A stretch of 64,000 nucleotides of DNA. Origin: Ignavibacteriota bacterium (GTDB lineage: Bacteria > Bacteroidota > Ignavibacteria > SZUA-365). The stretch covers positions 1-64,000 of the forward strand of contig JACRFB010000016.1 of NCBI GenBank assembly GCA_016218045.1, read 5' to 3'. Below the pieces are notes generated by a model. It was not told where the DNA came from, did no database searches, and saw nothing but the letters and a program-made list of their open reading frames with translations. The position numbers and the translations under genes were made by a program. Below are positions 1-64,000 of the stretch, one piece after another; the stretch's first letter is position 1, and each line of letters opens with the position of its first letter.

Positions 1-883
1 AGGTGTTTCCGCCGTCCATGGTGTACTTCGTATGTGCATAAGGAAAGGATATTTCTCTCTCCGGACGTGGAAATATCGTATACATAAGTGGCCCCGATTG
101 ACACACATTAAACACGATTTCATCATCCCAGTAGCCCGTTATCTCCCAGGTTCCACCTCCATCGGACGTCGTTGTTACAATCACAGGTAGGGGAGTTTGA
201 ATGAGGGGGTATGTGTGCACTATAAACCAATGGAGGGAGTCGAGGACTTCCAAGTGATGGATTGTTTGATTAAAAGGCGTCGCATCATACGCAGCGTTGC
301 GCAATTCTTCCCATGTTTGCCCGCGATTTGTTGTACGCCAGAACATTATCGATTTCCTTGAAGCTGATTCCATGTACACCGTATTGCTGTCCACGAATTC
401 GATATTTCGAGCAGGGACGATACGGGAGAACGGAGTCCTCCAGTACCCCCCATTTGGCCGCGCTGTTGGCCGCATCGTGTCCGGAAAAATCGGCACCTTC
501 ACCCAGGACGCTCCGGCATCGCTTGTTGTATAAAGGCGATGAACACTTGAATTACTCCCAGGCGGTCTTGTCGAAAACAGCAACCATCCGTTCCTCTGAT
601 CCACGAATTCCAGATCATCGATGGTGGAATCGGCGGTGAAGTGGTGTTCGGTCCATTGTACTCCGCCGTCCGTTGTGCGGAGAATTGTGCCGCGATAATT
701 CACCACCCAACCATGCAGTGAGTCGAGGAACTGCACCTTCACACGTGTGGTGTCGCGGTACGGCAAGGGAATTTCACGGTATTGGGAGAGCAGTGCCGGA
801 GTACAAACACAAAGCACCATAAAGCCCAACACGGCGGCGCGGAGCATCACATCGCACCCCTGAAATTTTCGAGTACTGCTCAT
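1..883 (-). CDS. YCF48/BNR-repeat secreted protein (partial, C-terminus beyond the window)
   Basis: The reading frame enters from the left edge and is open through to its start. The translation has a hydrophobic signal segment (LRAAVLGFMVLCVCTPALLS) and then repeated beta-propeller-like motifs of the type TTDGGVQW, TSDAGASW, TTNRGQTW and TSDGGGTW. These are typical of YCF48/BNR/sortilin-like secreted propellers in Bacteroidota. I chose the ATG at 883 because GAGG lies 6 nt upstream; an in-frame ATG at 847 is the alternative. The next gene upstream on the same strand (1518-3731) encodes a similar repeat protein, so the two may be paralogues. The missing C-terminus may carry a T9SS sorting domain. 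The exact function is unknown. Confidence 0.8.
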   Translation of the reverse strand, partial: MSSTRKFQGCDVMLRAAVLGFMVLCVCTPALLSQYREIPLPYRDTTRVKVQFLDSLHGWVVNYRGTILRTTDGGVQWTEHHFTADSTIDDLEFVDQRNGWLLFSTRPPGSNSSVHRLYTTSDAGASWVKVPIFPDTMRPTARPNGGYWRTPFSRIVPARNIEFVDSNTVYMESASRKSIMFWRTTNRGQTWEELRNAAYDATPFNQTIHHLEVLDSLHWFIVHTYPLIQTPLPVIVTTTSDGGGTWEITGYWDDEIVFNVCQSGPLMYTIFPRPEREISFPYAHTKYTMDGGNT

Positions 884-1517
884 CCAACACCTCAACCCGT
901 TAAAACGCGGAACAGCATGGGGCAACCTAGTGAGTACGGTGTAGGGAAGCAAGAAGCCGCTCTCCCGCTGTCGCACGATAGAGTGTTGCACGGAGAAAAC
1001 AGCACACCGGAGGAACGGAGGAAACGGAGGTATTTTTCTTGCGGCCTTCGGCCGCTCTCCCGCTGTCCCGCTGTCGCACGATAGAATGTTGCACGAAGAA
1101 AACAGCACACCGGAGGAACGGAGGAAACGGAGGTTTTTTCTTGCGGCCTTCGGCCGCTCTCCCGCTGTCCCGCTGTCCCGTCGCGCTTCGACTACGCTCA
1201 GCGTGACACAGGGTCGTGGTCCCGCTGTCCCGCTGTCCCGCTGTCCCGCTCTCCCGCTGTCCCGTCGCGCTTCGACTACGCTCAGCGTGACACAGGGTCG
1301 TGGTCCCGCTGTCCCGCTCTCCCGCTGTCCCGTCGCGCTTCGACTACGCTCAGCGAGACACAGGGTCGTGGTCCCGCTGTCCCGCTGTCCCGCTGTCGCA
1401 TGATAGAGTGTTGCGCGAAGAAAACGGCACACAGGAGGAACGGAGGAAACGGAGGTTTTTTCTTGCGGCCTTCGGCCGCTCTCCCGCTGTCCCGCTGTCC
1501 CGCTCTCCCGCTGTCCG
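884..1517. repeat. Mosaic intergenic repeat array between two YCF48-like genes
   Basis: This stretch holds no credible gene. It is built from two modules. Module A is about 100 bp, starts at 965, 1068 and 1390, and contains a purine-rich GGAGGAACGGAGGAAACGG tract, a T-run and the hairpin GCGGCC-TTC-GGCCGC. Module B is 40 bp at 1181-1220, 1265-1304 and 1333-1372, with the core TTCGACTACGCTCAGCG. The modules are joined by variable numbers of the 8-mer CCCGCTGT or CCCGCTCT. The order is A-A-B-B-B-A. Open frames across it are by-products of the repeats. Confidence 0.9.
1181..1372. repeat. Three copies of a 40-bp repeat (module B)
   Basis: Copies lie at 1181-1220, 1265-1304 and 1333-1372. Copies 1 and 2 are identical and copy 3 has one T-to-A change in the core (CAGCGAGACA instead of CAGCGTGACA). 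On the minus strand the core reads GTCACGCTGAGCGTAGTCGA. I recall a very similar dispersed repeat in many unrelated bacterial genomes, but did not check this. Confidence 0.9.
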
Positions 1518-3731
1518 TTATTGTGTCACTACGACTGCACGGCTTGTGGCAACAGCGCCTGAGAGGAGGCGCACGTGATAGAGGCCGGGCGCGAGGGGGG
1601 GAAGTGTGCGGAGATCGAACACGGCCGCGTGGCGGCCGGGCTGGCGAATTGCCTCGGGCAGGGAGACGATGCGCCGGCCGAGCATGTCGTTCAATGACAG
1701 AGAGACGGAGCGGTCGGGTCCGGCTCCGAGCGCGAAAGGGATGGTGAGCGCCGCGTGGCGCGTGGAGACGACGGGATTCGGATACGGTGCTCCGATTTCC
1801 ATGACCGCTGGCGCGGGCATTTCGAGGCCCGTGCTGCCGCCGGTGCCGCTGTGCCGGATTTCGCCGCCCGGACCGTACGCCCACCCCTTCTGGCGCGTCA
1901 ACCAGTACCAGCCGTTCCAGTACACGCCTTCTTTCATCGGTGAGACCGACCAGGACGTCCCGCCGTCGCTTGTGCTGTACACGCCCGTGCGGCCTGTGGT
2001 GACCGGTTTTGTGGCGTATCCGTTCAATGCGTCAAAGAAAAACAGGCGCTCGAAGCCGCGTTCACTGCCGCGTGTGTTCCAGGTGCGCCCGCTGTTCGTG
2101 GTGAAGGTCGCGCTGCCCGACGATGTTCCCGATGCCAGTGCCACGCCGTCGGTCGGCGAGAAGAACTGCACATTGCGGAGGTAGGAATTCGATGGACTCC
2201 GGTGATACGTCCAATTCTCTCCCATGTCGGTGCTGATGGCGACACCACCGCTGCCCGTGAACAGTATCGTGGCCGGATAAAAGAAGTACAGCAATTCTCC
2301 GGCAGCGAATTGGAACTGGAATTCGTCGGAAACATAGATCGAGTCCCACTGCGCGCCGGCATCCCTGCTCAGGTAGAGGTTGCCCGCGGAACTTCCCACG
2401 AGAATGGTATCGCGCGACAGCGCAAGAATCCCCTCGGGCAGTTCGCCCCCAAGCAGTGTGTACTTCAACGGCAGCTCGCCGATTTTCTCCCAGGCGTGTC
2501 CGTTGTTGCTCGTGTGGAAGAGGGCGCTGCTGTATTGCGCATCGAGGCCGAAGGCGTATCCCGCCTGTCCGCCATACATCGAGAGCCCGCGGATACTGTA
2601 TCGCGTCGACGGCTGTGCCTCGTCCCAGCGCCTGCCGCCGTTCGAGGTGACGAGCACGCTGTTCGTGTAGGTGAGGGCGATGCCGTTCTGTTCATTGGTG
2701 AAGTGTATCCCGGTGATGTCGGCCAGGAATCCCGCTCCCATCACGATGGCCCAGGACTGCCCTCCATCGCTGGTGCGCAGTATGCGACCGCCCTCACCAG
2801 CGATGTACCCGACCTGCGCGTTCACAAAACTTCCGGCAATCGGATATGCGTTCGGGAAAGCCGCGCCTGTAAGACTGATGTTCCAGGTCTCGCCGCCGTC
2901 GGTGGATTTGTTGACGATGTATTCACCCTCGCTCAGCACATACACGGCATCGCCGAGAGCGGGTCCGGCAAACACGCGCAGGTGGTAATCGAAACCGTAC
3001 ACATCCATTTCCTTCCACGTGGCGCCGCCGTCATGCGTGCGCACCACTTGGCCGTCGCGGAGCTGATAGCCGTAGGAGCTGTCGATGAAGACGAGGCGCT
3101 GCATGCCGCGCGCGGCGTACGACGAATCGACGGCCCAGTCGAGCCCGGCGTTGTCGGTGCGGTACACGCTGCGATTTCCGACCGCGAACCAGCGGCCGGG
3201 CGATTGCACGGCGATGCTGCGCAACTGGTCATTCATCGTCACCGGCACCTGTATCGGCGACCAGGAAATGCCACGGTCGCGGGTGACGAGCAGGAGTGTG
3301 GGTCCGGTTTTTGCGAGGGCGCTCGAATCGTCGATGCGCGCGAGGTCGGCCAGGCCGTTGGCACCGGCCACGGCGGGTTTTCGTTCGGTCCACAGCCACC
3401 CCCCGTCGGTGGATGTGAGCAGCAGACCGTCCTCGCCCGCGGCGATGAGGTCGCCGCTGGGAAAGGCGAGTACACGCTGCAGATCGTGATACACGATGTG
3501 CTGTGAGTACCATGTGCGTCCCGTGTCGTAGGTGAGCTGCACGAAACCGCGGTCGCACACCGCCACTGCGGTCCCCGTCCCCGTCGCAATAATGTCGTTG
3601 ACGAGATATCCACGCGGTACGGGATTCTGCCATTCCCATTCCTGCGCCCGCGTTTCCAGTACGATGGAGATCGCGGCAAAGAGTGTGAACACAGCCGCCC
3701 GCCGCACAAGCAGTATCAGAGTTTCGCTCAT
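1518..3731 (-). CDS. YCF48/BNR-repeat protein with T9SS type A sorting domain
   Basis: The 737-aa product begins with a signal peptide (residues about 1-30) and continues with many propeller-type motifs such as STDGGWLW, THDGGATWKE, STDGGETWN and TSDGGQSWA. The last ~90 residues form a T9SS type A C-terminal sorting domain, recognised by YPNPV, a DMLGRRIVSL stretch and the ending LYHVRLLSG. The protein is therefore expected to be exported and then secreted or surface-attached by T9SS. The frame extends upstream to 3803, but I chose the ATG at 3731 because AAAGGAAAGG lies just upstream and the signal peptide follows directly. The substrate or partner is unknown. Confidence 0.85.
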   Translation of the reverse strand: MSETLILLVRRAAVFTLFAAISIVLETRAQEWEWQNPVPRGYLVNDIIATGTGTAVAVCDRGFVQLTYDTGRTWYSQHIVYHDLQRVLAFPSGDLIAAGEDGLLLTSTDGGWLWTERKPAVAGANGLADLARIDDSSALAKTGPTLLLVTRDRGISWSPIQVPVTMNDQLRSIAVQSPGRWFAVGNRSVYRTDNAGLDWAVDSSYAARGMQRLVFIDSSYGYQLRDGQVVRTHDGGATWKEMDVYGFDYHLRVFAGPALGDAVYVLSEGEYIVNKSTDGGETWNISLTGAAFPNAYPIAGSFVNAQVGYIAGEGGRILRTSDGGQSWAIVMGAGFLADITGIHFTNEQNGIALTYTNSVLVTSNGGRRWDEAQPSTRYSIRGLSMYGGQAGYAFGLDAQYSSALFHTSNNGHAWEKIGELPLKYTLLGGELPEGILALSRDTILVGSSAGNLYLSRDAGAQWDSIYVSDEFQFQFAAGELLYFFYPATILFTGSGGVAISTDMGENWTYHRSPSNSYLRNVQFFSPTDGVALASGTSSGSATFTTNSGRTWNTRGSERGFERLFFFDALNGYATKPVTTGRTGVYSTSDGGTSWSVSPMKEGVYWNGWYWLTRQKGWAYGPGGEIRHSGTGGSTGLEMPAPAVMEIGAPYPNPVVSTRHAALTIPFALGAGPDRSVSLSLNDMLGRRIVSLPEAIRQPGRHAAVFDLRTLPPLAPGLYHVRLLSGAVATSRAVVVTQ

Positions 3732-3789
3732 GGCCTTTCCTTTCGGGATCACAGGTGAAGAATACGCCACACAGCGCGAATCCGCAACG

Positions 3790-4236
3790 TCAAAGCACGG
3801 CACCTGCCGCGTGTGCGTGCGCGTCGTGCCGTATCATGCCTCCCTTTTTGGCCGCGAGAAACACACTGGCGGCGGCGAGCATGATGATGAAGACGTAGAT
3901 GACGGCGTTGAGACCGTTGAATTTCTTTTTCAGATGCAGGAAGAGCCGCCATACGGCCGCGGCGGAGAACACCCACACGGCGATGTTCGCGTAGGTCTCG
4001 TGCTGCTCGAGGATGTGTTGTTGTGCGGCATCAAGCGGACCCGCGGCCGCAAGATTCCCGGTCAACACCGCGGCGAGCAGGCACGGTAGCGCGAGCAGCG
4101 TGAGAATGAACGTGGTCTGCATGAGGCGTGTGCTGCGCAGAAGAAAATCCGCGGCGTCGAGCAGCGCCGCGGTGATGCTCAGCGCCACGGCGAAATGCAC
4201 GATGAAGGGATGCCAGGAGGCGAGTGTATCGGTCAT
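3790..4236 (-). CDS. DUF2231-type membrane protein
   Basis: The 148-aa protein starts MTDTLASWHPFIVHFAVAL, which matches the HP-x-x-VHF signature of the DUF2231 membrane family. It has about four hydrophobic helices and a His-rich C-terminus (HDAHAHAAG). A longer frame reaches 4320, but the ATG at 4236 puts the family signature at the N-terminus and lies 4 nt after the yraN stop, suggesting translational coupling. The family has no settled function; some members sit beside cytochrome or heavy-metal genes. Here it ends a probable operon with the UbiA gene, rnhB and yraN. Confidence 0.75.
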   Translation of the reverse strand: MTDTLASWHPFIVHFAVALSITAALLDAADFLLRSTRLMQTTFILTLLALPCLLAAVLTGNLAAAGPLDAAQQHILEQHETYANIAVWVFSAAAVWRLFLHLKKKFNGLNAVIYVFIIMLAAASVFLAAKKGGMIRHDAHAHAAGAVL

Positions 4237-4240
4237 ACAA

Positions 4241-4606
4241 TCACGGGGACAGTGAAAACGCGTTGATGATGTGGTGGCAGACGGGCGCGCCACGTTCAAA
4301 TGTAACCGCAACAACATCAAAACGACAGGGTGTGTCGGGCCAGCCGTTGTCGCAGAGCCAGCCGGTCGCGATGCGGCCGAGTTGGCGTTGTTTGTTGGGT
4401 GTCACGGCGCTTTCGGGCCTCCCGAAGGCATCGTTGCGCCGCGTCTTCACTTCGATAAACACGGTGGTGTTGCCGTCGCGCGCGACGATGTCGATCTCGC
4501 CGTGTCCGAAACGGTAGTTGCGCTCGAGAATGGCGAAACCCTGCGCGCGCAACAGCGCCTCGGCCGCCTGCTCGCCGAGTCGGGCGAGATCATTCTTGTC
4601 TTCCAT
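4241..4606 (-). CDS. yraN: YraN family (UPF0102) endonuclease-like protein
   Basis: The 121-aa product has the usual length and motifs of the YraN/UPF0102 family: an N-terminal G-E-x-x-A helix, then GHGEIDIVARDG and VFIEVKTR, which supply the acidic and lysine residues of a restriction-endonuclease-like fold. A role in DNA processing or recombination is inferred from the fold. The start overlaps the 3' end of rnhB by 17 nt. The rnhB-yraN pairing is common in bacteria, which supports both calls. Confidence 0.88.
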   Translation of the reverse strand: MEDKNDLARLGEQAAEALLRAQGFAILERNYRFGHGEIDIVARDGNTTVFIEVKTRRNDAFGRPESAVTPNKQRQLGRIATGWLCDNGWPDTPCRFDVVAVTFERGAPVCHHIINAFSLSP

Positions 4607-5309
4607 CGAACAGTTCTCCCTGATGTTCCAGAAATTGTTTCACGATAAAACTGCGGCGGTGTACCGGCGTGTACCCCATGGTCCGGATCGCCTCCAAATG
4701 TTTCCGTGTTGCGTACCCCTTGTGCTGTGCGAAGCCGTATCCCGGATACGCGTCTTCGAGCGCGCGCAGAATGGCGTCGCGGTGTGTCTTTGCAATGATG
4801 GATGCGGCGCCGATCGAAAGGCAGAGCGCGTCCCCGCGCACAACGGTGCGGAAGGGCAGCGTGGCATGGCGGTAGCGGTTGCCGTCCACGAGAAGAAAGT
4901 CGGGAGCGGGATCGAGCGCCGCGACGGCGCGGTCCATCGCCCGCAGTGTGGCCTGGAGAATATTGACGGCGTCGATTTCCTCCGGACCGGCCTCGCCGAT
5001 GCCGATCGCCACTGCATGTGTTCGAATGATGTCCGCCAACTCCTCCCTGCGTTGTTCATGCAGTGTTTTGGAATCCGCGATTCCCGCTATCGCCGCATCC
5101 GCGGGCAGAATCACGGCCGCCGCCACGACGGGTCCGGCCAGCGGACCGCGCCCCGCCTCGTCCACTCCCGCAAGCAGCGTTATCCCTTCTTGAAAGAGCG
5201 AAAGTTCGAGCGACGAGTATCGCCGAGCCGTCTGTGTCGCCGAGGCCGCCGCACGCGTCGCATCACCCTCCGTGCCGCGCGGCTCCGTCCTTTGTACGCG
5301 CGGTTTCAC
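4590..5309 (-). CDS. rnhB: Ribonuclease HII
   Basis: RNase HII cleaves the RNA strand of RNA-DNA hybrids and removes misincorporated ribonucleotides. The 239-aa protein contains the diagnostic GVDEAGRGPLAGPV motif at about residue 48, with the catalytic Asp-Glu, and further conserved segments DSKTL, GAASIIAKTHRD and HKGYATRKH. The ~45-residue N-terminal extension is unusual, but the ATG at 5309 overlaps the stop of the upstream UbiA gene (ATGA), which supports this start. It also overlaps yraN downstream by 17 nt, so the genes are probably one operon. Confidence 0.93.
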   Translation of the reverse strand: MKPRVQRTEPRGTEGDATRAAASATQTARRYSSLELSLFQEGITLLAGVDEAGRGPLAGPVVAAAVILPADAAIAGIADSKTLHEQRREELADIIRTHAVAIGIGEAGPEEIDAVNILQATLRAMDRAVAALDPAPDFLLVDGNRYRHATLPFRTVVRGDALCLSIGAASIIAKTHRDAILRALEDAYPGYGFAQHKGYATRKHLEAIRTMGYTPVHRRSFIVKQFLEHQGELFDGRQE

Positions 5310-6148
5310 AGAATTGTTCCCGCGAGTATGGCAAGGATGCCGCCGGGCATCGCGACTTTCATGAGACGGCTGAGCCGTCCCGCCGTTGCGGCGTCGTCGG
5401 CGCGGAGGGCCGTTATTGCGATATAGAGCAGGAGAATATCAACTGTGGCGATGACGACGGCGAGATAGTGCCACGAATAGAGGCCGAACACGGCGGGCAG
5501 GGGGCTGGCCGCAAGCACGAGCAGACAGCACATGGCCGCCAAGCGCATGGCCGCGCGCGCGCCGTGTGTGATGGGAAACGTGCGTATGCCTCCGGCGGTA
5601 TCACCCTCCACATCCTCCACGTCCTTGAACAGTTCGCGCGGAAAGGTAAACGCGGCGGCGAGCAGTCCGGGCACAATACCCGCGGACACGTTGCCCGCGG
5701 CCGCGGCGCCGAAGGGAAACGCCAGTCCCGTGACAATGGACACGGCCGCGTTTCCCAGCAGCGGGACACGCTTGAGTCGCAGGTTGTAGCCGAGGATCAA
5801 CGCGGTGCCCGCGATAGCAAGAAGGAAGGCGAGTAGACCGGAAGCAGCGGCGCTGGCGAGTCCGGCAACACTGCAGCCAACCGCCGTCAACACCGCGCCC
5901 CGACGCGTCACCGTTCCCGCGGCCAGCGCGCGCGACGGCCTGTTGATGCGGTCGATGCTCTCGTCCAACACATCGTTCGTCGCATTGCCTCCTGCCGTGA
6001 TCAGGGCCACGGCGGCGCAGGCGGGCAGCAGCACCATCACGTTCCTTCCGTCTCCCCCGGCAATCACGCAGGCGGCCGCGCAGCCGAGGGCGCCGATGGC
6101 TGCGTTGATGGGTCTGGTCAGGTGGAGGTATGCGGCGGGATGGGGCAC
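5306..6148 (-). CDS. UbiA family prenyltransferase (geranylgeranylglycerol-phosphate geranylgeranyltransferase-like)
   Basis: This is an integral membrane prenyltransferase that joins an isoprenoid diphosphate to a lipid or aromatic acceptor. The key motif NATNDVLDESIDRINRPSR (N-D-x-x-x-D with NRP) binds Mg-diphosphate, and a second acidic motif FKDVEDVEGD lies near the middle. The rest is about eight to nine hydrophobic helices. The pattern resembles enzymes annotated as digeranylgeranylglyceryl-phosphate synthases in archaea and Bacteroidota, but the substrate is unproven. The frame runs to 6256; that extension is encoded by a tandem repeat and is unlike any UbiA N-terminus, so the GTG at 6148 (280 aa) is preferred. 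The start remains uncertain. Confidence 0.8.
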   Translation of the reverse strand: MPHPAAYLHLTRPINAAIGALGCAAACVIAGGDGRNVMVLLPACAAVALITAGGNATNDVLDESIDRINRPSRALAAGTVTRRGAVLTAVGCSVAGLASAAASGLLAFLLAIAGTALILGYNLRLKRVPLLGNAAVSIVTGLAFPFGAAAAGNVSAGIVPGLLAAAFTFPRELFKDVEDVEGDTAGGIRTFPITHGARAAMRLAAMCCLLVLAASPLPAVFGLYSWHYLAVVIATVDILLLYIAITALRADDAATAGRLSRLMKVAMPGGILAILAGTIL

Positions 6149-6215
6149 GGTAGATGGGTAGATGGTAGCTGGTAGATGGTAGCTGGTAGATGGTAGATGG
6201 GTAGATCGATCTGCG
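6149..6215. repeat. Tandem GGTAGATGGTAGCT-type repeat upstream of the UbiA gene
   Basis: A 14-bp unit, GGTAGATGGTAGCT, occurs in tandem with degenerate GGTAGATGG partial copies. It lies directly in front of the preferred start of the UbiA gene and could be read as a low-complexity N-terminal extension. No gene is supported between here and 6353. Confidence 0.85.
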
Positions 6216-6353
6216 ATGGGTGAGTGAGGAGTCAGGAGTAAGGATGCAGGAGACATGAATCAACACGCGCCCCCTTTCTTTCGAAAAATCAGATTCCGTG
6301 AGTGCTGCGAAGGCGGTGGCGACTCTTTTCAGGCGCCTCGCAGTCTTTTGTCA

Positions 6354-8102
6354 TCAGAATTCATTCACCAGACCGAAGTGGATTTTACCATCCGATAACC
6401 CGTCGCCCTGCCCGAGGGCGTAACTCACGCCGATGACACCGAGGCCCGTTTCGAGGCGCACGCCGATGCCGTATCCGTGCCGCGTCACCGAGAATTCATC
6501 ACGCTGCCGCGTGGGATCGGGCGTTTGATACACGGCGCCCACATCAAAAAACGCGAAGAGAAACGAGCGCGGCCCGAAGGTGAAACGGTACTCGGCATTC
6601 ACCCAGCCGAGGCGGGTGCCGCTGAACTGCTCCTCGCGATACCCGCGCAGCGTGGTCGCGCCGCCGAGCTGGTACATGTCGCTTGCGTCGAGCGCGGCGC
6701 CGCGTAATTCGCGTCCGTGTACCGACAGCGCTGCGATATTGCGCGGAAACAGTTCGAGGAAGTACGAGAGATCCAGCTCGATGCGCTGCACGAAGTCGCT
6801 TTCGCGCGCGCCTGTCGCGACGGCTGTGCTGCGTTTGGCGCCGCCGCTGTAGCTGTTGCGGAACTGCACGCCCGAGCGTGGAACAAACACGTTGTCGCGC
6901 GTGTCGATAAGCAGTTCGGCGCCGGCGTTGAACGTGGAACTGGCCGAGAGCGCCGACGACGCGGCGCGGGCGCCGGGTATGACCGACACCTGCTGCACCG
7001 TTGCGGCGATGTTCAGCCATGCGCCCGCGAGCCAGGTGGCCCGCGCCTCGAGCGCGCGACGGATGTAGGTGGAATCCTGGCGCCGTTCGCGGAAGCCGCC
7101 GTCGAGATTCAAGGGCAGGGACAGGAACCAGGGTTCGAGATATCGGACGTCCAACTCCGATACATCGCGCGTCGCCCGTTCCCAGCGCCCGTCAAAACGG
7201 CGTCCCGTGCCGAAAAGATTCCGGAAAAAGACGTTCACCAATCCGGTGAGGTAACCCTCTTCGCCCGGCAGCCGCGGAGGCTGATAGCCGATCACGCCGT
7301 CGAAAACGTTGGTGCTGCCTTCGGCGACGCGGAGAAGCAGGCCGCCCCGTCCGTTGCGGATGACAAACTCCGGTTCTGCCACGGTGGAAAAAAAGCGCAG
7401 GCGTTCGATACGCGCGCGCGCGGTGCGGACCTTCTCGGCGTCGAACAATTCTCCTCGCTGAATCCGCGTTTCCCGCACGATCACGTCGGGATCTGTTTCG
7501 GTGTTGCCTTCGACCGCGATCGTGTCGACGGTCCAGAGTCCGCCTTCATCCACCGTCACGGTCACATCGGCGCGTATTTCGCCGCCATCCGGCCGCATCA
7601 CCAGATCCGTCACGCGGGCCGACACGAGCGGATACCCCGACTGCTCATACCGCGCGATGAGCCGGCCAATCGCCTCGCCGACGGCGGCTTCGGTGAACAG
7701 GCCGTTGGCGGGCGCATCGAGCGCGCGGAGCGCTGTGGCTTCGCCGACGGCCTGCGCGCCCTCGACTCGAGTAGTGCCGTGCAGCACGCGCGCGCCTTCG
7801 GAGATGCGGAGTGTCACCGCGAGACGCGCGGAATCCGCCGACATCTCCATGCCGATCGCCTCGATGTGCGCGAAGCGTAATCCTCGCTCGCTTGCGTGAC
7901 GCAGCACCGCGGCGCGCATCGCGCTGTCGCCGCGCGACAAACCCGGCCGCGCAATCACGGTGCGCAGATCCTGCGCGAGTTCCGTCGTCCGCAGCGCGAC
8001 ACAGCCGTCGCAGGTCAGGTCCAGCACGGGCGCCTGCCGCTGCGCCTGCGCGCATGCGCAGCACACCACGAGAAGTATCCATGTCGGGCAGCGTAAGAAC
8101 AC
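6354..8102 (-). CDS. Omp85/BamA-superfamily outer membrane protein
   Basis: After a signal peptide (residues about 1-22, ending AQAQ) the protein has POTRA-like segments, for example VDTIAVEGNTETDPDVIVRE. A C-terminal D15-type 16-strand barrel follows, with the loop-6 motif in GGATTLRGYREEQFSG and a terminal Phe (VNEF) typical of outer membrane proteins. It is shorter (about 582 aa) than the full BamA at 47735-50113, so it is more like a TamA/TpsB-type accessory Omp85. The frame opens at 8288 but would overlap the divergent larB start and delay the signal peptide; the GTG at 8102 is my best guess. Its client protein or lipid is unknown. Confidence 0.82.
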   Translation of the reverse strand: MFLRCPTWILLVVCCACAQAQRQAPVLDLTCDGCVALRTTELAQDLRTVIARPGLSRGDSAMRAAVLRHASERGLRFAHIEAIGMEMSADSARLAVTLRISEGARVLHGTTRVEGAQAVGEATALRALDAPANGLFTEAAVGEAIGRLIARYEQSGYPLVSARVTDLVMRPDGGEIRADVTVTVDEGGLWTVDTIAVEGNTETDPDVIVRETRIQRGELFDAEKVRTARARIERLRFFSTVAEPEFVIRNGRGGLLLRVAEGSTNVFDGVIGYQPPRLPGEEGYLTGLVNVFFRNLFGTGRRFDGRWERATRDVSELDVRYLEPWFLSLPLNLDGGFRERRQDSTYIRRALEARATWLAGAWLNIAATVQQVSVIPGARAASSALSASSTFNAGAELLIDTRDNVFVPRSGVQFRNSYSGGAKRSTAVATGARESDFVQRIELDLSYFLELFPRNIAALSVHGRELRGAALDASDMYQLGGATTLRGYREEQFSGTRLGWVNAEYRFTFGPRSFLFAFFDVGAVYQTPDPTRQRDEFSVTRHGYGIGVRLETGLGVIGVSYALGQGDGLSDGKIHFGLVNEF

Positions 8103-8247
8103 GTCGGCAAAATAGAATGTGGCGCGTCGGGTGTCAATGCCGTTTCCGCGGAACGGAGCCGCGCCGCTGACTTGAATGCGCTCGGGAGAGGGGAGTATAT
8201 TGTCCCGGCGCACTCCGCATCCTTCCCACAGCGAGACACCGACCCCG

Positions 8248-9030
8248 ATGTTCGACACCGATACCATCCACGCCCTGCTCCGGCGCATCGCCGACGGCGC
8301 AATATCGCCCGACGCCGCGCTGGCCGAATTGCGCGCGGCCCCGCGTTCCTATGCGGAGCTTGGCGACTTTGCGCGCGTGGACCTGCGGCGCGCCGAACGC
8401 ACCGGTGTTCCGGAAATCATCTACGGGGCGGGCAAGACGCCGGGTCAGATCGTCGCCATCGCGCGCCGCATGATCGAGGCGGGGCTCGTGAACATCATCG
8501 CCACGCGACTTGCGGACGATGCGCATCGGGCCGTGCTCGACGCGTTTCCCGGTGCGCGCTCGTACGATCTGTGCCGCGCCGTGCGTGTGGCGCCCGCCGA
8601 TCAGCTCCCGCTGCCCGGACATGTGGCCGTTGTCACCGCGGGTACCGCCGATCTGCCCGTTGCGGAAGAGGTCGAACTCGTCTGCGACGTGCTCGGTTCG
8701 CACACACAACGGTGGGCCGATATCGGCATCGCCTGTCTCGAGCGGACCCTCGACGCCCTGCCCGCGCTGCGAACCGCATCGGTGCTTGTTTGCGCCGCGG
8801 GCATGGAGGCGGCGCTGCCTTCGGTGCTGGCCGGACTCCTGCGCATTCCCATTATCGCCGTGCCCGTCAGCGCCGGCTACGGTGTCAACGCGGGCGGCTA
8901 CAACGCGCTGCTCTCCGTGCTCGGTTCCTGCGTGCCCGGAGTGCTTGCCGTGAACATCGACAACGGCGTCGGCGCCGCGGTGGCCGCGCATCGCATTCAT
9001 GCCGCCATCTGCGCGGACGCGCCGCTATGA
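8248..9030 (+). CDS. larB: LarB, pyridinium-3,5-biscarboxylic acid mononucleotide synthase
   Basis: LarB carboxylates and hydrolyses nicotinic acid adenine dinucleotide in the first step of nickel-pincer nucleotide (NPN) synthesis, the cofactor of lactate racemase and related enzymes. The 260-aa protein shows EIIYGAGKTPGQI, the PurE-like segment VAVVTAGTADLPVAEEVEL, and the long Gly-rich C-terminal block with GYGVNAGGYNALLSVLGSC. These together are characteristic. The frame extends upstream to 8176, but the ATG at 8248 begins the conserved protein. The stop overlaps the larE start (ATGA). Confidence 0.92.
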   Translation: MFDTDTIHALLRRIADGAISPDAALAELRAAPRSYAELGDFARVDLRRAERTGVPEIIYGAGKTPGQIVAIARRMIEAGLVNIIATRLADDAHRAVLDAFPGARSYDLCRAVRVAPADQLPLPGHVAVVTAGTADLPVAEEVELVCDVLGSHTQRWADIGIACLERTLDALPALRTASVLVCAAGMEAALPSVLAGLLRIPIIAVPVSAGYGVNAGGYNALLSVLGSCVPGVLAVNIDNGVGAAVAAHRIHAAICADAPL

Positions 9031-9908
9031 ATCCGGCCGCACTCTACGAGCGTCTGCTCGAGGAAACCCGCGCACTCGGAACTGCGAGCGGCCGCAATCT
9101 CGTGGCCTTTTCGGGCGGGGTCGACAGCGCCCTTGTCGCACAGGCCGTCTTCACCGCGTTTCCGCACAGCGGTGAAGCGGTGCTCGGCGTCTCGCCGTCA
9201 CTCTCGGCGGAACAGCGCGCCTCGGCCTTCCAACTCGCGGAACATGTGGGCATCCCGCTCCGGCTCGTCGATACCGACGAGGGCGCCGATCCGGTGTACA
9301 TCGCCAACGAGGGTTTGAGTTGTTACGTCTGTAAAAGCGTGCTGTATGAAACGATGCGGCGCATCGACGCGTCGTTGGACGGAGAAAAGGACGTTGTGCT
9401 CTTTAACGGCACAAATGCCGACGACATGATCGATCCGACACGTGTGGGCCTTCGTGCCGCGCGCGAGTATCGTGTGGCAAGTCCGCTCGCTTCGTACACG
9501 AAAGAAGAGGTTCGGGCCATGTCGCGCCATGCCGGACTCCCGAACTGGAACGCCGCGGCCGCTCCGTGCCTTCGTTCGCGCCTGCAATTCGGCGTGCCCG
9601 CGACTGCCGGACACCTGGCCCGTATCGACGAAGCCGAGCGGCGCCTCCGCGCGCGTTTCGCCTTCGATGCCGCCGATAACCTGCGCGTGCGCCACCTCGC
9701 GGGTGATGCCGCGATGATCGAGGCCGACAGCACGAAGCTGCCCCACCTTACACAACGGGAATGCGAGGCCGAACTCCTTCCGCTCGGCTTCACGTCCGTG
9801 TCATTGCGGGCCTTTGTGTCGGGCGGCGTTTCCGGCTTCCGCCCTCCCGCCGTCGAAGAACCGGACCACCCTGCAACATCCGATAGCACTGAAACCGCAT
9901 CCGCCTAA
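9027..9908 (+). CDS. larE: LarE, ATP-dependent sulfur transferase (NPN cofactor synthesis)
   Basis: LarE adenylates the LarB product and donates sulfur to make the dithiocarboxylate of the NPN cofactor. The 293-aa protein has the N-type PP-loop SGGVDSALVAQAV at residues about 30-42, the SCYVCKSVLYE motif, and NWNAAAAPCLRSR containing the Cys expected at the sulfur-donor position. It overlaps larB by 4 nt. LarC (nickel insertion) and the LarA-type apoenzyme are not in the window. The product is the usual length of the family. Confidence 0.92.
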   Translation: MNPAALYERLLEETRALGTASGRNLVAFSGGVDSALVAQAVFTAFPHSGEAVLGVSPSLSAEQRASAFQLAEHVGIPLRLVDTDEGADPVYIANEGLSCYVCKSVLYETMRRIDASLDGEKDVVLFNGTNADDMIDPTRVGLRAAREYRVASPLASYTKEEVRAMSRHAGLPNWNAAAAPCLRSRLQFGVPATAGHLARIDEAERRLRARFAFDAADNLRVRHLAGDAAMIEADSTKLPHLTQRECEAELLPLGFTSVSLRAFVSGGVSGFRPPAVEEPDHPATSDSTETASA

Positions 9909-9998
9909 CAAAGTCCCCCGTCCCCCGTCCCTATTCCCTCGTCCCCCGTCCCCCATTCCCTCGTCCCCCGTCCCTATTCCCTCGTCCCCGTTCCCGCC
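9909..9998. repeat. C-rich (+)/G-rich (-) tandem repeat upstream of the methyltransferase
   Basis: About 3.7 units of a 21-22-bp repeat (GTCCCCCGTCCCTATTCCCTC and a variant with CCCCCATT) fill the gap between larE and the next start codon. The minus strand carries a dozen or so closely spaced runs of three to five G, which fits a G-quadruplex-forming sequence. No Shine-Dalgarno sequence is visible before the ATG at 9999. Confidence 0.85.
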
Positions 9999-10904
9999 AT
10001 GACCCTCACACAACTGCTCGCCTCAAAACCCGTCGTTCTGCTCGACAGCGCCATGGGCACCGAGCTGCACAGGCACGGAGTGGATTTAGGTCTGCCGCTC
10101 TGGTCGGCGAACGGTCTATTGCGCGCGCCGCATCTGGTGCGGAACATCCATTGGTGGAATTTGAGGGCGGGGGCCGACGTAATCACGACCTGCAGTTTCC
10201 GCACGAACATCCGCGCGCTGAGGAAGGCCGGAATCGAGCATCGCTGGGACGAACTGAATCTCAAGGCCGTCGAATTTGCCTTCGAGGCACGTGAGCGCTA
10301 CCGCGTCTTCCGCCCTGTTGTTATCGCGGGCAGCATCGCGCCGGTCGAGGACTGCTATCAGCCCGCTCTTGCGCCGTCCGACGAGGAGTTGCGCGAGGAA
10401 CACGGCCGGCAGGCGGAAATACTCGCGATGTTCGGCGCTGACATTCTTCTTGCCGAGACGATGAATTCCGTGCGCGAGGCCGCCATCGCGGCCGAGGCCT
10501 GCGCGGCAACGGGCAAGGAATTCGCCGTGAGTTTTACATGCGGCGACGACGGGGCTCTGTTATCGGGCGAACCGCTGACGGAAGCGCTCGATGCGGTGGC
10601 GCGCTGCGCGCCTGCGGCCGTCCTCGTCAACTGCCTGCGCGCCCGCGCGGCCGCGTATCCGCTGTCGCTGCTCCGCGCCACAGGTCTTCCCGCCGGCGTG
10701 TACGCAAACGCGGGAGCGCCCGCCCCTGAAGGCACGCACATGTGTGAAGAGATTGACGCGGCCGCGTACAGACAGGAAGCCGCGCGCTGGGCCGCCGCGG
10801 GAGCGCGCCTCATCGGCGGATGCTGCGGCACCACGCCCGAGTGGATCGCCGCCCTGCATGACGAGTTCTATCCGCAACCTCCAGACACGGACACATCACC
10901 ATGA
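9999..10904 (+). CDS. Homocysteine S-methyltransferase family protein
   Basis: The 301-aa protein is a zinc-dependent methyltransferase barrel of the MmuM/MetH N-terminal (Pfam S-methyl_trans) type. It has DSAMGTELHRHG at the start, a single Cys in the middle strand (VLVNCLRA) and the Zn-binding GGCCGTTPEWI near the C-terminus. It would methylate homocysteine or a similar thiol from a methyl donor such as S-methylmethionine, but the donor cannot be told from sequence. The stop overlaps the next start (ATGA at 10901-10904), implying translational coupling. The C-rich repeat sits directly upstream. Confidence 0.87.
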   Translation: MTLTQLLASKPVVLLDSAMGTELHRHGVDLGLPLWSANGLLRAPHLVRNIHWWNLRAGADVITTCSFRTNIRALRKAGIEHRWDELNLKAVEFAFEARERYRVFRPVVIAGSIAPVEDCYQPALAPSDEELREEHGRQAEILAMFGADILLAETMNSVREAAIAAEACAATGKEFAVSFTCGDDGALLSGEPLTEALDAVARCAPAAVLVNCLRARAAAYPLSLLRATGLPAGVYANAGAPAPEGTHMCEEIDAAAYRQEAARWAAAGARLIGGCCGTTPEWIAALHDEFYPQPPDTDTSP

Positions 10905-12547
10905 AAACACCAGCGCGCCTTGTCCTGCTCCTCGGCCTGTTCCCCGCGGTGCTCGCGGCGCAGACAACCGCGCCGGCGCAGCCGCCGCGCGAATGGATAC
11001 TCGGCCTGACGCTCGATGCGACGAAGTACTATGGCGACTTCACCGACAATCGCTTCTCGAGCGGCGCGTCGGTCACTCTCTCGCGCTTCTTCCGCACGTG
11101 GGGAAAGGACGGGGCGCTGTACGGCCGGGCGTATATCGGCGGATATGATCTGCAGTGGCGTCTCAACGGAAACGCCGCCGTGGCGTTCGACACGAATCGC
11201 TACCCGGCCGGAGAAAAATTCCGGTGTTTTGTCGCGCCGATAGGCGCCCAGGCGCTGTACCGGCGTCTCGTCGGCCCGAAGGCGGAACTGTTTCTGGGCG
11301 CCGGTCTGGAATTCGCATATTTCACTCCGCAAGATCCGAATGGCACCAGTCTGCCGAAACCGCAGGAACAGTATGGGAAATGGACGGTGGCGCTGCCGCT
11401 GTCGGTGGATTTCGAATATCTGCTCTCGGATCATCTCGCCTTGAATTTCCACGGGATGCTGCATCTCGGATTCACGGATTATCTCGACGGATACTCGATG
11501 GGTGATGCGGCCGACGCCTATCTCACCGCGGGGCTCGGCTTCAGCTATTCGTTCCCGCCGCCGGATGGCGACGACGACTACGACGGTCTCTCGAACCGCT
11601 CGGAGGGCGACACCTACCATACAAATCCCGACGCGCGCGACACCGACGGCGTCGGTCTCGACGACCGCGAGGAAGTGCTGGCCGGCACGTCGCCCCTGAT
11701 TCAGGACACCGACAAGGACGGCCTGCTCGACGGAGAGGAAGTGCACACCCTGCAGTCGAATCCGCTCGCGCGCGACACCGACGGCGACGGCCTCACGGAT
11801 ATGGAGGAACATCGCCTCGGCACGCTTCCGACACGCGCCGACAGCGACGGCGACGGTCTCAACGACAAGGAGGAACTCGCGCGTTCCACCAATCCGCTGA
11901 ACCGCGACACCGACGGCGACGGACTTCCCGACGGACTCGAAAATGTGTCGAGTCCGCTGCTGCGCGACACAGACAACGACGGGCTGAGTGATGCCGAGGA
12001 GTTTGCACACTTCCTTCGGCCGTACGAAGAGGACTTCGACCGCGACGGCCTTTTCGACAAGCGCGAAATCGATCTCGGCACGGATCCGAAAAAAGCCGAC
12101 AGCGACAACGACGGCGCGACGGATTATATGGAAGTCTACGGCATCATGACCGATCCGCGGCATCCCGACACGGATCACGATGGTATCGCCGACGGATCCG
12201 ATCCGAGTCCTCTCGACGGCACACCCCTCAATCCGGCGCGTAATGTGTCGTGGACTTTCTACGATCTTTTCATCCGCGAACAGAACGTGAACGAGACCTC
12301 GCGCTCCTTCCTGCAGCTTCTGCACCTGATTCGCAGTGCGCCGCGCGAACTGCTCTTCGCCGTCGACATCGCCGTCTCGGGTATCAACACCGAGGAGGCT
12401 CGCGAACGCAAAACGAATCTCGAAAATCTCCTTAACCGCATGACCGCGCAATGGGACAAGGCCCCGCTGTCGGTGTACTTCGAGGTCAAACCCCGCGGCG
12501 GCGCGGATGCAAAACTCACCTATGTGTGGAAGGTGGCGCCCCGCTGA
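10901..12547 (+). CDS. Outer-membrane beta-barrel protein with thrombospondin type 3 repeats
   Basis: The 548-aa protein has a signal peptide (residues about 1-20), then about 200 residues of amphipathic strands (WILGLTLDATKYYGDF to TAGLGFSYSF) that look like a small outer-membrane barrel. Residues about 222-450 contain roughly nine calcium-binding thrombospondin type 3 repeats of the form DTDGDGL-x2-x-EE. A final ~95-residue domain follows the repeats. In OmpA-like proteins this position holds a peptidoglycan-binding domain, but I do not see its usual motifs. The start overlaps the preceding stop by 4 nt. Likely role: calcium-stiffened link between outer membrane and periplasm (inference). 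Confidence 0.75.
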   Translation: MKTPARLVLLLGLFPAVLAAQTTAPAQPPREWILGLTLDATKYYGDFTDNRFSSGASVTLSRFFRTWGKDGALYGRAYIGGYDLQWRLNGNAAVAFDTNRYPAGEKFRCFVAPIGAQALYRRLVGPKAELFLGAGLEFAYFTPQDPNGTSLPKPQEQYGKWTVALPLSVDFEYLLSDHLALNFHGMLHLGFTDYLDGYSMGDAADAYLTAGLGFSYSFPPPDGDDDYDGLSNRSEGDTYHTNPDARDTDGVGLDDREEVLAGTSPLIQDTDKDGLLDGEEVHTLQSNPLARDTDGDGLTDMEEHRLGTLPTRADSDGDGLNDKEELARSTNPLNRDTDGDGLPDGLENVSSPLLRDTDNDGLSDAEEFAHFLRPYEEDFDRDGLFDKREIDLGTDPKKADSDNDGATDYMEVYGIMTDPRHPDTDHDGIADGSDPSPLDGTPLNPARNVSWTFYDLFIREQNVNETSRSFLQLLHLIRSAPRELLFAVDIAVSGINTEEARERKTNLENLLNRMTAQWDKAPLSVYFEVKPRGGADAKLTYVWKVAPR

Positions 12548-12584
12548 TTCCCCGGCACCGCGCTGCGCCTGTGCGCGGATCTTG

Positions 12585-15134
12585 TCAGCGCAGTTTCACA
12601 ACAAGCACGGTCATGTCGTCGTGCTGTTCCGCGCTCCCGGCAAAACGCGCGACATCCTCGAGTATGGCGGCTTTGATGCCCTCGGCCGGGAACGCGCAGG
12701 CCGCGCGGAAGGCCGTCACCAGGCGGTCGAGACCGTACTGTTCCCCTGATACATGTGTCGCTTCGGTGATGCCGTCCGACACGAGCAGGAACACGTCGTC
12801 GCCTTCCATCGGAAATGTTTCAAGCTCGAGATTGTCGCCGAACATGCTGCTGTCGAGGCCGATTCCGATGCCCTTCGGGCGATGCTGCAGTACCGCGCCG
12901 TCACTCGCGCGGTAGTGGAGCAGGGGCAGGTGTCCCGCGCGCAGATACGACACGTTCCCGCGGATGAGATCCAGTCGCAGCGCCGCCATTGTCACATATG
13001 CCTGCCGCTCGATATGGTCGAACATCTGGCCGTTCAGGCGCACGAACAGCTCGTGCAGCGAGGGGCCGTACGAGTCGATCGCACGAACAATTCCCTGTAT
13101 GCGTGAAAGGTACAAGGCCGCCGATGTACCCTTGCCCGAGACGTCGCCCACCAGGAAGGTGATCGCGTCGTGATGTCCGAGGTAATCATAGAAGTCGCCG
13201 CCTACTTCCGTGGCCGGCGATGAGACCGCGGCGACCTCGATGCCCGGAAATTCCGGCAGCTCGGCGGGCAGCGTGCTGAGCTGTATGCGCCGAGCTATTT
13301 CGAGTTCGCGCCGCAGCCGCGCCTGCTCCTTGGCATGCTCGTAGAACGACATGGTCAGAAGCGCGTCGGCCACGTTGATCGCGAGACTGTCGAGCAGTTC
13401 CACGTCGTCCTTCGAGAAGTTCATGCCGGAGAGTTTTTCCCCGAGCAGTATCAGCGCCTCGATGCGTTTGTCGAGAATGACCGGCGTCACGAATTCCACT
13501 CCCGCCTCGCCGAGCGCGGCGCGCGCGCCGATGTTGTCGACCGCGTCGGTGCCGGCAAGTTCGGTTATCCAGACGGCATTGGATGGCAGCGCGGGTGCGC
13601 CGTCGAGGTCGAGACGCAGCCCCTCGCACGCGTGTATCGTGTACGCGCCGTTCATGCGCAGCGCAAACGCGGCGCCCGAGAGATGCATCAGCGCCGGGAG
13701 GTCGCGCACGACGGCGGCGGCGAGCGAAGGCACATCGGAAAATTGTGTCGAAAGCTGGCTGAACTTGTTCAACGCCTCCCTGTAATCGTAATCGCCGCGA
13801 TGAAATTTCTGATCGATGAAACGCGCCCCGGAGCGGTGCAGTCGCCAGAGGCCGCCCACAAGAGCGAGCGCCACGATGAGCATCACGCGTTTCTCGATGG
13901 TCTCGCGTTCCTCGGGCGGAAAACTCCGATGCTGCACCACCTGCACGCTTGTGCCCGAGAATCGCAGCACGGGCAGATCCCACGCGGTCGTCGAGAGAAT
14001 GAGCACCATGGCCACACCCGCGACCGCTATCCCCGAATTCCACGCCGCTGTCGCGACACGGTACAATGAGGCGCGCCGGATGATGATGTACAGATCGAAC
14101 AGCCGGTGCCGGATGATTGTGAGCAGCAGCAGCAGGGGAACCGCGAGCTGAAGAAAAAAGACGGCCTGCCAGAGCGAGGATTCACGCACAAAAATCCAAC
14201 CGAAACAAGTGAGTCCTGCAAGAATCCCGGCGATCTGGACCTGTCCGGCCAACGGCTCGTAGGCGGGATTTGCAGGCAGGCGGAAGACGCGGCGGATCAG
14301 GAGTTCGCTTGTGCCCAGGAGCAGGAACACCGACACGATCATCGGCAGCGGCTTGGTCGGCAGCAGCCGGAGCAACACCAACAGGGCCACAAATGCGGGC
14401 ACACCGTACAACATCAGCATGAACCAGCGGGGTGGCATGCCCAACCGACGAGGCGCAGGGAATAGAAGGAACAGGTGGTACATCACGCTGACACCGAAGC
14501 CGTACGAGAGCATCATGATGTACGGATTGATGGCGTCGAGAAAGGAGACGTAATACCAGATGGGGTAATGGAAGTTCACCACCAGGAAAAGTCCGGTGAG
14601 AAGCATGCCCCACCCGAAAAGACGCGCGAGCGGACTCTCGGGCCGTCGCAATGAGACGAAGGCGCCGAGCGCGAGAAAAGCGACGCCTGTCAGAATCAGC
14701 GAGAGGGTGAAGAGTGTGATGCCGTAATCGGCGAGGACAACGGATATCGGGATCGTGCGGCCATCGCGGCGCACGACATATTCGAGCCGCTTGCCCTTGC
14801 TGCCGCTCACGATGTACACCATGGCCTCACCCGCGGTGCGGACCGGATTGCCGTTTACCTCGACGATGATGTCGCCCACCTGCAGGCCGGCCTTGTCCGA
14901 CACACCACCAGGCACGATCGAGACGATCAGGAGGCCGTCGGGACTGTCGACGTATACGTTCTCGTCGGTGGTAATCGACGCGTAGCGGATCAGGTGGAAG
15001 GCCGAATACGCCACAGCGAGCACAAGAGCCGCAACGTACACACTGCGGGCCAGCGCGGGACGCGCGTTCCAGAAGCGTGTCAATGCGGTGCCGCGCGGAG
15101 CTCCTTCAACTATCCACGTCGTCTCGTGTGTCAT
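12585..15134 (-). CDS. PDZ-membrane-GAF-PP2C serine phosphatase (RsbU/SpoIIE type)
   Basis: The 849-aa product combines, in order, a membrane helix (about 32-50), a PDZ domain (about 60-145, with PGGVSDKAGLQVGDIIVEVN), a block of further membrane helices (about 150-410), a GAF-like domain (about 500-630), a helical linker with RRELEIARRIQLSTLP, and a C-terminal SpoIIE/PP2C phosphatase domain (GGDFYDY, GDVSGKGTSAA, EQHDDMTVLVV). RsbU-type phosphatases dephosphorylate anti-anti-sigma proteins, so this is probably a sensor in a partner-switching pathway. No partner kinase or STAS protein is in the window. The frame opens at 15302, but the ATG at 15134 follows the upstream stop (15164) and begins the conserved protein. 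Confidence 0.85.
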   Translation of the reverse strand: MTHETTWIVEGAPRGTALTRFWNARPALARSVYVAALVLAVAYSAFHLIRYASITTDENVYVDSPDGLLIVSIVPGGVSDKAGLQVGDIIVEVNGNPVRTAGEAMVYIVSGSKGKRLEYVVRRDGRTIPISVVLADYGITLFTLSLILTGVAFLALGAFVSLRRPESPLARLFGWGMLLTGLFLVVNFHYPIWYYVSFLDAINPYIMMLSYGFGVSVMYHLFLLFPAPRRLGMPPRWFMLMLYGVPAFVALLVLLRLLPTKPLPMIVSVFLLLGTSELLIRRVFRLPANPAYEPLAGQVQIAGILAGLTCFGWIFVRESSLWQAVFFLQLAVPLLLLLTIIRHRLFDLYIIIRRASLYRVATAAWNSGIAVAGVAMVLILSTTAWDLPVLRFSGTSVQVVQHRSFPPEERETIEKRVMLIVALALVGGLWRLHRSGARFIDQKFHRGDYDYREALNKFSQLSTQFSDVPSLAAAVVRDLPALMHLSGAAFALRMNGAYTIHACEGLRLDLDGAPALPSNAVWITELAGTDAVDNIGARAALGEAGVEFVTPVILDKRIEALILLGEKLSGMNFSKDDVELLDSLAINVADALLTMSFYEHAKEQARLRRELEIARRIQLSTLPAELPEFPGIEVAAVSSPATEVGGDFYDYLGHHDAITFLVGDVSGKGTSAALYLSRIQGIVRAIDSYGPSLHELFVRLNGQMFDHIERQAYVTMAALRLDLIRGNVSYLRAGHLPLLHYRASDGAVLQHRPKGIGIGLDSSMFGDNLELETFPMEGDDVFLLVSDGITEATHVSGEQYGLDRLVTAFRAACAFPAEGIKAAILEDVARFAGSAEQHDDMTVLVVKLR

Positions 15135-15163
15135 GACCGTGCGGTCCGCCTGCGTGGCGGCGC

Positions 15164-15604
15164 CTACTTGTCCGTCGCGGGGAAAGCGGCGTACAGGATC
15201 AAGGCAGCCAGGCCGATGACCAGGATTACGCCGAGGACGGTCAGAAGGAGGCGCGAGGTGGAATTCCCGCGCGAGTTCGACGCGGCCGAGGACACGTCCC
15301 AATATGAGAGTGTCGTGTCCTTTTGTATCATCGCTTCACCGGCGGACTGTATGTCGGCATTCCCCTCAATGCCGCCGAGGGTCAAACGCCAGCCGTCCCG
15401 AAAATCGAAGGTCGTGTTGTTGTGCGTCACCACCCGGATGCCGTCGGCCGCGTCGCCGCCGCCCTGCATCGGCGCAGGGACTGTGCCCGCGCACCCCGAT
15501 ACAATGAGAGCGGCACATACGATCAAAAGCAACCGCGGGAATGCGGGCACGCGCGGAATACGACCGCCTGCCGTGATGTGGTGAGGAATGTCGTGTCGGG
15601 ACAT
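15164..15604 (-). CDS. Predicted lipoprotein with C-terminal membrane helix
   Basis: I do not recognise a family. The 146-aa product has a long basic N-region, a hydrophobic helix ending in the lipobox-like LIVSGC, a middle domain (THNNTTFDFRDGWRLTLGG), and a second hydrophobic helix near the C-terminus (LTVLGVILVIGLAALILYA). A longer frame starts at 15643, but that codon lies inside the terminator hairpin at 15632-15657, so the ATG at 15604 is preferred. It lies 29 nt upstream of the PP2C phosphatase gene and may be co-transcribed with it. Confidence 0.6.
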   Translation of the reverse strand: MSRHDIPHHITAGGRIPRVPAFPRLLLIVCAALIVSGCAGTVPAPMQGGGDAADGIRVVTHNNTTFDFRDGWRLTLGGIEGNADIQSAGEAMIQKDTTLSYWDVSSAASNSRGNSTSRLLLTVLGVILVIGLAALILYAAFPATDK

Positions 15605-15622
15605 GTGCGAATCTACATATTC

Positions 15623-15657
15623 AGAAACAAAGAAGGCAGTCATTTCTGACTGCCTTC
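15623..15657 (-). terminator. Intrinsic terminator of the T9SS gene at 15677-16426
   Basis: A perfect 11-bp inverted repeat (GAAGGCAGTCA / TGACTGCCTTC, loop of 4) lies at 15632-15657. On the minus strand it is followed by TTTGTTTCTG. It sits 20 nt after the stop codon of the upstream T9SS gene. Confidence 0.8.
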
Positions 15658-15676
15658 ATGGAAGATCGCGTTTTTC

Positions 15677-16426
15677 TTAGTGCGAGAGAAGCATGCGGCG
15701 CGAGAGATTGCTCGATCCGGTCGAGATCTTGTACACGTAGATGCCGCTGGGCACCACGGCGCCCTGGTCGTCGCGACCGTCCCAAATCGCGGTGTACAAT
15801 CCGGCCGGTTTCACTTCACTCACCAGGGTGCGCACTTCGCGGCCGATCAGGTTGAACACCTTCACGGTCACAAATCCGTTGCGCGGGAGTCCGTAGGCGA
15901 TGCTTGTCACCGCGTAACCCGAGAGGGAGAAGGGATTCGGATAGTTCTGGGCAAGTGTCACGGTGCGCGGAATCGTGGTGACATCGGGCGTGCTCGTCGA
16001 ATTGGTCGATGCACGGAAGGTCAACACGTATTTTTCGGACGGATTCTGCACGGGGCTGAGAGTGTAGGTCACACTCCCTTCACCTGCGACCGGCGTCGTC
16101 TCGAACGTGGGTTTCATCGAATAGGTCTCGCCCGCAGGAATGATGTCGACCACGTCGCTTGCTTCTGGCGAGTAGCAGTTGACGAGGCAGAAGGACACCG
16201 CCCAACCCTGCGGCATGGTCACGTCCGTGCGCTGCACGCGCACCGACAGATCCGCCGCGGTGTTGTTGTGTACTTCGGCGGACGGCTCGAGATATGAACC
16301 GGGCGTCCCGGTCACGAGCATCTTTTTTTCCTTGACGTTCATGAGCTGCGACGTGGCTGTGTGCATCGCCGACAGCAAAAGAATCGTACTCAGGAGAAAT
16401 ACGGGCATCGTGGCAATTTTTTTCAT
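15677..16426 (-). CDS. T9SS type A sorting-domain secreted protein
   Basis: The 249-aa protein has a signal peptide (about 1-26), a ~110-residue extracellular domain with no family that I recognise, and a C-terminal T9SS type A / FlgD-like sorting domain. The latter is marked by NYPNPF, VTVKVFNLIGREVRTLV, TAIWDGRDDQG and SGIYVYKI. The short passenger has a pair of cysteines (FCLVNC) that could form a disulfide. It is a single gene with its own terminator. Role unknown; probably a surface or secreted structural protein. Confidence 0.85.
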   Translation of the reverse strand: MKKIATMPVFLLSTILLLSAMHTATSQLMNVKEKKMLVTGTPGSYLEPSAEVHNNTAADLSVRVQRTDVTMPQGWAVSFCLVNCYSPEASDVVDIIPAGETYSMKPTFETTPVAGEGSVTYTLSPVQNPSEKYVLTFRASTNSTSTPDVTTIPRTVTLAQNYPNPFSLSGYAVTSIAYGLPRNGFVTVKVFNLIGREVRTLVSEVKPAGLYTAIWDGRDDQGAVVPSGIYVYKISTGSSNLSRRMLLSH

Positions 16427-16538
16427 CGTGTCAATGGTCCTTTGTCTTTTATATGACGCAACAATTTACCGATGAACGTCTTTGAAACGCAAACGCTTTC
16501 GGGCGGTCATTGGAAGTTTTTTCTTCGAGGCGCCCGTT

Positions 16539-17888
16539 CTATGTATCAGACAACGGCGGGGCCGATTTGGTTTCATGCCCCGACTGCGACCTCCTGTACC
16601 GGTACACGGGATACGAGGCCAGAAGGATGCAGAGCCCGATGCCGGATTTGACGGGCTGGCCGATGAACAGGTATATCACGAACCAGATCGATACGAGGAT
16701 AAAGGCGGCCGGAGTCACCGGATATCCCGGCACGGAATAGCGCCGCTCGGCATCCCGATGCGATTTCCGGAACACAAACACGGCGCCCGCCGCCGCGGCG
16801 TAAAAAATCCAATCGACAAAGGCGACGTAGGAGATGAGATCCTCGAATGAGCCCGAAAAAATGAGCACGGCCACGACGGCGCATTGCACGAGCAGTGCCA
16901 CCGCCGGCGTGCCATATTTTGGATGAAGCTGTCCGATTTTGGAGAAGAACAATCCGTCGCGGCTCATCGCGTAATAGATGCGCGGCGCGGCGAGTGTGTA
17001 CACGCTGGCCGTGCCGAGCGTGGATGCGGCGATCAACACGGCGATAAAGGCGCCTCCGGCGGGTCCCGCAAGCAGTTCGGCAACGCTCGATGCCACGCGC
17101 GCCTCCCGCGCGACACCCGCGGGTCCGAGCACGGAGAGGTACGCCAGGTTCGCGCCGAGGTACAGGATGATGATCACCGTGATGCCGATAAGTATTGACA
17201 GCGGGATGGCGCGTGAGGGCGAGCGGACCTCGGATGCGGGAAACGTGGCGTATTGCCAGCCGCCGTAGGACCATAAGATGCCGACCATCGCGACGGCGAA
17301 CGCCGATAACATGTTGCCCGACGGCAGCGCAAGCGCCTCCACGCTTGGGGCCGCCGTAGGGGTGAGAACCATCGCTCCGACGATAAGCACCGCGATGCCG
17401 ATGATTTTTGCGAGCGAAAATATGTTCGAAATCAGACTGCCCTGACGGATACCAAAAATGTTGGCCGCAGTCAGGAACAAAAACAGTCCGAGAGACGTAC
17501 ATTTTTGGACGATCGCCGACATAGGGAAGAAGTAGGCGATATACGAGACACAGGCGGTACAAAGCGCCGCAAGCGATCCGGAATTCATCACAAGAAGCAT
17601 GCACCACCCGTATGCAAAACCCGCATAAGGCGAATAGGCCTCCGTGAGATAGGCATAGATGCCGCCCACACGCGGGAGTACATGCGCGAGTTCGGCAAAT
17701 GTAAATGCGCCTGCGACGGCCATCAGTCCGCCGAATATCCAGATGCCGATCACCAGGGACGGATCGCCGAGTGTGCGCATGATCATGGAAGGAGTGAGGA
17801 AAATCCCCGATCCGATGACCGCACCCACGACGATCATCGTCAAGTCGAAAATCCCCAGTCTGCGTCGAAACGTCTCTGTGGCAGGCAT
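16539..17888 (-). CDS. APC superfamily amino acid permease
   Basis: The 449-aa protein has about twelve membrane helices. Its first helix carries the APC-family motif VVGAVIGSGIFLTPS, and the next conserved region reads FAELAHVLPRVGGIYAYL. It should be a secondary amino-acid or polyamine transporter of the LAT/APA type in the inner membrane; the substrate cannot be told. The frame opens at 17945, but the ATG at 17888 starts the conserved protein. It is divergent from recG. Confidence 0.88.
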   Translation of the reverse strand: MPATETFRRRLGIFDLTMIVVGAVIGSGIFLTPSMIMRTLGDPSLVIGIWIFGGLMAVAGAFTFAELAHVLPRVGGIYAYLTEAYSPYAGFAYGWCMLLVMNSGSLAALCTACVSYIAYFFPMSAIVQKCTSLGLFLFLTAANIFGIRQGSLISNIFSLAKIIGIAVLIVGAMVLTPTAAPSVEALALPSGNMLSAFAVAMVGILWSYGGWQYATFPASEVRSPSRAIPLSILIGITVIIILYLGANLAYLSVLGPAGVAREARVASSVAELLAGPAGGAFIAVLIAASTLGTASVYTLAAPRIYYAMSRDGLFFSKIGQLHPKYGTPAVALLVQCAVVAVLIFSGSFEDLISYVAFVDWIFYAAAAGAVFVFRKSHRDAERRYSVPGYPVTPAAFILVSIWFVIYLFIGQPVKSGIGLCILLASYPVYRYRRSQSGHETKSAPPLSDT

Positions 17889-17948
17889 CGCGCAGAATAG
17901 TGAATCCGCACGATTCCGCCAAGATCCCTGCATCACACCTCCCAATCC

Positions 17949-17976
17949 ACGTATTCCCCGTTCCCCGTTCCCCGTT
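17949..17976. repeat. Short tandem CCCCGTT repeat between the permease gene and recG
   Basis: Three tandem CCCCGTT units precede recG. On the minus strand they give GGGG runs spaced by AAC, and with a nearby GGG they make a potential G-quadruplex. This resembles the larger G-rich repeat at 9909-9998. Confidence 0.75.
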
Positions 17977-18006
17977 GCACCGACCCGTGATCATGGTTAC
18001 TTTTTG
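17975..18006 (+). promoter_or_regulatory. Possible recG promoter (weak match)
   Basis: TTG at 17975-17977 is followed after 20 nt by TACTTTTTG, one base longer than the Bacteroidetes -7 element TAnnTTTG. It lies only about 10 nt from the recG start, so a transcript would have almost no leader. Confidence 0.3.
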
Positions 18007-18015
18007 AGGATTCGC

Positions 18016-20193
18016 ATGAAGACACAGCAGGCGCCCGACGCCATACTCGCCCGTTTCCGAGAAGTCACACAACTGCCCGGCGTCGGAAAATACCGCACCG
18101 AGGTGCTGCATGGCATCGGGATACACACGGTGGAGGATCTGCTCTACTACTTCCCGCGGCGTTACCTGGACCGAAGCACCATCGTGCCGATGACCAGGCT
18201 GGACGAGCACATCGACAAAACGGTGACGGTGATCGGGCGCGTCACGGGTATCGTAACTCTGGGCCGCGGCCGCAAGCGCCTGGTCGTGACGCTGCGCGAT
18301 TTGGTCGGATCCATGGACCTCGTGTTTTTCCAGGGACTGCAGTATTGGCAGAAGGCGTTCACGCAGGATGAAACACTCGCCGTCTCGGGTGTGGTGGCGA
18401 TGTACGGCAGGCGACCGAACATGGTACACCCGTCCATCGACCGCCTGCAGGACGAGGAGACGCTCGAGTTCATCAACACGGGCGGTATCGTGCCGGTGTA
18501 CCCCTCCGGCGCGGAACTTGAACGTGTCGGTCTCAACCGCCACCATGGTTTCCGCCGCCTCATGCACACGGCTTTGCAGCACGGACTCGAGGGTATCGTC
18601 GATCCGTTCGCCTCGGATGACGGCGCTGCGCTGCGCGCGCGGCAATCACTTGTTCCTCTGCGTGACGCGGTGTTGCACATACATCGCCCCCCCTCGCTCG
18701 AACAGCTCGAGCAGGCGCGGCGGCGACTGGTCTTCGACGAGTTTTTTGCGCTGCTGCTCGGCATTGCTCTGCAGCGCCGCGCGCGCGCAGCGACGGAGCG
18801 CGGCATCAGCTTCCGCAGCGAAAGTCCCTCCGCACGCGCGCTCGTCTCGTCGCTTCCGTTCGACCTCACCGCGTCACAGCGCAGGGTGCTGCGCGAGATC
18901 GCGGCCGACATGGCGCGGCCCGAACCGATGAATCGTCTGTTGCAGGGGGACGTGGGATCGGGCAAAACCGTCGTGGCGCTGCTATCCATGCTTGTCGCGG
19001 TCGACAACGGGTATCAGTGCGCGCTGATGGTGCCCACGGAAGTGCTCGCCGAACAGCATTTCCGCACGATCCGCGCGCTGCTCGGGAACACGCCCGTGCC
19101 CGTGTGCTTGCGGGTCGGACAGCAGGCGGCGGCCGCACGCGCGAGCATCGATGCCGCGATCGCGTCGGGCGAGGCGGCCATAGTCGTGGGCACGCACGCA
19201 TTGATCGAAGACGCCGTCTCCTTCAACCGGCTCGGACTTGCGGTCATCGATGAACAGCATCGTTTCGGGGTTATGCAACGCGCGGCGCTCAGGCATAAAG
19301 GTCTTATGCCCGACGTGCTCGTCATGTCGGCCACGCCTATTCCGCGCACGCTTACGATGACGTTGTACGGCGAACTCGACGTCTCGGTGATCGACGAACT
19401 GCCCGCCGGCAGGAAGAACATCCAGACCGCGATACGTTTCGAGGAGGATCGTGCGAAGGTGCATGAATTCATACGCGCCGAGGCAACACGGGGACGGCAG
19501 GCCTATATCGTGTTTCCGCTCGTCACCGAATCCGAAAAGATCGACCTCAAGGCGGCCAGCACCGAGCACGCGCGGCTGTCGTCGGAGGTGTTCAGGGAAT
19601 TTTCGGTCGAGCTGCTGCACGGGCAGATGCAGGCCCGCGAGAAGGAGGCGGTGATGAACCGCTTTAAAAGCGGGCGGACGCAGATACTTGTTTCTACAAC
19701 CGTCATCGAAGTCGGTGTCGATGTGCCCAACGCGACGGTCATGCTCATCGAACACGCGGAGCGTTTCGGACTCGCGCAGTTGCATCAGCTCCGCGGCCGC
19801 ATCGGACGCGGGACGGAGCAGGGCTACTGCATACTCATGACCGATCGCGCCATGTTGTACGGCTCCGCTCCCAACGACGAGGAGCGCGCCGCGCGAAGCA
19901 ATGCGCGCCGCCGCCTTGAAACGTTGCGCGACACACTCGACGGATTCCGCATCGCGGAGGAAGATTTTGCGATCCGTGGTCCGGGAGATCTGTGGGGAAC
20001 GGCACAGAGCGGCTTTCCGCCGCTGCGTATCGCCGACCTGCTGCGCGACGGCGACCTTCTGCGCGCTGCACGCGACGAGGCCTTCGCGCTGGTCGCGCGT
20101 GATCCCCACCTGCGCGACCCCGCGCACGCCCTGCTGCGCGACATGTACGGGGCGCGTCTGCGCCTCGCGGCTGATGCGTCGGAGACGGCATGA
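18016..20193 (+). CDS. recG: ATP-dependent DNA helicase RecG
   Basis: RecG remodels stalled replication forks and branch-migrates Holliday junctions. The 725-aa protein has the N-terminal wedge/OB region (KTVTVIGRVTGI), Walker A GDVGSGKTVVALL, the helicase box DEQHRFG, motif III MSATPIPRTL and the motif VI region QLRGRIGRG. Length is normal for the family. The frame is open from 17659, but the ATG at 18016 gives the standard N-terminus. The stop overlaps the start of the next gene (ATGA), indicating coupling with the methyltransferase. Confidence 0.95.
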   Translation: MKTQQAPDAILARFREVTQLPGVGKYRTEVLHGIGIHTVEDLLYYFPRRYLDRSTIVPMTRLDEHIDKTVTVIGRVTGIVTLGRGRKRLVVTLRDLVGSMDLVFFQGLQYWQKAFTQDETLAVSGVVAMYGRRPNMVHPSIDRLQDEETLEFINTGGIVPVYPSGAELERVGLNRHHGFRRLMHTALQHGLEGIVDPFASDDGAALRARQSLVPLRDAVLHIHRPPSLEQLEQARRRLVFDEFFALLLGIALQRRARAATERGISFRSESPSARALVSSLPFDLTASQRRVLREIAADMARPEPMNRLLQGDVGSGKTVVALLSMLVAVDNGYQCALMVPTEVLAEQHFRTIRALLGNTPVPVCLRVGQQAAAARASIDAAIASGEAAIVVGTHALIEDAVSFNRLGLAVIDEQHRFGVMQRAALRHKGLMPDVLVMSATPIPRTLTMTLYGELDVSVIDELPAGRKNIQTAIRFEEDRAKVHEFIRAEATRGRQAYIVFPLVTESEKIDLKAASTEHARLSSEVFREFSVELLHGQMQAREKEAVMNRFKSGRTQILVSTTVIEVGVDVPNATVMLIEHAERFGLAQLHQLRGRIGRGTEQGYCILMTDRAMLYGSAPNDEERAARSNARRRLETLRDTLDGFRIAEEDFAIRGPGDLWGTAQSGFPPLRIADLLRDGDLLRAARDEAFALVARDPHLRDPAHALLRDMYGARLRLAADASETA

Positions 20194-21026
20194 GCATGGA
20201 ACGGGAAGAACAAAAGCAGCGCGTGCGCGCGCACTGGGAGCTGGAAACCTGCGGCACGCGCTATGGCACGGCGTCGGACCGCGCGGAGTACTACCGGCAG
20301 ATTCGCGGGACGCGCGCGTCTCTCGAGCCGTGGATCCTGCCATTTCAGGATGCGGGCCGCTGGTCCGGCCGGCGTGTGCTTGAAATAGGTGTCGGTGCGG
20401 GGAGTGATTTCCTCGCCTGGCTCCGTGCCGGAGCAATTGCCACGGGTGTCGATCTCACCGACACCGCGATATCACGCACGCGCGAGCACATCGAAGCCGC
20501 CGGCATGGATCCCGCCGCCTGCACGCTTCGCAGCGCCGACGCCGAACGTCTGCCCTTTGCAGATGCGTCCTTCGATCTCGTCTACTCGTACGGCGTCCTG
20601 CATCACACGCCCGATCCGCCCGCCGCGTTTCGTGAAGCCCGCCGTGTGCTCGCGCCCGACGGCGAACTGCGGGTGATGTTGTACCACCGGCCGAGCTGGA
20701 CGGCGTGGATGCTGTGGGCCGTGCACTGCCTCGCGCGTCTGCGGCCGTTTACGACGCCGCGCCGCGCGGTGTATGAACACCTCGAGAGTCCGGGCACCAT
20801 GTCGTACTCGGTGCGCGAGGCGCGTGCGCTGCTCCTCGATGCGGGGTTCCGCGACGTGCGCGCCACGCTGCATTTGGGACCCGGAGATCTTTTGTTGATA
20901 GAACCGAGCGATCGCTATCGGTCGCGCGTGTTCCGCCTGTTGCGCGCGTTGTATCCGCGCCCGCTTGTACGCGCGCTCGGCGCGCGCTTCGGACTTATCA
21001 TGCTCCTCGAGGCAAAACCGGCGTGA
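20190..21026 (+). CDS. SAM-dependent methyltransferase (class I)
   Basis: The 278-aa protein has the Rossmann motif I VLEIGVGAGSDFLAW, an acidic end of strand 2 (GVDLTD), motif II/III LPFADASFDLVYSYGVLHH and the family core PDGELRVMLYH. This is a Methyltransf_11/25-type enzyme. The C-terminal third (about 170-278) is basic and hydrophobic and could contact a lipid or membrane; the substrate is unknown. The start overlaps the recG stop; an ATG two codons downstream (20196) is an alternative. Confidence 0.82.
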   Translation: MSMEREEQKQRVRAHWELETCGTRYGTASDRAEYYRQIRGTRASLEPWILPFQDAGRWSGRRVLEIGVGAGSDFLAWLRAGAIATGVDLTDTAISRTREHIEAAGMDPAACTLRSADAERLPFADASFDLVYSYGVLHHTPDPPAAFREARRVLAPDGELRVMLYHRPSWTAWMLWAVHCLARLRPFTTPRRAVYEHLESPGTMSYSVREARALLLDAGFRDVRATLHLGPGDLLLIEPSDRYRSRVFRLLRALYPRPLVRALGARFGLIMLLEAKPA

Positions 21027-21083
21027 TCGCACTCCGGCGCGCCCGGCCTGTGTTCTCACGTCCGCTTTCCGTATTCTCGCATC

Positions 21084-21803
21084 ATGCTGATCATCGGACG
21101 CAATCCCATCATTGAAGCTGTGCGCTCGGGCGGGCGTGTGGCGAAGATCTATTTCCGCTTCGGCACGCATGGCGAATCGGTGCGCGAAATCCAGGCGCTC
21201 GCGCGTGAACGCCGCATACCCGTCACGACGCTGCCCAAGGACAAATTCGACCGCCTCGGCGACGTGCGCCATGCGCAGGGTATCGCGGCGCTCATCGAGG
21301 ATGTCCGCACACTCGAACTCGACGAACTGCTCGGCATCGAGGTGGAACAGGACGCGCCCTTTTTTCTCGCACTCGACGGCATCAAGGATCCGCACAATCT
21401 CGGCGCCATCATGCGCACAGCCGTCTGTGCGGGTGTGCACGGCCTGGTGCTTCCGAAACACGAGGCCGCCATGATCTCTGAAACCGTCGTGAAGGGCTCC
21501 GCCGGCGCCACCTCGTATCTGCCGGTCTCCCGCGTCGTGAATCTGCAGCAGGCGCTGGAGGCGATGAAGGAACGCGGGATCTGGATTGTCGGACTCGACA
21601 GCAACGGCGGCACCGATCTGTTCGGCACCGACGGCGCGCGTCCGCTCTGTATCGTCATCGGCAGCGAAAAGGGCATACGCCCGGTGGTGCGCGCCGTCTG
21701 CGACGACATGGTGCGCATCCCGATGTGGGGTCGTGTCGATTCACTCAATGCCTCGGTCGCGGCCGCTCTCATGCTCTACGAAGTGCGCCGCTCGCGCATC
21801 TGA
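21084..21803 (+). CDS. rlmB: 23S rRNA 2'-O-methyltransferase RlmB (TrmH/SpoU family)
   Basis: The 239-aa protein has an N-terminal SpoU-substrate-binding domain (GRNPIIEAVRSG, AQGIAALI) and a C-terminal SPOUT knot with the three motifs DGIKDPHNLGAIMRTA, VIGSEKGIRP and IPMWGRVDSLNASVAAAL. RlmB methylates G2251 of 23S rRNA in E. coli. The two-domain layout and the motifs fit RlmB better than the shorter TrmH paralogue that follows 6 nt downstream. Confidence 0.9.
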   Translation: MLIIGRNPIIEAVRSGGRVAKIYFRFGTHGESVREIQALARERRIPVTTLPKDKFDRLGDVRHAQGIAALIEDVRTLELDELLGIEVEQDAPFFLALDGIKDPHNLGAIMRTAVCAGVHGLVLPKHEAAMISETVVKGSAGATSYLPVSRVVNLQQALEAMKERGIWIVGLDSNGGTDLFGTDGARPLCIVIGSEKGIRPVVRAVCDDMVRIPMWGRVDSLNASVAAALMLYEVRRSRI

Positions 21804-21809
21804 TCCGAC

Positions 21810-22346
21810 GTGGCCCTGCGCAAACTGCTCCACGACGAGATCCCGCGAGTGCCGGTGTCAGGCATCGCCACGGCGCCGCGACATCCGATCACCCTGGTCG
21901 TCGACAACGTCCGCTCGCTGTACAATGTCGGTTCGATTTTCCGCAGTTGTGACGCGGCCGGTGTCGCGAAACTTGTTCTCTGCGGATTCACGCCGCACCC
22001 GCCGCGGAAGGAGATCGAGAAGACGGCCCTTGGTGCCACCGCGAGTGTGTCGTGGGAATATGCGCCCGATATCGGAGACGCGCTCGCGCGGCTCAAGGCC
22101 GAGGGCAATACCATCGCGGCGCTCGAACACACGAACGCGAGCCGCTCGTGTTTCGACCTGACCCCCGCGTTGTTTCCGCTCGTTGTTGTGGTGGGCAATG
22201 AGGTATCGGGATTGGGCGAGCGCGCGCTTGAATACTGCGACCTTGCCTACGAGATCCCGATGTTCGGCGTCAAACAGTCACTCAACGTGTCTGTTGCCAC
22301 GGGCATCATGCTCTTCGAGTGTGTCCGCGCTCTCACACGCGCATAG
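21810..22346 (+). CDS. TrmH-family RNA 2'-O-methyltransferase
   Basis: The 178-aa single-domain SPOUT enzyme carries NVRSLYNVGSIFRSCDAAG, VVVVGNEVSGLGE and IPMFGVKQSLNVSVATGI, the three knot motifs of 2'-O-ribose methyltransferases. It lacks the N-terminal substrate domain of RlmB, so it probably acts on tRNA (TrmH/TrmL-like), but the target is not readable. It starts at a GTG 6 nt after the rlmB stop, so the two paralogues form one transcript. Confidence 0.82.
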   Translation: MALRKLLHDEIPRVPVSGIATAPRHPITLVVDNVRSLYNVGSIFRSCDAAGVAKLVLCGFTPHPPRKEIEKTALGATASVSWEYAPDIGDALARLKAEGNTIAALEHTNASRSCFDLTPALFPLVVVVGNEVSGLGERALEYCDLAYEIPMFGVKQSLNVSVATGIMLFECVRALTRA

Positions 22347-22370
22347 GCGCGGAGCGGCGATGACAGGCTG

Positions 22371-23702
22371 CTACTCGATGGCGGGATATGCCGCGCGCGC
22401 GGGTTTGTCGTCGCGCAGCATGAATCCTTCCAGATTGTAGGTCTCCTCTTTTCCCGTCACGAATTTTTCCGGGAAATATGTGCCCTCGACGCCGCCGATG
22501 GTGTGTATCGTTTCAGCTTCCCCGTCGACAAAACGGATGATGATAAGGTCACCGCTCTCCCGCCGCACCCCGTTCAGCGCGTTTCCGTCGAACAGGTAGT
22601 ACAAGCTCACCGCGGTCTCTTCCACACGTATCGAATCGGGATTCTCTTCCACGAACGTGAGGTGGATGTTTTTTCCCTTGGTCTGATCGAATCGTCCCTC
22701 GGGCCACACGCTCGCCGTGTCGCTGGGCTTGCTTTGAGACAGACTGAATGCGTTTCGGATCACACTCATGCGGCGCAGTGTGCCGTCGGCCAGGAACAGC
22801 GCGATGGAATCGCCCGTGATCTGGCTTTGCTCGTACCAGGCGATCGGGGCGTAACGCAGCACAAGCATGCTGTCGCTGCGGCGGTATTCCGTTTCGCCGC
22901 AGCGGGCGGCGAGATCTCCGCGCAGCATCGCGACATCACCCGTGGCGGTGAAGCGGTTGACGGAATCGCGCCGCGCTTCCATGCGCCGCGCGGTGATGTG
23001 TGTCGTGTCGAGGCGTATAGAGTCGGGGTGCATCGTCACGGAATCGCGCCGCACCACCGTCGTGTCTATCTGCCATAACGATGGCGACGCAGTGAACACG
23101 GTGAATTTCCTGTCGATGTAATGGACCACGCTGTCGCCCGTCACCAGGACGTTTTCACCCTTGAATCGCACGCGGACCTCGCCTGTCGCGACCGCCTTGG
23201 CGCTGTCGCGCTCGTACACGAGGCTGGATGAGCGGATAAAGGCGTCGGGCTCGTCGACGGTTACGCGCGACGAGAATCGCGCGCGTTTTGGCCGCGACTC
23301 GTAACGGCCGGACTCCGCCGTAAGTGTGGTGTGCCCGTCGTGCAGAAAAATTCCGCTCGACGACCACGCCACGCGCTCGTTTCCGTTGTACATGCCGCGT
23401 CTCGTCTTTACAACGAGTGTATCCTGCGTGATGACGACGTCGCCGATCAGTTCCACTTCGTTGGCGTCGAGGTTCTGCAGCGCGCGCTGGCAACTGATGC
23501 GCACATTATCCTGCCGTATGCGCACACCCCCGATCAGCTCCCTGTAATCAACACCGTCGATGGAGCTGCCGACGAGACTGTCGGCATGCTCCACATGCAC
23601 CAGGTTGCGGTCCTGCGCGTTTCCGCGATGGTTGGGCGTGACGAAACAAATAGCGACGACAGCAAGGATCACGTGATGAACGATACAGACGCTGGTCATC
23701 GC
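22371..23702 (-). CDS. OstA-like (LptA-domain) periplasmic protein
   Basis: The 443-aa protein has a signal peptide (about 1-30) followed by LptA/OstA-type beta-jellyroll repeats: ELIGGVRIRQDNVRISC, VELIGDVVITQDTLVV, TATGDVAMLRGDLAAR. Such proteins form the periplasmic bridge that carries lipopolysaccharide to the outer membrane. This length and repeat pattern match the 'OstA-like protein' of Bacteroidota rather than full LptD, because there is no barrel. The frame reaches 23906; the ATG at 23702 is chosen because the signal peptide begins there. It converges with the TrmH gene. Confidence 0.78.
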   Translation of the reverse strand, partial: AMTSVCIVHHVILAVVAICFVTPNHRGNAQDRNLVHVEHADSLVGSSIDGVDYRELIGGVRIRQDNVRISCQRALQNLDANEVELIGDVVITQDTLVVKTRRGMYNGNERVAWSSSGIFLHDGHTTLTAESGRYESRPKRARFSSRVTVDEPDAFIRSSSLVYERDSAKAVATGEVRVRFKGENVLVTGDSVVHYIDRKFTVFTASPSLWQIDTTVVRRDSVTMHPDSIRLDTTHITARRMEARRDSVNRFTATGDVAMLRGDLAARCGETEYRRSDSMLVLRYAPIAWYEQSQITGDSIALFLADGTLRRMSVIRNAFSLSQSKPSDTASVWPEGRFDQTKGKNIHLTFVEENPDSIRVEETAVSLYYLFDGNALNGVRRESGDLIIIRFVDGEAETIHTIGGVEGTYFPEKFVTGKEETYNLEGFMLRDDKPARAAYPAIE

Positions 23703-23941
23703 GGACCGCGCAGCGCACCCCTGCCTCGTTCGCCGCTTCGGGATCCGGCACGCGGATCCTGACGGATGTATGGCTTCTCGCACACTCATGGAACCATGAA
23801 CATACAAAACCGCGGGCGAAGCAGGAACACGACGAGAATACACCACATGCGCGCAGTTGCTTTTCGTGCTCCCGCTTTCTAGGTTGCCGCCATAATTTGT
23901 TCCCACCCCTCTGCAGGGATGCCGCGTACAGCGCGACCATT

Positions 23942-24643
23942 ATGCGTCTGGCGATTATTTCCGATATCCATTCCAACCTCGAGGCGCTCTCGGCGGTTCT
24001 CGAGGATATTGACCGGCACAGCGCCGACAGAATCATCTGTCTTGGCGATGTGGTGGGCTATGGTGCCGATCCATCGGCCTGTATGGCGTTGCTGCGCGGG
24101 CGCGGTGTGGATATCATCATGGGGAATCACGACGAGGCGGCATTCTCACCGGAGAAGCGGCGCTACTTCTCCGAAAACGCGGCGTTCGCAATCCGATGGA
24201 CAGCGAAACAACTCGGCGAAAGGGAACTCGACGAGCTGAGGAGTCTGCCGTACCGCATCAGCTTCGACGGCATGTTGTTCGTCCATTCCACTCCACGCTC
24301 GCCTGAGAGATGGGACTATCTTTTCAGCGGTCTCGAGGCGCGCTCGCAGTCCGCGGCGTTTCGCGAACGGCTCTGCTTTGTCGGTCATTCACATCAGCCC
24401 GCGATATTTTCTCTGGAACCGGCCGTGCAGGAGTACTCCGCCACCGGACGTTTCATCATTAATCCCGGCTCCGTCGGCCAACCGCGCGACGGCGACTGGC
24501 GGGCCAGTTACGGTCTGCTCGACACCGTCGCCGCAACCTACGACAACCATCGCGTGGACTACGATGTGGCCGTTGCAGCGCGAAAAATAGTGGCAGCGGG
24601 TCTGCCGCGCCGGCTGGCGGAACGGCTGCTGGACGGACGCTGA
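23942..24643 (+). CDS. Metallophosphoesterase (YfcE/MJ0936-like)
   Basis: The 233-aa protein has every metal-binding motif of calcineurin-type phosphoesterases: ISDIHSN at the start, CLGDVVGYGADP, MGNHDEA and VGHSHQP, and the conserved INPGSVGQPRDGD. It should hydrolyse a phosphodiester or nucleotide in the cytoplasm; members of this group include diadenosine tetraphosphatases and cyclic phosphodiesterases. The ATG at 23942 lies 6 codons before the first motif. It is divergent from the OstA-like gene. Confidence 0.88.
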   Translation: MRLAIISDIHSNLEALSAVLEDIDRHSADRIICLGDVVGYGADPSACMALLRGRGVDIIMGNHDEAAFSPEKRRYFSENAAFAIRWTAKQLGERELDELRSLPYRISFDGMLFVHSTPRSPERWDYLFSGLEARSQSAAFRERLCFVGHSHQPAIFSLEPAVQEYSATGRFIINPGSVGQPRDGDWRASYGLLDTVAATYDNHRVDYDVAVAARKIVAAGLPRRLAERLLDGR

Positions 24644-24707
24644 GAACTGCCCCCACATCGGAGCAGCGGGACGCATCGTGCCCGGCGTGATCATTTTTGT
24701 GCCGGTA

Positions 24708-24739
24708 TTTGATTGTCATTTCCGAAAAACCTATCTTTG
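24708..24739 (+). promoter_or_regulatory. Bacteroidetes-type promoter for tRNA-Gln and prs
   Basis: TTTG at 24708-24711 and TATCTTTG at 24732-24739 are separated by 20 nt, close to the TTTG-N19-TAnnTTTG consensus. The mature tRNA starts 40 nt after the -7 element. Confidence 0.65.
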
Positions 24740-24778
24740 TGGTTCGTGCTGAATCGGCGCGGAATTGCGCCGTCCGTT

Positions 24779-24850
24779 TGGGGCGTAGCCAAGCGGTAAG
24801 GCATCGGCCTTTGGAGCCGACACGCGGAGGTTCGAATCCTCCCGCCCCAG
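24779..24850 (+). tRNA. tRNA-Gln (anticodon TTG)
   Basis: A 72-nt cloverleaf can be drawn: acceptor TGGGGCG/CGCCCCA with discriminator G, D-arm TAGCCAAGCGGTAAGGC, anticodon stem TCGGC/GCCGA with loop CTTTGGA (anticodon TTG), and T-arm GGAGG-TTCGAAT-CCTCC. The U1-A72 first pair is the known identity feature of bacterial tRNA-Gln. CCA is not encoded. prs begins 18 nt downstream, so they are probably co-transcribed. Confidence 0.96.
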
Positions 24851-24868
24851 CGACGATGTACCAGAGCC

Positions 24869-25843
24869 ATGAACGACTTCGAACATCATACAGACTTGGT
24901 GGTTTTCTCCGGACGCGCAAATCCGGTGCTGGCCCAGCAGATTGCTGACGTCATCGGACAGCCGCTTGGCCGTTGCGAGATAAAAACTTTCTCGGACGGT
25001 GAGCTGTGGGTGAAATTCGGGGAGAATATCCGCGGCAAGGATGTCTTCATCATCCAGAGCACCTTCACGCCGGCGGAAAACCTGATGGAGTTGCTCATCA
25101 TGCTCGACGCGGCGAAACGTTCGTCCGCCCGGCGCATCACCGCGGTCATTCCCTACTTCGGCTACGCCCGGCAGGATCGCAAGGATCAGCCCCGTGTCGC
25201 CATTACCGCAAAACTCGTGGTGAACCTGCTGCAGAGCACGGGGGTCGACCGCATCATCTCGATGGATCTGCACGCACCGCAGATCCAGGGATTCTTTGAT
25301 ATTCCGCTCGACCACTTGTATTCGTCGGCGGTCTATATCCCGCATTTCAAGAATCAGGCAATCCCGAATCTCGCCGTTGTCTCGCCCGATGTGGGCGGCA
25401 TCAAGATGGCGCGCGCGTACGCCAAGCGGCTCGGTGCCGATCTCGTGGTGCTCGACAAGAGGCGCGACCAGCACAATATGTCGGAAGTGCTGAACATCAT
25501 CGGCAGCGTCGAAGGGAAAAACGTGCTGATCGTGGACGATATCATCGACACAGGCGGCACCTTCTCGAACGCGGTGACCGCGCTCCGGAAGGAAGGGGCG
25601 CTCGACGTGTTCGGTGCCTGCACACACGCCGTGCTGTCGGGTCCCGCGGTCAAACGGCTTGTCGATTCGGGCATCAAAAAATTATATGTGACGGACACCA
25701 TCCCGCTGCGCGACACCGCGTCCGAAACGGGTATCGTCGAGGTGCTGACCGTGGCCGACCTCTTCGCCGAGGCGATCAAGCGCACGCATCTGCACCAGTC
25801 GATCAGTTCGCTCTTCGATGTTGACAAAGACAAAATCATGTAG
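24869..25843 (+). CDS. prs: Ribose-phosphate pyrophosphokinase (PRPP synthetase)
   Basis: Prs makes 5-phosphoribosyl-1-diphosphate from ribose-5-phosphate and ATP for nucleotide, NAD and histidine synthesis. The 324-aa protein has the ATP-binding flexible loop IPYFGYARQDRKDQPR, the DLHAPQIQGFFDIPLDHL segment, and the PRPP-binding loop VLIVDDIIDTGGTFSNA. Length is standard. It opens the common prs-rplY-pth gene order and lies just after tRNA-Gln. Confidence 0.96.
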   Translation: MNDFEHHTDLVVFSGRANPVLAQQIADVIGQPLGRCEIKTFSDGELWVKFGENIRGKDVFIIQSTFTPAENLMELLIMLDAAKRSSARRITAVIPYFGYARQDRKDQPRVAITAKLVVNLLQSTGVDRIISMDLHAPQIQGFFDIPLDHLYSSAVYIPHFKNQAIPNLAVVSPDVGGIKMARAYAKRLGADLVVLDKRRDQHNMSEVLNIIGSVEGKNVLIVDDIIDTGGTFSNAVTALRKEGALDVFGACTHAVLSGPAVKRLVDSGIKKLYVTDTIPLRDTASETGIVEVLTVADLFAEAIKRTHLHQSISSLFDVDKDKIM

Positions 25844-25869
25844 TTTTCATAGGAACCAGGAGAAGTATC

Positions 25870-26502
25870 GTGAGTGAAATCACCCTGAATGCCGAGATTC
25901 GGAATCCGAACGGCCGCAGTGCCGCGAATCAACTGCGCCGCGCAGGATTGGTGCCCGGCGTGTATTACCACCGCAACGAGGAAAACATCGCCATCCATGT
26001 CAAGGCGCTGGACATGCGTCCCCTCGTCTACACCGCCGACACACACATCGTCAATCTGCAGCTCAGCGACGGCACCGCCCGCAAATGCGTGATCCGCGAC
26101 ATTCAGTTCGATCCGGTGACGGATAAGATCGCCCACTTCGACCTCATGGGTCTCGAGCTTACCGAGAAGATCCGCATGGAAGTCCCGGTCGTGCTCCGCG
26201 GCGCGGCGCCCGGCGTGCGCGACGGCGGCGTGCTGAATCACATCCTGCATAAACTCGACGTCGAGTGCCTCGCCTCGGATCTTCCCGAGCACATCGAGAT
26301 CGACATCAACGCCATGCATATCGGCGACATCATCACGCTCGGATCACTTGCGCAGGCGAACCTGCACATCTATGGCGATCCCGACACCGCGGTGGTCAGC
26401 GTCACGCACTCGCGCGGCGCCCAGGAAACCCCCGCCGCCGAAGGCGAGCGTCCGACCGAGCCCGAAGTCATCGGCCGCGGCAAGAGCAGCGACGAAGACT
26501 AA
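25870..26502 (+). CDS. rplY: 50S ribosomal protein L25/CTC
   Basis: This 210-aa long-form bL25 (CTC type) binds 5S rRNA. It has an N-terminal L25 domain (SAANQLRRAGLVPGVYY) and a C-terminal TL5 beta domain (VPVVLRGAAPGVRDGGVLN), and ends in an acidic tail common in this group. It starts at a GTG preceded by GGAGAAG at good spacing. It lies between prs and pth, the usual arrangement. Confidence 0.93.
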   Translation: MSEITLNAEIRNPNGRSAANQLRRAGLVPGVYYHRNEENIAIHVKALDMRPLVYTADTHIVNLQLSDGTARKCVIRDIQFDPVTDKIAHFDLMGLELTEKIRMEVPVVLRGAAPGVRDGGVLNHILHKLDVECLASDLPEHIEIDINAMHIGDIITLGSLAQANLHIYGDPDTAVVSVTHSRGAQETPAAEGERPTEPEVIGRGKSSDED

Positions 26503-26511
26503 GCCCTGCGC

Positions 26512-27147
26512 GTGCTCCCGCGCATATTCGGACTCGCGCCCTTTGAGGACGCGGACCGACCTGTCGCTTGTATAGCCGGACTCGGAAATCCCGGCGAAGA
26601 GTACCTCGAAACCCGACATAACATCGGGTTTCGTGTTATTGAACGGCTCGCCATGGATCTCGGCGCCGCGGTGCCCGTCCCGCGGCTCAACCACTCCCTG
26701 TGCGAGGCGCGCCTCGAGGGCGCGCGCTTGCAGCTCATCAGGCCGTGGACCTACATGAACCTCAGCGGGGCGGCCGTGCAACTGGCGCTCGATCTCGACG
26801 AACTCCTGCCCGAACGCCTGCTCGTGGTGTGCGACGATATCGCCCTGCCCCTCGGCACGCTGCGCCTCCGCAAGGACGGGAGCAGCGGCGGACAGCGCGG
26901 GCTCGAGCATATCATCGAAACGCTGGGCACGGATCGCATCGCGCGGCTGCGCTGCGGGGTCGGACCCGTACCCGAAGGTGTCGACGCCGCGGACTTCGTC
27001 CTCTCGCCCTTTCTTCCCGAAGAAAAAAAGATAGCGTCGTCCCTTATTGCACGCGCCGCCGACGCCGTTCGCTGCGCCCTGCTCGAGGGTCTCCAGACGG
27101 CCATGAATCGCTACAACGGTGCGGGTGACCCGCTTCACGGAGAGTGA
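26512..27147 (+). CDS. pth: Peptidyl-tRNA hydrolase
   Basis: Pth frees tRNA from prematurely released peptidyl-tRNA. The 211-aa protein carries GLGNPGEEYLETRHNIGF with the catalytic His, RPWTYMNLSG, VVCDDIALPLG and GSSGGQRGLEHII. The start is a GTG at 26512; the ~18-residue N-terminal extension before the conserved CIAGLGNPG is unusual, so a later start cannot be excluded. It lies 9 nt after rplY. Confidence 0.94.
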   Translation: MLPRIFGLAPFEDADRPVACIAGLGNPGEEYLETRHNIGFRVIERLAMDLGAAVPVPRLNHSLCEARLEGARLQLIRPWTYMNLSGAAVQLALDLDELLPERLLVVCDDIALPLGTLRLRKDGSSGGQRGLEHIIETLGTDRIARLRCGVGPVPEGVDAADFVLSPFLPEEKKIASSLIARAADAVRCALLEGLQTAMNRYNGAGDPLHGE

Positions 27148-27156
27148 ATCTCCGTT

Positions 27157-27186
27157 TTGAATTGGCGCGAACGCTCCGTACCTTTG
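27157..27186 (+). promoter_or_regulatory. Strong Bacteroidetes-type promoter of the rpsF operon
   Basis: TTG at 27157-27159 (within TTTTG) is followed by exactly 19 nt and TACCTTTG at 27179-27186, a full match to the TTG-N19-TAnnTTTG consensus used by the Bacteroidetes primary sigma factor. The rpsF start is about 115 nt downstream, leaving a long leader. Confidence 0.8.
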
Positions 27187-27301
27187 TGTTCAGGCATTTT
27201 TTTACGCCTGTTGTGAAAGACACTGATAATTCCTACCAGTCCTGTTCGCCGGCACCACCGGCGGGCCGCTTGTACCACCAGTCCAAAGGACGACTCGCAT
27301 C
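27187..27301 (+). promoter_or_regulatory. rpsF leader with hairpin, possible S6:S18 autoregulatory site
   Basis: The leader is long and contains a 5-bp stem GCCGG/CCGGC with loop CACCA at 27248-27262. Many bacterial rpsF leaders bind the S6:S18 complex through a CCG-containing structure. The match here is suggestive only; I could not fold the RNA or align the motif. Confidence 0.3.
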
Positions 27302-27688
27302 ATGAAGAACTACTACGAGTGCACGTTCATCGTCAATCCCGCACTGGACGACGCACAGATCGAAAACGCAATCAAACTCGCCGAAGAGACCGTCGTGAAG
27401 AACGGCGGCCAGATGGTGAATGTCGACCGCATGGGTCGCCGCCGTCTCGCCTATCCGATCGCGAAAAAGCACAACGGCTTCTACGTCTGTTTCGAGTTCG
27501 AAGCGGAAGGCAAAACCATCGAGCGCGTGGAACGTTTTCTCACGCTCGACGAGAACGTCATGCGCTATCTCACACTGAAGCTCGATAAGCGTCAGCTCGA
27601 GGCGAAACGCGTCCGCAGCGCCGCGTTGGCCGCACTCCAAACCACCGCGCAGACCGAAGCGATTCCGGCTGCGGAAGAAGCGAAATAA
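27302..27688 (+). CDS. rpsF: 30S ribosomal protein S6
   Basis: The 128-aa bS6 protein starts MKNYYECTFIVNPALDD and contains the conserved MGRRRLAYPIAKKHNGFYV and the ENVMRYLTLKL strand. The C-terminal ~25-residue tail is rich in Ala and Glu, as in many S6 proteins. It is first in the operon rpsF-ssb-rplI behind a strong promoter. Confidence 0.95.
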   Translation: MKNYYECTFIVNPALDDAQIENAIKLAEETVVKNGGQMVNVDRMGRRRLAYPIAKKHNGFYVCFEFEAEGKTIERVERFLTLDENVMRYLTLKLDKRQLEAKRVRSAALAALQTTAQTEAIPAAEEAK

Positions 27689-27742
27689 TCCTTCGGGCTG
27701 CCCCGCAGCGCGCGGGGTGCGACGAGTGGAACAGGAGCTGAT

Positions 27743-28231
27743 ATGGCCGACCTGAAAATGCCCGAGTTGAACTATGTCCTGATTGTCGGGAACCTCACCA
27801 AGGATCCCGTCTATCGGACGACGTCGAACAATACCCCCGTCGTCAACTTTTCCATCGCCTCCAACCGTCGGTATCGCGACAGGAATAATTCCTGGCAGGA
27901 GGACGTCTGCTATATCGGCATCGTTGCATGGAACAAACTTGCGGAGAGCTGCCATCAGCGGCTGCGCAAGGGAAGTGCCGTGCTCATCGAAGGCGAGCTG
28001 CAGACGCGTAATTGGAAAGGGGAGGACGGCAGCCATCGCAGCATCCTCGAAGTGAAGGCGCGTCGCATCCAGTTCCTGAACAAATTCCAGAAGACGAATG
28101 GAGTTGCCTTCAGCGGCGAGGATTGTGACGATCACAGCGTGCAGGAAGACGACATGTTCGACTTCTTCGAGGATCACGATCCGCAGACTTTCGGCCACTT
28201 CGAGTCCGCCGAAAAACGCGACGTGCTGTGA
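27743..28231 (+). CDS. ssb: Single-stranded DNA-binding protein
   Basis: The 162-aa protein has an OB fold: LNYVLIVGNLTKDPVYRTT, VVNFSIASNRRY, WNKLAESCHQRLRKGSAV, IEGELQTRNW. It sits between rpsF and rplI, the classic location. The C-terminal tail is acidic (GEDCDDHSVQEDDMFDFFED) but does not end in the usual DDDIPF-type tip; about 19 further residues follow. A changed interaction with SSB-binding proteins, or another full-length ssb elsewhere, is possible. Confidence 0.9.
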   Translation: MADLKMPELNYVLIVGNLTKDPVYRTTSNNTPVVNFSIASNRRYRDRNNSWQEDVCYIGIVAWNKLAESCHQRLRKGSAVLIEGELQTRNWKGEDGSHRSILEVKARRIQFLNKFQKTNGVAFSGEDCDDHSVQEDDMFDFFEDHDPQTFGHFESAEKRDVL

Positions 28232-28283
28232 GATCACCCACCGAACTTGTAGTGAAACGAAAGAGTATACACCGGAGCAGAAT

Positions 28284-28733
28284 ATGAAAGTCATTCTCAG
28301 AGCATCCGTCCCCACGTTGGGATCCATCGGCGAAGTCGTCTCGGTCAAGGACGGCTACGCCCGCAACTACCTGCTGCCCCGCGGCCTCGCCTATGTTGCG
28401 ACCGCGAGCAACACGCGTGTTCTTGACGAGGAGAAGAAACGCCTCCACGTGCGCATGAACCGCGAACTCAAGGACGCCGAACGCATCGCGCAGGAACTCG
28501 AGAAACACGAGAACGCGATCACCATCCAGATGCCGGTGGGAGAAGAGGACAAGCTCTTCGGCACCGTGACCAAGGAAATGATCGCCGAGAAACTCGCCGA
28601 GCGTGGTTTCGACATCGACAAGCGCAAAATCGAAATCGACGAGCCGATCAAAGTGCTCGGCATTTACACCATCAGCATCAAGCTTCACCATGATGTGACA
28701 GGTAAGGTGAAGGTGTGGGTGGTCCGCCAGTAA
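28284..28733 (+). CDS. rplI: 50S ribosomal protein L9
   Basis: The 149-aa bL9 protein has the N-terminal rRNA-binding domain (MKVILRASVPTLGSIGEVV, VKDGYARNYLLPRGLA), the long central helix (residues about 50-75) and the C-terminal domain (DKLFGTVTKEMIAEKL). The frame opens at 28098 inside ssb, but the ATG at 28284 gives the standard start. rpsR, which normally lies between ssb and rplI, is absent: only 52 nt separate the two genes. Confidence 0.95.
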   Translation: MKVILRASVPTLGSIGEVVSVKDGYARNYLLPRGLAYVATASNTRVLDEEKKRLHVRMNRELKDAERIAQELEKHENAITIQMPVGEEDKLFGTVTKEMIAEKLAERGFDIDKRKIEIDEPIKVLGIYTISIKLHHDVTGKVKVWVVRQ

Positions 28734-28820
28734 CAGTCCGCTGTTGCGTCGGAACGCTCGCGCGTTGTACCTCGTTTAAATAAGAAGAACCACAGGTGTG
28801 CTACAAGACCAGGCCCACGT

Positions 28821-30692
28821 ATGCAAACCACTATCGAAACCCACGACGGTACGCAGAAAAAAATCGTTGAACTCGTCGAGTTGAATGAAGCGACCGTCCG
28901 CTTCGCAGGCGATTCAGGCGACGGAATGCAGCTTACGGGCTCGCAGTTCACGTCCACGACTGCTCTTGTCGGCAACGATCTGAGCACACTTCCGGATTAT
29001 CCGGCCGAAATTCGCGCCCCAGCCGGCACATTGTACGGCGTGTCGGGATTCCAGCTTCACTTCAGTAATCGCGACATCCATACCCCCGGCGACCGGCCTG
29101 ATACGCTTGTCGCCATGAATCCCGCAGCCCTGAAGGTGAACCTGAAGGACGTGCGCGAGGGTGGTATGATCATCGTCAACACCGACTCCTTCGACGCAAA
29201 GAATCTGAAGCTTGCGCACTACGAGGTGAATCCGCTCGAAGACGGATCGCTGCGCGGCTACCAGGTGTACGAAGTGCCGGTCACCAAAATGACAACCGCT
29301 GCTCTCGAGGGCATCGGCCTGTCGATGAAGGAAATCACCCGCTCGAAGAACTTCTTTGCACTCGGCCTGCTGTACTGGCTGTACAACCGTCCGATGGAAA
29401 CGACGCTCGAGTGGATCAAGACGAAGTTCAAGAAGAATCCGCTTATCGCCGAAGGCAACGAGCGCGCGCTTCGCGCGGGATACAATTTTGGCGAGACCGC
29501 CGAGTTGTTCTCGAACCGTTTCGATGTGAAACCGGCCAAGCTGCCGAAAGGCACCTACCGGAACGTGACGGGCAACGAGGCCACCGCGCTGGGCATTATC
29601 GCCGCATGCGAACGCTCGCAGTTGAAGGGTTTCCTAGGCACGTATCCGATTACCCCTGCCAGCGACATCCTGCACGAATTGTCGCGTTACAAACGTTTCG
29701 GTTTTAAAACCTTCCAGGCCGAGGACGAAATTGCGGGCATTTGCACCGCGATCGGCGCGGCCTTCGGTGGTTCTCTCGCGTTTACCACCACCAGCGGACC
29801 GGGCATGGCTCTGAAACAGGAGGCCGTCGGCCTTGCCATCATGACCGAGCTTCCGCTCGTGATCGTGAATGTGCAGCGCGGCGGACCCAGCACCGGCCTG
29901 CCCACCAAGCCCGAGCAGTCGGATCTTTTCCAGGCGATTCTCGGACGCAACGGCGAGGCGCCTCTGCCCGTCCTCGCGGCCGCGTCACCAGCCAACTGCT
30001 TCTGGATGACACTCGAAGCCGCGCGTATCGCACTGAAATACATGACGCCCGTGATCCTGCTTACCGACGGGTATCTTGGCAACGGTTCCGAACCCTGGCT
30101 CGTGCCTTCGGCCGACAGTCTCCCCGATCTGCGCATGTCCTATGCGACCGATCCGGAAACCTATAAACCGTATATGCGCAACGAGGATCTGTCCCGTCCC
30201 TGGGCAATCCCCGGCACACCGGGTCTCGAACACCGCATCGGCGGACTCGAAAAACAGCATATCACCGGTAACGTGAACTATGAGCCGTCAAATCACCAGT
30301 TCATGACCGAGATGCGCGCCGCAAAGGTTGCCAAGGTGGTCGAGTCCATTCCGAATCAGGATGTGTTCGGTCCCGAAACCGCGGATCTCGCGCTTGTCGG
30401 TTGGGGCGGCACCTACGGCGCCATCCGCGCAGCCACGGAACGCCTGATGGAAAAGGGCAAGTCGGTGGCGCATGTGCACATCAAGTATCTGAATCCGTTC
30501 CCGGCGAATCTTGAGAAGGTGCTGCGCAGCTACAAGAAGCTGCTGATCCCTGAAATGAACCTCGGGCAGCTTGCCTACATCCTGCGGGCCACCTACATGA
30601 TCGATGGCCAGACGTTCGCGAAGGTCCAGGGCTTGCCCTTTGGTCCGACCGAGATCGAAGAAGAAGCATTGAAAACTCTCGAATCGATGTGA
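28821..30692 (+). CDS. korA: 2-oxoacid:ferredoxin oxidoreductase, fused gamma-alpha subunit
   Basis: The 623-aa protein joins a gamma domain (residues about 25-210, RFAGDSGDGMQLTG) and an alpha/pyrimidine domain (about 230-600, GTYPITPASDILHELSRY, TTTSGPGMALKQEA, GGPSTGLPTKPEQSDL). With korB it forms a thiamine-diphosphate enzyme that interconverts a 2-oxoacid, most likely 2-oxoglutarate, and acyl-CoA with ferredoxin. This occurs in the TCA cycle of many anaerobes and in the reductive TCA cycle. The substrate is inferred from the two-subunit layout. korB follows after 13 nt. Confidence 0.9.
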   Translation: MQTTIETHDGTQKKIVELVELNEATVRFAGDSGDGMQLTGSQFTSTTALVGNDLSTLPDYPAEIRAPAGTLYGVSGFQLHFSNRDIHTPGDRPDTLVAMNPAALKVNLKDVREGGMIIVNTDSFDAKNLKLAHYEVNPLEDGSLRGYQVYEVPVTKMTTAALEGIGLSMKEITRSKNFFALGLLYWLYNRPMETTLEWIKTKFKKNPLIAEGNERALRAGYNFGETAELFSNRFDVKPAKLPKGTYRNVTGNEATALGIIAACERSQLKGFLGTYPITPASDILHELSRYKRFGFKTFQAEDEIAGICTAIGAAFGGSLAFTTTSGPGMALKQEAVGLAIMTELPLVIVNVQRGGPSTGLPTKPEQSDLFQAILGRNGEAPLPVLAAASPANCFWMTLEAARIALKYMTPVILLTDGYLGNGSEPWLVPSADSLPDLRMSYATDPETYKPYMRNEDLSRPWAIPGTPGLEHRIGGLEKQHITGNVNYEPSNHQFMTEMRAAKVAKVVESIPNQDVFGPETADLALVGWGGTYGAIRAATERLMEKGKSVAHVHIKYLNPFPANLEKVLRSYKKLLIPEMNLGQLAYILRATYMIDGQTFAKVQGLPFGPTEIEEEALKTLESM

Positions 30693-30705
30693 AAGGAGCC
30701 ATAGA

Positions 30706-31749
30706 ATGTCTACCGACGAAAAAACATTGACTCCCGCTGCGGACGCTCCGCAGTATACGGCCAAGGATTTTGCATCGGACCAGGACGTCCGCTGGTGCCC
30801 CGGCTGCGGCGATTACTCCATCCTCGCGCAGGTGCAGCGCACCATGCCTGCCCTCGGCTATAAAAAAGAGGACGTGGTCTTTATCTCGGGCATCGGCTGT
30901 TCGAGCCGTTTCCCGTACTACATGAGCACGTACGGCTTCCACAGCATCCACGGCCGCGCGCTTGCGATTGCCTCGGGTCTGAAGGCCGCCCATCCGCACC
31001 TCGCGGTGTGGGTTGCGACCGGCGATGGCGACTGCCTCTCGATCGGCGGCAATCACTTCATTCACGCATGTCGGAAGAACTTCGACATCAACGTGATGAT
31101 GTTCAACAATCAGATCTACGGTTTGACAAAGGGGCAGTATTCCCCGACCTCGCTGCATGGACAGAAATCGCGTTCCACGCCGTACGGCGCGGTGGACCAC
31201 CCCTTCAATCCTGTTCTGATGGCTCTCGGCGCCGAGGCGACCTTCGTCGCGCGCAGCATGGACCGTGATCAGAAACACATGCAGAACGTCATCGCGCGCG
31301 GTGCCAAGCACCATGGCATTTCCTTCCTCGACATCCTGCAGAACTGCAACATCTTCAACGACGGCGCCTTCTTCCTCTACACGGAAAAGGAGACAAAGGC
31401 CGACAACGCGATCTTCATCGAACACGGCAAACCGCTCGTCTTCGGCAAGGAAAGCGACAAGGGTCTCAAGCTCGATGGATTCCGTCCGAAGGTTGTGAGT
31501 CTCAGCGAGTATTCGGTGGACGATCTTCTCGTGTACGACGAGAAGTCGAAGGAACTCGCCTTCATCCTCGCACATATGAACGACGCACCGGGTTATCCGA
31601 TGCCGTTTGGTGTGTTTCTCGATATCGAACGCTCGACCTGTGAAGACGATATCACACGTCAGATCGATACCACCATCGGGAAGGAAGGCGCGGGAGATCT
31701 CGACAAGCTCCTGCACGAAGGCAACACCTGGAAAATCGATACGAACTGA
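30706..31749 (+). CDS. korB: 2-oxoacid:ferredoxin oxidoreductase, beta subunit
   Basis: The 347-aa beta subunit binds thiamine diphosphate and Fe-S. It has VRWCPGCGDYSILAQVQ at the N-terminus, GIGCSSRFPYYMSTYGFHS, and the TPP motif ATGDGDCLSIGGNHFIH ending in NNQIYGLTKGQYSPTS. No separate ferredoxin domain or delta subunit is present, which fits the KorAB type. An AAAGGAG Shine-Dalgarno precedes the ATG at 30706. A large hairpin follows the gene. Confidence 0.92.
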   Translation: MSTDEKTLTPAADAPQYTAKDFASDQDVRWCPGCGDYSILAQVQRTMPALGYKKEDVVFISGIGCSSRFPYYMSTYGFHSIHGRALAIASGLKAAHPHLAVWVATGDGDCLSIGGNHFIHACRKNFDINVMMFNNQIYGLTKGQYSPTSLHGQKSRSTPYGAVDHPFNPVLMALGAEATFVARSMDRDQKHMQNVIARGAKHHGISFLDILQNCNIFNDGAFFLYTEKETKADNAIFIEHGKPLVFGKESDKGLKLDGFRPKVVSLSEYSVDDLLVYDEKSKELAFILAHMNDAPGYPMPFGVFLDIERSTCEDDITRQIDTTIGKEGAGDLDKLLHEGNTWKIDTN

Positions 31750-31775
31750 TTCTTCTCCCTTCATCCCCGTCTTTC

Positions 31776-31807
31776 AAAGGCCCCTCCGTCACGACGGTGG
31801 GGCCTTT
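31776..31807 (+). terminator. Terminator hairpin after korB
   Basis: The inverted repeat AAAGGCCCC-T-CCGTC / GACGG-T-GGGGCCTTT forms a 14-bp stem with one T-T mismatch, 26 nt after the korB stop. The 3' arm ends in TTT and no longer U-run follows, so it may act with Rho or as an RNA-stabilising hairpin. Confidence 0.65.
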
Positions 31808-31950
31808 ACAATTCCGGGAATCACCGAGCTATCATATGTGTTTGCTATTGTAGACGTCCTTCTGTCATGGATGTGGAAAACCGCGTGTTTCAGCGGCATT
31901 ATGCATGGCACTGTTCTTGGATGTTTCGTCTTACACAGTCTGGAGAATGT

Positions 31951-32484
31951 ATGACCCGCTCACGTAGTTCCGCCATCGTATGGATGCTGTTTGTTTTCTC
32001 GCTTCTTGTGGCCGGCAATGAAAGCCAGGCCCAGGGCCCGAAAGGGCGGTCGTTCGGTTTCGGTTTCTCGCTCGGCGAACCGACGGCAGTGACGTTGCGC
32101 TTCTGGGAGAGCCGCATGAACTCGTGGGATGCGGCGATCGGCGTGTCGCATCTTGGCAATCCGCACATCCATGCCGATTACCTCTGGCATTTTCCCGACG
32201 CGTTCAACTCGCGCGTTGTGAGTCTGTACGCGGGAGTCGGTGCGGTGGTCGGCTTCGGCGAACGAGGCACGTATATCTGGAACCGCGGAAAAAAGTGGGA
32301 TGATGATTACTGGTGGCGCGAGGATGGCGACCTGCTTATCGCAGCCAAGGGCGCCTTCGGGCTGGATATTATTCCGAAAAATTCCGCCGTGGAAATATTC
32401 CTCGAACTCAATCCCGTTCTGGGAATCGTGCCTGGTTTTGGCTTCGATTTTCAAGGCGCGATAGGGGTACGTTTCTACCCGTAA
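31951..32484 (+). CDS. Putative outer-membrane beta-barrel protein
   Basis: The 177-aa protein has a signal peptide (about 1-30, ending SQAQ) followed by alternating hydrophobic strands rich in Gly and aromatic residues, for example FGFGFSLGEPTAVTLRFW and VVSLYAGVGAVVGFGE. It ends GVRFYP. This is typical of small outer-membrane proteins of unknown function in Bacteroidota. GGAGA lies 6 nt before the ATG at 31951; a longer frame from 31867 would lack a signal peptide at its N-terminus. Confidence 0.65.
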   Translation: MTRSRSSAIVWMLFVFSLLVAGNESQAQGPKGRSFGFGFSLGEPTAVTLRFWESRMNSWDAAIGVSHLGNPHIHADYLWHFPDAFNSRVVSLYAGVGAVVGFGERGTYIWNRGKKWDDDYWWREDGDLLIAAKGAFGLDIIPKNSAVEIFLELNPVLGIVPGFGFDFQGAIGVRFYP

Positions 32485-32514
32485 ACGTCGCCTGCTCAGG
32501 ACGCGCTGAGGGAC

Positions 32515-33807
32515 TTATTTCAGCGCGGTTTCAAGCTGTCCGAAATATTCGTCGTACTCTGTTTCGACGCGGGCGGATCGCGCTAATGTTCGAAGCGTGG
32601 CAAGCAATGCCGTCGCCTCCTGCTTCTTTCCTTCCCCGGCGAGCTGCTGCGCCGCGACGAGGCCGGCAAACAACGGCGGACCCGCCGCAAAACCCGCGGC
32701 CACGGATCGCCGCACGGAACTCTTGTCCATTTCGGTCCACGGCCGGCCCGCGAGCGCGACGCCGTCAAGGCCTTCGAGCGAACGGGTGACGGATGCTGCA
32801 TCCACTTTGTCCGAGCCGCTTTGCACCCATTCGTACCCGTATCCCACGCAACGCAGATGTGTGGTCCAGTTGCGGTGTAAGCCACGGTCGCACGTGCTCG
32901 CGATCATCATCGGTTTTGCCAGCGTACCAGCCGCCTTGCCCTTGCTCCACGCCCGCAGCACCACGTCCGACAGCATGGTGTACACAGGGGTCCCATCCTC
33001 GGCGCTTGTTTCGGGTTCGGGGATGTAGTTCTCCATCGCCTGACGCGACATGGGTAACGGGAGTTGCCAGCGTGTCGCCATGAGTTCGACATACCATGGC
33101 AGATTGAGGAGATTGTAGTTGATCACGGCTACATCGGCGCGATACCCGTCGACCGTTTGCAGGCAGAGAGCGGGATACGTGTCGAGATCTCCGCCTGTAA
33201 TAAGAATACAATCGCGGGGAAGAAGACGCAGCGCCCAGGTATTCAACGCGTACGTGCAGTCAGCAAAAAATCCGGATTTCCTGAGACGTTCAAGAGCTTG
33301 TGTCTCGCGCGCAGCGTCACCGCGTCTCATTGCTTCGATCCATACGCTCATCCACGCGTTGCCTTCGTCAGGATTACAGTCCACCGCCGCGAGCAGATGC
33401 GACCACGTCGAATCCGCGTTGCCGAGATCGGTTGTTGAATATTGGGGATTGTACAAATCACCAAGCACTGCGTGCGCAAAGCTGTTGCACGGATCGATGC
33501 GCAGAGCCGCGCGCGCGCTCATGATGCAGTCGTCATTTTTTTCGAGTCGACGCGCGGCCTCGGCGCGCCATGCCCACATCGCGGCATCACCGGGATAATT
33601 GTCCGTCAGTAACTGAAAGCGCTGGTACGCCTCCTCGACCGAATTCTGGTTGTAGAGTTCCATCGCCTCGCGATAGACAGCCGAGGCGCGCGCGTCGCTC
33701 TCAGTTGACGTCGTATCCGATGTGATGTTCTTCCACGGTTCCAGCAGCGCGATCACGATCAGTGTGGCCATGATCGCAAGAAGGACCAATCCCGATTTCA
33801 GGTTCAT
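32515..33807 (-). CDS. TPR protein with stand-alone DUF2723-type C-terminal domain
   Basis: The 430-aa protein has one N-terminal membrane helix (LVLLAIMATLIVIALL), a TPR-like helical region (residues about 45-165), and a domain (about 185-320) with LPRDCILITGGDLDTYPALC and VDGYRADVAVINYNLLNLPWYV. That segment matches, from memory, the C-terminal part of DUF2723/GT117-type membrane glycosyltransferases, here without the multi-helix catalytic part. The ATG at 33807 has AGGAG upstream. A TACTTTTG element lies at 33842-33849. It may be a periplasmic accessory factor; the role is unknown. Confidence 0.7.
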   Translation of the reverse strand: MNLKSGLVLLAIMATLIVIALLEPWKNITSDTTSTESDARASAVYREAMELYNQNSVEEAYQRFQLLTDNYPGDAAMWAWRAEAARRLEKNDDCIMSARAALRIDPCNSFAHAVLGDLYNPQYSTTDLGNADSTWSHLLAAVDCNPDEGNAWMSVWIEAMRRGDAARETQALERLRKSGFFADCTYALNTWALRLLPRDCILITGGDLDTYPALCLQTVDGYRADVAVINYNLLNLPWYVELMATRWQLPLPMSRQAMENYIPEPETSAEDGTPVYTMLSDVVLRAWSKGKAAGTLAKPMMIASTCDRGLHRNWTTHLRCVGYGYEWVQSGSDKVDAASVTRSLEGLDGVALAGRPWTEMDKSSVRRSVAAGFAAGPPLFAGLVAAQQLAGEGKKQEATALLATLRTLARSARVETEYDEYFGQLETALK

Positions 33808-33841
33808 CCCGTTCTCCTTGAATGACATAGTACAGGGTACA

Positions 33842-33849
33842 CAAAAGTA
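33842..33849 (-). promoter_or_regulatory. -7 promoter element (TACTTTTG) for the TPR gene
   Basis: TACTTTTG on the minus strand matches the Bacteroidetes TAnnTTTG element and lies 35 nt before the chosen start. No clear -33 TTG is visible at the expected spacing. Confidence 0.45.
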
Positions 33850-34059
33850 CGGAGTCTTTGCGTGAGACGCATTGATGGTGTGTGACTGCGTGTCTCGCCC
33901 CTCCCTGGAGCATTTCTCTCATTATGGGATCCGGCTCCTTGACCGCGGAAAGGCGGGGACCGGCCTGTTGCTTGACACTGTTGTGTGCGGGGTTTTCGCC
34001 GCGCGGGAGGGCGGGGCGGCCGCTACGGTCACCGTCGACGGTGATAACGAATCGACGCG

Positions 34060-34093
34060 AAAAAAAAAGAGGCGGCGGATACTCCGCCGCCTC
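34060..34093 (-). terminator. Intrinsic terminator of the T9SS gene at 34112-35194
   Basis: A perfect 11-bp GC-rich stem (GAGGCGGCGGA / TCCGCCGCCTC, loop of 3) at 34069-34093 is followed on the minus strand by a run of nine U. It lies 18 nt past the stop codon. Confidence 0.93.
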
Positions 34094-34111
34094 CTGGGAG
34101 GAAAAAAGGAT

Positions 34112-35194
34112 CTAGTTGCCCGAAATCAGGACGGGTGTCGCGAAGGAGGTCGCGCCGTTGCTGATGCGTAGGAAGTAGCGGCCGGCGGCAATCGTGCCCT
34201 GCGGAATCGAGACGGGAACCGTGTTGACACCGGGAACGAGCTCGTGTGAAGTGCTCTGACCGATGAGGCGGCCTGCGGGATCGATCACGTCAAGTGTGAC
34301 GGACATCGCCTGCTTTGCGCTGAAACGCGCGAAGAAGCTGCCCTGCGAGGGCTGAGGATACGTCTCGAGAAGGGTGAGGCCGTCGAAGCTCGGTGCGGGA
34401 CGATCGGTGCCCGACACGTTGCCGTCCACAACCGGGAGGATCATGACGTCGAGGTCGATCGGTGTGCCGCCGGTATTGATGATGGCGCCGAGGTTGCCGA
34501 CCGTGAGCTGGCCCTGTGCGTTCGGTACAAGGAAACAGGCGCGGTTCTGGCCCTTGCCGTCACCGTGCTGATTCGACCAGATCACAAAAAGATCGTCGCC
34601 CGTGGCGGCGCCGCGGCGGGTCTGTACCACTGCGACAAAGGGGCCGCTGACGTCCGTCGGGGCTTCCATTTCAACGTAGGTGAACACCTGCGATACTGTG
34701 CTCGTGTCGACGCCGTCCGTCATGAAACGGCCGGAACCGGCGAGCTGGCCGTTGGGCAATCCCGTTGCGGGATCGGCGGGCCAAATGATAGCGCGAAGTG
34801 TATCGGGTGTGACGGCGGGACGCGAGATGGCAACCGCGATGAGCACACCCGGCACGCGAGCCGAACCGCTGATCGGGAATTTCTGACCGATGAACAGGTA
34901 CAGGCCGTTCGAACCGATGACAGGGAGGGTGTTGTTGCTCGCATCACGGTACGAATAGATCATGAACCTCGTTGTGCGCTTGAAATGATCGTCGAGCGTG
35001 TCGAGGGCCAGAGGGGCAAAGGAACGCGACTGCGGCATGGCGTACGCAGGCAGACCATAGGCCGCCGCTTCCACCTGTGCAGTTCCGCTGATCACGCCGC
35101 CTGGCAGAGAGAAAGTTGGTGCAGAGGTCTGCTGCGCGCCCGCACTAACCGTCAACGCGGTGAGCAGTACTAAAAGCGAGGTAACTTTTTTCAT
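34112..35194 (-). CDS. T9SS type A sorting-domain secreted protein
   Basis: The 360-aa protein has a signal peptide (MKKVTSLLVLLTALTVSAGA), a ~250-residue passenger with no family that I recognise, and a C-terminal sorting domain (LLETYPQPSQGSFFARF, VTLDVIDPAGRLI, AAGRYFLRISNG). Start at 35194 is supported by GGAGAG 5 nt upstream and the signal peptide; the longer frame to 35284 is rejected. It has its own promoter element (TACATTTG) and terminator, so it is monocistronic and probably well expressed. Confidence 0.82.
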   Translation of the reverse strand: MKKVTSLLVLLTALTVSAGAQQTSAPTFSLPGGVISGTAQVEAAAYGLPAYAMPQSRSFAPLALDTLDDHFKRTTRFMIYSYRDASNNTLPVIGSNGLYLFIGQKFPISGSARVPGVLIAVAISRPAVTPDTLRAIIWPADPATGLPNGQLAGSGRFMTDGVDTSTVSQVFTYVEMEAPTDVSGPFVAVVQTRRGAATGDDLFVIWSNQHGDGKGQNRACFLVPNAQGQLTVGNLGAIINTGGTPIDLDVMILPVVDGNVSGTDRPAPSFDGLTLLETYPQPSQGSFFARFSAKQAMSVTLDVIDPAGRLIGQSTSHELVPGVNTVPVSIPQGTIAAGRYFLRISNGATSFATPVLISGN

Positions 35195-35264
35195 GAAACT
35201 CTCCGGTATGTGTGAGTTGCGTTGTGAGTCAGAGTTGGGAGGGACATGTCGAACTCGCAAGTTA

Positions 35265-35272
35265 CAAATGTA
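35265..35272 (-). promoter_or_regulatory. -7 promoter element (TACATTTG) for the T9SS gene
   Basis: TACATTTG on the minus strand is an exact TAnnTTTG match, about 70 nt before the start at 35194. TTCC lies about 19-20 nt upstream of it as a weak -33 element. Confidence 0.5.
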
Positions 35273-35412
35273 CAGAGAATGCACGTGAATTGGAACGCGC
35301 CTGTGTGCGACCGCGGCTTCGTTCTACTCTGCAACAGGCGCCCATCACGCGATGCAGCCCGTCTGTCACAAGTCGACGGTTGCCATGTCTTTACTCTGTC
35401 CCAGGATGATGC

Positions 35413-35979
35413 ATGAAAACTATCGGAGCACATACTGTCTTTCGCGCGTTCCGGAACAGAACCCCGGAAATCGAGGAGGCGTTCGCGGCCTTGTACGACG
35501 TTCATGCGCCGCGTGTGTATGCGTATATCCGGCATATTCTCGGGGCAGAACACGAGGCAGTCGACGATGTACTTCAGCACTGTTTCATTGGATTGTTCGA
35601 TCGGGCTCGCAACGGCATCGAAATTCACAACGTCCCCGCTTTCCTTTTCCGCGTCGCACGGAATCAATGTCTGAATGAACTTGCGAGGTCGCGGCGATAT
35701 GTTGGTGACGTGGAGACCATCGCTGGTCACGATCCTGAGGGTGTGTATGAAACCCGCGAGTTGGAAGAGCATGTGGAGCGTGCCATAGTGCGGTTACCGG
35801 GCCATATTCGTGAATCGCTGGTGCTGAAGGACCAACTCGGATTCACGTATGAGGAGATAGCGGAAATGACTGGATTGTCGATACCAAACGTCCGACAGCG
35901 TGTGAGTCGCGCACGACGCATGATCCGGAAGTTGCTGGCGCCGCTGCTGCTTGACCAATCTCGCAAGGCATCGTTATGA
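35413..35979 (+). CDS. ECF-type RNA polymerase sigma factor
   Basis: The 188-aa protein has sigma region 2 (residues about 20-92, ALYDVHAPRVYAYIRHIL, FLFRVARNQCLNELAR) and region 4 (about 120-178, LPGHIRESLVLKDQLG, YEEIAEMTGLSIPNVRQRV), without regions 1 or 3. It should direct transcription of an extracytoplasmic stress or envelope regulon. Its stop overlaps the start of the next gene (ATGA at 35976-35979), as expected for a sigma/anti-sigma pair. Confidence 0.92.
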   Translation: MKTIGAHTVFRAFRNRTPEIEEAFAALYDVHAPRVYAYIRHILGAEHEAVDDVLQHCFIGLFDRARNGIEIHNVPAFLFRVARNQCLNELARSRRYVGDVETIAGHDPEGVYETRELEEHVERAIVRLPGHIRESLVLKDQLGFTYEEIAEMTGLSIPNVRQRVSRARRMIRKLLAPLLLDQSRKASL

Positions 35980-37253
35980 ATGCCCATCCCGAATTCGACT
36001 GGTCGGCGGCGGTGGATGCGCTCCTCGATCGGGAATTATCCCCCGACATGCAGCAGCGCGTATATGCCGAACTCGCGGTGAACGAACAACTTCGCGATGA
36101 AATGCAGTGCACACTTGCTCTACGTGCAGTTCAAAGCAGGCCACTCCCACCGCCACCCTCCCAAGTAAAGTCGGCGGTATTGGAGGCCATCCGTCGTGTA
36201 CCCGCGTCCGGCATCACATCCGCACACCGCCCCTTTGTCTCGCCACACCGTTGGCTTTCCTGGATCGCGGGACTCGTTGTGGTGTTGGTAGGTGCGTCAC
36301 TGTTCTATCCATCGGATGCTCCGCGTACGCTTGCGCCGGCCGATACAAGTCAATCGCGTACAGAGCCGCGCACAGACACCGCGCACTCTCACGAGCGGAT
36401 TGCCGATAGATCAGCGTCCGATTCATCGTACGTCGCGCGCACACCAACCCGGGCAGCGCATGCGCCTGCACGGGATGGTGTTGAAGCGGCGTCGGGCATG
36501 TTCGCCGAAGCTCATGAAAAACTCGACACGAGGAGTGACACAAACTCCGCACGGAGCACCTCCATTATCGCACGCCGTAATGCCGCTGTACATCGCGATG
36601 GCACTGTCACCGTCGGACAACAAGATGTAATCGCGAAAGAACAAGCTCCCCTGCCGGTTCCTTCCCCTGTTCTCGATACACCGGGAGCCGCGTCTGATAG
36701 CGGCGGACGGGTTACTGCGAAGATCGATGGCATGGTGCCTACACAGACAGTCGTCCACTCTGGAGACGGCGACGTCGCGGTGGAACTCCGTATGTTCTCG
36801 ATGACCTCACAGCCGGCTCTCTCGAACCGATCTGCCAGTACACCTCCAGTCAACAATGTCGCGGTCGGGGCGTATTACCGCATTGAACAAAACGGATCGA
36901 TTGGTCTTGAATTGGGCCAGGAGTCGATCATGCAACGCTACGAGGTACTTTCCGGAGAGCGCACTCTCTCCATCGAGCAGCACTGGATCGCGATGTGGCT
37001 CGGCGTGGCGTACATGTACGAGTTCATACCGCTCGGCATCCTGATGAAAACACGGCCGTTTGTCCGTGTGATCGCCGCGGGCACCGCCTCGGGACCGATG
37101 GTACGTGGAACGGGTGGCTTTCGTATCCCCATTCTCGGGAACGTCTCCATGCGTATCGGGCTCGAAGGCACGCTCCTGCTCTACAGTCAGGATGGACGAG
37201 TGTTCCACACACGGAAGGCGGGTATTACCGCAGGTCTCACATTTGGAATGTGA
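35976..37253 (+). CDS. Predicted dual-membrane-spanning anti-sigma factor (Dma-like)
   Basis: The 425-aa protein starts with a ~85-residue helical cytoplasmic domain (DWSAAVDALLDRELSPDM, without a CxxC zinc motif), which resembles anti-sigma N-termini. One membrane helix follows (about 93-111, WLSWIAGLVVVLVGASLF). Residues about 112-265 are a long Ser/Thr/Arg/Ala/Asp-rich, probably disordered linker. Residues about 266-425 are alternating amphipathic strands (VAVGAYYRIEQ, IAMWLGVAYMYEF, AGITAGLTFGM) that look like an eight-strand outer-membrane barrel. This order matches the Dma anti-sigma factors known from Bacteroides thetaiotaomicron. It overlaps the sigma gene by 4 nt. The barrel call is from pattern only. 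Confidence 0.7.
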   Translation: MNAHPEFDWSAAVDALLDRELSPDMQQRVYAELAVNEQLRDEMQCTLALRAVQSRPLPPPPSQVKSAVLEAIRRVPASGITSAHRPFVSPHRWLSWIAGLVVVLVGASLFYPSDAPRTLAPADTSQSRTEPRTDTAHSHERIADRSASDSSYVARTPTRAAHAPARDGVEAASGMFAEAHEKLDTRSDTNSARSTSIIARRNAAVHRDGTVTVGQQDVIAKEQAPLPVPSPVLDTPGAASDSGGRVTAKIDGMVPTQTVVHSGDGDVAVELRMFSMTSQPALSNRSASTPPVNNVAVGAYYRIEQNGSIGLELGQESIMQRYEVLSGERTLSIEQHWIAMWLGVAYMYEFIPLGILMKTRPFVRVIAAGTASGPMVRGTGGFRIPILGNVSMRIGLEGTLLLYSQDGRVFHTRKAGITAGLTFGM

Positions 37254-37263
37254 TTCTCACATC

Positions 37264-38436
37264 ATGAAGAAAACAACCATCATCATGAAGGAAACAACCA
37301 TGCGACTGCTACTACTCACACTTGGAACGCTTCTCCTGGCTGTCGCTGCGTGCAAAACACCCACGGAAGTGGATGCGGATCGACAGGTCACAGGTGTCAC
37401 CACCACGAACCCCGCGGCTCTCATTGTTGAAGGAGGACAGCTCGGACCAGTTCCCGTCAAGGATCGTCGCCGCTTCGACATCATCCTTCGCAACACCTCC
37501 GACAAGGAATTGCTCCGTATCAATACGCTCCGTATCCAAGACTCGACGGGAAGTTTTACACTTGTATCGACTATCAATCCTGTCACTCTCGACCTTGCAG
37601 GGGCCGCGCATTGCACTTTGCCCGTCTCCTGCGAGTTCGTCTCGAACACCATCGGCGCTTTCGCCGCCAAGGTCATCGTGAATGAAGCAGTGCACACATC
37701 GTTGACAATTGCCGCGGTCGCCGTGGGGTCGGCGATAGACACGGTGCTCCCCACACCATCCAATCCCATCGTGCTTCCTGTGCCGGGCCAACCGGTCATC
37801 TATCGGGGCCTGGTGATTGGAGAAACGTACGCGCATACATTCATCCTGAAGAACAACGACGCGGACTCGTACCTCCACATCCAACCGTCAGTTACCGGAG
37901 CCGATGCGACCTCTTTCGTGGTATATCCGGACTCGATCACCGGTGCGACGGACTACTTCCTCGCCCCGGCCGGTCAAAGCGGATCGGAGTGTACTGTGAA
38001 AATCGGTTTCTCACCTCTCGCGGTCGGTTGGCATCAGGCGGAACTGCAGCTCGGGGGTACCGCGACCAACGTGATGACTCTCCGCGGGCGCGGGTATAGC
38101 GGACGCGTGCTGCTTGTGGTTCCGAAAGCACAATCCATCGCTGTGGGACAAACACTCGACATCCCGCTCGAAATCTGGAACCTTTCCCAGTCGACTGCCA
38201 CCGTGAGCAACATCGGAGGGCAGCATGTACAATCTGTTCCCGCGAATCTCATGAGAGTCGATAACGTGAACCTTCCGCTCATGCTTGCCCCCGCGCAGAA
38301 ATGTGCGTTTTTGTACCGGTATTCGCCGACGGCAACAGGCGGCGACACGCTTCGGTTCGATGCAACGGTGTTTGTCGATCCCGCCGTGCTGGATGATGTG
38401 TACGACAAGGTGGTGCGCGTGACCATCACGCCGTGA
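37264..38436 (+). CDS. Lipoprotein with choice-of-anchor-D/ASH-like beta domains
   Basis: The 390-aa protein has a lipoprotein signal with LLAVAAC as the lipobox, then two or three immunoglobulin-like beta domains resembling the choice-of-anchor D/ASH type: RFDIILRNTSDKELLRI, HTFILKNNDADSYLHI, VKIGFSPLAVGWHQAELQL. Such domains occur in secreted and cell-surface proteins. It starts 10 nt after the anti-sigma stop, so it is probably the third gene of that operon and perhaps a ligand or partner of the barrel domain (inference). In-frame ATGs at 37285 and 37300 are possible starts. Confidence 0.72.
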   Translation: MKKTTIIMKETTMRLLLLTLGTLLLAVAACKTPTEVDADRQVTGVTTTNPAALIVEGGQLGPVPVKDRRRFDIILRNTSDKELLRINTLRIQDSTGSFTLVSTINPVTLDLAGAAHCTLPVSCEFVSNTIGAFAAKVIVNEAVHTSLTIAAVAVGSAIDTVLPTPSNPIVLPVPGQPVIYRGLVIGETYAHTFILKNNDADSYLHIQPSVTGADATSFVVYPDSITGATDYFLAPAGQSGSECTVKIGFSPLAVGWHQAELQLGGTATNVMTLRGRGYSGRVLLVVPKAQSIAVGQTLDIPLEIWNLSQSTATVSNIGGQHVQSVPANLMRVDNVNLPLMLAPAQKCAFLYRYSPTATGGDTLRFDATVFVDPAVLDDVYDKVVRVTITP

Positions 38437-38460
38437 CGAGTGAACGTCGACGGCGGCGGA

Positions 38461-40434
38461 TCAGGCGTCGTCGCCGCCGACGGCCTCGAGTTCTTCCTGC
38501 AGCGCCGCCCATTGGTCGTAGAGGTAGGCGAGGTGGGTGGTGACGTCCTTGTACTCGGCGTTGGCAATGCGCGCCTTCTCCGCATCGTGATATGTCGCCG
38601 GATCGCCCAAAGCGGCTTCGAGTGCGGATTTCTTCTTTTCGGAGTCCTCAATCTCTTTTTCTTTGCGGGCGAGCGCGTTGCGCACAGGTTTGCTCTTTTT
38701 ATACCGCTCCTGCCTTCTTTCGGCCTCCTCGCGTTTGCGTTCCTTGTCGAGATGCTGCGCGCTCTTTTTTTCGAGGTCGTGTCCGGCTGTGTCGCGCTGC
38801 CTCGAACTTTGCTCGGTTTCGGCGTGACGCCGCCGCAGGTAATCGCTGACCGTCCCGGTGGTCACCCGCAGATGGCCGTCGGGGAAGTCGGCGCATTTGT
38901 TGATCAACGGCTCGAGGAAGTCACGGTCGTGTGACACGATGATGAACGATCCTTCGAATCGAGACAGCGCGTCCTGCAGCACGGCCTTGGAGCGCATGTC
39001 GAGGTGGTTCGTGGGTTCGTCGAGTATGAGCAGGTTTGAAGGTGTCAGCAGGAGTTTTGCGAGCGCGAGACGGCTTTTTTCTCCGCCTGAAAGCACACCC
39101 ACGAGTTTGAACACGTCGTCGCCCTGAAAGAGGAAACAGCCGAGCAACGTGCGGAGCCGCTTGCGCGACTCGCCCGTGGCGATGTCGTCCACCGTCTGCA
39201 GCACGGTTTTTTTAGGGTCGAGTTCCTCGGCCTGATTCTGGGCGTAGTAGCCGATGCTGACATTGTGCCCCTGCGTGCGTGTACCCTTCTGATATGGCTC
39301 AATGCCCGCGATAATGCGGGCCAGGGTGGACTTCCCTGCGCCATTGACTCCCAGGAATGCCACGCGGTCGCCGCGTTCCACTGTCCAGCTCAAATCGCGG
39401 AACACCTCGATATCGCCGTATGCTTTGGCGATGTGTTCCAGCGTCATGAGCACACGGCCAGGCGAGGGCGGGACCGGAAAATCGAAGGAGATTCCACGCT
39501 CCTCATCCTCGATTTCGATGCGTTCGATTTTCTCGAGCAGCTTCAGACGACTCTGCACCTGCCGCGCCTTTGTCGCCTTGTATCGGAAGCGTTCGACAAA
39601 CTGCATCGTCTGCTTGATCTTCTGCTGCTGGTTTTCGTACTGCGACTGCAACAGCTCCAGGCGTTTGACCTTCTCATCGATGTAGAAGGAGTAATTGCCG
39701 CTGTACTCCATCACACGCCCGAGGGACACTTCGATGGTGCGTGTCACCAGATTGTCGAGAAAACGGCGGTCGTGCGACACAAGCACAATGCTGCCTTCAT
39801 ACCCCCCGAGATACTCCTCGAGCCACTCGAGCGCATCGAGATCCAAATGATTGGTGGGCTCGTCGAGCAGGAGGATGGTGGGTTCCTGAAGCAGCAGCTT
39901 TGCCAGCGCGATACGCATCTGCCAGCCGCCGCTGAATTCATCGGTCATGCGGTGGAAGTCGTGGTCGCGGAAGCCGAGTCCCGCCAGCACCTGCGCGATG
40001 CGTGTTTGTATGTTCCATCCCTCGCGGTGCTCGAGGTGATGCTGCACCTCGCCGAGTTCTTCCACCAATTCGTGCAGCTCGGGTGAGTCCGTGTGCCCCG
40101 CGTCGGAAAGTCGGTTGATCGCGCGGCTTATTTCATCCATGCGGTCGTGCAGGGCGATGATGTCGTCGAAGGCGGTTTCGGCCTCGCCCATCAGCGTGCG
40201 GCCGCGATGATGCACGCCGTCCTGCGGCAGATACCCGACGGTGTTCGACCGCGACTGTGTTATCTCGCCGCTGTCGGGTTCGATGATGCCCATCATCACT
40301 TTCATCAGCGTCGATTTGCCTGCGCCGTTCGATCCGACGATGGCGACACGGTCGCGGTCGCCGATGCGCACGGACACGTCGCGGAAAAGGTAGTCGCCGC
40401 CGTATTGTTTTGAAAGGTTGTTGAGTGCGATCAT
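38461..40434 (-). CDS. ABC-F family ATPase
   Basis: The 657-aa soluble protein has two nucleotide-binding domains: the first with GSNGAGKSTLMKVM and LLLDEPTNHLDLDALEWL, the second with GVNGAGKSTLARII, LSGGEKSRLALAKLL and LILDEPTNHLDM. A linker helix lies between them and a basic coiled-coil C-terminus (residues about 545-640) resembles Uup/YfmR-type proteins. ABC-F proteins act on the ribosome in translation or ribosome rescue; no membrane domain is present. The exact subfamily (Uup, EttA, YheS) is not decided by eye. Confidence 0.9.
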   Translation of the reverse strand: MIALNNLSKQYGGDYLFRDVSVRIGDRDRVAIVGSNGAGKSTLMKVMMGIIEPDSGEITQSRSNTVGYLPQDGVHHRGRTLMGEAETAFDDIIALHDRMDEISRAINRLSDAGHTDSPELHELVEELGEVQHHLEHREGWNIQTRIAQVLAGLGFRDHDFHRMTDEFSGGWQMRIALAKLLLQEPTILLLDEPTNHLDLDALEWLEEYLGGYEGSIVLVSHDRRFLDNLVTRTIEVSLGRVMEYSGNYSFYIDEKVKRLELLQSQYENQQQKIKQTMQFVERFRYKATKARQVQSRLKLLEKIERIEIEDEERGISFDFPVPPSPGRVLMTLEHIAKAYGDIEVFRDLSWTVERGDRVAFLGVNGAGKSTLARIIAGIEPYQKGTRTQGHNVSIGYYAQNQAEELDPKKTVLQTVDDIATGESRKRLRTLLGCFLFQGDDVFKLVGVLSGGEKSRLALAKLLLTPSNLLILDEPTNHLDMRSKAVLQDALSRFEGSFIIVSHDRDFLEPLINKCADFPDGHLRVTTGTVSDYLRRRHAETEQSSRQRDTAGHDLEKKSAQHLDKERKREEAERRQERYKKSKPVRNALARKEKEIEDSEKKKSALEAALGDPATYHDAEKARIANAEYKDVTTHLAYLYDQWAALQEELEAVGGDDA

Positions 40435-40565
40435 GTCAATCGATGCTGGAGACGAGGGTCAGTGCCGGATCCGCGCTGACGCGGCGCGGCGCGCAGGGAG
40501 TATGCGCGCCGTGCGTTGTCTGCTTTTCGTGACGGGATGCGGATATACGGATCCCAATCTCTTGT

Positions 40566-42710
40566 TTATTTTTTCAGGTGCGATTTGAACCACGCGTGGA
40601 ATTCCCTGTACCAGAGCTGGGAATTGCGCGGCTTCAGGATCGTGTGTCCCTCATCGGGGAAATAGAGGAAGCGGCTGTCTATGCCCTGGCGCTGCAGGGC
40701 GGTGAACAGTTGCATGCTCTGCTCCACCACGACGCGGAAATCCAACTGTCCGTGCGACACGAGTGTCGGTGTCCGGAAGTTTTTTGCGAGGCGGCTCGGC
40801 GACCATTTCTCATACATCTGCGGATTGGTCCACGGCGTGCCGGCGAATTCCCATTCGGGGAACCAGAGTTCCTCGGTGGCTCCGTACTTGCTGCGGATGT
40901 CGTAGACGCCCGAGTGCGTAAATGCGGCTTTGAAGCGGTTCGTGTTTCCGATGATCCAGTTCACCATGTATCCGCCGTAGGACGCGCCTGCAACACCGAT
41001 GCGGTCCTTGTCGATGAACGGATACGTCTTCAGTGTGTAATCGACACCCGTCATGATGTCCTTGTACGGTTTTCCACCCCAGTCGCCGTTCACGCCGTCG
41101 GTGAAGGCCTGTCCGAAACCGGTGCTGCCACGCGGATTGATCGCCACGACCACATAGCCGGGTGCTGCGAACAGTTCCATGTTCCAACGATAATGGAACT
41201 CGTCGCCCCAGATGCCCTGCGGTCCGCCGTGCACGATGTAAATCGTCGGCCATTTCTTCTCGGAGCTGAATCCCGGCGGCGTCAGAATCCATCCCTGCAC
41301 GGTGGTGCCGTCGAAACTCTTGAATCGGAAACTGCTGGGCGCGGGCAACTCGAGCTTGTCGAGCAGGTCCTTGTTTGTGAAGGTGTGCTGCCGGATGTCG
41401 CCGATCTGTCCCTTGTCGTAATATGCCGACATCACTTCCGCGGGATAGTTGGCGCGCTGCCCGAGAAACACGAGCGTCTTGCCGTCGGGAAGCAGGCGGA
41501 AGTTCGTGCGTGTCGTCCCGAGCTGACGCGTCACGGTTTTTCCTTCCTCGCGGTACTGCAGCGTGATGATGCCCTTGAGTACGCGGAGCACGTCGCCTCC
41601 CGCGGCGGGGACTTCAAACAGCGACGTGTATTCCTCATCCTGTGCGCTGAAGAGCAGGCGCTTGCTGTCGGGCGTCCACATCACGTCTTCCACCGAACGG
41701 TCCATCCCGTCGGTGACATTCAACGTTTTGCCCGTGGTGCGGTCGTACACGATCAGGTTGTACGTGTCGGCTTCGTATCCCGGCCGTTTCATGGCGCGAT
41801 AGGCGATGTACCGCCCGTCGGGTGAATACACGGGCTGATTGTCGTTGGCCTTGTTGCCGCTCGTGATGCAGCGGGCCTGTGTGCCGTCGAGGCGGACGAG
41901 CCAGATGTCGTTGTTCGTGCTGGCAGCAGTCATCGTCTCCGTGTTCTTGACGTAGGCGATTTCCTGTCCGTCGGGTGAAATGGCGTAGTCCTCGTGCCCG
42001 CCCAGATCGATCGGGGGCGTGTCGAATTCCCCGGGTGTCAGATCCACGGGTGTGCCGCCTCCGGCGGGGACAACAAACACGTGGCTGAACTTGTTGTCCT
42101 TCCAACTGTTCCACACGCGGTACGGCAAACGATCGATGACGCGCGCCTTGCAGGGATCCTTTTCCCGCGCCTCGTCGCGCTGTTTGTTACATGCATCGTC
42201 GCGGCAGTCGGCATACACGCTCGAGGAGAAAAGGAGATGCGTGCCTTTGGGCGACCATACGACGCCCGTAGCGCCCGTGGAGATGGAGGTCAGACGCCGC
42301 TGATTCGAACCGTCGGCATTCATCAGCCACACCTGTGGTCCGTTCTCACGGCCGGAAATGAACGCGATCGTCGTGCCGTCGGGCGACCAGCGCGGATTCG
42401 CGTCCGAACGCGGGGCCTCCGTCAATCGCACGGCCTTGTTCGACGCGATGTCCACCACATAGATGTCGCTGTTGGAGGAGTTTGCCTCGAGGTTGTACCA
42501 GGTCACCACATACGCGACGCTCTTTCCGTCGGGAGAGGGCTGTGGATCGCTGACCCTGCCCAGCGCGTACATGTCTTCAAAGGTCATCGGCCTGCGCGGC
42601 GCATCGGGGACTTCCTCGACCGATGTGCCCTGCGCGCTTGCCCGCGGCTGCATCACGGTAAGAAGAAGGAAGGGGATCAGCGCGGCGGCTGCTAGGACGC
42701 GGTGCTTCAT
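40566..42710 (-). CDS. S9 family peptidase (acyl-aminoacyl/dipeptidyl-peptidase-like)
   Basis: The 714-aa protein has a signal peptide (about 1-28, ending ASAQ), an N-terminal beta-propeller built from WD40-like PD40 repeats (DSKRLLFSAQDEEY, SPDGRYIAYRAM), and a C-terminal alpha/beta-hydrolase. The catalytic Ser is in GVAGASYGGYMV, the Asp in SHGQLDFRV and the His in PDEGHTIL. It should act in the periplasm on short peptides. The frame opens at 42788; the ATG at 42710 begins the signal peptide. Length is typical of the family. Confidence 0.9.
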   Translation of the reverse strand: MKHRVLAAAALIPFLLLTVMQPRASAQGTSVEEVPDAPRRPMTFEDMYALGRVSDPQPSPDGKSVAYVVTWYNLEANSSNSDIYVVDIASNKAVRLTEAPRSDANPRWSPDGTTIAFISGRENGPQVWLMNADGSNQRRLTSISTGATGVVWSPKGTHLLFSSSVYADCRDDACNKQRDEAREKDPCKARVIDRLPYRVWNSWKDNKFSHVFVVPAGGGTPVDLTPGEFDTPPIDLGGHEDYAISPDGQEIAYVKNTETMTAASTNNDIWLVRLDGTQARCITSGNKANDNQPVYSPDGRYIAYRAMKRPGYEADTYNLIVYDRTTGKTLNVTDGMDRSVEDVMWTPDSKRLLFSAQDEEYTSLFEVPAAGGDVLRVLKGIITLQYREEGKTVTRQLGTTRTNFRLLPDGKTLVFLGQRANYPAEVMSAYYDKGQIGDIRQHTFTNKDLLDKLELPAPSSFRFKSFDGTTVQGWILTPPGFSSEKKWPTIYIVHGGPQGIWGDEFHYRWNMELFAAPGYVVVAINPRGSTGFGQAFTDGVNGDWGGKPYKDIMTGVDYTLKTYPFIDKDRIGVAGASYGGYMVNWIIGNTNRFKAAFTHSGVYDIRSKYGATEELWFPEWEFAGTPWTNPQMYEKWSPSRLAKNFRTPTLVSHGQLDFRVVVEQSMQLFTALQRQGIDSRFLYFPDEGHTILKPRNSQLWYREFHAWFKSHLKK

Positions 42711-42788
42711 GTGTGACACTCCATGCTGTGTGACTCGGGGAAGTGGGGCGGCGGTGTACGGACTGCCGTGTCGAAGATGCGACGGCAT

Positions 42789-43760
42789 CTACTTCGAACG
42801 CGCCACCACAAATTGTGTGAATTGTTCGAGTGCGCTGCGGTACGCCGAGGGCGCAAGCCCTGCAAGGTTTTCCAAAGCCGCATCGCGGTACTGGAGCGCC
42901 AGCGACTCCGCGTATTCGATTCCCCCGAAGTCGGTCACGAACGCGATGACGTCTTGGATGCCCCGCCGTGTGATTCCCTGTTTCAGCATGCGAAGCACCG
43001 CCCGGCGTTGTTTTGTGGGGGCCTTCGACATCGCGTGCAGCAGTGGCAGCGTGAATTTTTTTTCCTTGAGATCGCCGCCCACGGGCTTTCCGATCAGACT
43101 CTCCTTGCCGAGAAAATCGAGCAGGTCGTCGCGGATCTGGAATGCGATGCCCAGATTCTCGCCGAAAGCGCGCATCGACGCGATGCGGGTCTCATCGTCA
43201 CAGGCACTGCGTGCTCCGATCTCGCAGCAGCTCGAGAGCAGCGATGCGGTCTTGTCGGAAATGATCCGGAAGTAGGTCTGCTCGTCGTTGTTCATGCGCC
43301 GCGTCTTCTGGATCTGCAGAAGCTCTCCCTCGCTCATTCTGCGCACGGCGTCGGAGGTGATGCGGAGGAATTCGAAATCCCTGCCGTCGAGTGATACGAG
43401 CAGTCCGCGTGAGAGGATGTAATCTCCCATCAGCACGGCCACCTTGTTCTTCCAGACCGCGTTAATGGACGCGAGGCCGCGCCGCGTGCCGGCTTCGTCC
43501 ACAACATCGTCGTGTATCAATGTGGCCGTGTGCAGCAGCTCCACCAATGTCGCTCCACGGTAGGTGCTTTCGCCGATGCCGCCACACGCGCCGGCGGAGA
43601 GCAAGACCAGCGCGGGACGCACGCGTTTGCCCTTGCTGCGCGCAACGTACCGCACAACCGCGTCGACTATCCCGACGTTCGATTTCAGCGCGGCGCGGAA
43701 ATGGTCTTCAAACTGCGACAGCTCGCGTCTGACGGGAGCGATGATGGTATTGACGTTCAA
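42789..43760 (-). CDS. Polyprenyl (octaprenyl-type) diphosphate synthase
   Basis: This trans-isoprenyl diphosphate synthase of 323 aa has both aspartate-rich motifs: LIHDDVVDEAGTRRG (first) and FQIRDDLLDFLG (second), and GDYILSRG. It would make the long side chain of menaquinone or a similar lipid. The start is a TTG at 43760 that overlaps the tatC stop (TTGA at 43757-43760), with AGGA a few bases upstream, so it is translationally coupled to tatC. Confidence 0.9.
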   Translation of the reverse strand: MNVNTIIAPVRRELSQFEDHFRAALKSNVGIVDAVVRYVARSKGKRVRPALVLLSAGACGGIGESTYRGATLVELLHTATLIHDDVVDEAGTRRGLASINAVWKNKVAVLMGDYILSRGLLVSLDGRDFEFLRITSDAVRRMSEGELLQIQKTRRMNNDEQTYFRIISDKTASLLSSCCEIGARSACDDETRIASMRAFGENLGIAFQIRDDLLDFLGKESLIGKPVGGDLKEKKFTLPLLHAMSKAPTKQRRAVLRMLKQGITRRGIQDVIAFVTDFGGIEYAESLALQYRDAALENLAGLAPSAYRSALEQFTQFVVARSK

Positions 43761-44545
43761 GAAGGATCCTGCTTATGCTCTTCGGCGATCTGCGCGCGCC
43801 TTTTCTTGCGGCTGACGAGCTTGGCGATCCAGATGCTGATTTCGTACAGCCCGACCATCGGAATGGCGAGCAGCAGCATGTTGTAGGGATCGGGAGTCGG
43901 AGTGAGAAACGCGGCGACGATGAGGATGATGATGACGGCGTGGCGCCAGTACTTGCGCATGAACTGGGGCGTGAGGATGCCGAGTCGCGCGAGAAAGGCC
44001 GACACCATCGGAAGCTCGAACACGAGGCCTGCGCCGAGCATCAGATTGAGAATGAAGTTGAAATACTCGTCGATGGAAATGTTGTTCTCGATCAGCGGCG
44101 TCCCGAACGAAACGAAGAAGGAAAACGCTGCGGGAAGGATCACGAAATAGGCGAATGCCACGCCGGCAAGGAAACAGAAGGACGAGAAGACCACAATCCA
44201 CCGGATGTACTTCCGCTCATGGGGATACAAGCCCGGCGAGACAAACAGCCAGATCTGCAGAAGGATGTTTGGTATGCTGAGGATGATGCCGCCGAAGAGG
44301 GATACCTGCATGTACAGGAACAACTGGCCGAAAGGACGGAGGTTCTGCAATTGCAGATGGTTCTCCTTGGCGGGGCGCAGCAGCACGTCCTCCATCAGGA
44401 AATCCTTGAACGCCCACACGACGGCCGAGCCGATCACGATGCCCAGCAGGGTGTAAATGATGCGCCAGCGCAGTTCCTCGAGATGATCGAGGAACGACAT
44501 GTCCTTGATGCCTCGCGATTCCTGTGCTTCGTGTGTGTCGCTCAT
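43757..44545 (-). CDS. tatC: Sec-independent protein translocase TatC
   Basis: TatC is the signal-peptide receptor of the twin-arginine translocon. The 262-aa protein has six membrane helices and the conserved segments FLDHLEELRWRI at the N-terminus, LWLFVSPGLYPHERKY-like PGLYPHERKYI, and the P/E motif region FELPMVSAFLARLG. The C-terminus is charged and cytoplasmic. No tatA or tatB is in the window. It is coupled to the polyprenyl synthase gene by a 4-nt overlap. Confidence 0.95.
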   Translation of the reverse strand: MSDTHEAQESRGIKDMSFLDHLEELRWRIIYTLLGIVIGSAVVWAFKDFLMEDVLLRPAKENHLQLQNLRPFGQLFLYMQVSLFGGIILSIPNILLQIWLFVSPGLYPHERKYIRWIVVFSSFCFLAGVAFAYFVILPAAFSFFVSFGTPLIENNISIDEYFNFILNLMLGAGLVFELPMVSAFLARLGILTPQFMRKYWRHAVIIILIVAAFLTPTPDPYNMLLLAIPMVGLYEISIWIAKLVSRKKRRAQIAEEHKQDPS

Positions 44546-44579
44546 GATGGTCTGTTGCGGCGCCCTAGTGGTCCGGTGC

Positions 44580-45368
44580 TCAGCCGCGCGGGGCTGATGT
44601 GTCGCGGTGTACGACCATCGCGGAGGCCTGGGCCGTCGGCATGATCACTATTTGATTCACGCTCACGTGCGGCGGACGGGTGATGCAGTACAATACCGCG
44701 TCGGCCACGTCGTCGGGCGTGCATGGAGTCAGGCCTTCGTACACCTTTTTCGCGCGCTCCGTGTCGCCGTGAAACCGCACGACGCTGAAATTGGTCTCTA
44801 CCAGGCCCGGATCCACGGTGCTGACGCGCAGCGGCGTGTCCACCAGATCCATGCGTAACGATTTTGTGATGGCGTCGACCGCAAACTTCGTTGCGTTGTA
44901 CACCGCGCCCATCGGGTATGCCTCGTGGCCCGCGATGGAGCCGATGTTGACGATGTGTCCGCGTCCGCGTGCCACCATGCCCGGCACCAGCGCGCGTGTC
45001 ACAAGCAGAAGCCCTGTGACGTTGGTGTCGATCATCTCCTGCCAATCGGCGGGATCGCCGGTGTACAGCTTCTCAAGTCCGCGCGGCACGCCCGCGTTGT
45101 TCACGAGAATGTCTACTTCGCACCACTCGGGCGGGAGCGACTCGATGGCGCTGAATACGGCTTTGGAGTCGCGGACGTCGAAGGGAAGTGTGTACACGTC
45201 CGCGTTGTGTGTGTGTCGTATCATTCGTGCGACGTCCTCGAGCACGTCCGCGCGACGCGCGGTGATGATCACGCGCGCGCCGGCCTGCGCACATGCCTCG
45301 GCGCACGATTTGCCTATTCCCGACGTTGCACCGGTGATCAGTGCAATTCGTCCCTGAAGCGATATCAT
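44580..45368 (-). CDS. Short-chain dehydrogenase/reductase (YdfG-like)
   Basis: The 262-aa SDR has the N-terminal cofactor motif ITGATSGIGKSCAE, NNAGVPRG, catalytic Ser in VNIGSIAGHEAYP and YNATKFAVDAI with Tyr-x3-Lys. The pattern is closest to NADP-dependent 3-hydroxy acid dehydrogenases such as YdfG, but substrate specificity cannot be read. The ATG at 45368 is preferred to the open frame to 45434. Confidence 0.85.
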   Translation of the reverse strand: MISLQGRIALITGATSGIGKSCAEACAQAGARVIITARRADVLEDVARMIRHTHNADVYTLPFDVRDSKAVFSAIESLPPEWCEVDILVNNAGVPRGLEKLYTGDPADWQEMIDTNVTGLLLVTRALVPGMVARGRGHIVNIGSIAGHEAYPMGAVYNATKFAVDAITKSLRMDLVDTPLRVSTVDPGLVETNFSVVRFHGDTERAKKVYEGLTPCTPDDVADAVLYCITRPPHVSVNQIVIMPTAQASAMVVHRDTSAPRG

Positions 45369-45399
45369 CCGCGTCCTCGCTGTTCCTTGTGTGCCGGTG

Positions 45400-46479
45400 T
45401 CAGACCGTCTGTGCCGGTTCGTGTGCTCCGTCACGCAGGGCGCGCAGTTCCTCTTCCGCCTCGCGGAGCCGCGCCTCGAGTGTCCGTACCGTGGCGATCA
45501 GATCGGGAACCTGCCTCATGGCGGCTTCCTGCCTGAGTTCGTCATGGATTTCGTGCGCGGGAGATCCACGGTAGGTTTTGCCCGGCTGCATAATCGACTT
45601 CGATACGCCCGACTGGGCACCGACCGTCACGTTTTCCGCAATTTCAATATGGCCGACAAGCCCCGCTTGTCCCGCGATGATCACATGCGAGCCGAGTGTG
45701 GTGCTGCCTGATATGCCGGCCTGAGCGGCAATAACGGTGTCCTCGCCCACGATCACGTTGTGCGCGATCTGAATGAGGTTGTCGAGTTTCGCGCCGCGCC
45801 GGATAATGGTGTCGCCGAGAGCCCCGCGATCGACGGTGCTGTTCGCGCCGATCTCGACGTCGTCGCCGATCACCACGCTGCCGACCTGGGGGATCTTCAT
45901 GTACGAGCCGGCCGCCGGAGCGAAGCCGAAGCCGTCACTTCCGATGGTTGCTCCGCCGTGAATGATGACCCGGTTGCCGATGCTCGCGCGGGCGAGGATC
46001 GAGACGTTCGGGTAGATCAGGCACTGTTCCCCGATGTGCACACCCTCGCCGATTACTGCGCCCGCGTGCAGAACCGTGCCGTCTCCCACCGCCGCGCCAG
46101 CCTCGACGACGACCCCTGCACCGATGCGGACGCGCGCACCGATTCGTGCGCTTGGATCGATGATGGCCGAGGGGTGAATCTCGGTTTCACGCGGCGAGGG
46201 TGCCGGATGAAAGTGGCGCAGGGCAAGGGCGAAACTGAGATATGGATCCTTGACACGGATGACCGCCACATCCTCGCGCAGGAAGGGAAGCGTCTCGTCG
46301 AGTATGATGGCCGACGCGCGGGTGGTGGCGAGGAAACGGTCGTATTTCTTGTTCGCCAGAAACGTGATGTCGCCCTGCTCCGCGGAATCAATCGGTGCAA
46401 GACCGCGCAGTTCCACGTCGCCCGGCCCGGAATACCGGCCGCCCAGCAGGGCGGCGAGTTCGTGTACGGTCACGTTCAT
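45400..46479 (-). CDS. lpxD: UDP-3-O-(3-hydroxyacyl)glucosamine N-acyltransferase LpxD
   Basis: LpxD adds the second acyl chain in lipid A synthesis. The 359-aa protein has the N-terminal uridine-binding domain (VTVHELAALLGGRYSGPG, PIDSAEQGDITFLANKKY) and a left-handed beta-helix of hexapeptide repeats, with the active-site region around IIHGGATIGSDGFGFAP and a C-terminal coiled helix. It follows the two ompH genes in the standard bamA-ompH-lpxD order. The ATG at 46479 is chosen because it begins the conserved N-terminus. Confidence 0.95.
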   Translation of the reverse strand: MNVTVHELAALLGGRYSGPGDVELRGLAPIDSAEQGDITFLANKKYDRFLATTRASAIILDETLPFLREDVAVIRVKDPYLSFALALRHFHPAPSPRETEIHPSAIIDPSARIGARVRIGAGVVVEAGAAVGDGTVLHAGAVIGEGVHIGEQCLIYPNVSILARASIGNRVIIHGGATIGSDGFGFAPAAGSYMKIPQVGSVVIGDDVEIGANSTVDRGALGDTIIRRGAKLDNLIQIAHNVIVGEDTVIAAQAGISGSTTLGSHVIIAGQAGLVGHIEIAENVTVGAQSGVSKSIMQPGKTYRGSPAHEIHDELRQEAAMRQVPDLIATVRTLEARLREAEEELRALRDGAHEPAQTV

Positions 46480-46489
46480 GGCTTGAATA

Positions 46490-47134
46490 TCACTTGTCCC
46501 GTGGAGGCATGGAAGGCGGCTGTGTCGGGGGCATGGATGGGCGCGAGCCGGGATCTGACTGCGTCCCGGGCTGACCCTCCTGTGTGCCGCCCTCGCCACT
46601 TACTGTGCGCGCGGGCAGAAGTTTCGTGATTCTCTCAACCGCCTGCTTCGTGAGATCCAGGGACTCCTTTCCGTAGATGATCATCGCGCCGCTGCTCTTG
46701 TCGAGAATGTAATCGTAGCCGAGTTCGACGGCGAGCTGCTTGACCTGCTCGAACACGACGTTCTGAACCGGCTGCATCAGCTCGTTTTCCTTCTGGAACA
46801 GTTCGCCGTTCTGGCCGAATTTCTTGTCGCGGAAATCCATGATCTGCCGGTCCAGTTCCTGCAACTCACGCTCGGCGTTCGCGCGCCCCTGATCGGTCAG
46901 AATCAGCTTGCGCTTGTCGTAGTCGTTGAATTTCTGCTGCCACGATTTTTCCAGCGCGTCGAGTTCCTTCTGCCATCCTTCCACCATGACATCGAGCTTG
47001 CGCTGGGCTTCCTGCGCGTCGGGTATCGCCTTCATGATAGCGGCGATATCCACATAGGCGATTTTCTGCTGCGCCCGCAGCGGCACGATCGCTGCCGCGA
47101 GGATGATGAGAGAGAGGAACGCGAACCGTTTCAT
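46490..47134 (-). CDS. OmpH/Skp family periplasmic chaperone with Pro-rich tail
   Basis: The 214-aa protein has a signal peptide (about 1-22), the OmpH start IAYVDIAAIMKAIPDAQEA, a long coiled coil (about 45-120) and the C-terminal strand GYDYILDKSSGAMIIYG. Skp-like trimers hold unfolded outer-membrane proteins for BamA. Unlike the other copy, it ends with a ~35-residue Pro/Gly/Ser tail. It is the second of two tandem ompH genes. Confidence 0.88.
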   Translation of the reverse strand: MKRFAFLSLIILAAAIVPLRAQQKIAYVDIAAIMKAIPDAQEAQRKLDVMVEGWQKELDALEKSWQQKFNDYDKRKLILTDQGRANAERELQELDRQIMDFRDKKFGQNGELFQKENELMQPVQNVVFEQVKQLAVELGYDYILDKSSGAMIIYGKESLDLTKQAVERITKLLPARTVSGEGGTQEGQPGTQSDPGSRPSMPPTQPPSMPPRDK

Positions 47135-47152
47135 GGCGACCCTTCCGTTGAA

Positions 47153-47686
47153 TTATTTGGAACCGCGCTTGAGATAATCGAGAACCAGGTTTGTGTAGTC
47201 GTACTTCACGTCGGCATACAGCAGAAGCATCACGGGCGAGTCCTGCGCCTTGTCGAAAATGAAATTGAGCTTCTCCTTCTGCGCAACTTCCTCGATGGCC
47301 TTTAATATCTTTTCCTTCAGCGGCGCCGTGGTCTTGGCCTGCAATGCCTGGGCCTCGGCCTGCTTTGCCGATTCGAACTCGCGGAGCTGGCGCTCTTCCT
47401 TCGACAACTCCTGAAGACGCTGCTGCTTCGCCGCATCGGTCATGGGTCCGCTCTGCTGCTGCTGAAACGTTTCAACTTTCTGCTGGAAATCCTTGCTCAT
47501 CATCTCGAGTGTATCACGCCACGCAGAGAGCTTTGTCTCGAGATCTTTCCTGATTTTCTGTGCCTCGGGAAGGTCTTCAAAGATTTTTGCGGAATTGACG
47601 AAGCCCAGCTTCAGCGTCTGTGCGGCACCGGTCGCGGTGAGGAGGCAGAAAAGAAGCGCGGGAAGGAAGAGACGATGGATGTTCAC
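47153..47686 (-). CDS. OmpH/Skp family periplasmic chaperone
   Basis: The 177-aa protein has a signal peptide (about 1-22), KLGFVNSAKIFEDLPEAQKI, a coiled-coil middle with Gln/Lys/Glu-rich heptads (about 40-135) and the terminal KLNFIFDKAQDSPVMLLLY. It lies between bamA and the second ompH gene, as in many Bacteroidota, and is the likely partner of BamA in outer-membrane protein assembly. Confidence 0.9.
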   Translation of the reverse strand: MNIHRLFLPALLFCLLTATGAAQTLKLGFVNSAKIFEDLPEAQKIRKDLETKLSAWRDTLEMMSKDFQQKVETFQQQQSGPMTDAAKQQRLQELSKEERQLREFESAKQAEAQALQAKTTAPLKEKILKAIEEVAQKEKLNFIFDKAQDSPVMLLLYADVKYDYTNLVLDYLKRGSK

Positions 47687-47734
47687 AAAGACCTCGTTGG
47701 GTGTATGAAATTGCAGAAAAAATCAGTGTCGCTG

Positions 47735-50113
47735 TTAGAAGCCGCGTCCGAACTGGAAGTGGAAATGCCAGCCGTCCGGTTGTCCATCCTTCGGCTCCAC
47801 GTCGTCGAATCCGTATCCGTAGTCGAATCCGATGAGGCCGACGCCCTGAATGAGCAGGCGCGCGCCGATGCCGGCGCTGCGTTTCAGATCGAAGGGATAG
47901 ATCGAGCGGTCGTTTTTCCATACGTTGCCCGCCTCCGCAAAGGCGAGAACATAGACGGGCATCGGATTGATCGTCAGTGCAAAGCGCAGCTCGGCGACGT
48001 ACCGCGCAAACACGGTGCCGTTCACAACCTGGCCGTTCTCGCGCGGACCGATGCTGCGGTCCTCGTAGCCGCGAAGCGGCTTGGTCTGGACCTGCAGACC
48101 ATTGCCGCCCATGAAGTAATACTCTATCGGCGGGATGTATGAATCAGCTTCGAAACCCTTGATGAAACCGATTTCCGCACCGGTGTACAGCGTCATGCGG
48201 TTCATGTCTCCCAGCTTCATCAGCGGCGTGAACCAGTCCATCGACAACTCGTGCTTGTGGTAATCGACGGATCCGGGCAGCGGACCGCCGCTCAACTCGG
48301 TGGTGAGCGCGATTCGTGAGCCCTGGCTCGGGAAAATCGGACTGTCGAGACTGTTACGCGAGAGAACCTGCGTGAGACTCACCTGCGAATAGTTGCCGGT
48401 GCGGTAGTAACTGCCGCCGTCAAGCACGCTGAGCTGCTGGAAGCGCAGGAACCAGTCCGCGCGCACGAAATCGTCCGGCCACGACAAACGACGTCCGAGG
48501 TTCAGCGAGGCGCCGGTATTGCGCAGATCGAAATAGTACTGCTGGCGCTGATCGTAGACGGAGAAGCCGACGGAAGTGGGCGTGTCGAAAAGCCACGGCT
48601 CGGTAAATGAGAGGGAGAAGATCCGGAAGCGCGACGCTTCGCCGAATTGCCACTCGAAATTCAGAATCTGACCCGCGCCGCCTGAAAACGGTTCGCTGAT
48701 GTTGAAATTGTTGAACGTCAACCCCAGCGCGCCCGTTGCACCAAAGGTGCCGCTGTATCCGACCGAGGCGTTGAATGTATCGCTGGAACGCTCCTCGATG
48801 TTGTACAGGATGTCGACCGTGGAATCACTCGCCATCTGTGGCTCGGGACGAATGGTCTCGGGATTAAAATAATTCAGCGTGGCAAGCTCGCGGATGCTGC
48901 GGATGATGGCGGATCTGCTGAAGTAGTCGCTGGGCCATGTATACAGGACGCGACGGATGATGCGATCCTGTGTTTTGTTGTTGCCCTTCACGGTCACGTG
49001 GCCGATCTTGAACTTGTTGCTCTCCGTCACCGTTATCACAACGTCGATGCTGTCGTCCGCCACGCGTATGCGCTCGTCCTGCGCGTAGAACCGCAGGAAA
49101 CCGTTGTCGAGATACAGCGAGGCGACGTCGGTCTGGTCCTTGTTGCCGCGCAGATTCTCATCGAATTTCACCGCGTTGAAAATGCTGCCGGGCCGCAGGT
49201 CGAGCCGCGCCGTAAGCACGGAGTCCTCGTACTTGGTGTTGCCCTTCCAGATGATGTTCCGCACGTAGGAGGGCTTGCCCTCTTCGACGGTGATCTTGAT
49301 GTACATCTCCTCGCGCGAATCGTTGTAGGTGAGGTCCACCTTGCGGATCTCGGCGTCAAGATACCCGTGCTCGCGGTACAGCGAGAGTATCGCGGTGCTG
49401 TCCTTCACGAATTTCTTTCTGTCGAAATTTGCGCTGGACCAGAATTTCCACCACGTCTTCTCGGAAGTCTCGTCCATCGCCCCTTTCAGATCACCTTCCT
49501 CAAAGTGGTTGTTGCCTTCGAAGGTGATCGAGGCGACTTCGACCTCGGGCCCCTCGTCGATGAGCACTGTGAGCACGGCGCGGCCCGCGGCCGCGGTGTC
49601 GGGCTCAGTCACGAAGGTCACACGTGCAAGCATGTAGCCCTTCTCTTCGTAGGAGGTGAGCAAGCGCTTGCGAATGGCATCGAAGGAATGCGGACGAAGA
49701 AACTGACCTTTCATGAGCCCGACTTTTCCGAGCACGGTTTCCGTGTCGAACTCCTTGTTGCCCTGCACGTCGACGCGTTCGAGCCGTTCATATTCACGCA
49801 CCTGTATCGTCAGAAACACGCCGTCAGGCATCTCCCGGTCGATGAGGATGTTGATGTCGCTGAAAACGTTCATGGCCCAGAGCTGCGATATCGCCTTCTG
49901 CGTCTGGTCGCCGGGCACCAGGATTTCCTGACCCTGGCGCAAACCCGCGCGAAGGATGATCGTCGAGGCGTCGGTGGATGTGTTGCCCTCCACCGAAACA
50001 CCGAGGACTTTGTACGGCTTCTGGCCGGGGGTTGACTGTGCCGCGGCGGTTACGCTCAACACGAGCAGCAACAGCACCGCGCCGATAGCGCGCTTAAACT
50101 CTCGTGACTGCAT
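47735..50113 (-). CDS. bamA: Outer membrane protein assembly factor BamA
   Basis: BamA inserts beta-barrel proteins into the outer membrane. The 792-aa protein has a signal peptide (about 1-25), five POTRA domains (for example VLGVSVEGNTSTDASTII, ERVDVQGNKEFDTETVLG, IGHVTVKGNNKTQDRII) and a 16-strand barrel with the loop-6 RGY motif in TKPLRGYEDRSIGP and the terminal aromatic FGRGF. The start overlaps uppS by 20 nt, so the two genes are translationally linked. Confidence 0.95.
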   Translation of the reverse strand: MQSREFKRAIGAVLLLLVLSVTAAAQSTPGQKPYKVLGVSVEGNTSTDASTIILRAGLRQGQEILVPGDQTQKAISQLWAMNVFSDINILIDREMPDGVFLTIQVREYERLERVDVQGNKEFDTETVLGKVGLMKGQFLRPHSFDAIRKRLLTSYEEKGYMLARVTFVTEPDTAAAGRAVLTVLIDEGPEVEVASITFEGNNHFEEGDLKGAMDETSEKTWWKFWSSANFDRKKFVKDSTAILSLYREHGYLDAEIRKVDLTYNDSREEMYIKITVEEGKPSYVRNIIWKGNTKYEDSVLTARLDLRPGSIFNAVKFDENLRGNKDQTDVASLYLDNGFLRFYAQDERIRVADDSIDVVITVTESNKFKIGHVTVKGNNKTQDRIIRRVLYTWPSDYFSRSAIIRSIRELATLNYFNPETIRPEPQMASDSTVDILYNIEERSSDTFNASVGYSGTFGATGALGLTFNNFNISEPFSGGAGQILNFEWQFGEASRFRIFSLSFTEPWLFDTPTSVGFSVYDQRQQYYFDLRNTGASLNLGRRLSWPDDFVRADWFLRFQQLSVLDGGSYYRTGNYSQVSLTQVLSRNSLDSPIFPSQGSRIALTTELSGGPLPGSVDYHKHELSMDWFTPLMKLGDMNRMTLYTGAEIGFIKGFEADSYIPPIEYYFMGGNGLQVQTKPLRGYEDRSIGPRENGQVVNGTVFARYVAELRFALTINPMPVYVLAFAEAGNVWKNDRSIYPFDLKRSAGIGARLLIQGVGLIGFDYGYGFDDVEPKDGQPDGWHFHFQFGRGF

Positions 50114-50924
50114 TCACTCGTTCTTCTTGTACCGTCGCTCGCGCCGGTGTGTTCGACAATTGTTCACTTACCAGTCCAAAGCGCCGTTCCCGTTTCTGAA
50201 ACGAGAGAACCGCTTCGTACAACTCCGTCCGTCGAAACTGCGGCCAGTACACGGGACTGATAAAAAACTCTGTATATGCCAACTCCCAAAGAAGGAAATT
50301 GCTCAGGCGCATCTCTCCGCTCGTGCGGATGAGAAGGTCCGGATCCGGTATGCCCGCGGTCGAAAGAAAGGAGGCCACGAGCTGTTCGTCGATGTCCTCC
50401 GGCGAGATCTTTCCGCTACGTGATTCGATCGCAATGCGCCGGATTGCGCGCACGACGTCCCAGCGGCCGCTGTAACTCAATGCCAGATTCAGGGTCAGCC
50501 CGGGATTGTCTTTTGTGCGCTGCACGGCGTCCTGCAACTCACGCTGCGCCTCCTTCGGCAACTGTGTGAGATCGCCGATCGTGGTAAGCCGGATCTGGTT
50601 CTTGTGCAGATCGTTTATCTCCTGCCGCAGCGACGTGACAAGCAGGCTCATCAAAGTCGATACCTCGTCCTTCGGACGCCGCCAATTCTCGGTTGAGAAG
50701 GCGTAGAGCGTCAGGTATTTCACGCCGAGTTCGCCGCAGACGGTGACGATTTCACGCACCGAACGGACACCCTCGCGGTGTCCGATCGCCCGCGGCATAC
50801 CCTTCGATTTTGCCCAACGGCCGTTGCCGTCCATGATGATCGCAATGTGCTGCGGAATCGGCCCGGACTCCTTGAGTGCCTCGGGCGAGACTTCTGCCGC
50901 CTTTGCGGATCGCTTATATGCCAC
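50094..50924 (-). CDS. uppS: Isoprenyl transferase (undecaprenyl diphosphate synthase)
   Basis: UppS makes the C55 carrier lipid for peptidoglycan and other surface polymers. The 276-aa protein has the catalytic motif IAIIMDGNGRWAKSKG, GVRSVREIV, YLTLYAFSTENWRRP, and LIRTSGEMRLSNFLLWELAY. The start is a GTG at 50924 with GAGG 5 nt upstream. The 3' end overlaps bamA by 20 nt. Confidence 0.94.
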   Translation of the reverse strand: MAYKRSAKAAEVSPEALKESGPIPQHIAIIMDGNGRWAKSKGMPRAIGHREGVRSVREIVTVCGELGVKYLTLYAFSTENWRRPKDEVSTLMSLLVTSLRQEINDLHKNQIRLTTIGDLTQLPKEAQRELQDAVQRTKDNPGLTLNLALSYSGRWDVVRAIRRIAIESRSGKISPEDIDEQLVASFLSTAGIPDPDLLIRTSGEMRLSNFLLWELAYTEFFISPVYWPQFRRTELYEAVLSFQKRERRFGLVSEQLSNTPARATVQEERVNAVTRV

Positions 50925-50954
50925 CTTTACCTCGCAACAAGAAAAAACATCATG

Positions 50955-50985
50955 GTAAAGTATTGGGTTGCGGTGAAAAAACCAA
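50955..50985 (-). promoter_or_regulatory. Probable promoter of the uppS-bamA operon
   Basis: On the minus strand TTG (50983-50985) is followed after 20 nt by TACTTTAC (50955-50962), one base off TAnnTTTG. It lies about 30 nt before the uppS start. Confidence 0.45.
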
Positions 50986-51042
50986 GAAAATACGGGGTAA
51001 AAGCGCGGTCATGACCGCAAGCGGCATGCGCGGATCGAGCGC

Positions 51043-51813
51043 CTAACGTATCAGCGATCGACGCGCAGCGTCAACAATTGCGATAAACGACGAGGCGGTC
51101 AGGCTCGCTCCGCCGATGAGTCCACCGTCGACATCGGGCTGGGAGAGCAGCTCGAACGCGTTGTCCGGTTTCATGCTTCCGCCGTACTGAAGAATTATTC
51201 CCGCGGCCGTTTCGTGGCCGTAGACCCGCGAAAGTACCGAACGAAGAAACGCGTGTACGTCCTGCGCTTGTCCGGGGGTGGCGTTGCGTCCGGTCCCGAT
51301 TGCCCACACGGGCTCATACGCCACGATACATCGTGCGGCGTCATCGGGTGATACCTCGGAAAAGGCGCCGAGCAGTTGTCTTTCGACAATCGATTCCGTA
51401 ATGCCGCGGTCGCGTTCGTCGAGTGTTTCGCCGATGCAGATGATCGGGGTGAGACCGACCTCGAGTGCTTTCCGGACTCGTCTGTTCACGGTCGTTTCGG
51501 TCTCGCCAAAGTACTGGCGGCGCTCCGAGTGTCCGAGTATGACGTGGGTGCAGCCGACGGCAACCAGCATGGATCCGCTCACCTCGCCGGTGTAGGCGCC
51601 GTCGTTCTCGAAGTGCATGTTCTGGGCCCCGAGGAAAATGCCGGTATTCTCGAGAAGCTGCGCCGCGGCGGCGAGCACCGGGAAAGGAGGGCAGAGCACC
51701 GCCTGCACACCGGGCTCGGTGGCAAGTGAATCGACGAGTTCACGCACCAGCATCGCTCCGCCAAACACGTCCTTGTTCATTTTCCAGTTTCCGGCGATGA
51801 TTTTGCCTCTCAT
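51043..51813 (-). CDS. tpiA: Triosephosphate isomerase
   Basis: TpiA interconverts dihydroxyacetone phosphate and glyceraldehyde 3-phosphate. The 256-aa protein has IIAGNWKMNK, the catalytic His in VILGHSERRQYF, the catalytic Glu in VAYEPVWAIGTGR, and ILQYGGSMKPDNA near the end. Length is standard. The ATG at 51813 is the first residue of the normal N-terminus; the frame opens further up at 51876. Confidence 0.97.
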   Translation of the reverse strand: MRGKIIAGNWKMNKDVFGGAMLVRELVDSLATEPGVQAVLCPPFPVLAAAAQLLENTGIFLGAQNMHFENDGAYTGEVSGSMLVAVGCTHVILGHSERRQYFGETETTVNRRVRKALEVGLTPIICIGETLDERDRGITESIVERQLLGAFSEVSPDDAARCIVAYEPVWAIGTGRNATPGQAQDVHAFLRSVLSRVYGHETAAGIILQYGGSMKPDNAFELLSQPDVDGGLIGGASLTASSFIAIVDAARRSLIR

Positions 51814-51886
51814 TGCTCTTGCTCGTGCTCCTGTGTGAATGGATCCCGGTGATTGCGTGGCAATATACACACGCATATGAGGATTG

Positions 51887-53128
51887 TCAGGTCAATACTT
51901 CGAACACAACAGCGACGCCTTGGCCGACTCCCACACACATGGTTGCGAGACCGTATGGTGACCGCGACTTTGGGCCTGAGGTGCCGCGCATTTCATGCAG
52001 CAGCGTTGTGGCTATGCGGGCGCCGCTGCAGCCGAGCGGATGCCCGAGGGCAATCGCGCCTCCGTTTGGATTCACCCGTGCGGGGTCTAGCCCAAGCGCG
52101 CTGATGACGGCAAGCGCCTGTACGGCGAAGGCCTCGTTTAATTCCACGATGGCGATATCATCGACGACGAGCCCGGCGCGCCGCAAGGCGAGCTGCGATG
52201 CGTCGATGGGCCCGAGACCCATGACACGGGGATCAACTCCGGCCGTCCCCGACGAGACGAAGCGCGCCATCGGTCTGAGTCCCGCCTCGCGCGCTGCACG
52301 CGCGCTCATCATCAGCAGGGCCGCCGCACCGTCGTTCAACGATGAGGAATTACCCGCCGTCACAGTGCCGCCCTTTCGGAATGCCGGCGGCAGGGTTGCC
52401 AGTTTCTCGAGGGATGTGTCGGCGCGCGGCTGTTCATCTCTCGCCACAACAAGCGAGGACTTTTTCTTCTCGATCGTGACGGGAATTATTTCGCCGTCGA
52501 AAATGCCCTCCTCGCGGGCCCGCACGGCGCGCGCGTGGCTCTCGAGTGCAAAAGCGTCCTGATCCTCGCGGGTAATCCCGGTGCGCTCGTGTATGTTCTC
52601 GGCGGTTTCTCCCATCGCTTCGAGCGGATAGAGGGCCGCGAGTTTCGGATTGGGAAAGCGCCAGCCGAGGGCGGTGTCGTAGGCTGTCAGGTTGCCGAAG
52701 GGAAGCGTGTCGGACGTGTTCTTCGGAATCGCGTAGGGCGCCCGTGACATGCTCTCAACTCCGCCTGCAATAATGCAGTCCGCTTCACCGCAACGAATTT
52801 GGTATGCGGCCAACGCGATTGCCGAGAGGCTCGACGCGCAGAGACGGTTCACAGTGAGTCCGGGCACCGTGTCAGGCAGGCCGGCAAGCAGCGAGGCCAT
52901 GCGGGCGACATTGCGGTTGTCTTCCCCGGCCTGGTTTGCGCATCCGAGTATGACCTCGTCGACACGTGCCGGATCGACCGCGTGCCGTTCGATCAGGGAA
53001 CGCAGAACAACCGCCGCCAGGTCGTCGGGCCTGACGTCCTTCAACGCGCCGCCGTACCGCCCTATCGGCGTGCGTAATGCATCCACAATGACGGGGATGC
53101 GGTCGGGATCTTCGAGGAAGAAGCTCAT
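51887..53128 (-). CDS. Acetyl-CoA acyltransferase (thiolase)
   Basis: The 413-aa thiolase has the nucleophilic Cys in [15 protein letters not shown] (about residue 90), the [12 protein letters not shown] motif, [14 protein letters not shown], and the C-terminal pair [13 protein letters not shown] with the second catalytic Cys. It cleaves or condenses acyl-CoAs, as in fatty acid oxidation or acetoacetyl-CoA metabolism; the chain length is not clear. The frame extends upstream through tRNA-Phe to 53320, but the ATG at 53128 is the true family start. Confidence 0.93.
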
Positions 53129-53150
53129 GAATGGCTCGCTCCGTGTGTGA

Positions 53151-53185
53151 AGAAAAAAAGAGGGGGAGGTCTGCTGACCGCCCCC
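53151..53185 (-). terminator. Intrinsic terminator of tRNA-Phe
   Basis: On the minus strand GGGGG-C-GGTC / GACC-T-CCCCC (one mismatch, loop AGCA) is followed by CTTTTTTT-like U-run (A-run at 53153-53159). It lies 17 nt after the tRNA 3' end and separates it from the thiolase gene. Confidence 0.85.
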
Positions 53186-53202
53186 CGAGGCTGTGTGCTG
53201 AG

Positions 53203-53275
53203 TGGACAGGGACGGAATTGAACCGCCGACACATGGATTTTCAGTCCATTGCTCTACCAACTGAGCTACCTGTCC
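53203..53275 (-). tRNA. tRNA-Phe (anticodon GAA)
   Basis: The minus strand gives a 73-nt cloverleaf: acceptor GGACAGG/CCTGTCC with discriminator A, D-arm GCTCAGTTGGTAGAGC, anticodon stem ATGGA/TCCAT with loop CTGAAAA (anticodon GAA), and T-arm GGCGG-TTCAATT-CCGTC. CCA is not encoded. It has its own promoter-like element and a strong terminator. Confidence 0.97.
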
Positions 53276-53290
53276 GTGGTAGGAAAACGC

Positions 53291-53320
53291 AATATAGGAC
53301 GGAATCGCCGAATATGTCAA
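53291..53320 (-). promoter_or_regulatory. Promoter of tRNA-Phe
   Basis: On the minus strand TTGACA (53315-53320) is followed after 18 nt by TATATT (53291-53296), a near-ideal sigma-70-type pair; in Bacteroidetes terms TTG-N21-TATATTG. The tRNA begins 16 nt downstream. Confidence 0.6.
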
Positions 53321-53460
53321 GTGTGCCCAGGAACTGCACGGATCGGGCCTGCCGGCGTGCGCTGAATCGAGAGGTGCATTTTCTCGTCCGGACCCAGCGG
53401 AGAGTTCGGTCTTTCCGTGTGCTGGTGTATATTTCCGTTCAGTTGAATTGTCTTTCTCCT

Positions 53461-54651
53461 ATGCAGATCGTTGCAGAAAATAGAATCGGACGTCGCATCC
53501 TGCGGCATATCCGCGCGCTGGCGCATCCGCGCTTCGTCGGCACGGCGGGAGAACTGCGGGCGCAAAACTACATCCGCGCGGTGTTGCGGAACGAGATGTA
53601 CCACGTGATGGACCACCCCTTCACGTCCTCGTTCTTTCCTCTCGACGTCCTCCCCCGCATCATCATTGCGTCGGTGATCATCGTTCTGATCCTCGGATAT
53701 TTTGCCCTCGACGCGGCGCCTGCATTCAGCGTCGAGTCCGGCGTTTTTGTTCTGCTGACCTTGCTGCTTTCCACACGGTGGGGCAGGGTGACCGAGTGGA
53801 TGTACCGCTTCAGGAAATTCGGCACGCTGCGCTCGAAGAATATCGTCGCGATTCATCCGGCGCAGAACAGCCGCATGAATATCGTCTTCACGGCGCATTA
53901 TGATTCGAAGAGCCAGACGTGGAGCGGCCCGCAGCGAACCGCCATGTTCGGGGCTCTCGCCATCCTCTCCGTCGTCAGCGCTCTTGCCCTCATCGCTGCG
54001 GCCTTTCTGCCTATCCCCGGAGAAATCGCGCTGGTCGCTCTTGTTCCTGCCGCGCTCGTGTTCCTTGCACTCGGAGCAACCGCGACAACAAACGCGTCCC
54101 CGGGCGCCTACGACAACGCCTCCGGCGTCGCGGTTCTGCTGGAACTTGCACATTCCTTTGCGGGCGAACATCCGAACGCCAATCTGGTGTTCATCGCCAC
54201 CGGCGCCGCGGAGGCCGGATTGTGCGGCGCGGTCGCGATGATGCAGAACGAGAGTTTCAGGGAGCAATTTCCTCCCGAGGAAACCATCGTTATCAATCTC
54301 GATGGTATTGGATCACGAGGGCCTCTCCGCGTCACCGACAGGTACGGGATTCCACCCGTCAAGACCGGACCGCTCCTCTCCAATCTCGCGGTCGAAATCG
54401 CGGGGCGCTTCGGTATAGATGTGCGTCGCAATTGGCTGCCCGCGGGAGCGTCGCTGGACCACGTCCCCTTCGCCGGGCATGGGTACCAGGCAATCACTCT
54501 CAGCACGTCCGGCTGGAATCTTGCCTACAGGGCCGTGCATACTGCGCGTGACGTGGCCGATAACCTCGATCTTTCGAGTCTCGAACAGTGTTACGCCGTG
54601 TGCCAGGAGATCGTCGAATCGATCCCGTACATCGAACGCCCCGTCGACTGA
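53461..54651 (+). CDS. M28 family zinc aminopeptidase, membrane-anchored
   Basis: The 396-aa protein has two groups of membrane helices (about 60-100 and 160-210) set around a peptidase core. The metal ligands are seen in VFTAHYDSKS, SPGAYDNASGVAVLLELA, GAAEAGLCGA, NLDGIGS and HTARDVADNLD. It would release N-terminal residues from peptides at the membrane. The frame is open from 53131 over the tRNA, but the ATG at 53461 is where the coding character begins. Confidence 0.85.
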   Translation: MQIVAENRIGRRILRHIRALAHPRFVGTAGELRAQNYIRAVLRNEMYHVMDHPFTSSFFPLDVLPRIIIASVIIVLILGYFALDAAPAFSVESGVFVLLTLLLSTRWGRVTEWMYRFRKFGTLRSKNIVAIHPAQNSRMNIVFTAHYDSKSQTWSGPQRTAMFGALAILSVVSALALIAAAFLPIPGEIALVALVPAALVFLALGATATTNASPGAYDNASGVAVLLELAHSFAGEHPNANLVFIATGAAEAGLCGAVAMMQNESFREQFPPEETIVINLDGIGSRGPLRVTDRYGIPPVKTGPLLSNLAVEIAGRFGIDVRRNWLPAGASLDHVPFAGHGYQAITLSTSGWNLAYRAVHTARDVADNLDLSSLEQCYAVCQEIVESIPYIERPVD

Positions 54652-54749
54652 GCGGTCTGAACCTCCCGCTTCCGCTGGGCGCTGAATCGCGGGCACGCAC
54701 GCTCCCCGCCGCTCGCTCCGTTTTTTATCCACGAACCATGGACTGCATC

Positions 54750-55379
54750 ATGAAAAAACACCATGTCATCCGATTATCTCTTCTGGCGCTGGCCTGTCTC
54801 TCGCTGTCCTGTGCGCAGCTCAAGGGGCTAAAGGACGCGCTGACGAATCTGCAGCGCTGTTCGTTCAAGCTCGACAGTGTCAACGGTTTCGAGCTGATGG
54901 GTGTCGGCCTTTCCAGTAAAAAATCGGTGTCCGACTTCTCCGTGCGCGACGGTGCCAAACTCGTGTCGGGTTTCGCGAAGGGGAGTTTCCCCGCGTCGTT
55001 TACTCTGAACGTGGCGGCAATCAATCCGAATGACGGCCAGGGTGGACGCTCGCAGGCCTCCGCCACACTCACGAGTTTTGCATGGACGATGCTCATCGAC
55101 AACACCATCACTATCAGCGGCGACATCACGGAACCGATAACGATTCCAGGCACGGGCCAGCAGAGCATCATTCCCCTGAAGATGAATCTGGATCTGGCGC
55201 AGTTTTTCCGTGACAACGGCTACGATCATGTTGTGAACCTCGCGCTTGCGCTTGGCGGCGTGAACGGATCACCGTCGCGCATCACGCTCAAGGCCAAGCC
55301 GCGGCTGCATACCGACTTTGGCGATATCATGTACCCGGGCGAAATCAGCATTATCGACAAGGAATTTCGCGGACAGTAA
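54750..55379 (+). CDS. LEA14-like lipoprotein
   Basis: The 209-aa protein has a lipoprotein signal with a Cys after LACLSLS and a beta-sandwich domain of the LEA type 2 kind: FKLDSVNGFELMGVGLSS, FTLNVAAINPNDGQGG, RITLKAKPRLHTDFG. The NPN motif and strand pattern fit the LEA14/WHy domain family, which is found in bacterial lipoproteins of unknown role. The ATG at 54750 is chosen because it begins the signal; ATG 54738 is an alternative. Confidence 0.65.
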   Translation: MKKHHVIRLSLLALACLSLSCAQLKGLKDALTNLQRCSFKLDSVNGFELMGVGLSSKKSVSDFSVRDGAKLVSGFAKGSFPASFTLNVAAINPNDGQGGRSQASATLTSFAWTMLIDNTITISGDITEPITIPGTGQQSIIPLKMNLDLAQFFRDNGYDHVVNLALALGGVNGSPSRITLKAKPRLHTDFGDIMYPGEISIIDKEFRGQ

Positions 55380-55419
55380 CAACGCACCATTTCCAGCGGA
55401 ACAGATGCCATCCGAAACA

Positions 55420-55446
55420 CAACGAGCGCCCGCAAGGCGCTCGTTG
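55420..55446. terminator. Bidirectional hairpin between two convergent lipoprotein genes
   Basis: A perfect 11-bp stem (CAACGAGCGCC / GGCGCTCGTTG, loop of 5) lies between the LEA14-like gene and the NlpC/P60 gene. U-runs are short on both sides. Confidence 0.6.
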
Positions 55447-55471
55447 TCTGTGTGCCGAAAAGGGAAAAAGT

Positions 55472-56323
55472 TTAGCGGCGGACTTCGGTCAGATTCGGAT
55501 TCACCAAGCGGCGCGCTCCCACATACGTGCGCTGATAATACCCCTGGTCGATCGGAGAAATGATGACGCCGTGCCTCGTGCTTGCATGTGCAAAGAGGTT
55601 TTCTCCGATATATATCCCCACGTGAGAGACAGGGCCCCTGCGGCGGCGAGTCTTGAAGAATACCAGATCTCCGATTTTGAGATCGTCCTTTTTGATTTTT
55701 GAACCGGTCCCGAACTGTTCGTTCGAGCTGCGCGGCAGCCGCATTCCGAAGGCGCGCGAATAGACGGTGCCAACAAATGCCGAGCAGTCCAGTCCGCTCA
55801 CGGCGTTCATCCCGCCGTAGCGGTAGGGATTGCCGAGCAGGTTCACGATCTCCTTCATCATTTCGATGCGGTTGACCGCCGGATTTGCCTCGTTGGCGTC
55901 CAGCATCGGTTCGTTGTGCCGCACGATCTTCTGGACTATTGCCTCTTCCGCCGACGGTTCTTCCGCGGCGAACTCGAGGCTTGCGTCGAGATCGTCGTCG
56001 AGCTCTTCGCGGTCAAGACCGATGACGTCGGCCTCTTGGACCGGCGCGATGTGTCTGTTCACGACAGTACGCTGTGACATGTCGTTCTCGCTCGGCTCTG
56101 CATTCAACTGCGCATGCTCCTTCAGGAGAGAGTATGCACCCACCTGTGTGGGATCGAGGAGATCGGCTGTCGATCGGGTCGCCACCGGAAGTTGATCCGG
56201 CGCGAAAGTCATGGACGATGTGCGAAAACGGGGGAGCGGCTCAAGGGAAGCACAGCCCTGAATGCCGATCAGGAGACTGGCTAGTAGAAGAGGTGCGATG
56301 AAAAGGGGGCGCAAATCTCTCAT
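55472..56323 (-). CDS. NlpC/P60 family lipoprotein endopeptidase
   Basis: The 283-aa lipoprotein (lipobox LIGIQGC) has a ~130-residue low-complexity acidic linker and a C-terminal NlpC/P60 domain with the catalytic Cys in GLDCSAFVG and His in PVSHVGIYIGE, plus LFAHASTRHGV. Such enzymes cut D-gamma-Glu-diaminopimelate bonds in peptidoglycan. The ATG at 56323 is preferred, with AAGGA 7 nt upstream; a GTG at 56338 is also in frame. Confidence 0.85.
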   Translation of the reverse strand: MRDLRPLFIAPLLLASLLIGIQGCASLEPLPRFRTSSMTFAPDQLPVATRSTADLLDPTQVGAYSLLKEHAQLNAEPSENDMSQRTVVNRHIAPVQEADVIGLDREELDDDLDASLEFAAEEPSAEEAIVQKIVRHNEPMLDANEANPAVNRIEMMKEIVNLLGNPYRYGGMNAVSGLDCSAFVGTVYSRAFGMRLPRSSNEQFGTGSKIKKDDLKIGDLVFFKTRRRRGPVSHVGIYIGENLFAHASTRHGVIISPIDQGYYQRTYVGARRLVNPNLTEVRR

Positions 56324-56339
56324 CTGGTGTTCCTTCACT

Positions 56340-56875
56340 TCTCCGGTGAAGGAACGCCTGGAAGGCCGGCGGCCGGTTTCTTCTCGGTGGATTCAACGCG
56401 GGAGCATGTGAGTACCTGAAGCAAGCCCGGGATGGACATCCCACAGGCGCTCAGTGCTGCTGGGTTGGATTCGAGGAGAAGGTGTGTACCGATACGCGAT
56501 AGTACAGCTTCCAAACGTTCCACAACAATCCCGACTCTTCGCTTCCGTTGGAACATTTCCTGTGCAGGTGCGCAGGATAAAAGGTGCAGAAGGCGAAACT
56601 GCGAGCGGGGGTGATCTTTGCCCGTGACGTGGGCTCTATCTGAACTCCGATGGTGGAGGTGATGGGGTACCGGAACCGAGCAGACGATTCGCTCGGTACC
56701 AACTCTAAAACTACCTGATACAAAAATCAGATGCAACCGCATGAGTCGAAAAAAATGGCACGGGCAACGCGTTGCGCGGGAGTGCGGAGATAGGTATTTT
56801 TCAAGTGAAAAGTGATAAAAAACAAAGATTTTCCGCTTTTCTCCCCCCTTTTGCCCATCCTTCCGGATCCCTCTC
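56340..56875. other. Intergenic region without a supported gene
   Basis: Short open frames occur on both strands but none has a signal peptide, a recognisable motif or good codon use. A run of A/T-rich sequence lies just before the oxidoreductase start at 56876. I see no clear promoter match. The region is flanked by the NlpC gene and the oxidoreductase, which point away from each other, so it probably holds both promoters. Confidence 0.6.
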
Positions 56876-58888
56876 ATGCCTCTGAAGAACATCGTCTTTA
56901 TCGTGCTGCTGCTCGCGGCAGCCGGAATCTTCTCCTTCACTTTGCGGCGTGTTATCCGGACCCTGCAGCTCGGAAAACCCGAAAACCGTTTCGATCAATG
57001 GGACAAACGGATCTCTAATGTCCTAGAAATCGCGATTGGGCAGACAAAGATCCTACGGGACAGGATCGCGGGTCCTGTTCATGCCGGGATCTTCTGGGGT
57101 TTTATGGTTCTGCTCGCGGCCGTTGCCGAGTCGATCGGCGAAGGTATCATACCCGGTTTCAGTCTGTCCTTCCTCGGCCCGGTGTATGATCTGCTTGCGC
57201 TTGGCGGCGATCTGATGGGTTTTGTGGTTCTGCTCGCCGTTCTCGTCGCGTTGTTCCGCCGGCACGTTTCCGGTCCGGCACGTGTCCGTGCCGTCGATCC
57301 GAAAGCACAGCTCGACGCAACGCTCATACTTACCGCTATCGCGTGTATCATGATTTCGATGTTTTTCCAGAACGCCGCACGCATCGCATTGGGTGAAGGC
57401 GGCGCGTACGCGTCGCACTGGCGCCCGCTGAGTCTTGCTTTGGCCGGGATATTCTCGGCTGGCAGCGGCACCGAACTCGTCTTCGAGATCGCGTGGTGGA
57501 TCCATATCGTGCTTGTGCTCGGGTTCCTCAACGCGCTTCCGTACACGAAACACTTCCATGTGCTGACCTCGGTACCCAACACGTATTTCAGCAACCGGGG
57601 TATTCGGATCGAGGGTGACGGAGCCCTGAAGCCGGTGAACCTGGAGGACGAAACCGCGGAAAAATTCGGGGCCTCGGACATAGAGGATCTAACCTGGAAA
57701 CAACTCTTCGACAGTTACACATGCACCGAATGCGGCCGCTGCACCGCCGTCTGCCCCGCCAATCTCACCGGCAAACCGCTCTCGCCGAAAAAAATCATTA
57801 CCGACACACGTGCGCGGCTTCAGGAAAAGGCCCCGCTGCTCCTGGCCGGCGAGGCCGAGTCCGCCGAAACCGCAAAGCCCCTCCTCCATTCCTACATCAC
57901 GGCCGAAGAGTTATGGGCCTGCACCACCTGCCGCGCCTGCGTGCAGGAATGTCCGGTCATGATCGAGCATGTGGATGAAATCGTGGAACTGCGCCGCAAT
58001 CTCGTCCTGACCGAAGGGGCCTTCCCCGATGAGCTCCAATTGTTGTACAAGAATCTGGAGAACAACTTCGCACCCTGGCAGTTCAGCCCCGACGACCGTG
58101 CGAAGTGGGCCGAGGGCCTCAACATCCCGCAATTGTCGGAGCTCGGTAGCGCCGAAGGAATCGACTACCTGTTCTGGGTCGGCTGTGCCGGCTCCTTCGA
58201 CGCCCGTTACAAGCGTGTCAGCGTGGCCTTTGCACGCATCATGCAACATGCGGGACTGCGCTTCGCCATTCTGGGAACAGAAGAGAAGTGCAACGGCGAC
58301 TCCGCGCGCCGCACTGGCAATGAGTACCTTGCCCAGATGCTGATGCAGGACAACATCTCTACATTGAACGGATATGGCGTCAAACGGATCGTGACCGCCT
58401 GCCCGCACTGTTTCCATTCCCTGCAGAACGAGTTCCCGCAGTTCGGCGGTGCGTATGAGGTGATCCATCACACGCAGCTCATCAAGGAACTGGTTGAACA
58501 GGGTGTGCTTGGACTGACCGAGCCCTTGCCCGGTACTGCAACCGTGCACGATAGCTGCTACCTTGGCCGGTACAACGATGTCTACGACGAACCGCGGCTT
58601 TCCCTGGCAAATGTGCCCGGACTCCGCATGGTCGAAATGGAACGCAGCCGCGACCGCGGCCTGTGCTGCGGTGCGGGCGGAGGCCGCATGTTTATGGAGG
58701 AGACCATCGGCAAGCGTGTCAACATCGAACGAACCGAGGAAGCTCTTGCCACAGGAGCCGACACCATCGCCTCCGCGTGCCCGTTCTGCATGACAATGCT
58801 CACCGACGGTGTCAAGGAAAAAGGCCGCGCCGAGGATGTGCAGGTCAAGGATATCGCAGAGATCGTCTACGAAGCAATGAGGAAGTAA
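56876..58888 (+). CDS. Membrane Fe-S oxidoreductase (EMO/HdrD-like; cytochrome-b-like plus CCG domains)
   Basis: The 670-aa protein has an N-terminal membrane part (residues 1-240, about six helices, DsrM/NarI-like), two 4Fe-4S motifs (CTECGRCTAVCP at about 282 and CTTCRACVQECP at about 346), and two cysteine-rich CCG domains (CPHCFHSLQNEFPQFGG and LCCGAGGGRMFM, CPFCMTML). This layout matches the ETF:methylmenaquinone oxidoreductase group (EMO) and heterodisulfide-reductase-like proteins. It would pass electrons from a flavoprotein to quinone. No etfAB genes are in the window, so the electron donor is inferred. Start at ATG 56876. Confidence 0.8.
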   Translation: MPLKNIVFIVLLLAAAGIFSFTLRRVIRTLQLGKPENRFDQWDKRISNVLEIAIGQTKILRDRIAGPVHAGIFWGFMVLLAAVAESIGEGIIPGFSLSFLGPVYDLLALGGDLMGFVVLLAVLVALFRRHVSGPARVRAVDPKAQLDATLILTAIACIMISMFFQNAARIALGEGGAYASHWRPLSLALAGIFSAGSGTELVFEIAWWIHIVLVLGFLNALPYTKHFHVLTSVPNTYFSNRGIRIEGDGALKPVNLEDETAEKFGASDIEDLTWKQLFDSYTCTECGRCTAVCPANLTGKPLSPKKIITDTRARLQEKAPLLLAGEAESAETAKPLLHSYITAEELWACTTCRACVQECPVMIEHVDEIVELRRNLVLTEGAFPDELQLLYKNLENNFAPWQFSPDDRAKWAEGLNIPQLSELGSAEGIDYLFWVGCAGSFDARYKRVSVAFARIMQHAGLRFAILGTEEKCNGDSARRTGNEYLAQMLMQDNISTLNGYGVKRIVTACPHCFHSLQNEFPQFGGAYEVIHHTQLIKELVEQGVLGLTEPLPGTATVHDSCYLGRYNDVYDEPRLSLANVPGLRMVEMERSRDRGLCCGAGGGRMFMEETIGKRVNIERTEEALATGADTIASACPFCMTMLTDGVKEKGRAEDVQVKDIAEIVYEAMRK

Positions 58889-58897
58889 CCGTAGCCA

Positions 58898-58921
58898 CGC
58901 GGAGGTGTGTGCACCTCCGCG
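58898..58921. other. Inverted repeat after the oxidoreductase gene
   Basis: A 10-bp stem CGCGGAGGTG / CACCTCCGCG with loop TGTG lies 10 nt past the stop. It may terminate or stabilise the mRNA, but no U-run follows on either strand. Confidence 0.5.
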
Positions 58922-58942
58922 CCACTGCGGCCGTGCCCGTCC

Positions 58943-59890
58943 ATGCGCTCCATTCTTCCCACACCGTTCCATCGGCTCTCCGCCCTGTCGCGCGAGTTCG
59001 GGATCGAATTGTGGTGCAAACGTGACGACCTCACGGGCTTCGCGCTCGGCGGGAACAAGACACGCAAGCTCGACATGTTGATCGAGGATGCGCTGAAACG
59101 CGGCGCAACCGATCTGATCGCCGTCGGCGGCGTACAGTCGAATTTCTGCCGACTCGCGGCGGCGTACGCCGCTGCGGAAGGAGTCGCGGCACATCTTGTC
59201 CTCGGCGGGACGCGGTTGCACTCGCGTGTAGGGGGTAATCTGCTGCTCGACGAATTTTTCGGAGCGCGGATCACACGGGTCGATTCGGACGATTGGTTGT
59301 TATGGGAACGCGCCGCCGTGGAAAAGGAAGCAGGGCTCATTGCTGAAGGCCGTACGCCGTACAGGATGCCCGTCGGCGGCTCGACGCCGATCGGCGCCAA
59401 GGGATATGTGGCTGGTTTCCTGGAAATCCTCAAAGATGCCGAGGCCGCCTCGATCGAAATAGGTGCGATTGTTCATGCAACATCATCCGCGGGCACACAT
59501 GCGGGACTGCTTGTGGGGCGCGCGTTGAGTGGATGGGACGGACGGATCATCGCGATGGCAGTCGCTAAATCGGAGGAACAGCTCCGCAATGAGGCGGCGG
59601 CGCTCGCTGGCACTCTGGCCGACTCGCTCGGCGTCGATATCGATCCCGCCGGATTGCTCGTGGATGCCGGGTCGCTTGGGCCGGGCTACGGTGTACCAAC
59701 CGCCGAAGCACAGGAAGCGCAGCTGCTGTTCGCCTTGCGCGAAGGGATACTACTCGATGACGTCTACACGGCGAAGGCCGCCGCGGGACTGCTCCGTCTC
59801 TGCAGGGAAGGGCGCCTGCCGAAGGATCGTGCCGTGGTGTTCCTGCACACGGGAGGTGTGCCGCAGATGTTTTCGGTCCTGCCTGTCTGA
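58943..59890 (+). CDS. D-cysteine desulfhydrase/ACC deaminase family PLP enzyme
   Basis: The 315-aa PLP enzyme has the lysine motif LGGNKTRKLDML, VGGVQSNFCRLAAAYA, the phosphate-binding TSSAGTHAGLLVG, and HTGGVPQMF at the C-terminus. The fold is that of D-cysteine desulfhydrase and 1-aminocyclopropane-1-carboxylate deaminase; which reaction is not certain. In E. coli DcyD breaks D-cysteine to pyruvate, sulfide and ammonia. The ATG at 58943 is chosen; the longer frame from 58907 starts inside the hairpin. Confidence 0.82.
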   Translation: MRSILPTPFHRLSALSREFGIELWCKRDDLTGFALGGNKTRKLDMLIEDALKRGATDLIAVGGVQSNFCRLAAAYAAAEGVAAHLVLGGTRLHSRVGGNLLLDEFFGARITRVDSDDWLLWERAAVEKEAGLIAEGRTPYRMPVGGSTPIGAKGYVAGFLEILKDAEAASIEIGAIVHATSSAGTHAGLLVGRALSGWDGRIIAMAVAKSEEQLRNEAAALAGTLADSLGVDIDPAGLLVDAGSLGPGYGVPTAEAQEAQLLFALREGILLDDVYTAKAAAGLLRLCREGRLPKDRAVVFLHTGGVPQMFSVLPV

Positions 59891-59918
59891 TTCTGTAAGG
59901 CGGTCGGCCGTCGGCGGA

Positions 59919-60371
59919 TCAGAAAGCCAACATCAATGTGCCCGCACTCAACAGACCTAGCGCCGCTTGCAGAATGAGGGTGCGGGCCGGGATGGCGCGG
60001 CCGCGCCGCATCCCGTGGACAATCCCGATCGGTGTCCAATACGCCCAGCCGCACGCGTCAGCCATGATACCCCGCGCGAAATCGCCGCGTCGGTCCCACG
60101 GCCGTGGTGCGTTTACGGTTTCTGAGAAGACGTAGTACAGGAAATCGAGTCCGAACGTCCACCAGATGATGTTGAAGCCTAGCGCCGTTGCCCATCCTGC
60201 GTGCTGCAACAGCAACAGGGTGAAAACGATCTGCATACCGAGCTGGCATACCCGGTACACCTTCAACGCGCGGGACGATGTGCGCGTGCTGTTATATCCC
60301 ACATAATCAATGCCGGCGTAGAGAAAGCATGCGATACCAAGAAGTATCCACGGCGATGTCACGCGGACCAT
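59919..60371 (-). CDS. Small integral membrane protein of unknown function
   Basis: The 150-aa protein has four or five hydrophobic helices (SPWILLGIACFLYAGIDYVG, GMQIVFTLLLLQHAGWATAL, NIIWWTFGLDFLYYVFSE, LILQAALGLLSAGTLMLAF) with polar, aromatic-rich loops. I do not recognise the family. It converges with the D-cysteine desulfhydrase gene and lies just downstream of the TonB-domain gene on the same strand. Confidence 0.6.
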   Translation of the reverse strand: MVRVTSPWILLGIACFLYAGIDYVGYNSTRTSSRALKVYRVCQLGMQIVFTLLLLQHAGWATALGFNIIWWTFGLDFLYYVFSETVNAPRPWDRRGDFARGIMADACGWAYWTPIGIVHGMRRGRAIPARTLILQAALGLLSAGTLMLAF

Positions 60372-60416
60372 GCCTCTGCTGCGAATGGACGATGTGACGC
60401 TGCCTCCGCGAGGCGT

Positions 60417-61253
60417 TTACAGATACGACTTCTTGATCTCGAGTTCCTGATTCAGGCGGTCGATGTCGTTGGCGCTCACCACTTCAGCATTGGAGATGAT
60501 GTTCACCTGCTGCACGGCAACAACAGTGGTCGGGACCTGTTCCGGTGGGATTTCACGTTGTGTATTTCTCGCGGTTGCCGGACGACCGGAGCCGTCGAGT
60601 GTTTCCTTTGCGGAAGCAATCTCATCGCGCAGGCGAAGGATCGCGAGTTCTTTCTTTTCTGCGAGCTGCCTGTGTAGGCGCTTTGCGGCCGCGACGCGGT
60701 CTTCAAGACGCCTGCGAATTGACTCCGCCTTCTCACGGCTGCTACGTGAGTGTGCCAGACCCTGGAATTCGCGCATCACCACTTCATACTGCTGCTGCAC
60801 GCGGGCGAGTTCCAGTCGCGTGTGCCAGTAATTCTCCGGATCCGACGCGAGGAGAAAATAATACGGGACGGAAATGCGGAAGTCGGTCGGAGTGCCGTCG
60901 AGCATTGCGTAGCCCGACGGGAACCGCGATTTCAGCGCCGCGCGTAATGCCTCTTCATCGAATGCTTCGTCGCCCGATCCGACCGATACCTCGGCGTACA
61001 CGACGTCGCCTTCGGCGGTGACATACAGCGAGAGTTCGGCCACGCCTTCGAAATCGTTTTCACGATGGACAGCGGGGTAATCCGGTTTCACCAATTGCGG
61101 AGGCAGCGGCGATGTAAAGTGTAACGTGGCGCCCTGAGGAGGAAGCGAGAACTCCTGCGGGATCGAGCCGCGTTTCTTTACGCCGTCCGTCTGTCCGTAA
61201 CAGAGGGCGGATATGAGGAGAAAGACTGCTGCGGTGGTGAGGACACGCGTCAT
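60417..61253 (-). CDS. Secreted TonB C-terminal-domain protein with coiled coil
   Basis: The 278-aa protein has a cleavable-looking signal peptide (about 1-20) and a TonB-type domain at residues about 45-135, with LVKPDYPAVHRENDFEGVAEL and VSVGSGDEAFDEEALRAAL. A ~145-residue C-terminal region of coiled-coil character with many Arg/Glu/Lys follows. Classical TonB has its domain at the C-terminus after a membrane anchor and a proline-rich spacer; both are absent. It may be a periplasmic adaptor. Confidence 0.72.
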   Translation of the reverse strand: MTRVLTTAAVFLLISALCYGQTDGVKKRGSIPQEFSLPPQGATLHFTSPLPPQLVKPDYPAVHRENDFEGVAELSLYVTAEGDVVYAEVSVGSGDEAFDEEALRAALKSRFPSGYAMLDGTPTDFRISVPYYFLLASDPENYWHTRLELARVQQQYEVVMREFQGLAHSRSSREKAESIRRRLEDRVAAAKRLHRQLAEKKELAILRLRDEIASAKETLDGSGRPATARNTQREIPPEQVPTTVVAVQQVNIISNAEVVSANDIDRLNQELEIKKSYL

Positions 61254-61476
61254 CTATCTGGCCTGACTCGTATGTGGAAAGTTTGGTGGGCGGAGCAAAA
61301 AGAAAAATTAACCGCCAACTCATCCTCCATGCAAGAGCCAATTTTTCACACCGTGCAAATGGTAGCGCTTCCATCCGAAATAGGCAGATTTTACAACAAT
61401 CGTGCACGCAGAATTGTTGAAAAATGGCCCAAACACACGCAGAAAAGCAGATATTTTTATCAAAGGATGTCCGTTA
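61254..61476. other. AT-rich intergenic region, no gene seen
   Basis: About 220 bp between two minus-strand genes. It is markedly richer in A and T than its surroundings and probably holds the promoter of the TonB-domain gene, but I could not fix a consensus element. Confidence 0.55.
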
Positions 61477-62685
61477 TCACGGGTCGGTCTTCGAAAAATC
61501 TGCTGCTCCGAATTGGCCGGTCAGGTCCGTGTAAAGTTTCAGAAGACGCACAAATCCATGCTCCCACTGGAAGTCGTTTTGTGCCGCATCAAGGGCATGT
61601 GCGGTCATCGCCGCCCGCCGCTGTGGATCTTTCAAGAGGTTCAGCCCTTCCGTGATTGTTTCGGGATACGTCGCGTCGACGACGAGTCCCATGCCGCGGG
61701 CCCGTATCACATCCGCCACTCCCGGGTTGTCGCTGGCAAGTACCGGCAGGCCCGCCTGCGCGTATTCATAGAGCTTGTTGGGGGCGCAATACATGTTGTT
61801 GCGGCAGTCGTTTCGATAGAATAGAACACCGACATCGGCCGATGAAGTGAATCTGTGTAATGATTCGTAGTGGACGAAGGGATGAAACACCACGCGTCCG
61901 CTGAGCCCTCGTTGCGAAATGGCGACCTCGAGCTTGCGGCGCTGTTCATCGCTGCCGCGTCCGGCAAGAACAAGCACTATGCCCTCATCGGTGTGCACCA
62001 TGGCTTCGATCAGCTCGTGCAGGCAGCGGCTCTCGTCGAAGATCCCTTGATACAGCACAATCATATCAGGCAGTATTCCTTGTGCAGCTAAAAAGTCCGA
62101 CAGAACAGACGAGGCCTCGGGCGACCTGTATGGCGGGGCATTGGGTATCACAAGTGTCGTGGTCCGCGCCCCGTATTCGTCACGATAGATGCGCGCGCGG
62201 TTCTCCTCGGGTGTGATGAGGGCGTCGACCCGCGGGCAGAGAAAACGATCGAGTGTCCGCCAGAAGGCGGGGAACGGCGCGGTGATGCCGTTGCTCTCGC
62301 CCCAGAGTTCATGCGCATTGTACACGATGCGCTTCCGCGACAACCGCGCGGCAAGCCACGACGGGATCGCCGCGGGCAGGTCATGCGCCACAACGATGGT
62401 ACATCGCGTCCGAAGCACAAAGAAGAATACACGCACCATGTATTCCGCAAACCGGGCAAGCTTCCATGCACGCGATTGCCGCGTGCTGAGTCTGCGGAGA
62501 AGTATCCGGGCACGCGTGAGGGACAGGTGCGGCAGCGAAAGAGGCGCCGCGTTTGGTTCGTCGTCGTTTGCCACTTCGTACACCGCGGTCTCCACACCCG
62601 CAAGGGAGAGCGAGCGGAGCTCGTGATACACAGGCGGAAGTTTCGCGATCGTGTTGAAGAGTATATGGCAGATGTCTGGCGGCAT
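61477..62685 (-). CDS. Glycosyltransferase family 4-like protein
   Basis: The 402-aa cytoplasmic GT-B enzyme has an N-terminal acceptor domain (HDLPAAIPSWLAARL, VYNAHELWGE) and a C-terminal Glycos_transf_1 domain with VLYQGIFDESRCLHELIEAM, VLVLAGRGSDEQRRKLE and the donor-binding NKLYEYAQAGLPVLASDNPG. It likely transfers a sugar in surface polysaccharide or glycolipid synthesis. The ATG at 62685 is used; an in-frame TTG at 62736 is possible. Confidence 0.85.
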   Translation of the reverse strand: MPPDICHILFNTIAKLPPVYHELRSLSLAGVETAVYEVANDDEPNAAPLSLPHLSLTRARILLRRLSTRQSRAWKLARFAEYMVRVFFFVLRTRCTIVVAHDLPAAIPSWLAARLSRKRIVYNAHELWGESNGITAPFPAFWRTLDRFLCPRVDALITPEENRARIYRDEYGARTTTLVIPNAPPYRSPEASSVLSDFLAAQGILPDMIVLYQGIFDESRCLHELIEAMVHTDEGIVLVLAGRGSDEQRRKLEVAISQRGLSGRVVFHPFVHYESLHRFTSSADVGVLFYRNDCRNNMYCAPNKLYEYAQAGLPVLASDNPGVADVIRARGMGLVVDATYPETITEGLNLLKDPQRRAAMTAHALDAAQNDFQWEHGFVRLLKLYTDLTGQFGAADFSKTDP

Positions 62686-62814
62686 AGGTGTGTGGGGGTG
62701 AAGTTCAACTTGGCGTAATTCTCCGTATTTTTCCAATTCGTTCCAGTATCACACTTCGACGCCCGGACAACAGTCAATCACCGGGAACGCGGAGCTCTCA
62801 TCGAAAGGATGTAT

Positions 62815-64000
62815 ATGCGACACTCCAAACTTCTCCTTGTGCCAGTGTTTCTACTCGCCTTTTGTGCGCACAACACCCACGCGGGTCCGGGCGATACGAT
62901 CGTGGTCAAGACCTTTACTTTCGATCAGCGCGCACCCTACGAGGGAAAATTTCTTTTCCCCAGCACCGCGAAACGTTTCGAAAAAATCCTGATGTACTAC
63001 AAGCTGAAATGTAATCCCGCCCAAAGCCCTGCCTGTGGTGAGTGGGATTATCTCACCTACACCAACGTCTATCAGCATACGGGACGCCTCGACTCGACCC
63101 TCAAATCACAACCGAGCTTCACCGTGAACGGCGCTGCCCGCGACACGCTGCTCGCGACACGCACTCCCGCATGGATCTACGGTGGTCGCTTTGAGAAATC
63201 GATCACACATACCTCCACCATATCGCTGAAAGAGGCGAGTGTCGGATCCGGTTCACTGACCATCGATCCGCGACATGGAATCGGAGCACAGGACAGGCGG
63301 TATCAATTCCTCTGGCGCGCCGACGAGTTGGTCGCCGCCGGACTTGCGGCGGGACCCGTCACCGGTCTGCGCCTGAATGTCTCATCCGGATCATCCCACT
63401 TTCAAAATTTGACACTGCGTCTCCGCGGCACGTCGCAGACGGAGCTTTCGGCGGTCGCCCCTGTTCTGGACGGCTTCACAACCGTGTATCAGCAGGGCAC
63501 GCGCATGCAGGCCGGGATTGTTCCGCTGCAGTTCCTCGCACCGTACCAGTGGGACGGTACGCAGAACCTGCTGATCGACGTGAGTTATACCTGCGCTGAC
63601 GACAGTCCCATTTTGCTTTCCGCCGATGCAACCGGATTTACTGCGGGCCTCGACACCGACCCCGCCGATATCGCCGTTGACTTTGCAGCGGTGAGCCACG
63701 CCGCGGCACCGGTTGACCGGTTCGAGACGGTTTCCGATGCGATCACCGTGTCGCTGTGGTGCTACGGCGATGCAGCAGCCCTGCCCGCCAACACCAGCAT
63801 CTTTGAAGCGAATGATGCGCAGGGTAAACGTGTGATCAACGCACATCTGCCATGGGGCAACGGACGAATATATTGGGACGCAGGCGCCGGAACGTATGAT
63901 CGTATCGAGAACGACGCGCTGCCTGAGAACTACAAGGGGCGCTGGAACCATTGGGCGTTCACCAAAGATGCACGTACAGGCGATATGCGCATCTATCTTA
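62815..64000 (+). CDS. Secreted PNGase F-like / LamG-domain protein (partial, 3' end beyond the window)
   Basis: The reading frame is open to the right edge (395 codons visible). The translation has a signal peptide (about 1-22), a domain with FEKILMYYKLKC, CGEWDYLTYTNVYQHTG that resembles the N-terminal half of peptide-N-glycosidase F-like proteins, and from residue about 300 a LamG/concanavalin-like domain (DAITVSLWCYGDA, GRWNHWAFTKDARTGD). The start ATG at 62815 has AAAGG 6 nt upstream; ATG 62809 is also in frame. It is probably exported, perhaps by T9SS, but its C-terminus is not in the window. Confidence 0.7.
   Translation, partial: MRHSKLLLVPVFLLAFCAHNTHAGPGDTIVVKTFTFDQRAPYEGKFLFPSTAKRFEKILMYYKLKCNPAQSPACGEWDYLTYTNVYQHTGRLDSTLKSQPSFTVNGAARDTLLATRTPAWIYGGRFEKSITHTSTISLKEASVGSGSLTIDPRHGIGAQDRRYQFLWRADELVAAGLAAGPVTGLRLNVSSGSSHFQNLTLRLRGTSQTELSAVAPVLDGFTTVYQQGTRMQAGIVPLQFLAPYQWDGTQNLLIDVSYTCADDSPILLSADATGFTAGLDTDPADIAVDFAAVSHAAAPVDRFETVSDAITVSLWCYGDAAALPANTSIFEANDAQGKRVINAHLPWGNGRIYWDAGAGTYDRIENDALPENYKGRWNHWAFTKDARTGDMRIYL

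Follow-up and report, generated by a model that had tools for sequence, protein, structure and literature searches.

The window, that is, the whole 64,000-nucleotide stretch of DNA that was analysed, contains a three-gene operon on the forward strand. The first gene (35413..35979) encodes an ECF sigma factor of 188 residues, matched in Pfam by Sigma70_r2 (E 6e-11) and Sigma70_r4 (r4_2; E 1e-12), which falls within a 54-member clade of cassette sigma factors, apart from the Das sigmas. The second gene (35976..37253) overlaps the first by ATGA and encodes a protein of 425 residues with no significant Pfam or NCBIfam match, designated here a barrel-tipped anti-sigma factor from its homologs and an AF2 model. 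After a gap of 10 nt, the third gene (37264..38436, ATG at 37264 and stop ending at 38436) encodes a lipoprotein of 390 residues with the lipobox AVAAC and with choice-of-anchor-D/Ig-like domains (choice_anch_D in NCBIfam, 2e-12; Cep192_D4 and HYDIN-type Ig domains in Pfam). Gene trio, overlap, gap, sigma factor identity and Ig-like domains had all been read correctly by a first-pass annotation made from the sequence alone. The product of the divergent neighbour (34112-35284, reverse strand) is a secreted protein whose tail weakly resembles a T9SS type A sorting signal (TIGR04183, E 1e-4, slightly short of the cut-off).

In the AF2 model, residues 1-80 of the anti-sigma protein (35976..36215, forward strand, as all features given below for this protein) form a four-helix, class-I-like anti-sigma domain (helices 9-17, 23-35, 37-54 and 62-73). 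The domain is zinc-less, the motif Hx3Cx2C being absent from the protein; relatives give weak matches to RseA_N and zf-HC2, below the cut-offs. An inner-membrane helix (residues 93-109, 36252..36302) is indicated by both hydropathy (1.97) and AF2, and is followed by a tether (residues 110-264, 36303..36767) that is disordered by composition and by a pLDDT of about 30 and has a contour length of about 56 nm. The C-terminal residues 267-424 (36774..37247) are predicted to form eight antiparallel strands closed into an outer-membrane β-barrel. The first-pass annotation had foreseen this succession of helical domain, membrane helix, disordered linker and strand-rich C-terminus. It had also placed an aromatic residue near the C-terminus, which holds for a Phe at position -3, but the last residue itself is Met; the anti-sigma proteins of most relatives end in Phe.

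The model was computed for the window protein on an alignment with nine named relatives, only 10 sequences in all, and has a whole-model pTM of 0.40; within the barrel, the pLDDT means over 10 residues are about 66-94, with a single loop block lower, at 42. Searched against the PDB with Foldseek, the window protein aligns with the eight-stranded outer-membrane barrels NspA (TM 0.62), OprF (barrel, 0.59) and OmpA (0.50-0.56), and a second family member with a designed eight-stranded transmembrane barrel (0.77), OprF (0.70) and NspA (0.59). Among the relatives the tether ranges from 104 to 258 residues, while the C-terminal domain is constant at about 157. With a periplasm of ordinary width as the yardstick, all of these tethers could therefore cross it.

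How widespread is this layout? The window's own genome carries three paralogs of the anti-sigma protein, and homologs are present in 18 of 41 related genomes; given these homologs, in which the C-terminal unit stays constant while the linker varies, the layout is not a chance arrangement. A profile search over 296 genomes of the phylum gave matches in 112. Among the matches listed, all those that reach the barrel belong to the window's own class, and in other classes the N-terminal part alone matches. An ECF sigma gene lies upstream of the anti-sigma gene at 53 distinct loci, and the trio of sigma factor, anti-sigma factor and lipoprotein is widespread in the window's class. Most of the relatives that have a name are MAGs of uncultured Ignavibacteria/Bacteroidetes, and the bacteria that carry the layout are Kapabacteria/Ignavibacteria-like. 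One contig labelled Ectothiorhodospiraceae (L055, PABJ01000193.1) also bears a cassette of the window type, and its public label looks wrong.

As for the third gene, a lipoprotein gene comes directly after the anti-sigma gene in 50 of 52 non-identical loci (47 recognised by filter and L005, L075 and L083 read from the sequences); in the remaining two, L004 and L012, no lipoprotein was seen downstream of the anti-sigma gene. The earlier suggestion that the lipoprotein is a partner of the anti-sigma factor is thereby strengthened, and its involvement is likely. The lipoprotein bodies are unrelated to one another, with choice-of-anchor-D Ig-like domains in the window and VWA, DUF5122-propeller or unassigned bodies elsewhere. 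Most of them share a tag, C-x-[ST]-P-[LTI]-[DE]-x-[DE]-T-P-R, straight after the signal peptide; its consensus, C-x-[ST]-P-L-D-x-D-T-P-R, begins at the lipidated cysteine and is common to the Ig-like, VWA, DUF5122-propeller and unassigned bodies. The window lipoprotein carries a diverged version, CKTPTEVDADR (37351..37383, forward strand; compare C-x-S-P-L-D-x-D-T-P-R). At the DNA level, the tag pattern has seven matches in 41 whole genomes; six immediately follow the gene for a barrel anti-sigma factor. Its reversed control has none. The seventh match (L044, G002:C9:90068-90099), the only one with no known gene of this kind beside it, could be due to chance or to an orphan lipoprotein. The post-lipid tag is a candidate docking signal for the barrel, a contact suggested by genetic linkage and by the shared motif.

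Upstream of the operon lies a candidate ECF promoter, TCTGTCAC-N16-TGTCTTTACT (35362..35395, forward strand), found with a weight matrix built from the other cassettes. Its -35 element is TGTCAC (35364-35369), which deviates from the consensus TGTAAC, and its -10 element is TGTCTT (35386-35391). The two-block motif TGTAAC-N16-TGT(T/C) precedes the sigma gene in 43 of 46 cassettes, the window included (leave-one-out matrix), and the form GTAAC-N17-GTTA occurs in 24 of 51 upstream regions, a few of them near-copies, against at most 4 in shuffles. The window site has a leave-one-out score of 9.9; among its own shuffled versions, the 95th percentile is 5.7 (p=0.017). The full matrix, to which the site itself contributes, ranks it first over both strands of the 64-kb window (15.4, next 10.0).

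A strict version of this promoter, GTAACNTT-N13-TGTTA, has 25 matches in 11 related genomes versus 4 for the control. Nine of the 25 are the cassettes themselves; of the 16 that remain, 15 lie upstream of a gene whose product starts with a signal-like segment; these non-cassette genes include VWA, FG-GAP-type repeat, repeat lipoprotein and PKD-like proteins (names assigned by eye, VWA excepted). A second promoter form, GAAACAA-N13-GTGTC, matches mostly the cassettes. In the window's own genome neither the strict promoter nor targets bearing it were found. A regulon there is putative; given that surface proteins are among the targets in relatives, the window sigma factor may control the divergent gene 34112-35284. 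In one genome (G004), the sensor lipoprotein and a secreted protein encoded behind the promoter have VWA domains with 46% identity over 168 residues; since VWA paralogs may be numerous in this genome, mimicry between the two is a lead rather than a finding. The same genome encodes three FG-GAP-like secreted proteins (L178, L179 and L180) with an identical promoter, GTAACTTTTCGGTGTCTCATGTGTTA, which suggests recent duplication together with the promoter. Behind the cassette promoter in related genomes are also found lipoproteins built of repeated VTVKDPxGxPVxGAxVRVWK-type units (L185, L187, L188 and L191), which keep CC and NCDPYxKT motifs.

Taken together, the operon probably forms an outer-membrane-to-cytoplasm signalling unit composed of sigma factor, barrel-tipped anti-sigma factor and lipoprotein sensor. 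The four-helix domain would hold the ECF sigma factor, the single helix would anchor the protein in the inner membrane and the disordered tether would cross the periplasm to a barrel that sits in the outer membrane, beside or encircling the tag at the N-terminus of its companion lipoprotein. Sensing would be the task of the lipoprotein's variable body. A change at the outer membrane (the lipoprotein engaged, missing or misplaced, or the barrel itself disturbed) would alter the barrel, and the signal may then pass down the tether by tension or proteolysis to free the sigma factor. Once freed, the sigma factor would transcribe its own operon and, in relatives, also genes for secreted and surface proteins. 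We infer from this a self-inducing switch for surface proteins that is gated by the lipoprotein.

The layout is that of the Dma proteins of Bacteroidales, in which an anti-sigma domain, one transmembrane helix, a disordered tether and a C-terminal outer-membrane barrel are likewise encoded next to an ECF sigma gene, and Dma2 also sits in a three-gene operon. In Bacteroides and Phocaeicola, proteins of this architecture have been shown to be anti-sigma factors for the neighbouring sigma gene (PMC13088901, PMC9308784). Is the window protein then a true, very diverged member of Dma/Das (ECF21), inherited from a common Bacteroidota ancestor? The identical domain order speaks for it, as do the lipoprotein gene often found downstream in Bacteroidales Dma operons and the shared phylum (by database classification; the class is different). 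For the comparison, Bacteroidales Dma proteins were reached via NigD genes, since nigD is described as lying near ecfO-reo and as belonging to its regulon (PMC9308784, PMC13114119); the set was then extended to 16 sequences. The barrel family PF13568 is found in all 16 and in none of 28 window-type proteins, and hhalign gave homology probabilities of 1.4% (whole proteins), 4.9% (barrels) and 2.8% (N-domains), with self controls at 100%. Undetectable similarity is not proof of separate origin in small barrels, and the sigma factors were therefore used as a second line of evidence. In a tree whose bootstrap had not fully settled, the Das sigmas form one clade (100/98) and the cassette sigmas another (96/79; 53 plus one near relative), and a single clade of both is rejected (p-AU 2.9e-6). 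Moreover, the sigma factor of the window's own genome that is sister to the Das/ECF21 clade (L145:4199-5403, reverse strand) is paired with an ordinary anti-sigma factor of 201 residues. Common ancestry with Dma is accordingly unlikely. The first-pass annotation was right about the Dma-like layout, but its proposal that the trio extends the family does not stand, and filing under Dma/ECF21 was rejected. A second doubt concerns the C-terminus, which could be a soluble periplasmic β-domain, in which case the protein would be an ordinary anti-sigma factor of the RseA type with an extended sensor in the periplasm. Some strands alternate weakly, and sequence-level matches to outer-membrane proteins are essentially absent (one of the 28 weakly matches OMP_b-brl). 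A soluble domain is nonetheless improbable, given that the top listed PDB matches of two members are nearly all outer-membrane barrels, with the eight-stranded ones aligning best, that linkers are long in all members and that the C-terminal unit keeps its length and, mostly, its final Phe.

What the barrel reads is the point on which a rival account carries more weight, being a real contender while still rather unlikely. The lipoprotein could be an effector, i.e., a product of the regulon, its tag could serve for sorting or export to the surface, and the barrel could sense general outer-membrane or LPS damage. In Bacteroidales, both the NigD lipoproteins and BT_1557 act like members of the regulon, and deleting bt_1557 leaves the vesiculation phenotype unchanged (PMC13088901, PMC13114119), while Reo has been proposed to sense outer-membrane stress (PMC13114119). 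Against this, the tag hardly occurs outside genes that follow a barrel anti-sigma gene, whereas a general export signal would not be so confined, and paralogous cassettes combine a constant barrel with differing lipoprotein bodies, as one would expect if the sensors were exchangeable. The lipoprotein as sensor, docked to the barrel by its tag, is the reading that we retain.

Other known systems resemble parts of the window system. For EcfO-Reo (Bacteroides/Phocaeicola), too, it has been proposed that the anti-sigma factor reaches through all compartments and reacts to outer-membrane stress, and the regulon likewise includes surface lipoproteins (NigD) (PMC9308784, PMC13114119); this anti-sigma factor belongs to the Dma lineage, whereas window-type lipoproteins are encoded after the anti-sigma gene, mostly with a common post-lipid tag. 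The class I anti-sigma domains of RseA, RskA, ChrR and RsiW share the four-helix N-terminal fold, for which a zinc motif is not needed (PMC7406223), but are joined to a periplasmic or cytoplasmic sensor half instead of a tethered outer-membrane barrel. Compared with Dma itself, barrel and N-domain are without detectable homology, the sigma factor lies outside ECF21/Das and the partner lipoproteins are different. For a lipoprotein sensor associated with outer-membrane barrel partners, a model is RcsF of Escherichia coli, whose proteins and output are different, so that the likeness is an analogy only.

On the simplest reading, two different sigma/anti-sigma lineages were each joined to a barrel. 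The window-type system is apparently a second, independently assembled class beside Dma, and, judging from the sequence comparisons, the same wiring probably arose twice. More tentatively, and with slightly less than an even chance in our estimation, anti-sigma signalling from outer membrane to cytoplasm by a single protein has two or more independent origins within Bacteroidota and is modular here, with a constant barrel that reads interchangeable surface lipoproteins through a short, conserved post-lipid tag, and with some sensor bodies that imitate domains found in the secreted proteins under their control. Dma/Reo, a recently described curiosity confined to Bacteroidia, would then be a recurrent design. 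For barrel-tipped anti-sigma factors there are now candidates for partner, docking tag, promoter and regulon, and with conserved partner, tag and promoter in hand, how such a protein senses the cell surface becomes testable.

Two minor observations concern the Dma side of the comparison. The N-terminus of the 201-residue anti-sigma factor at L145 resembles that of Dma. Among the Bacteroidales Dma operons, a downstream lipoprotein is found at L101, L103, L105, L106, L110 and L111; at L105 and L106 it has 430 residues and starts with C-x-D-x-x-Y-E-E-x-T-Y-x-A-N-V-P-V, perhaps an analogous tag.
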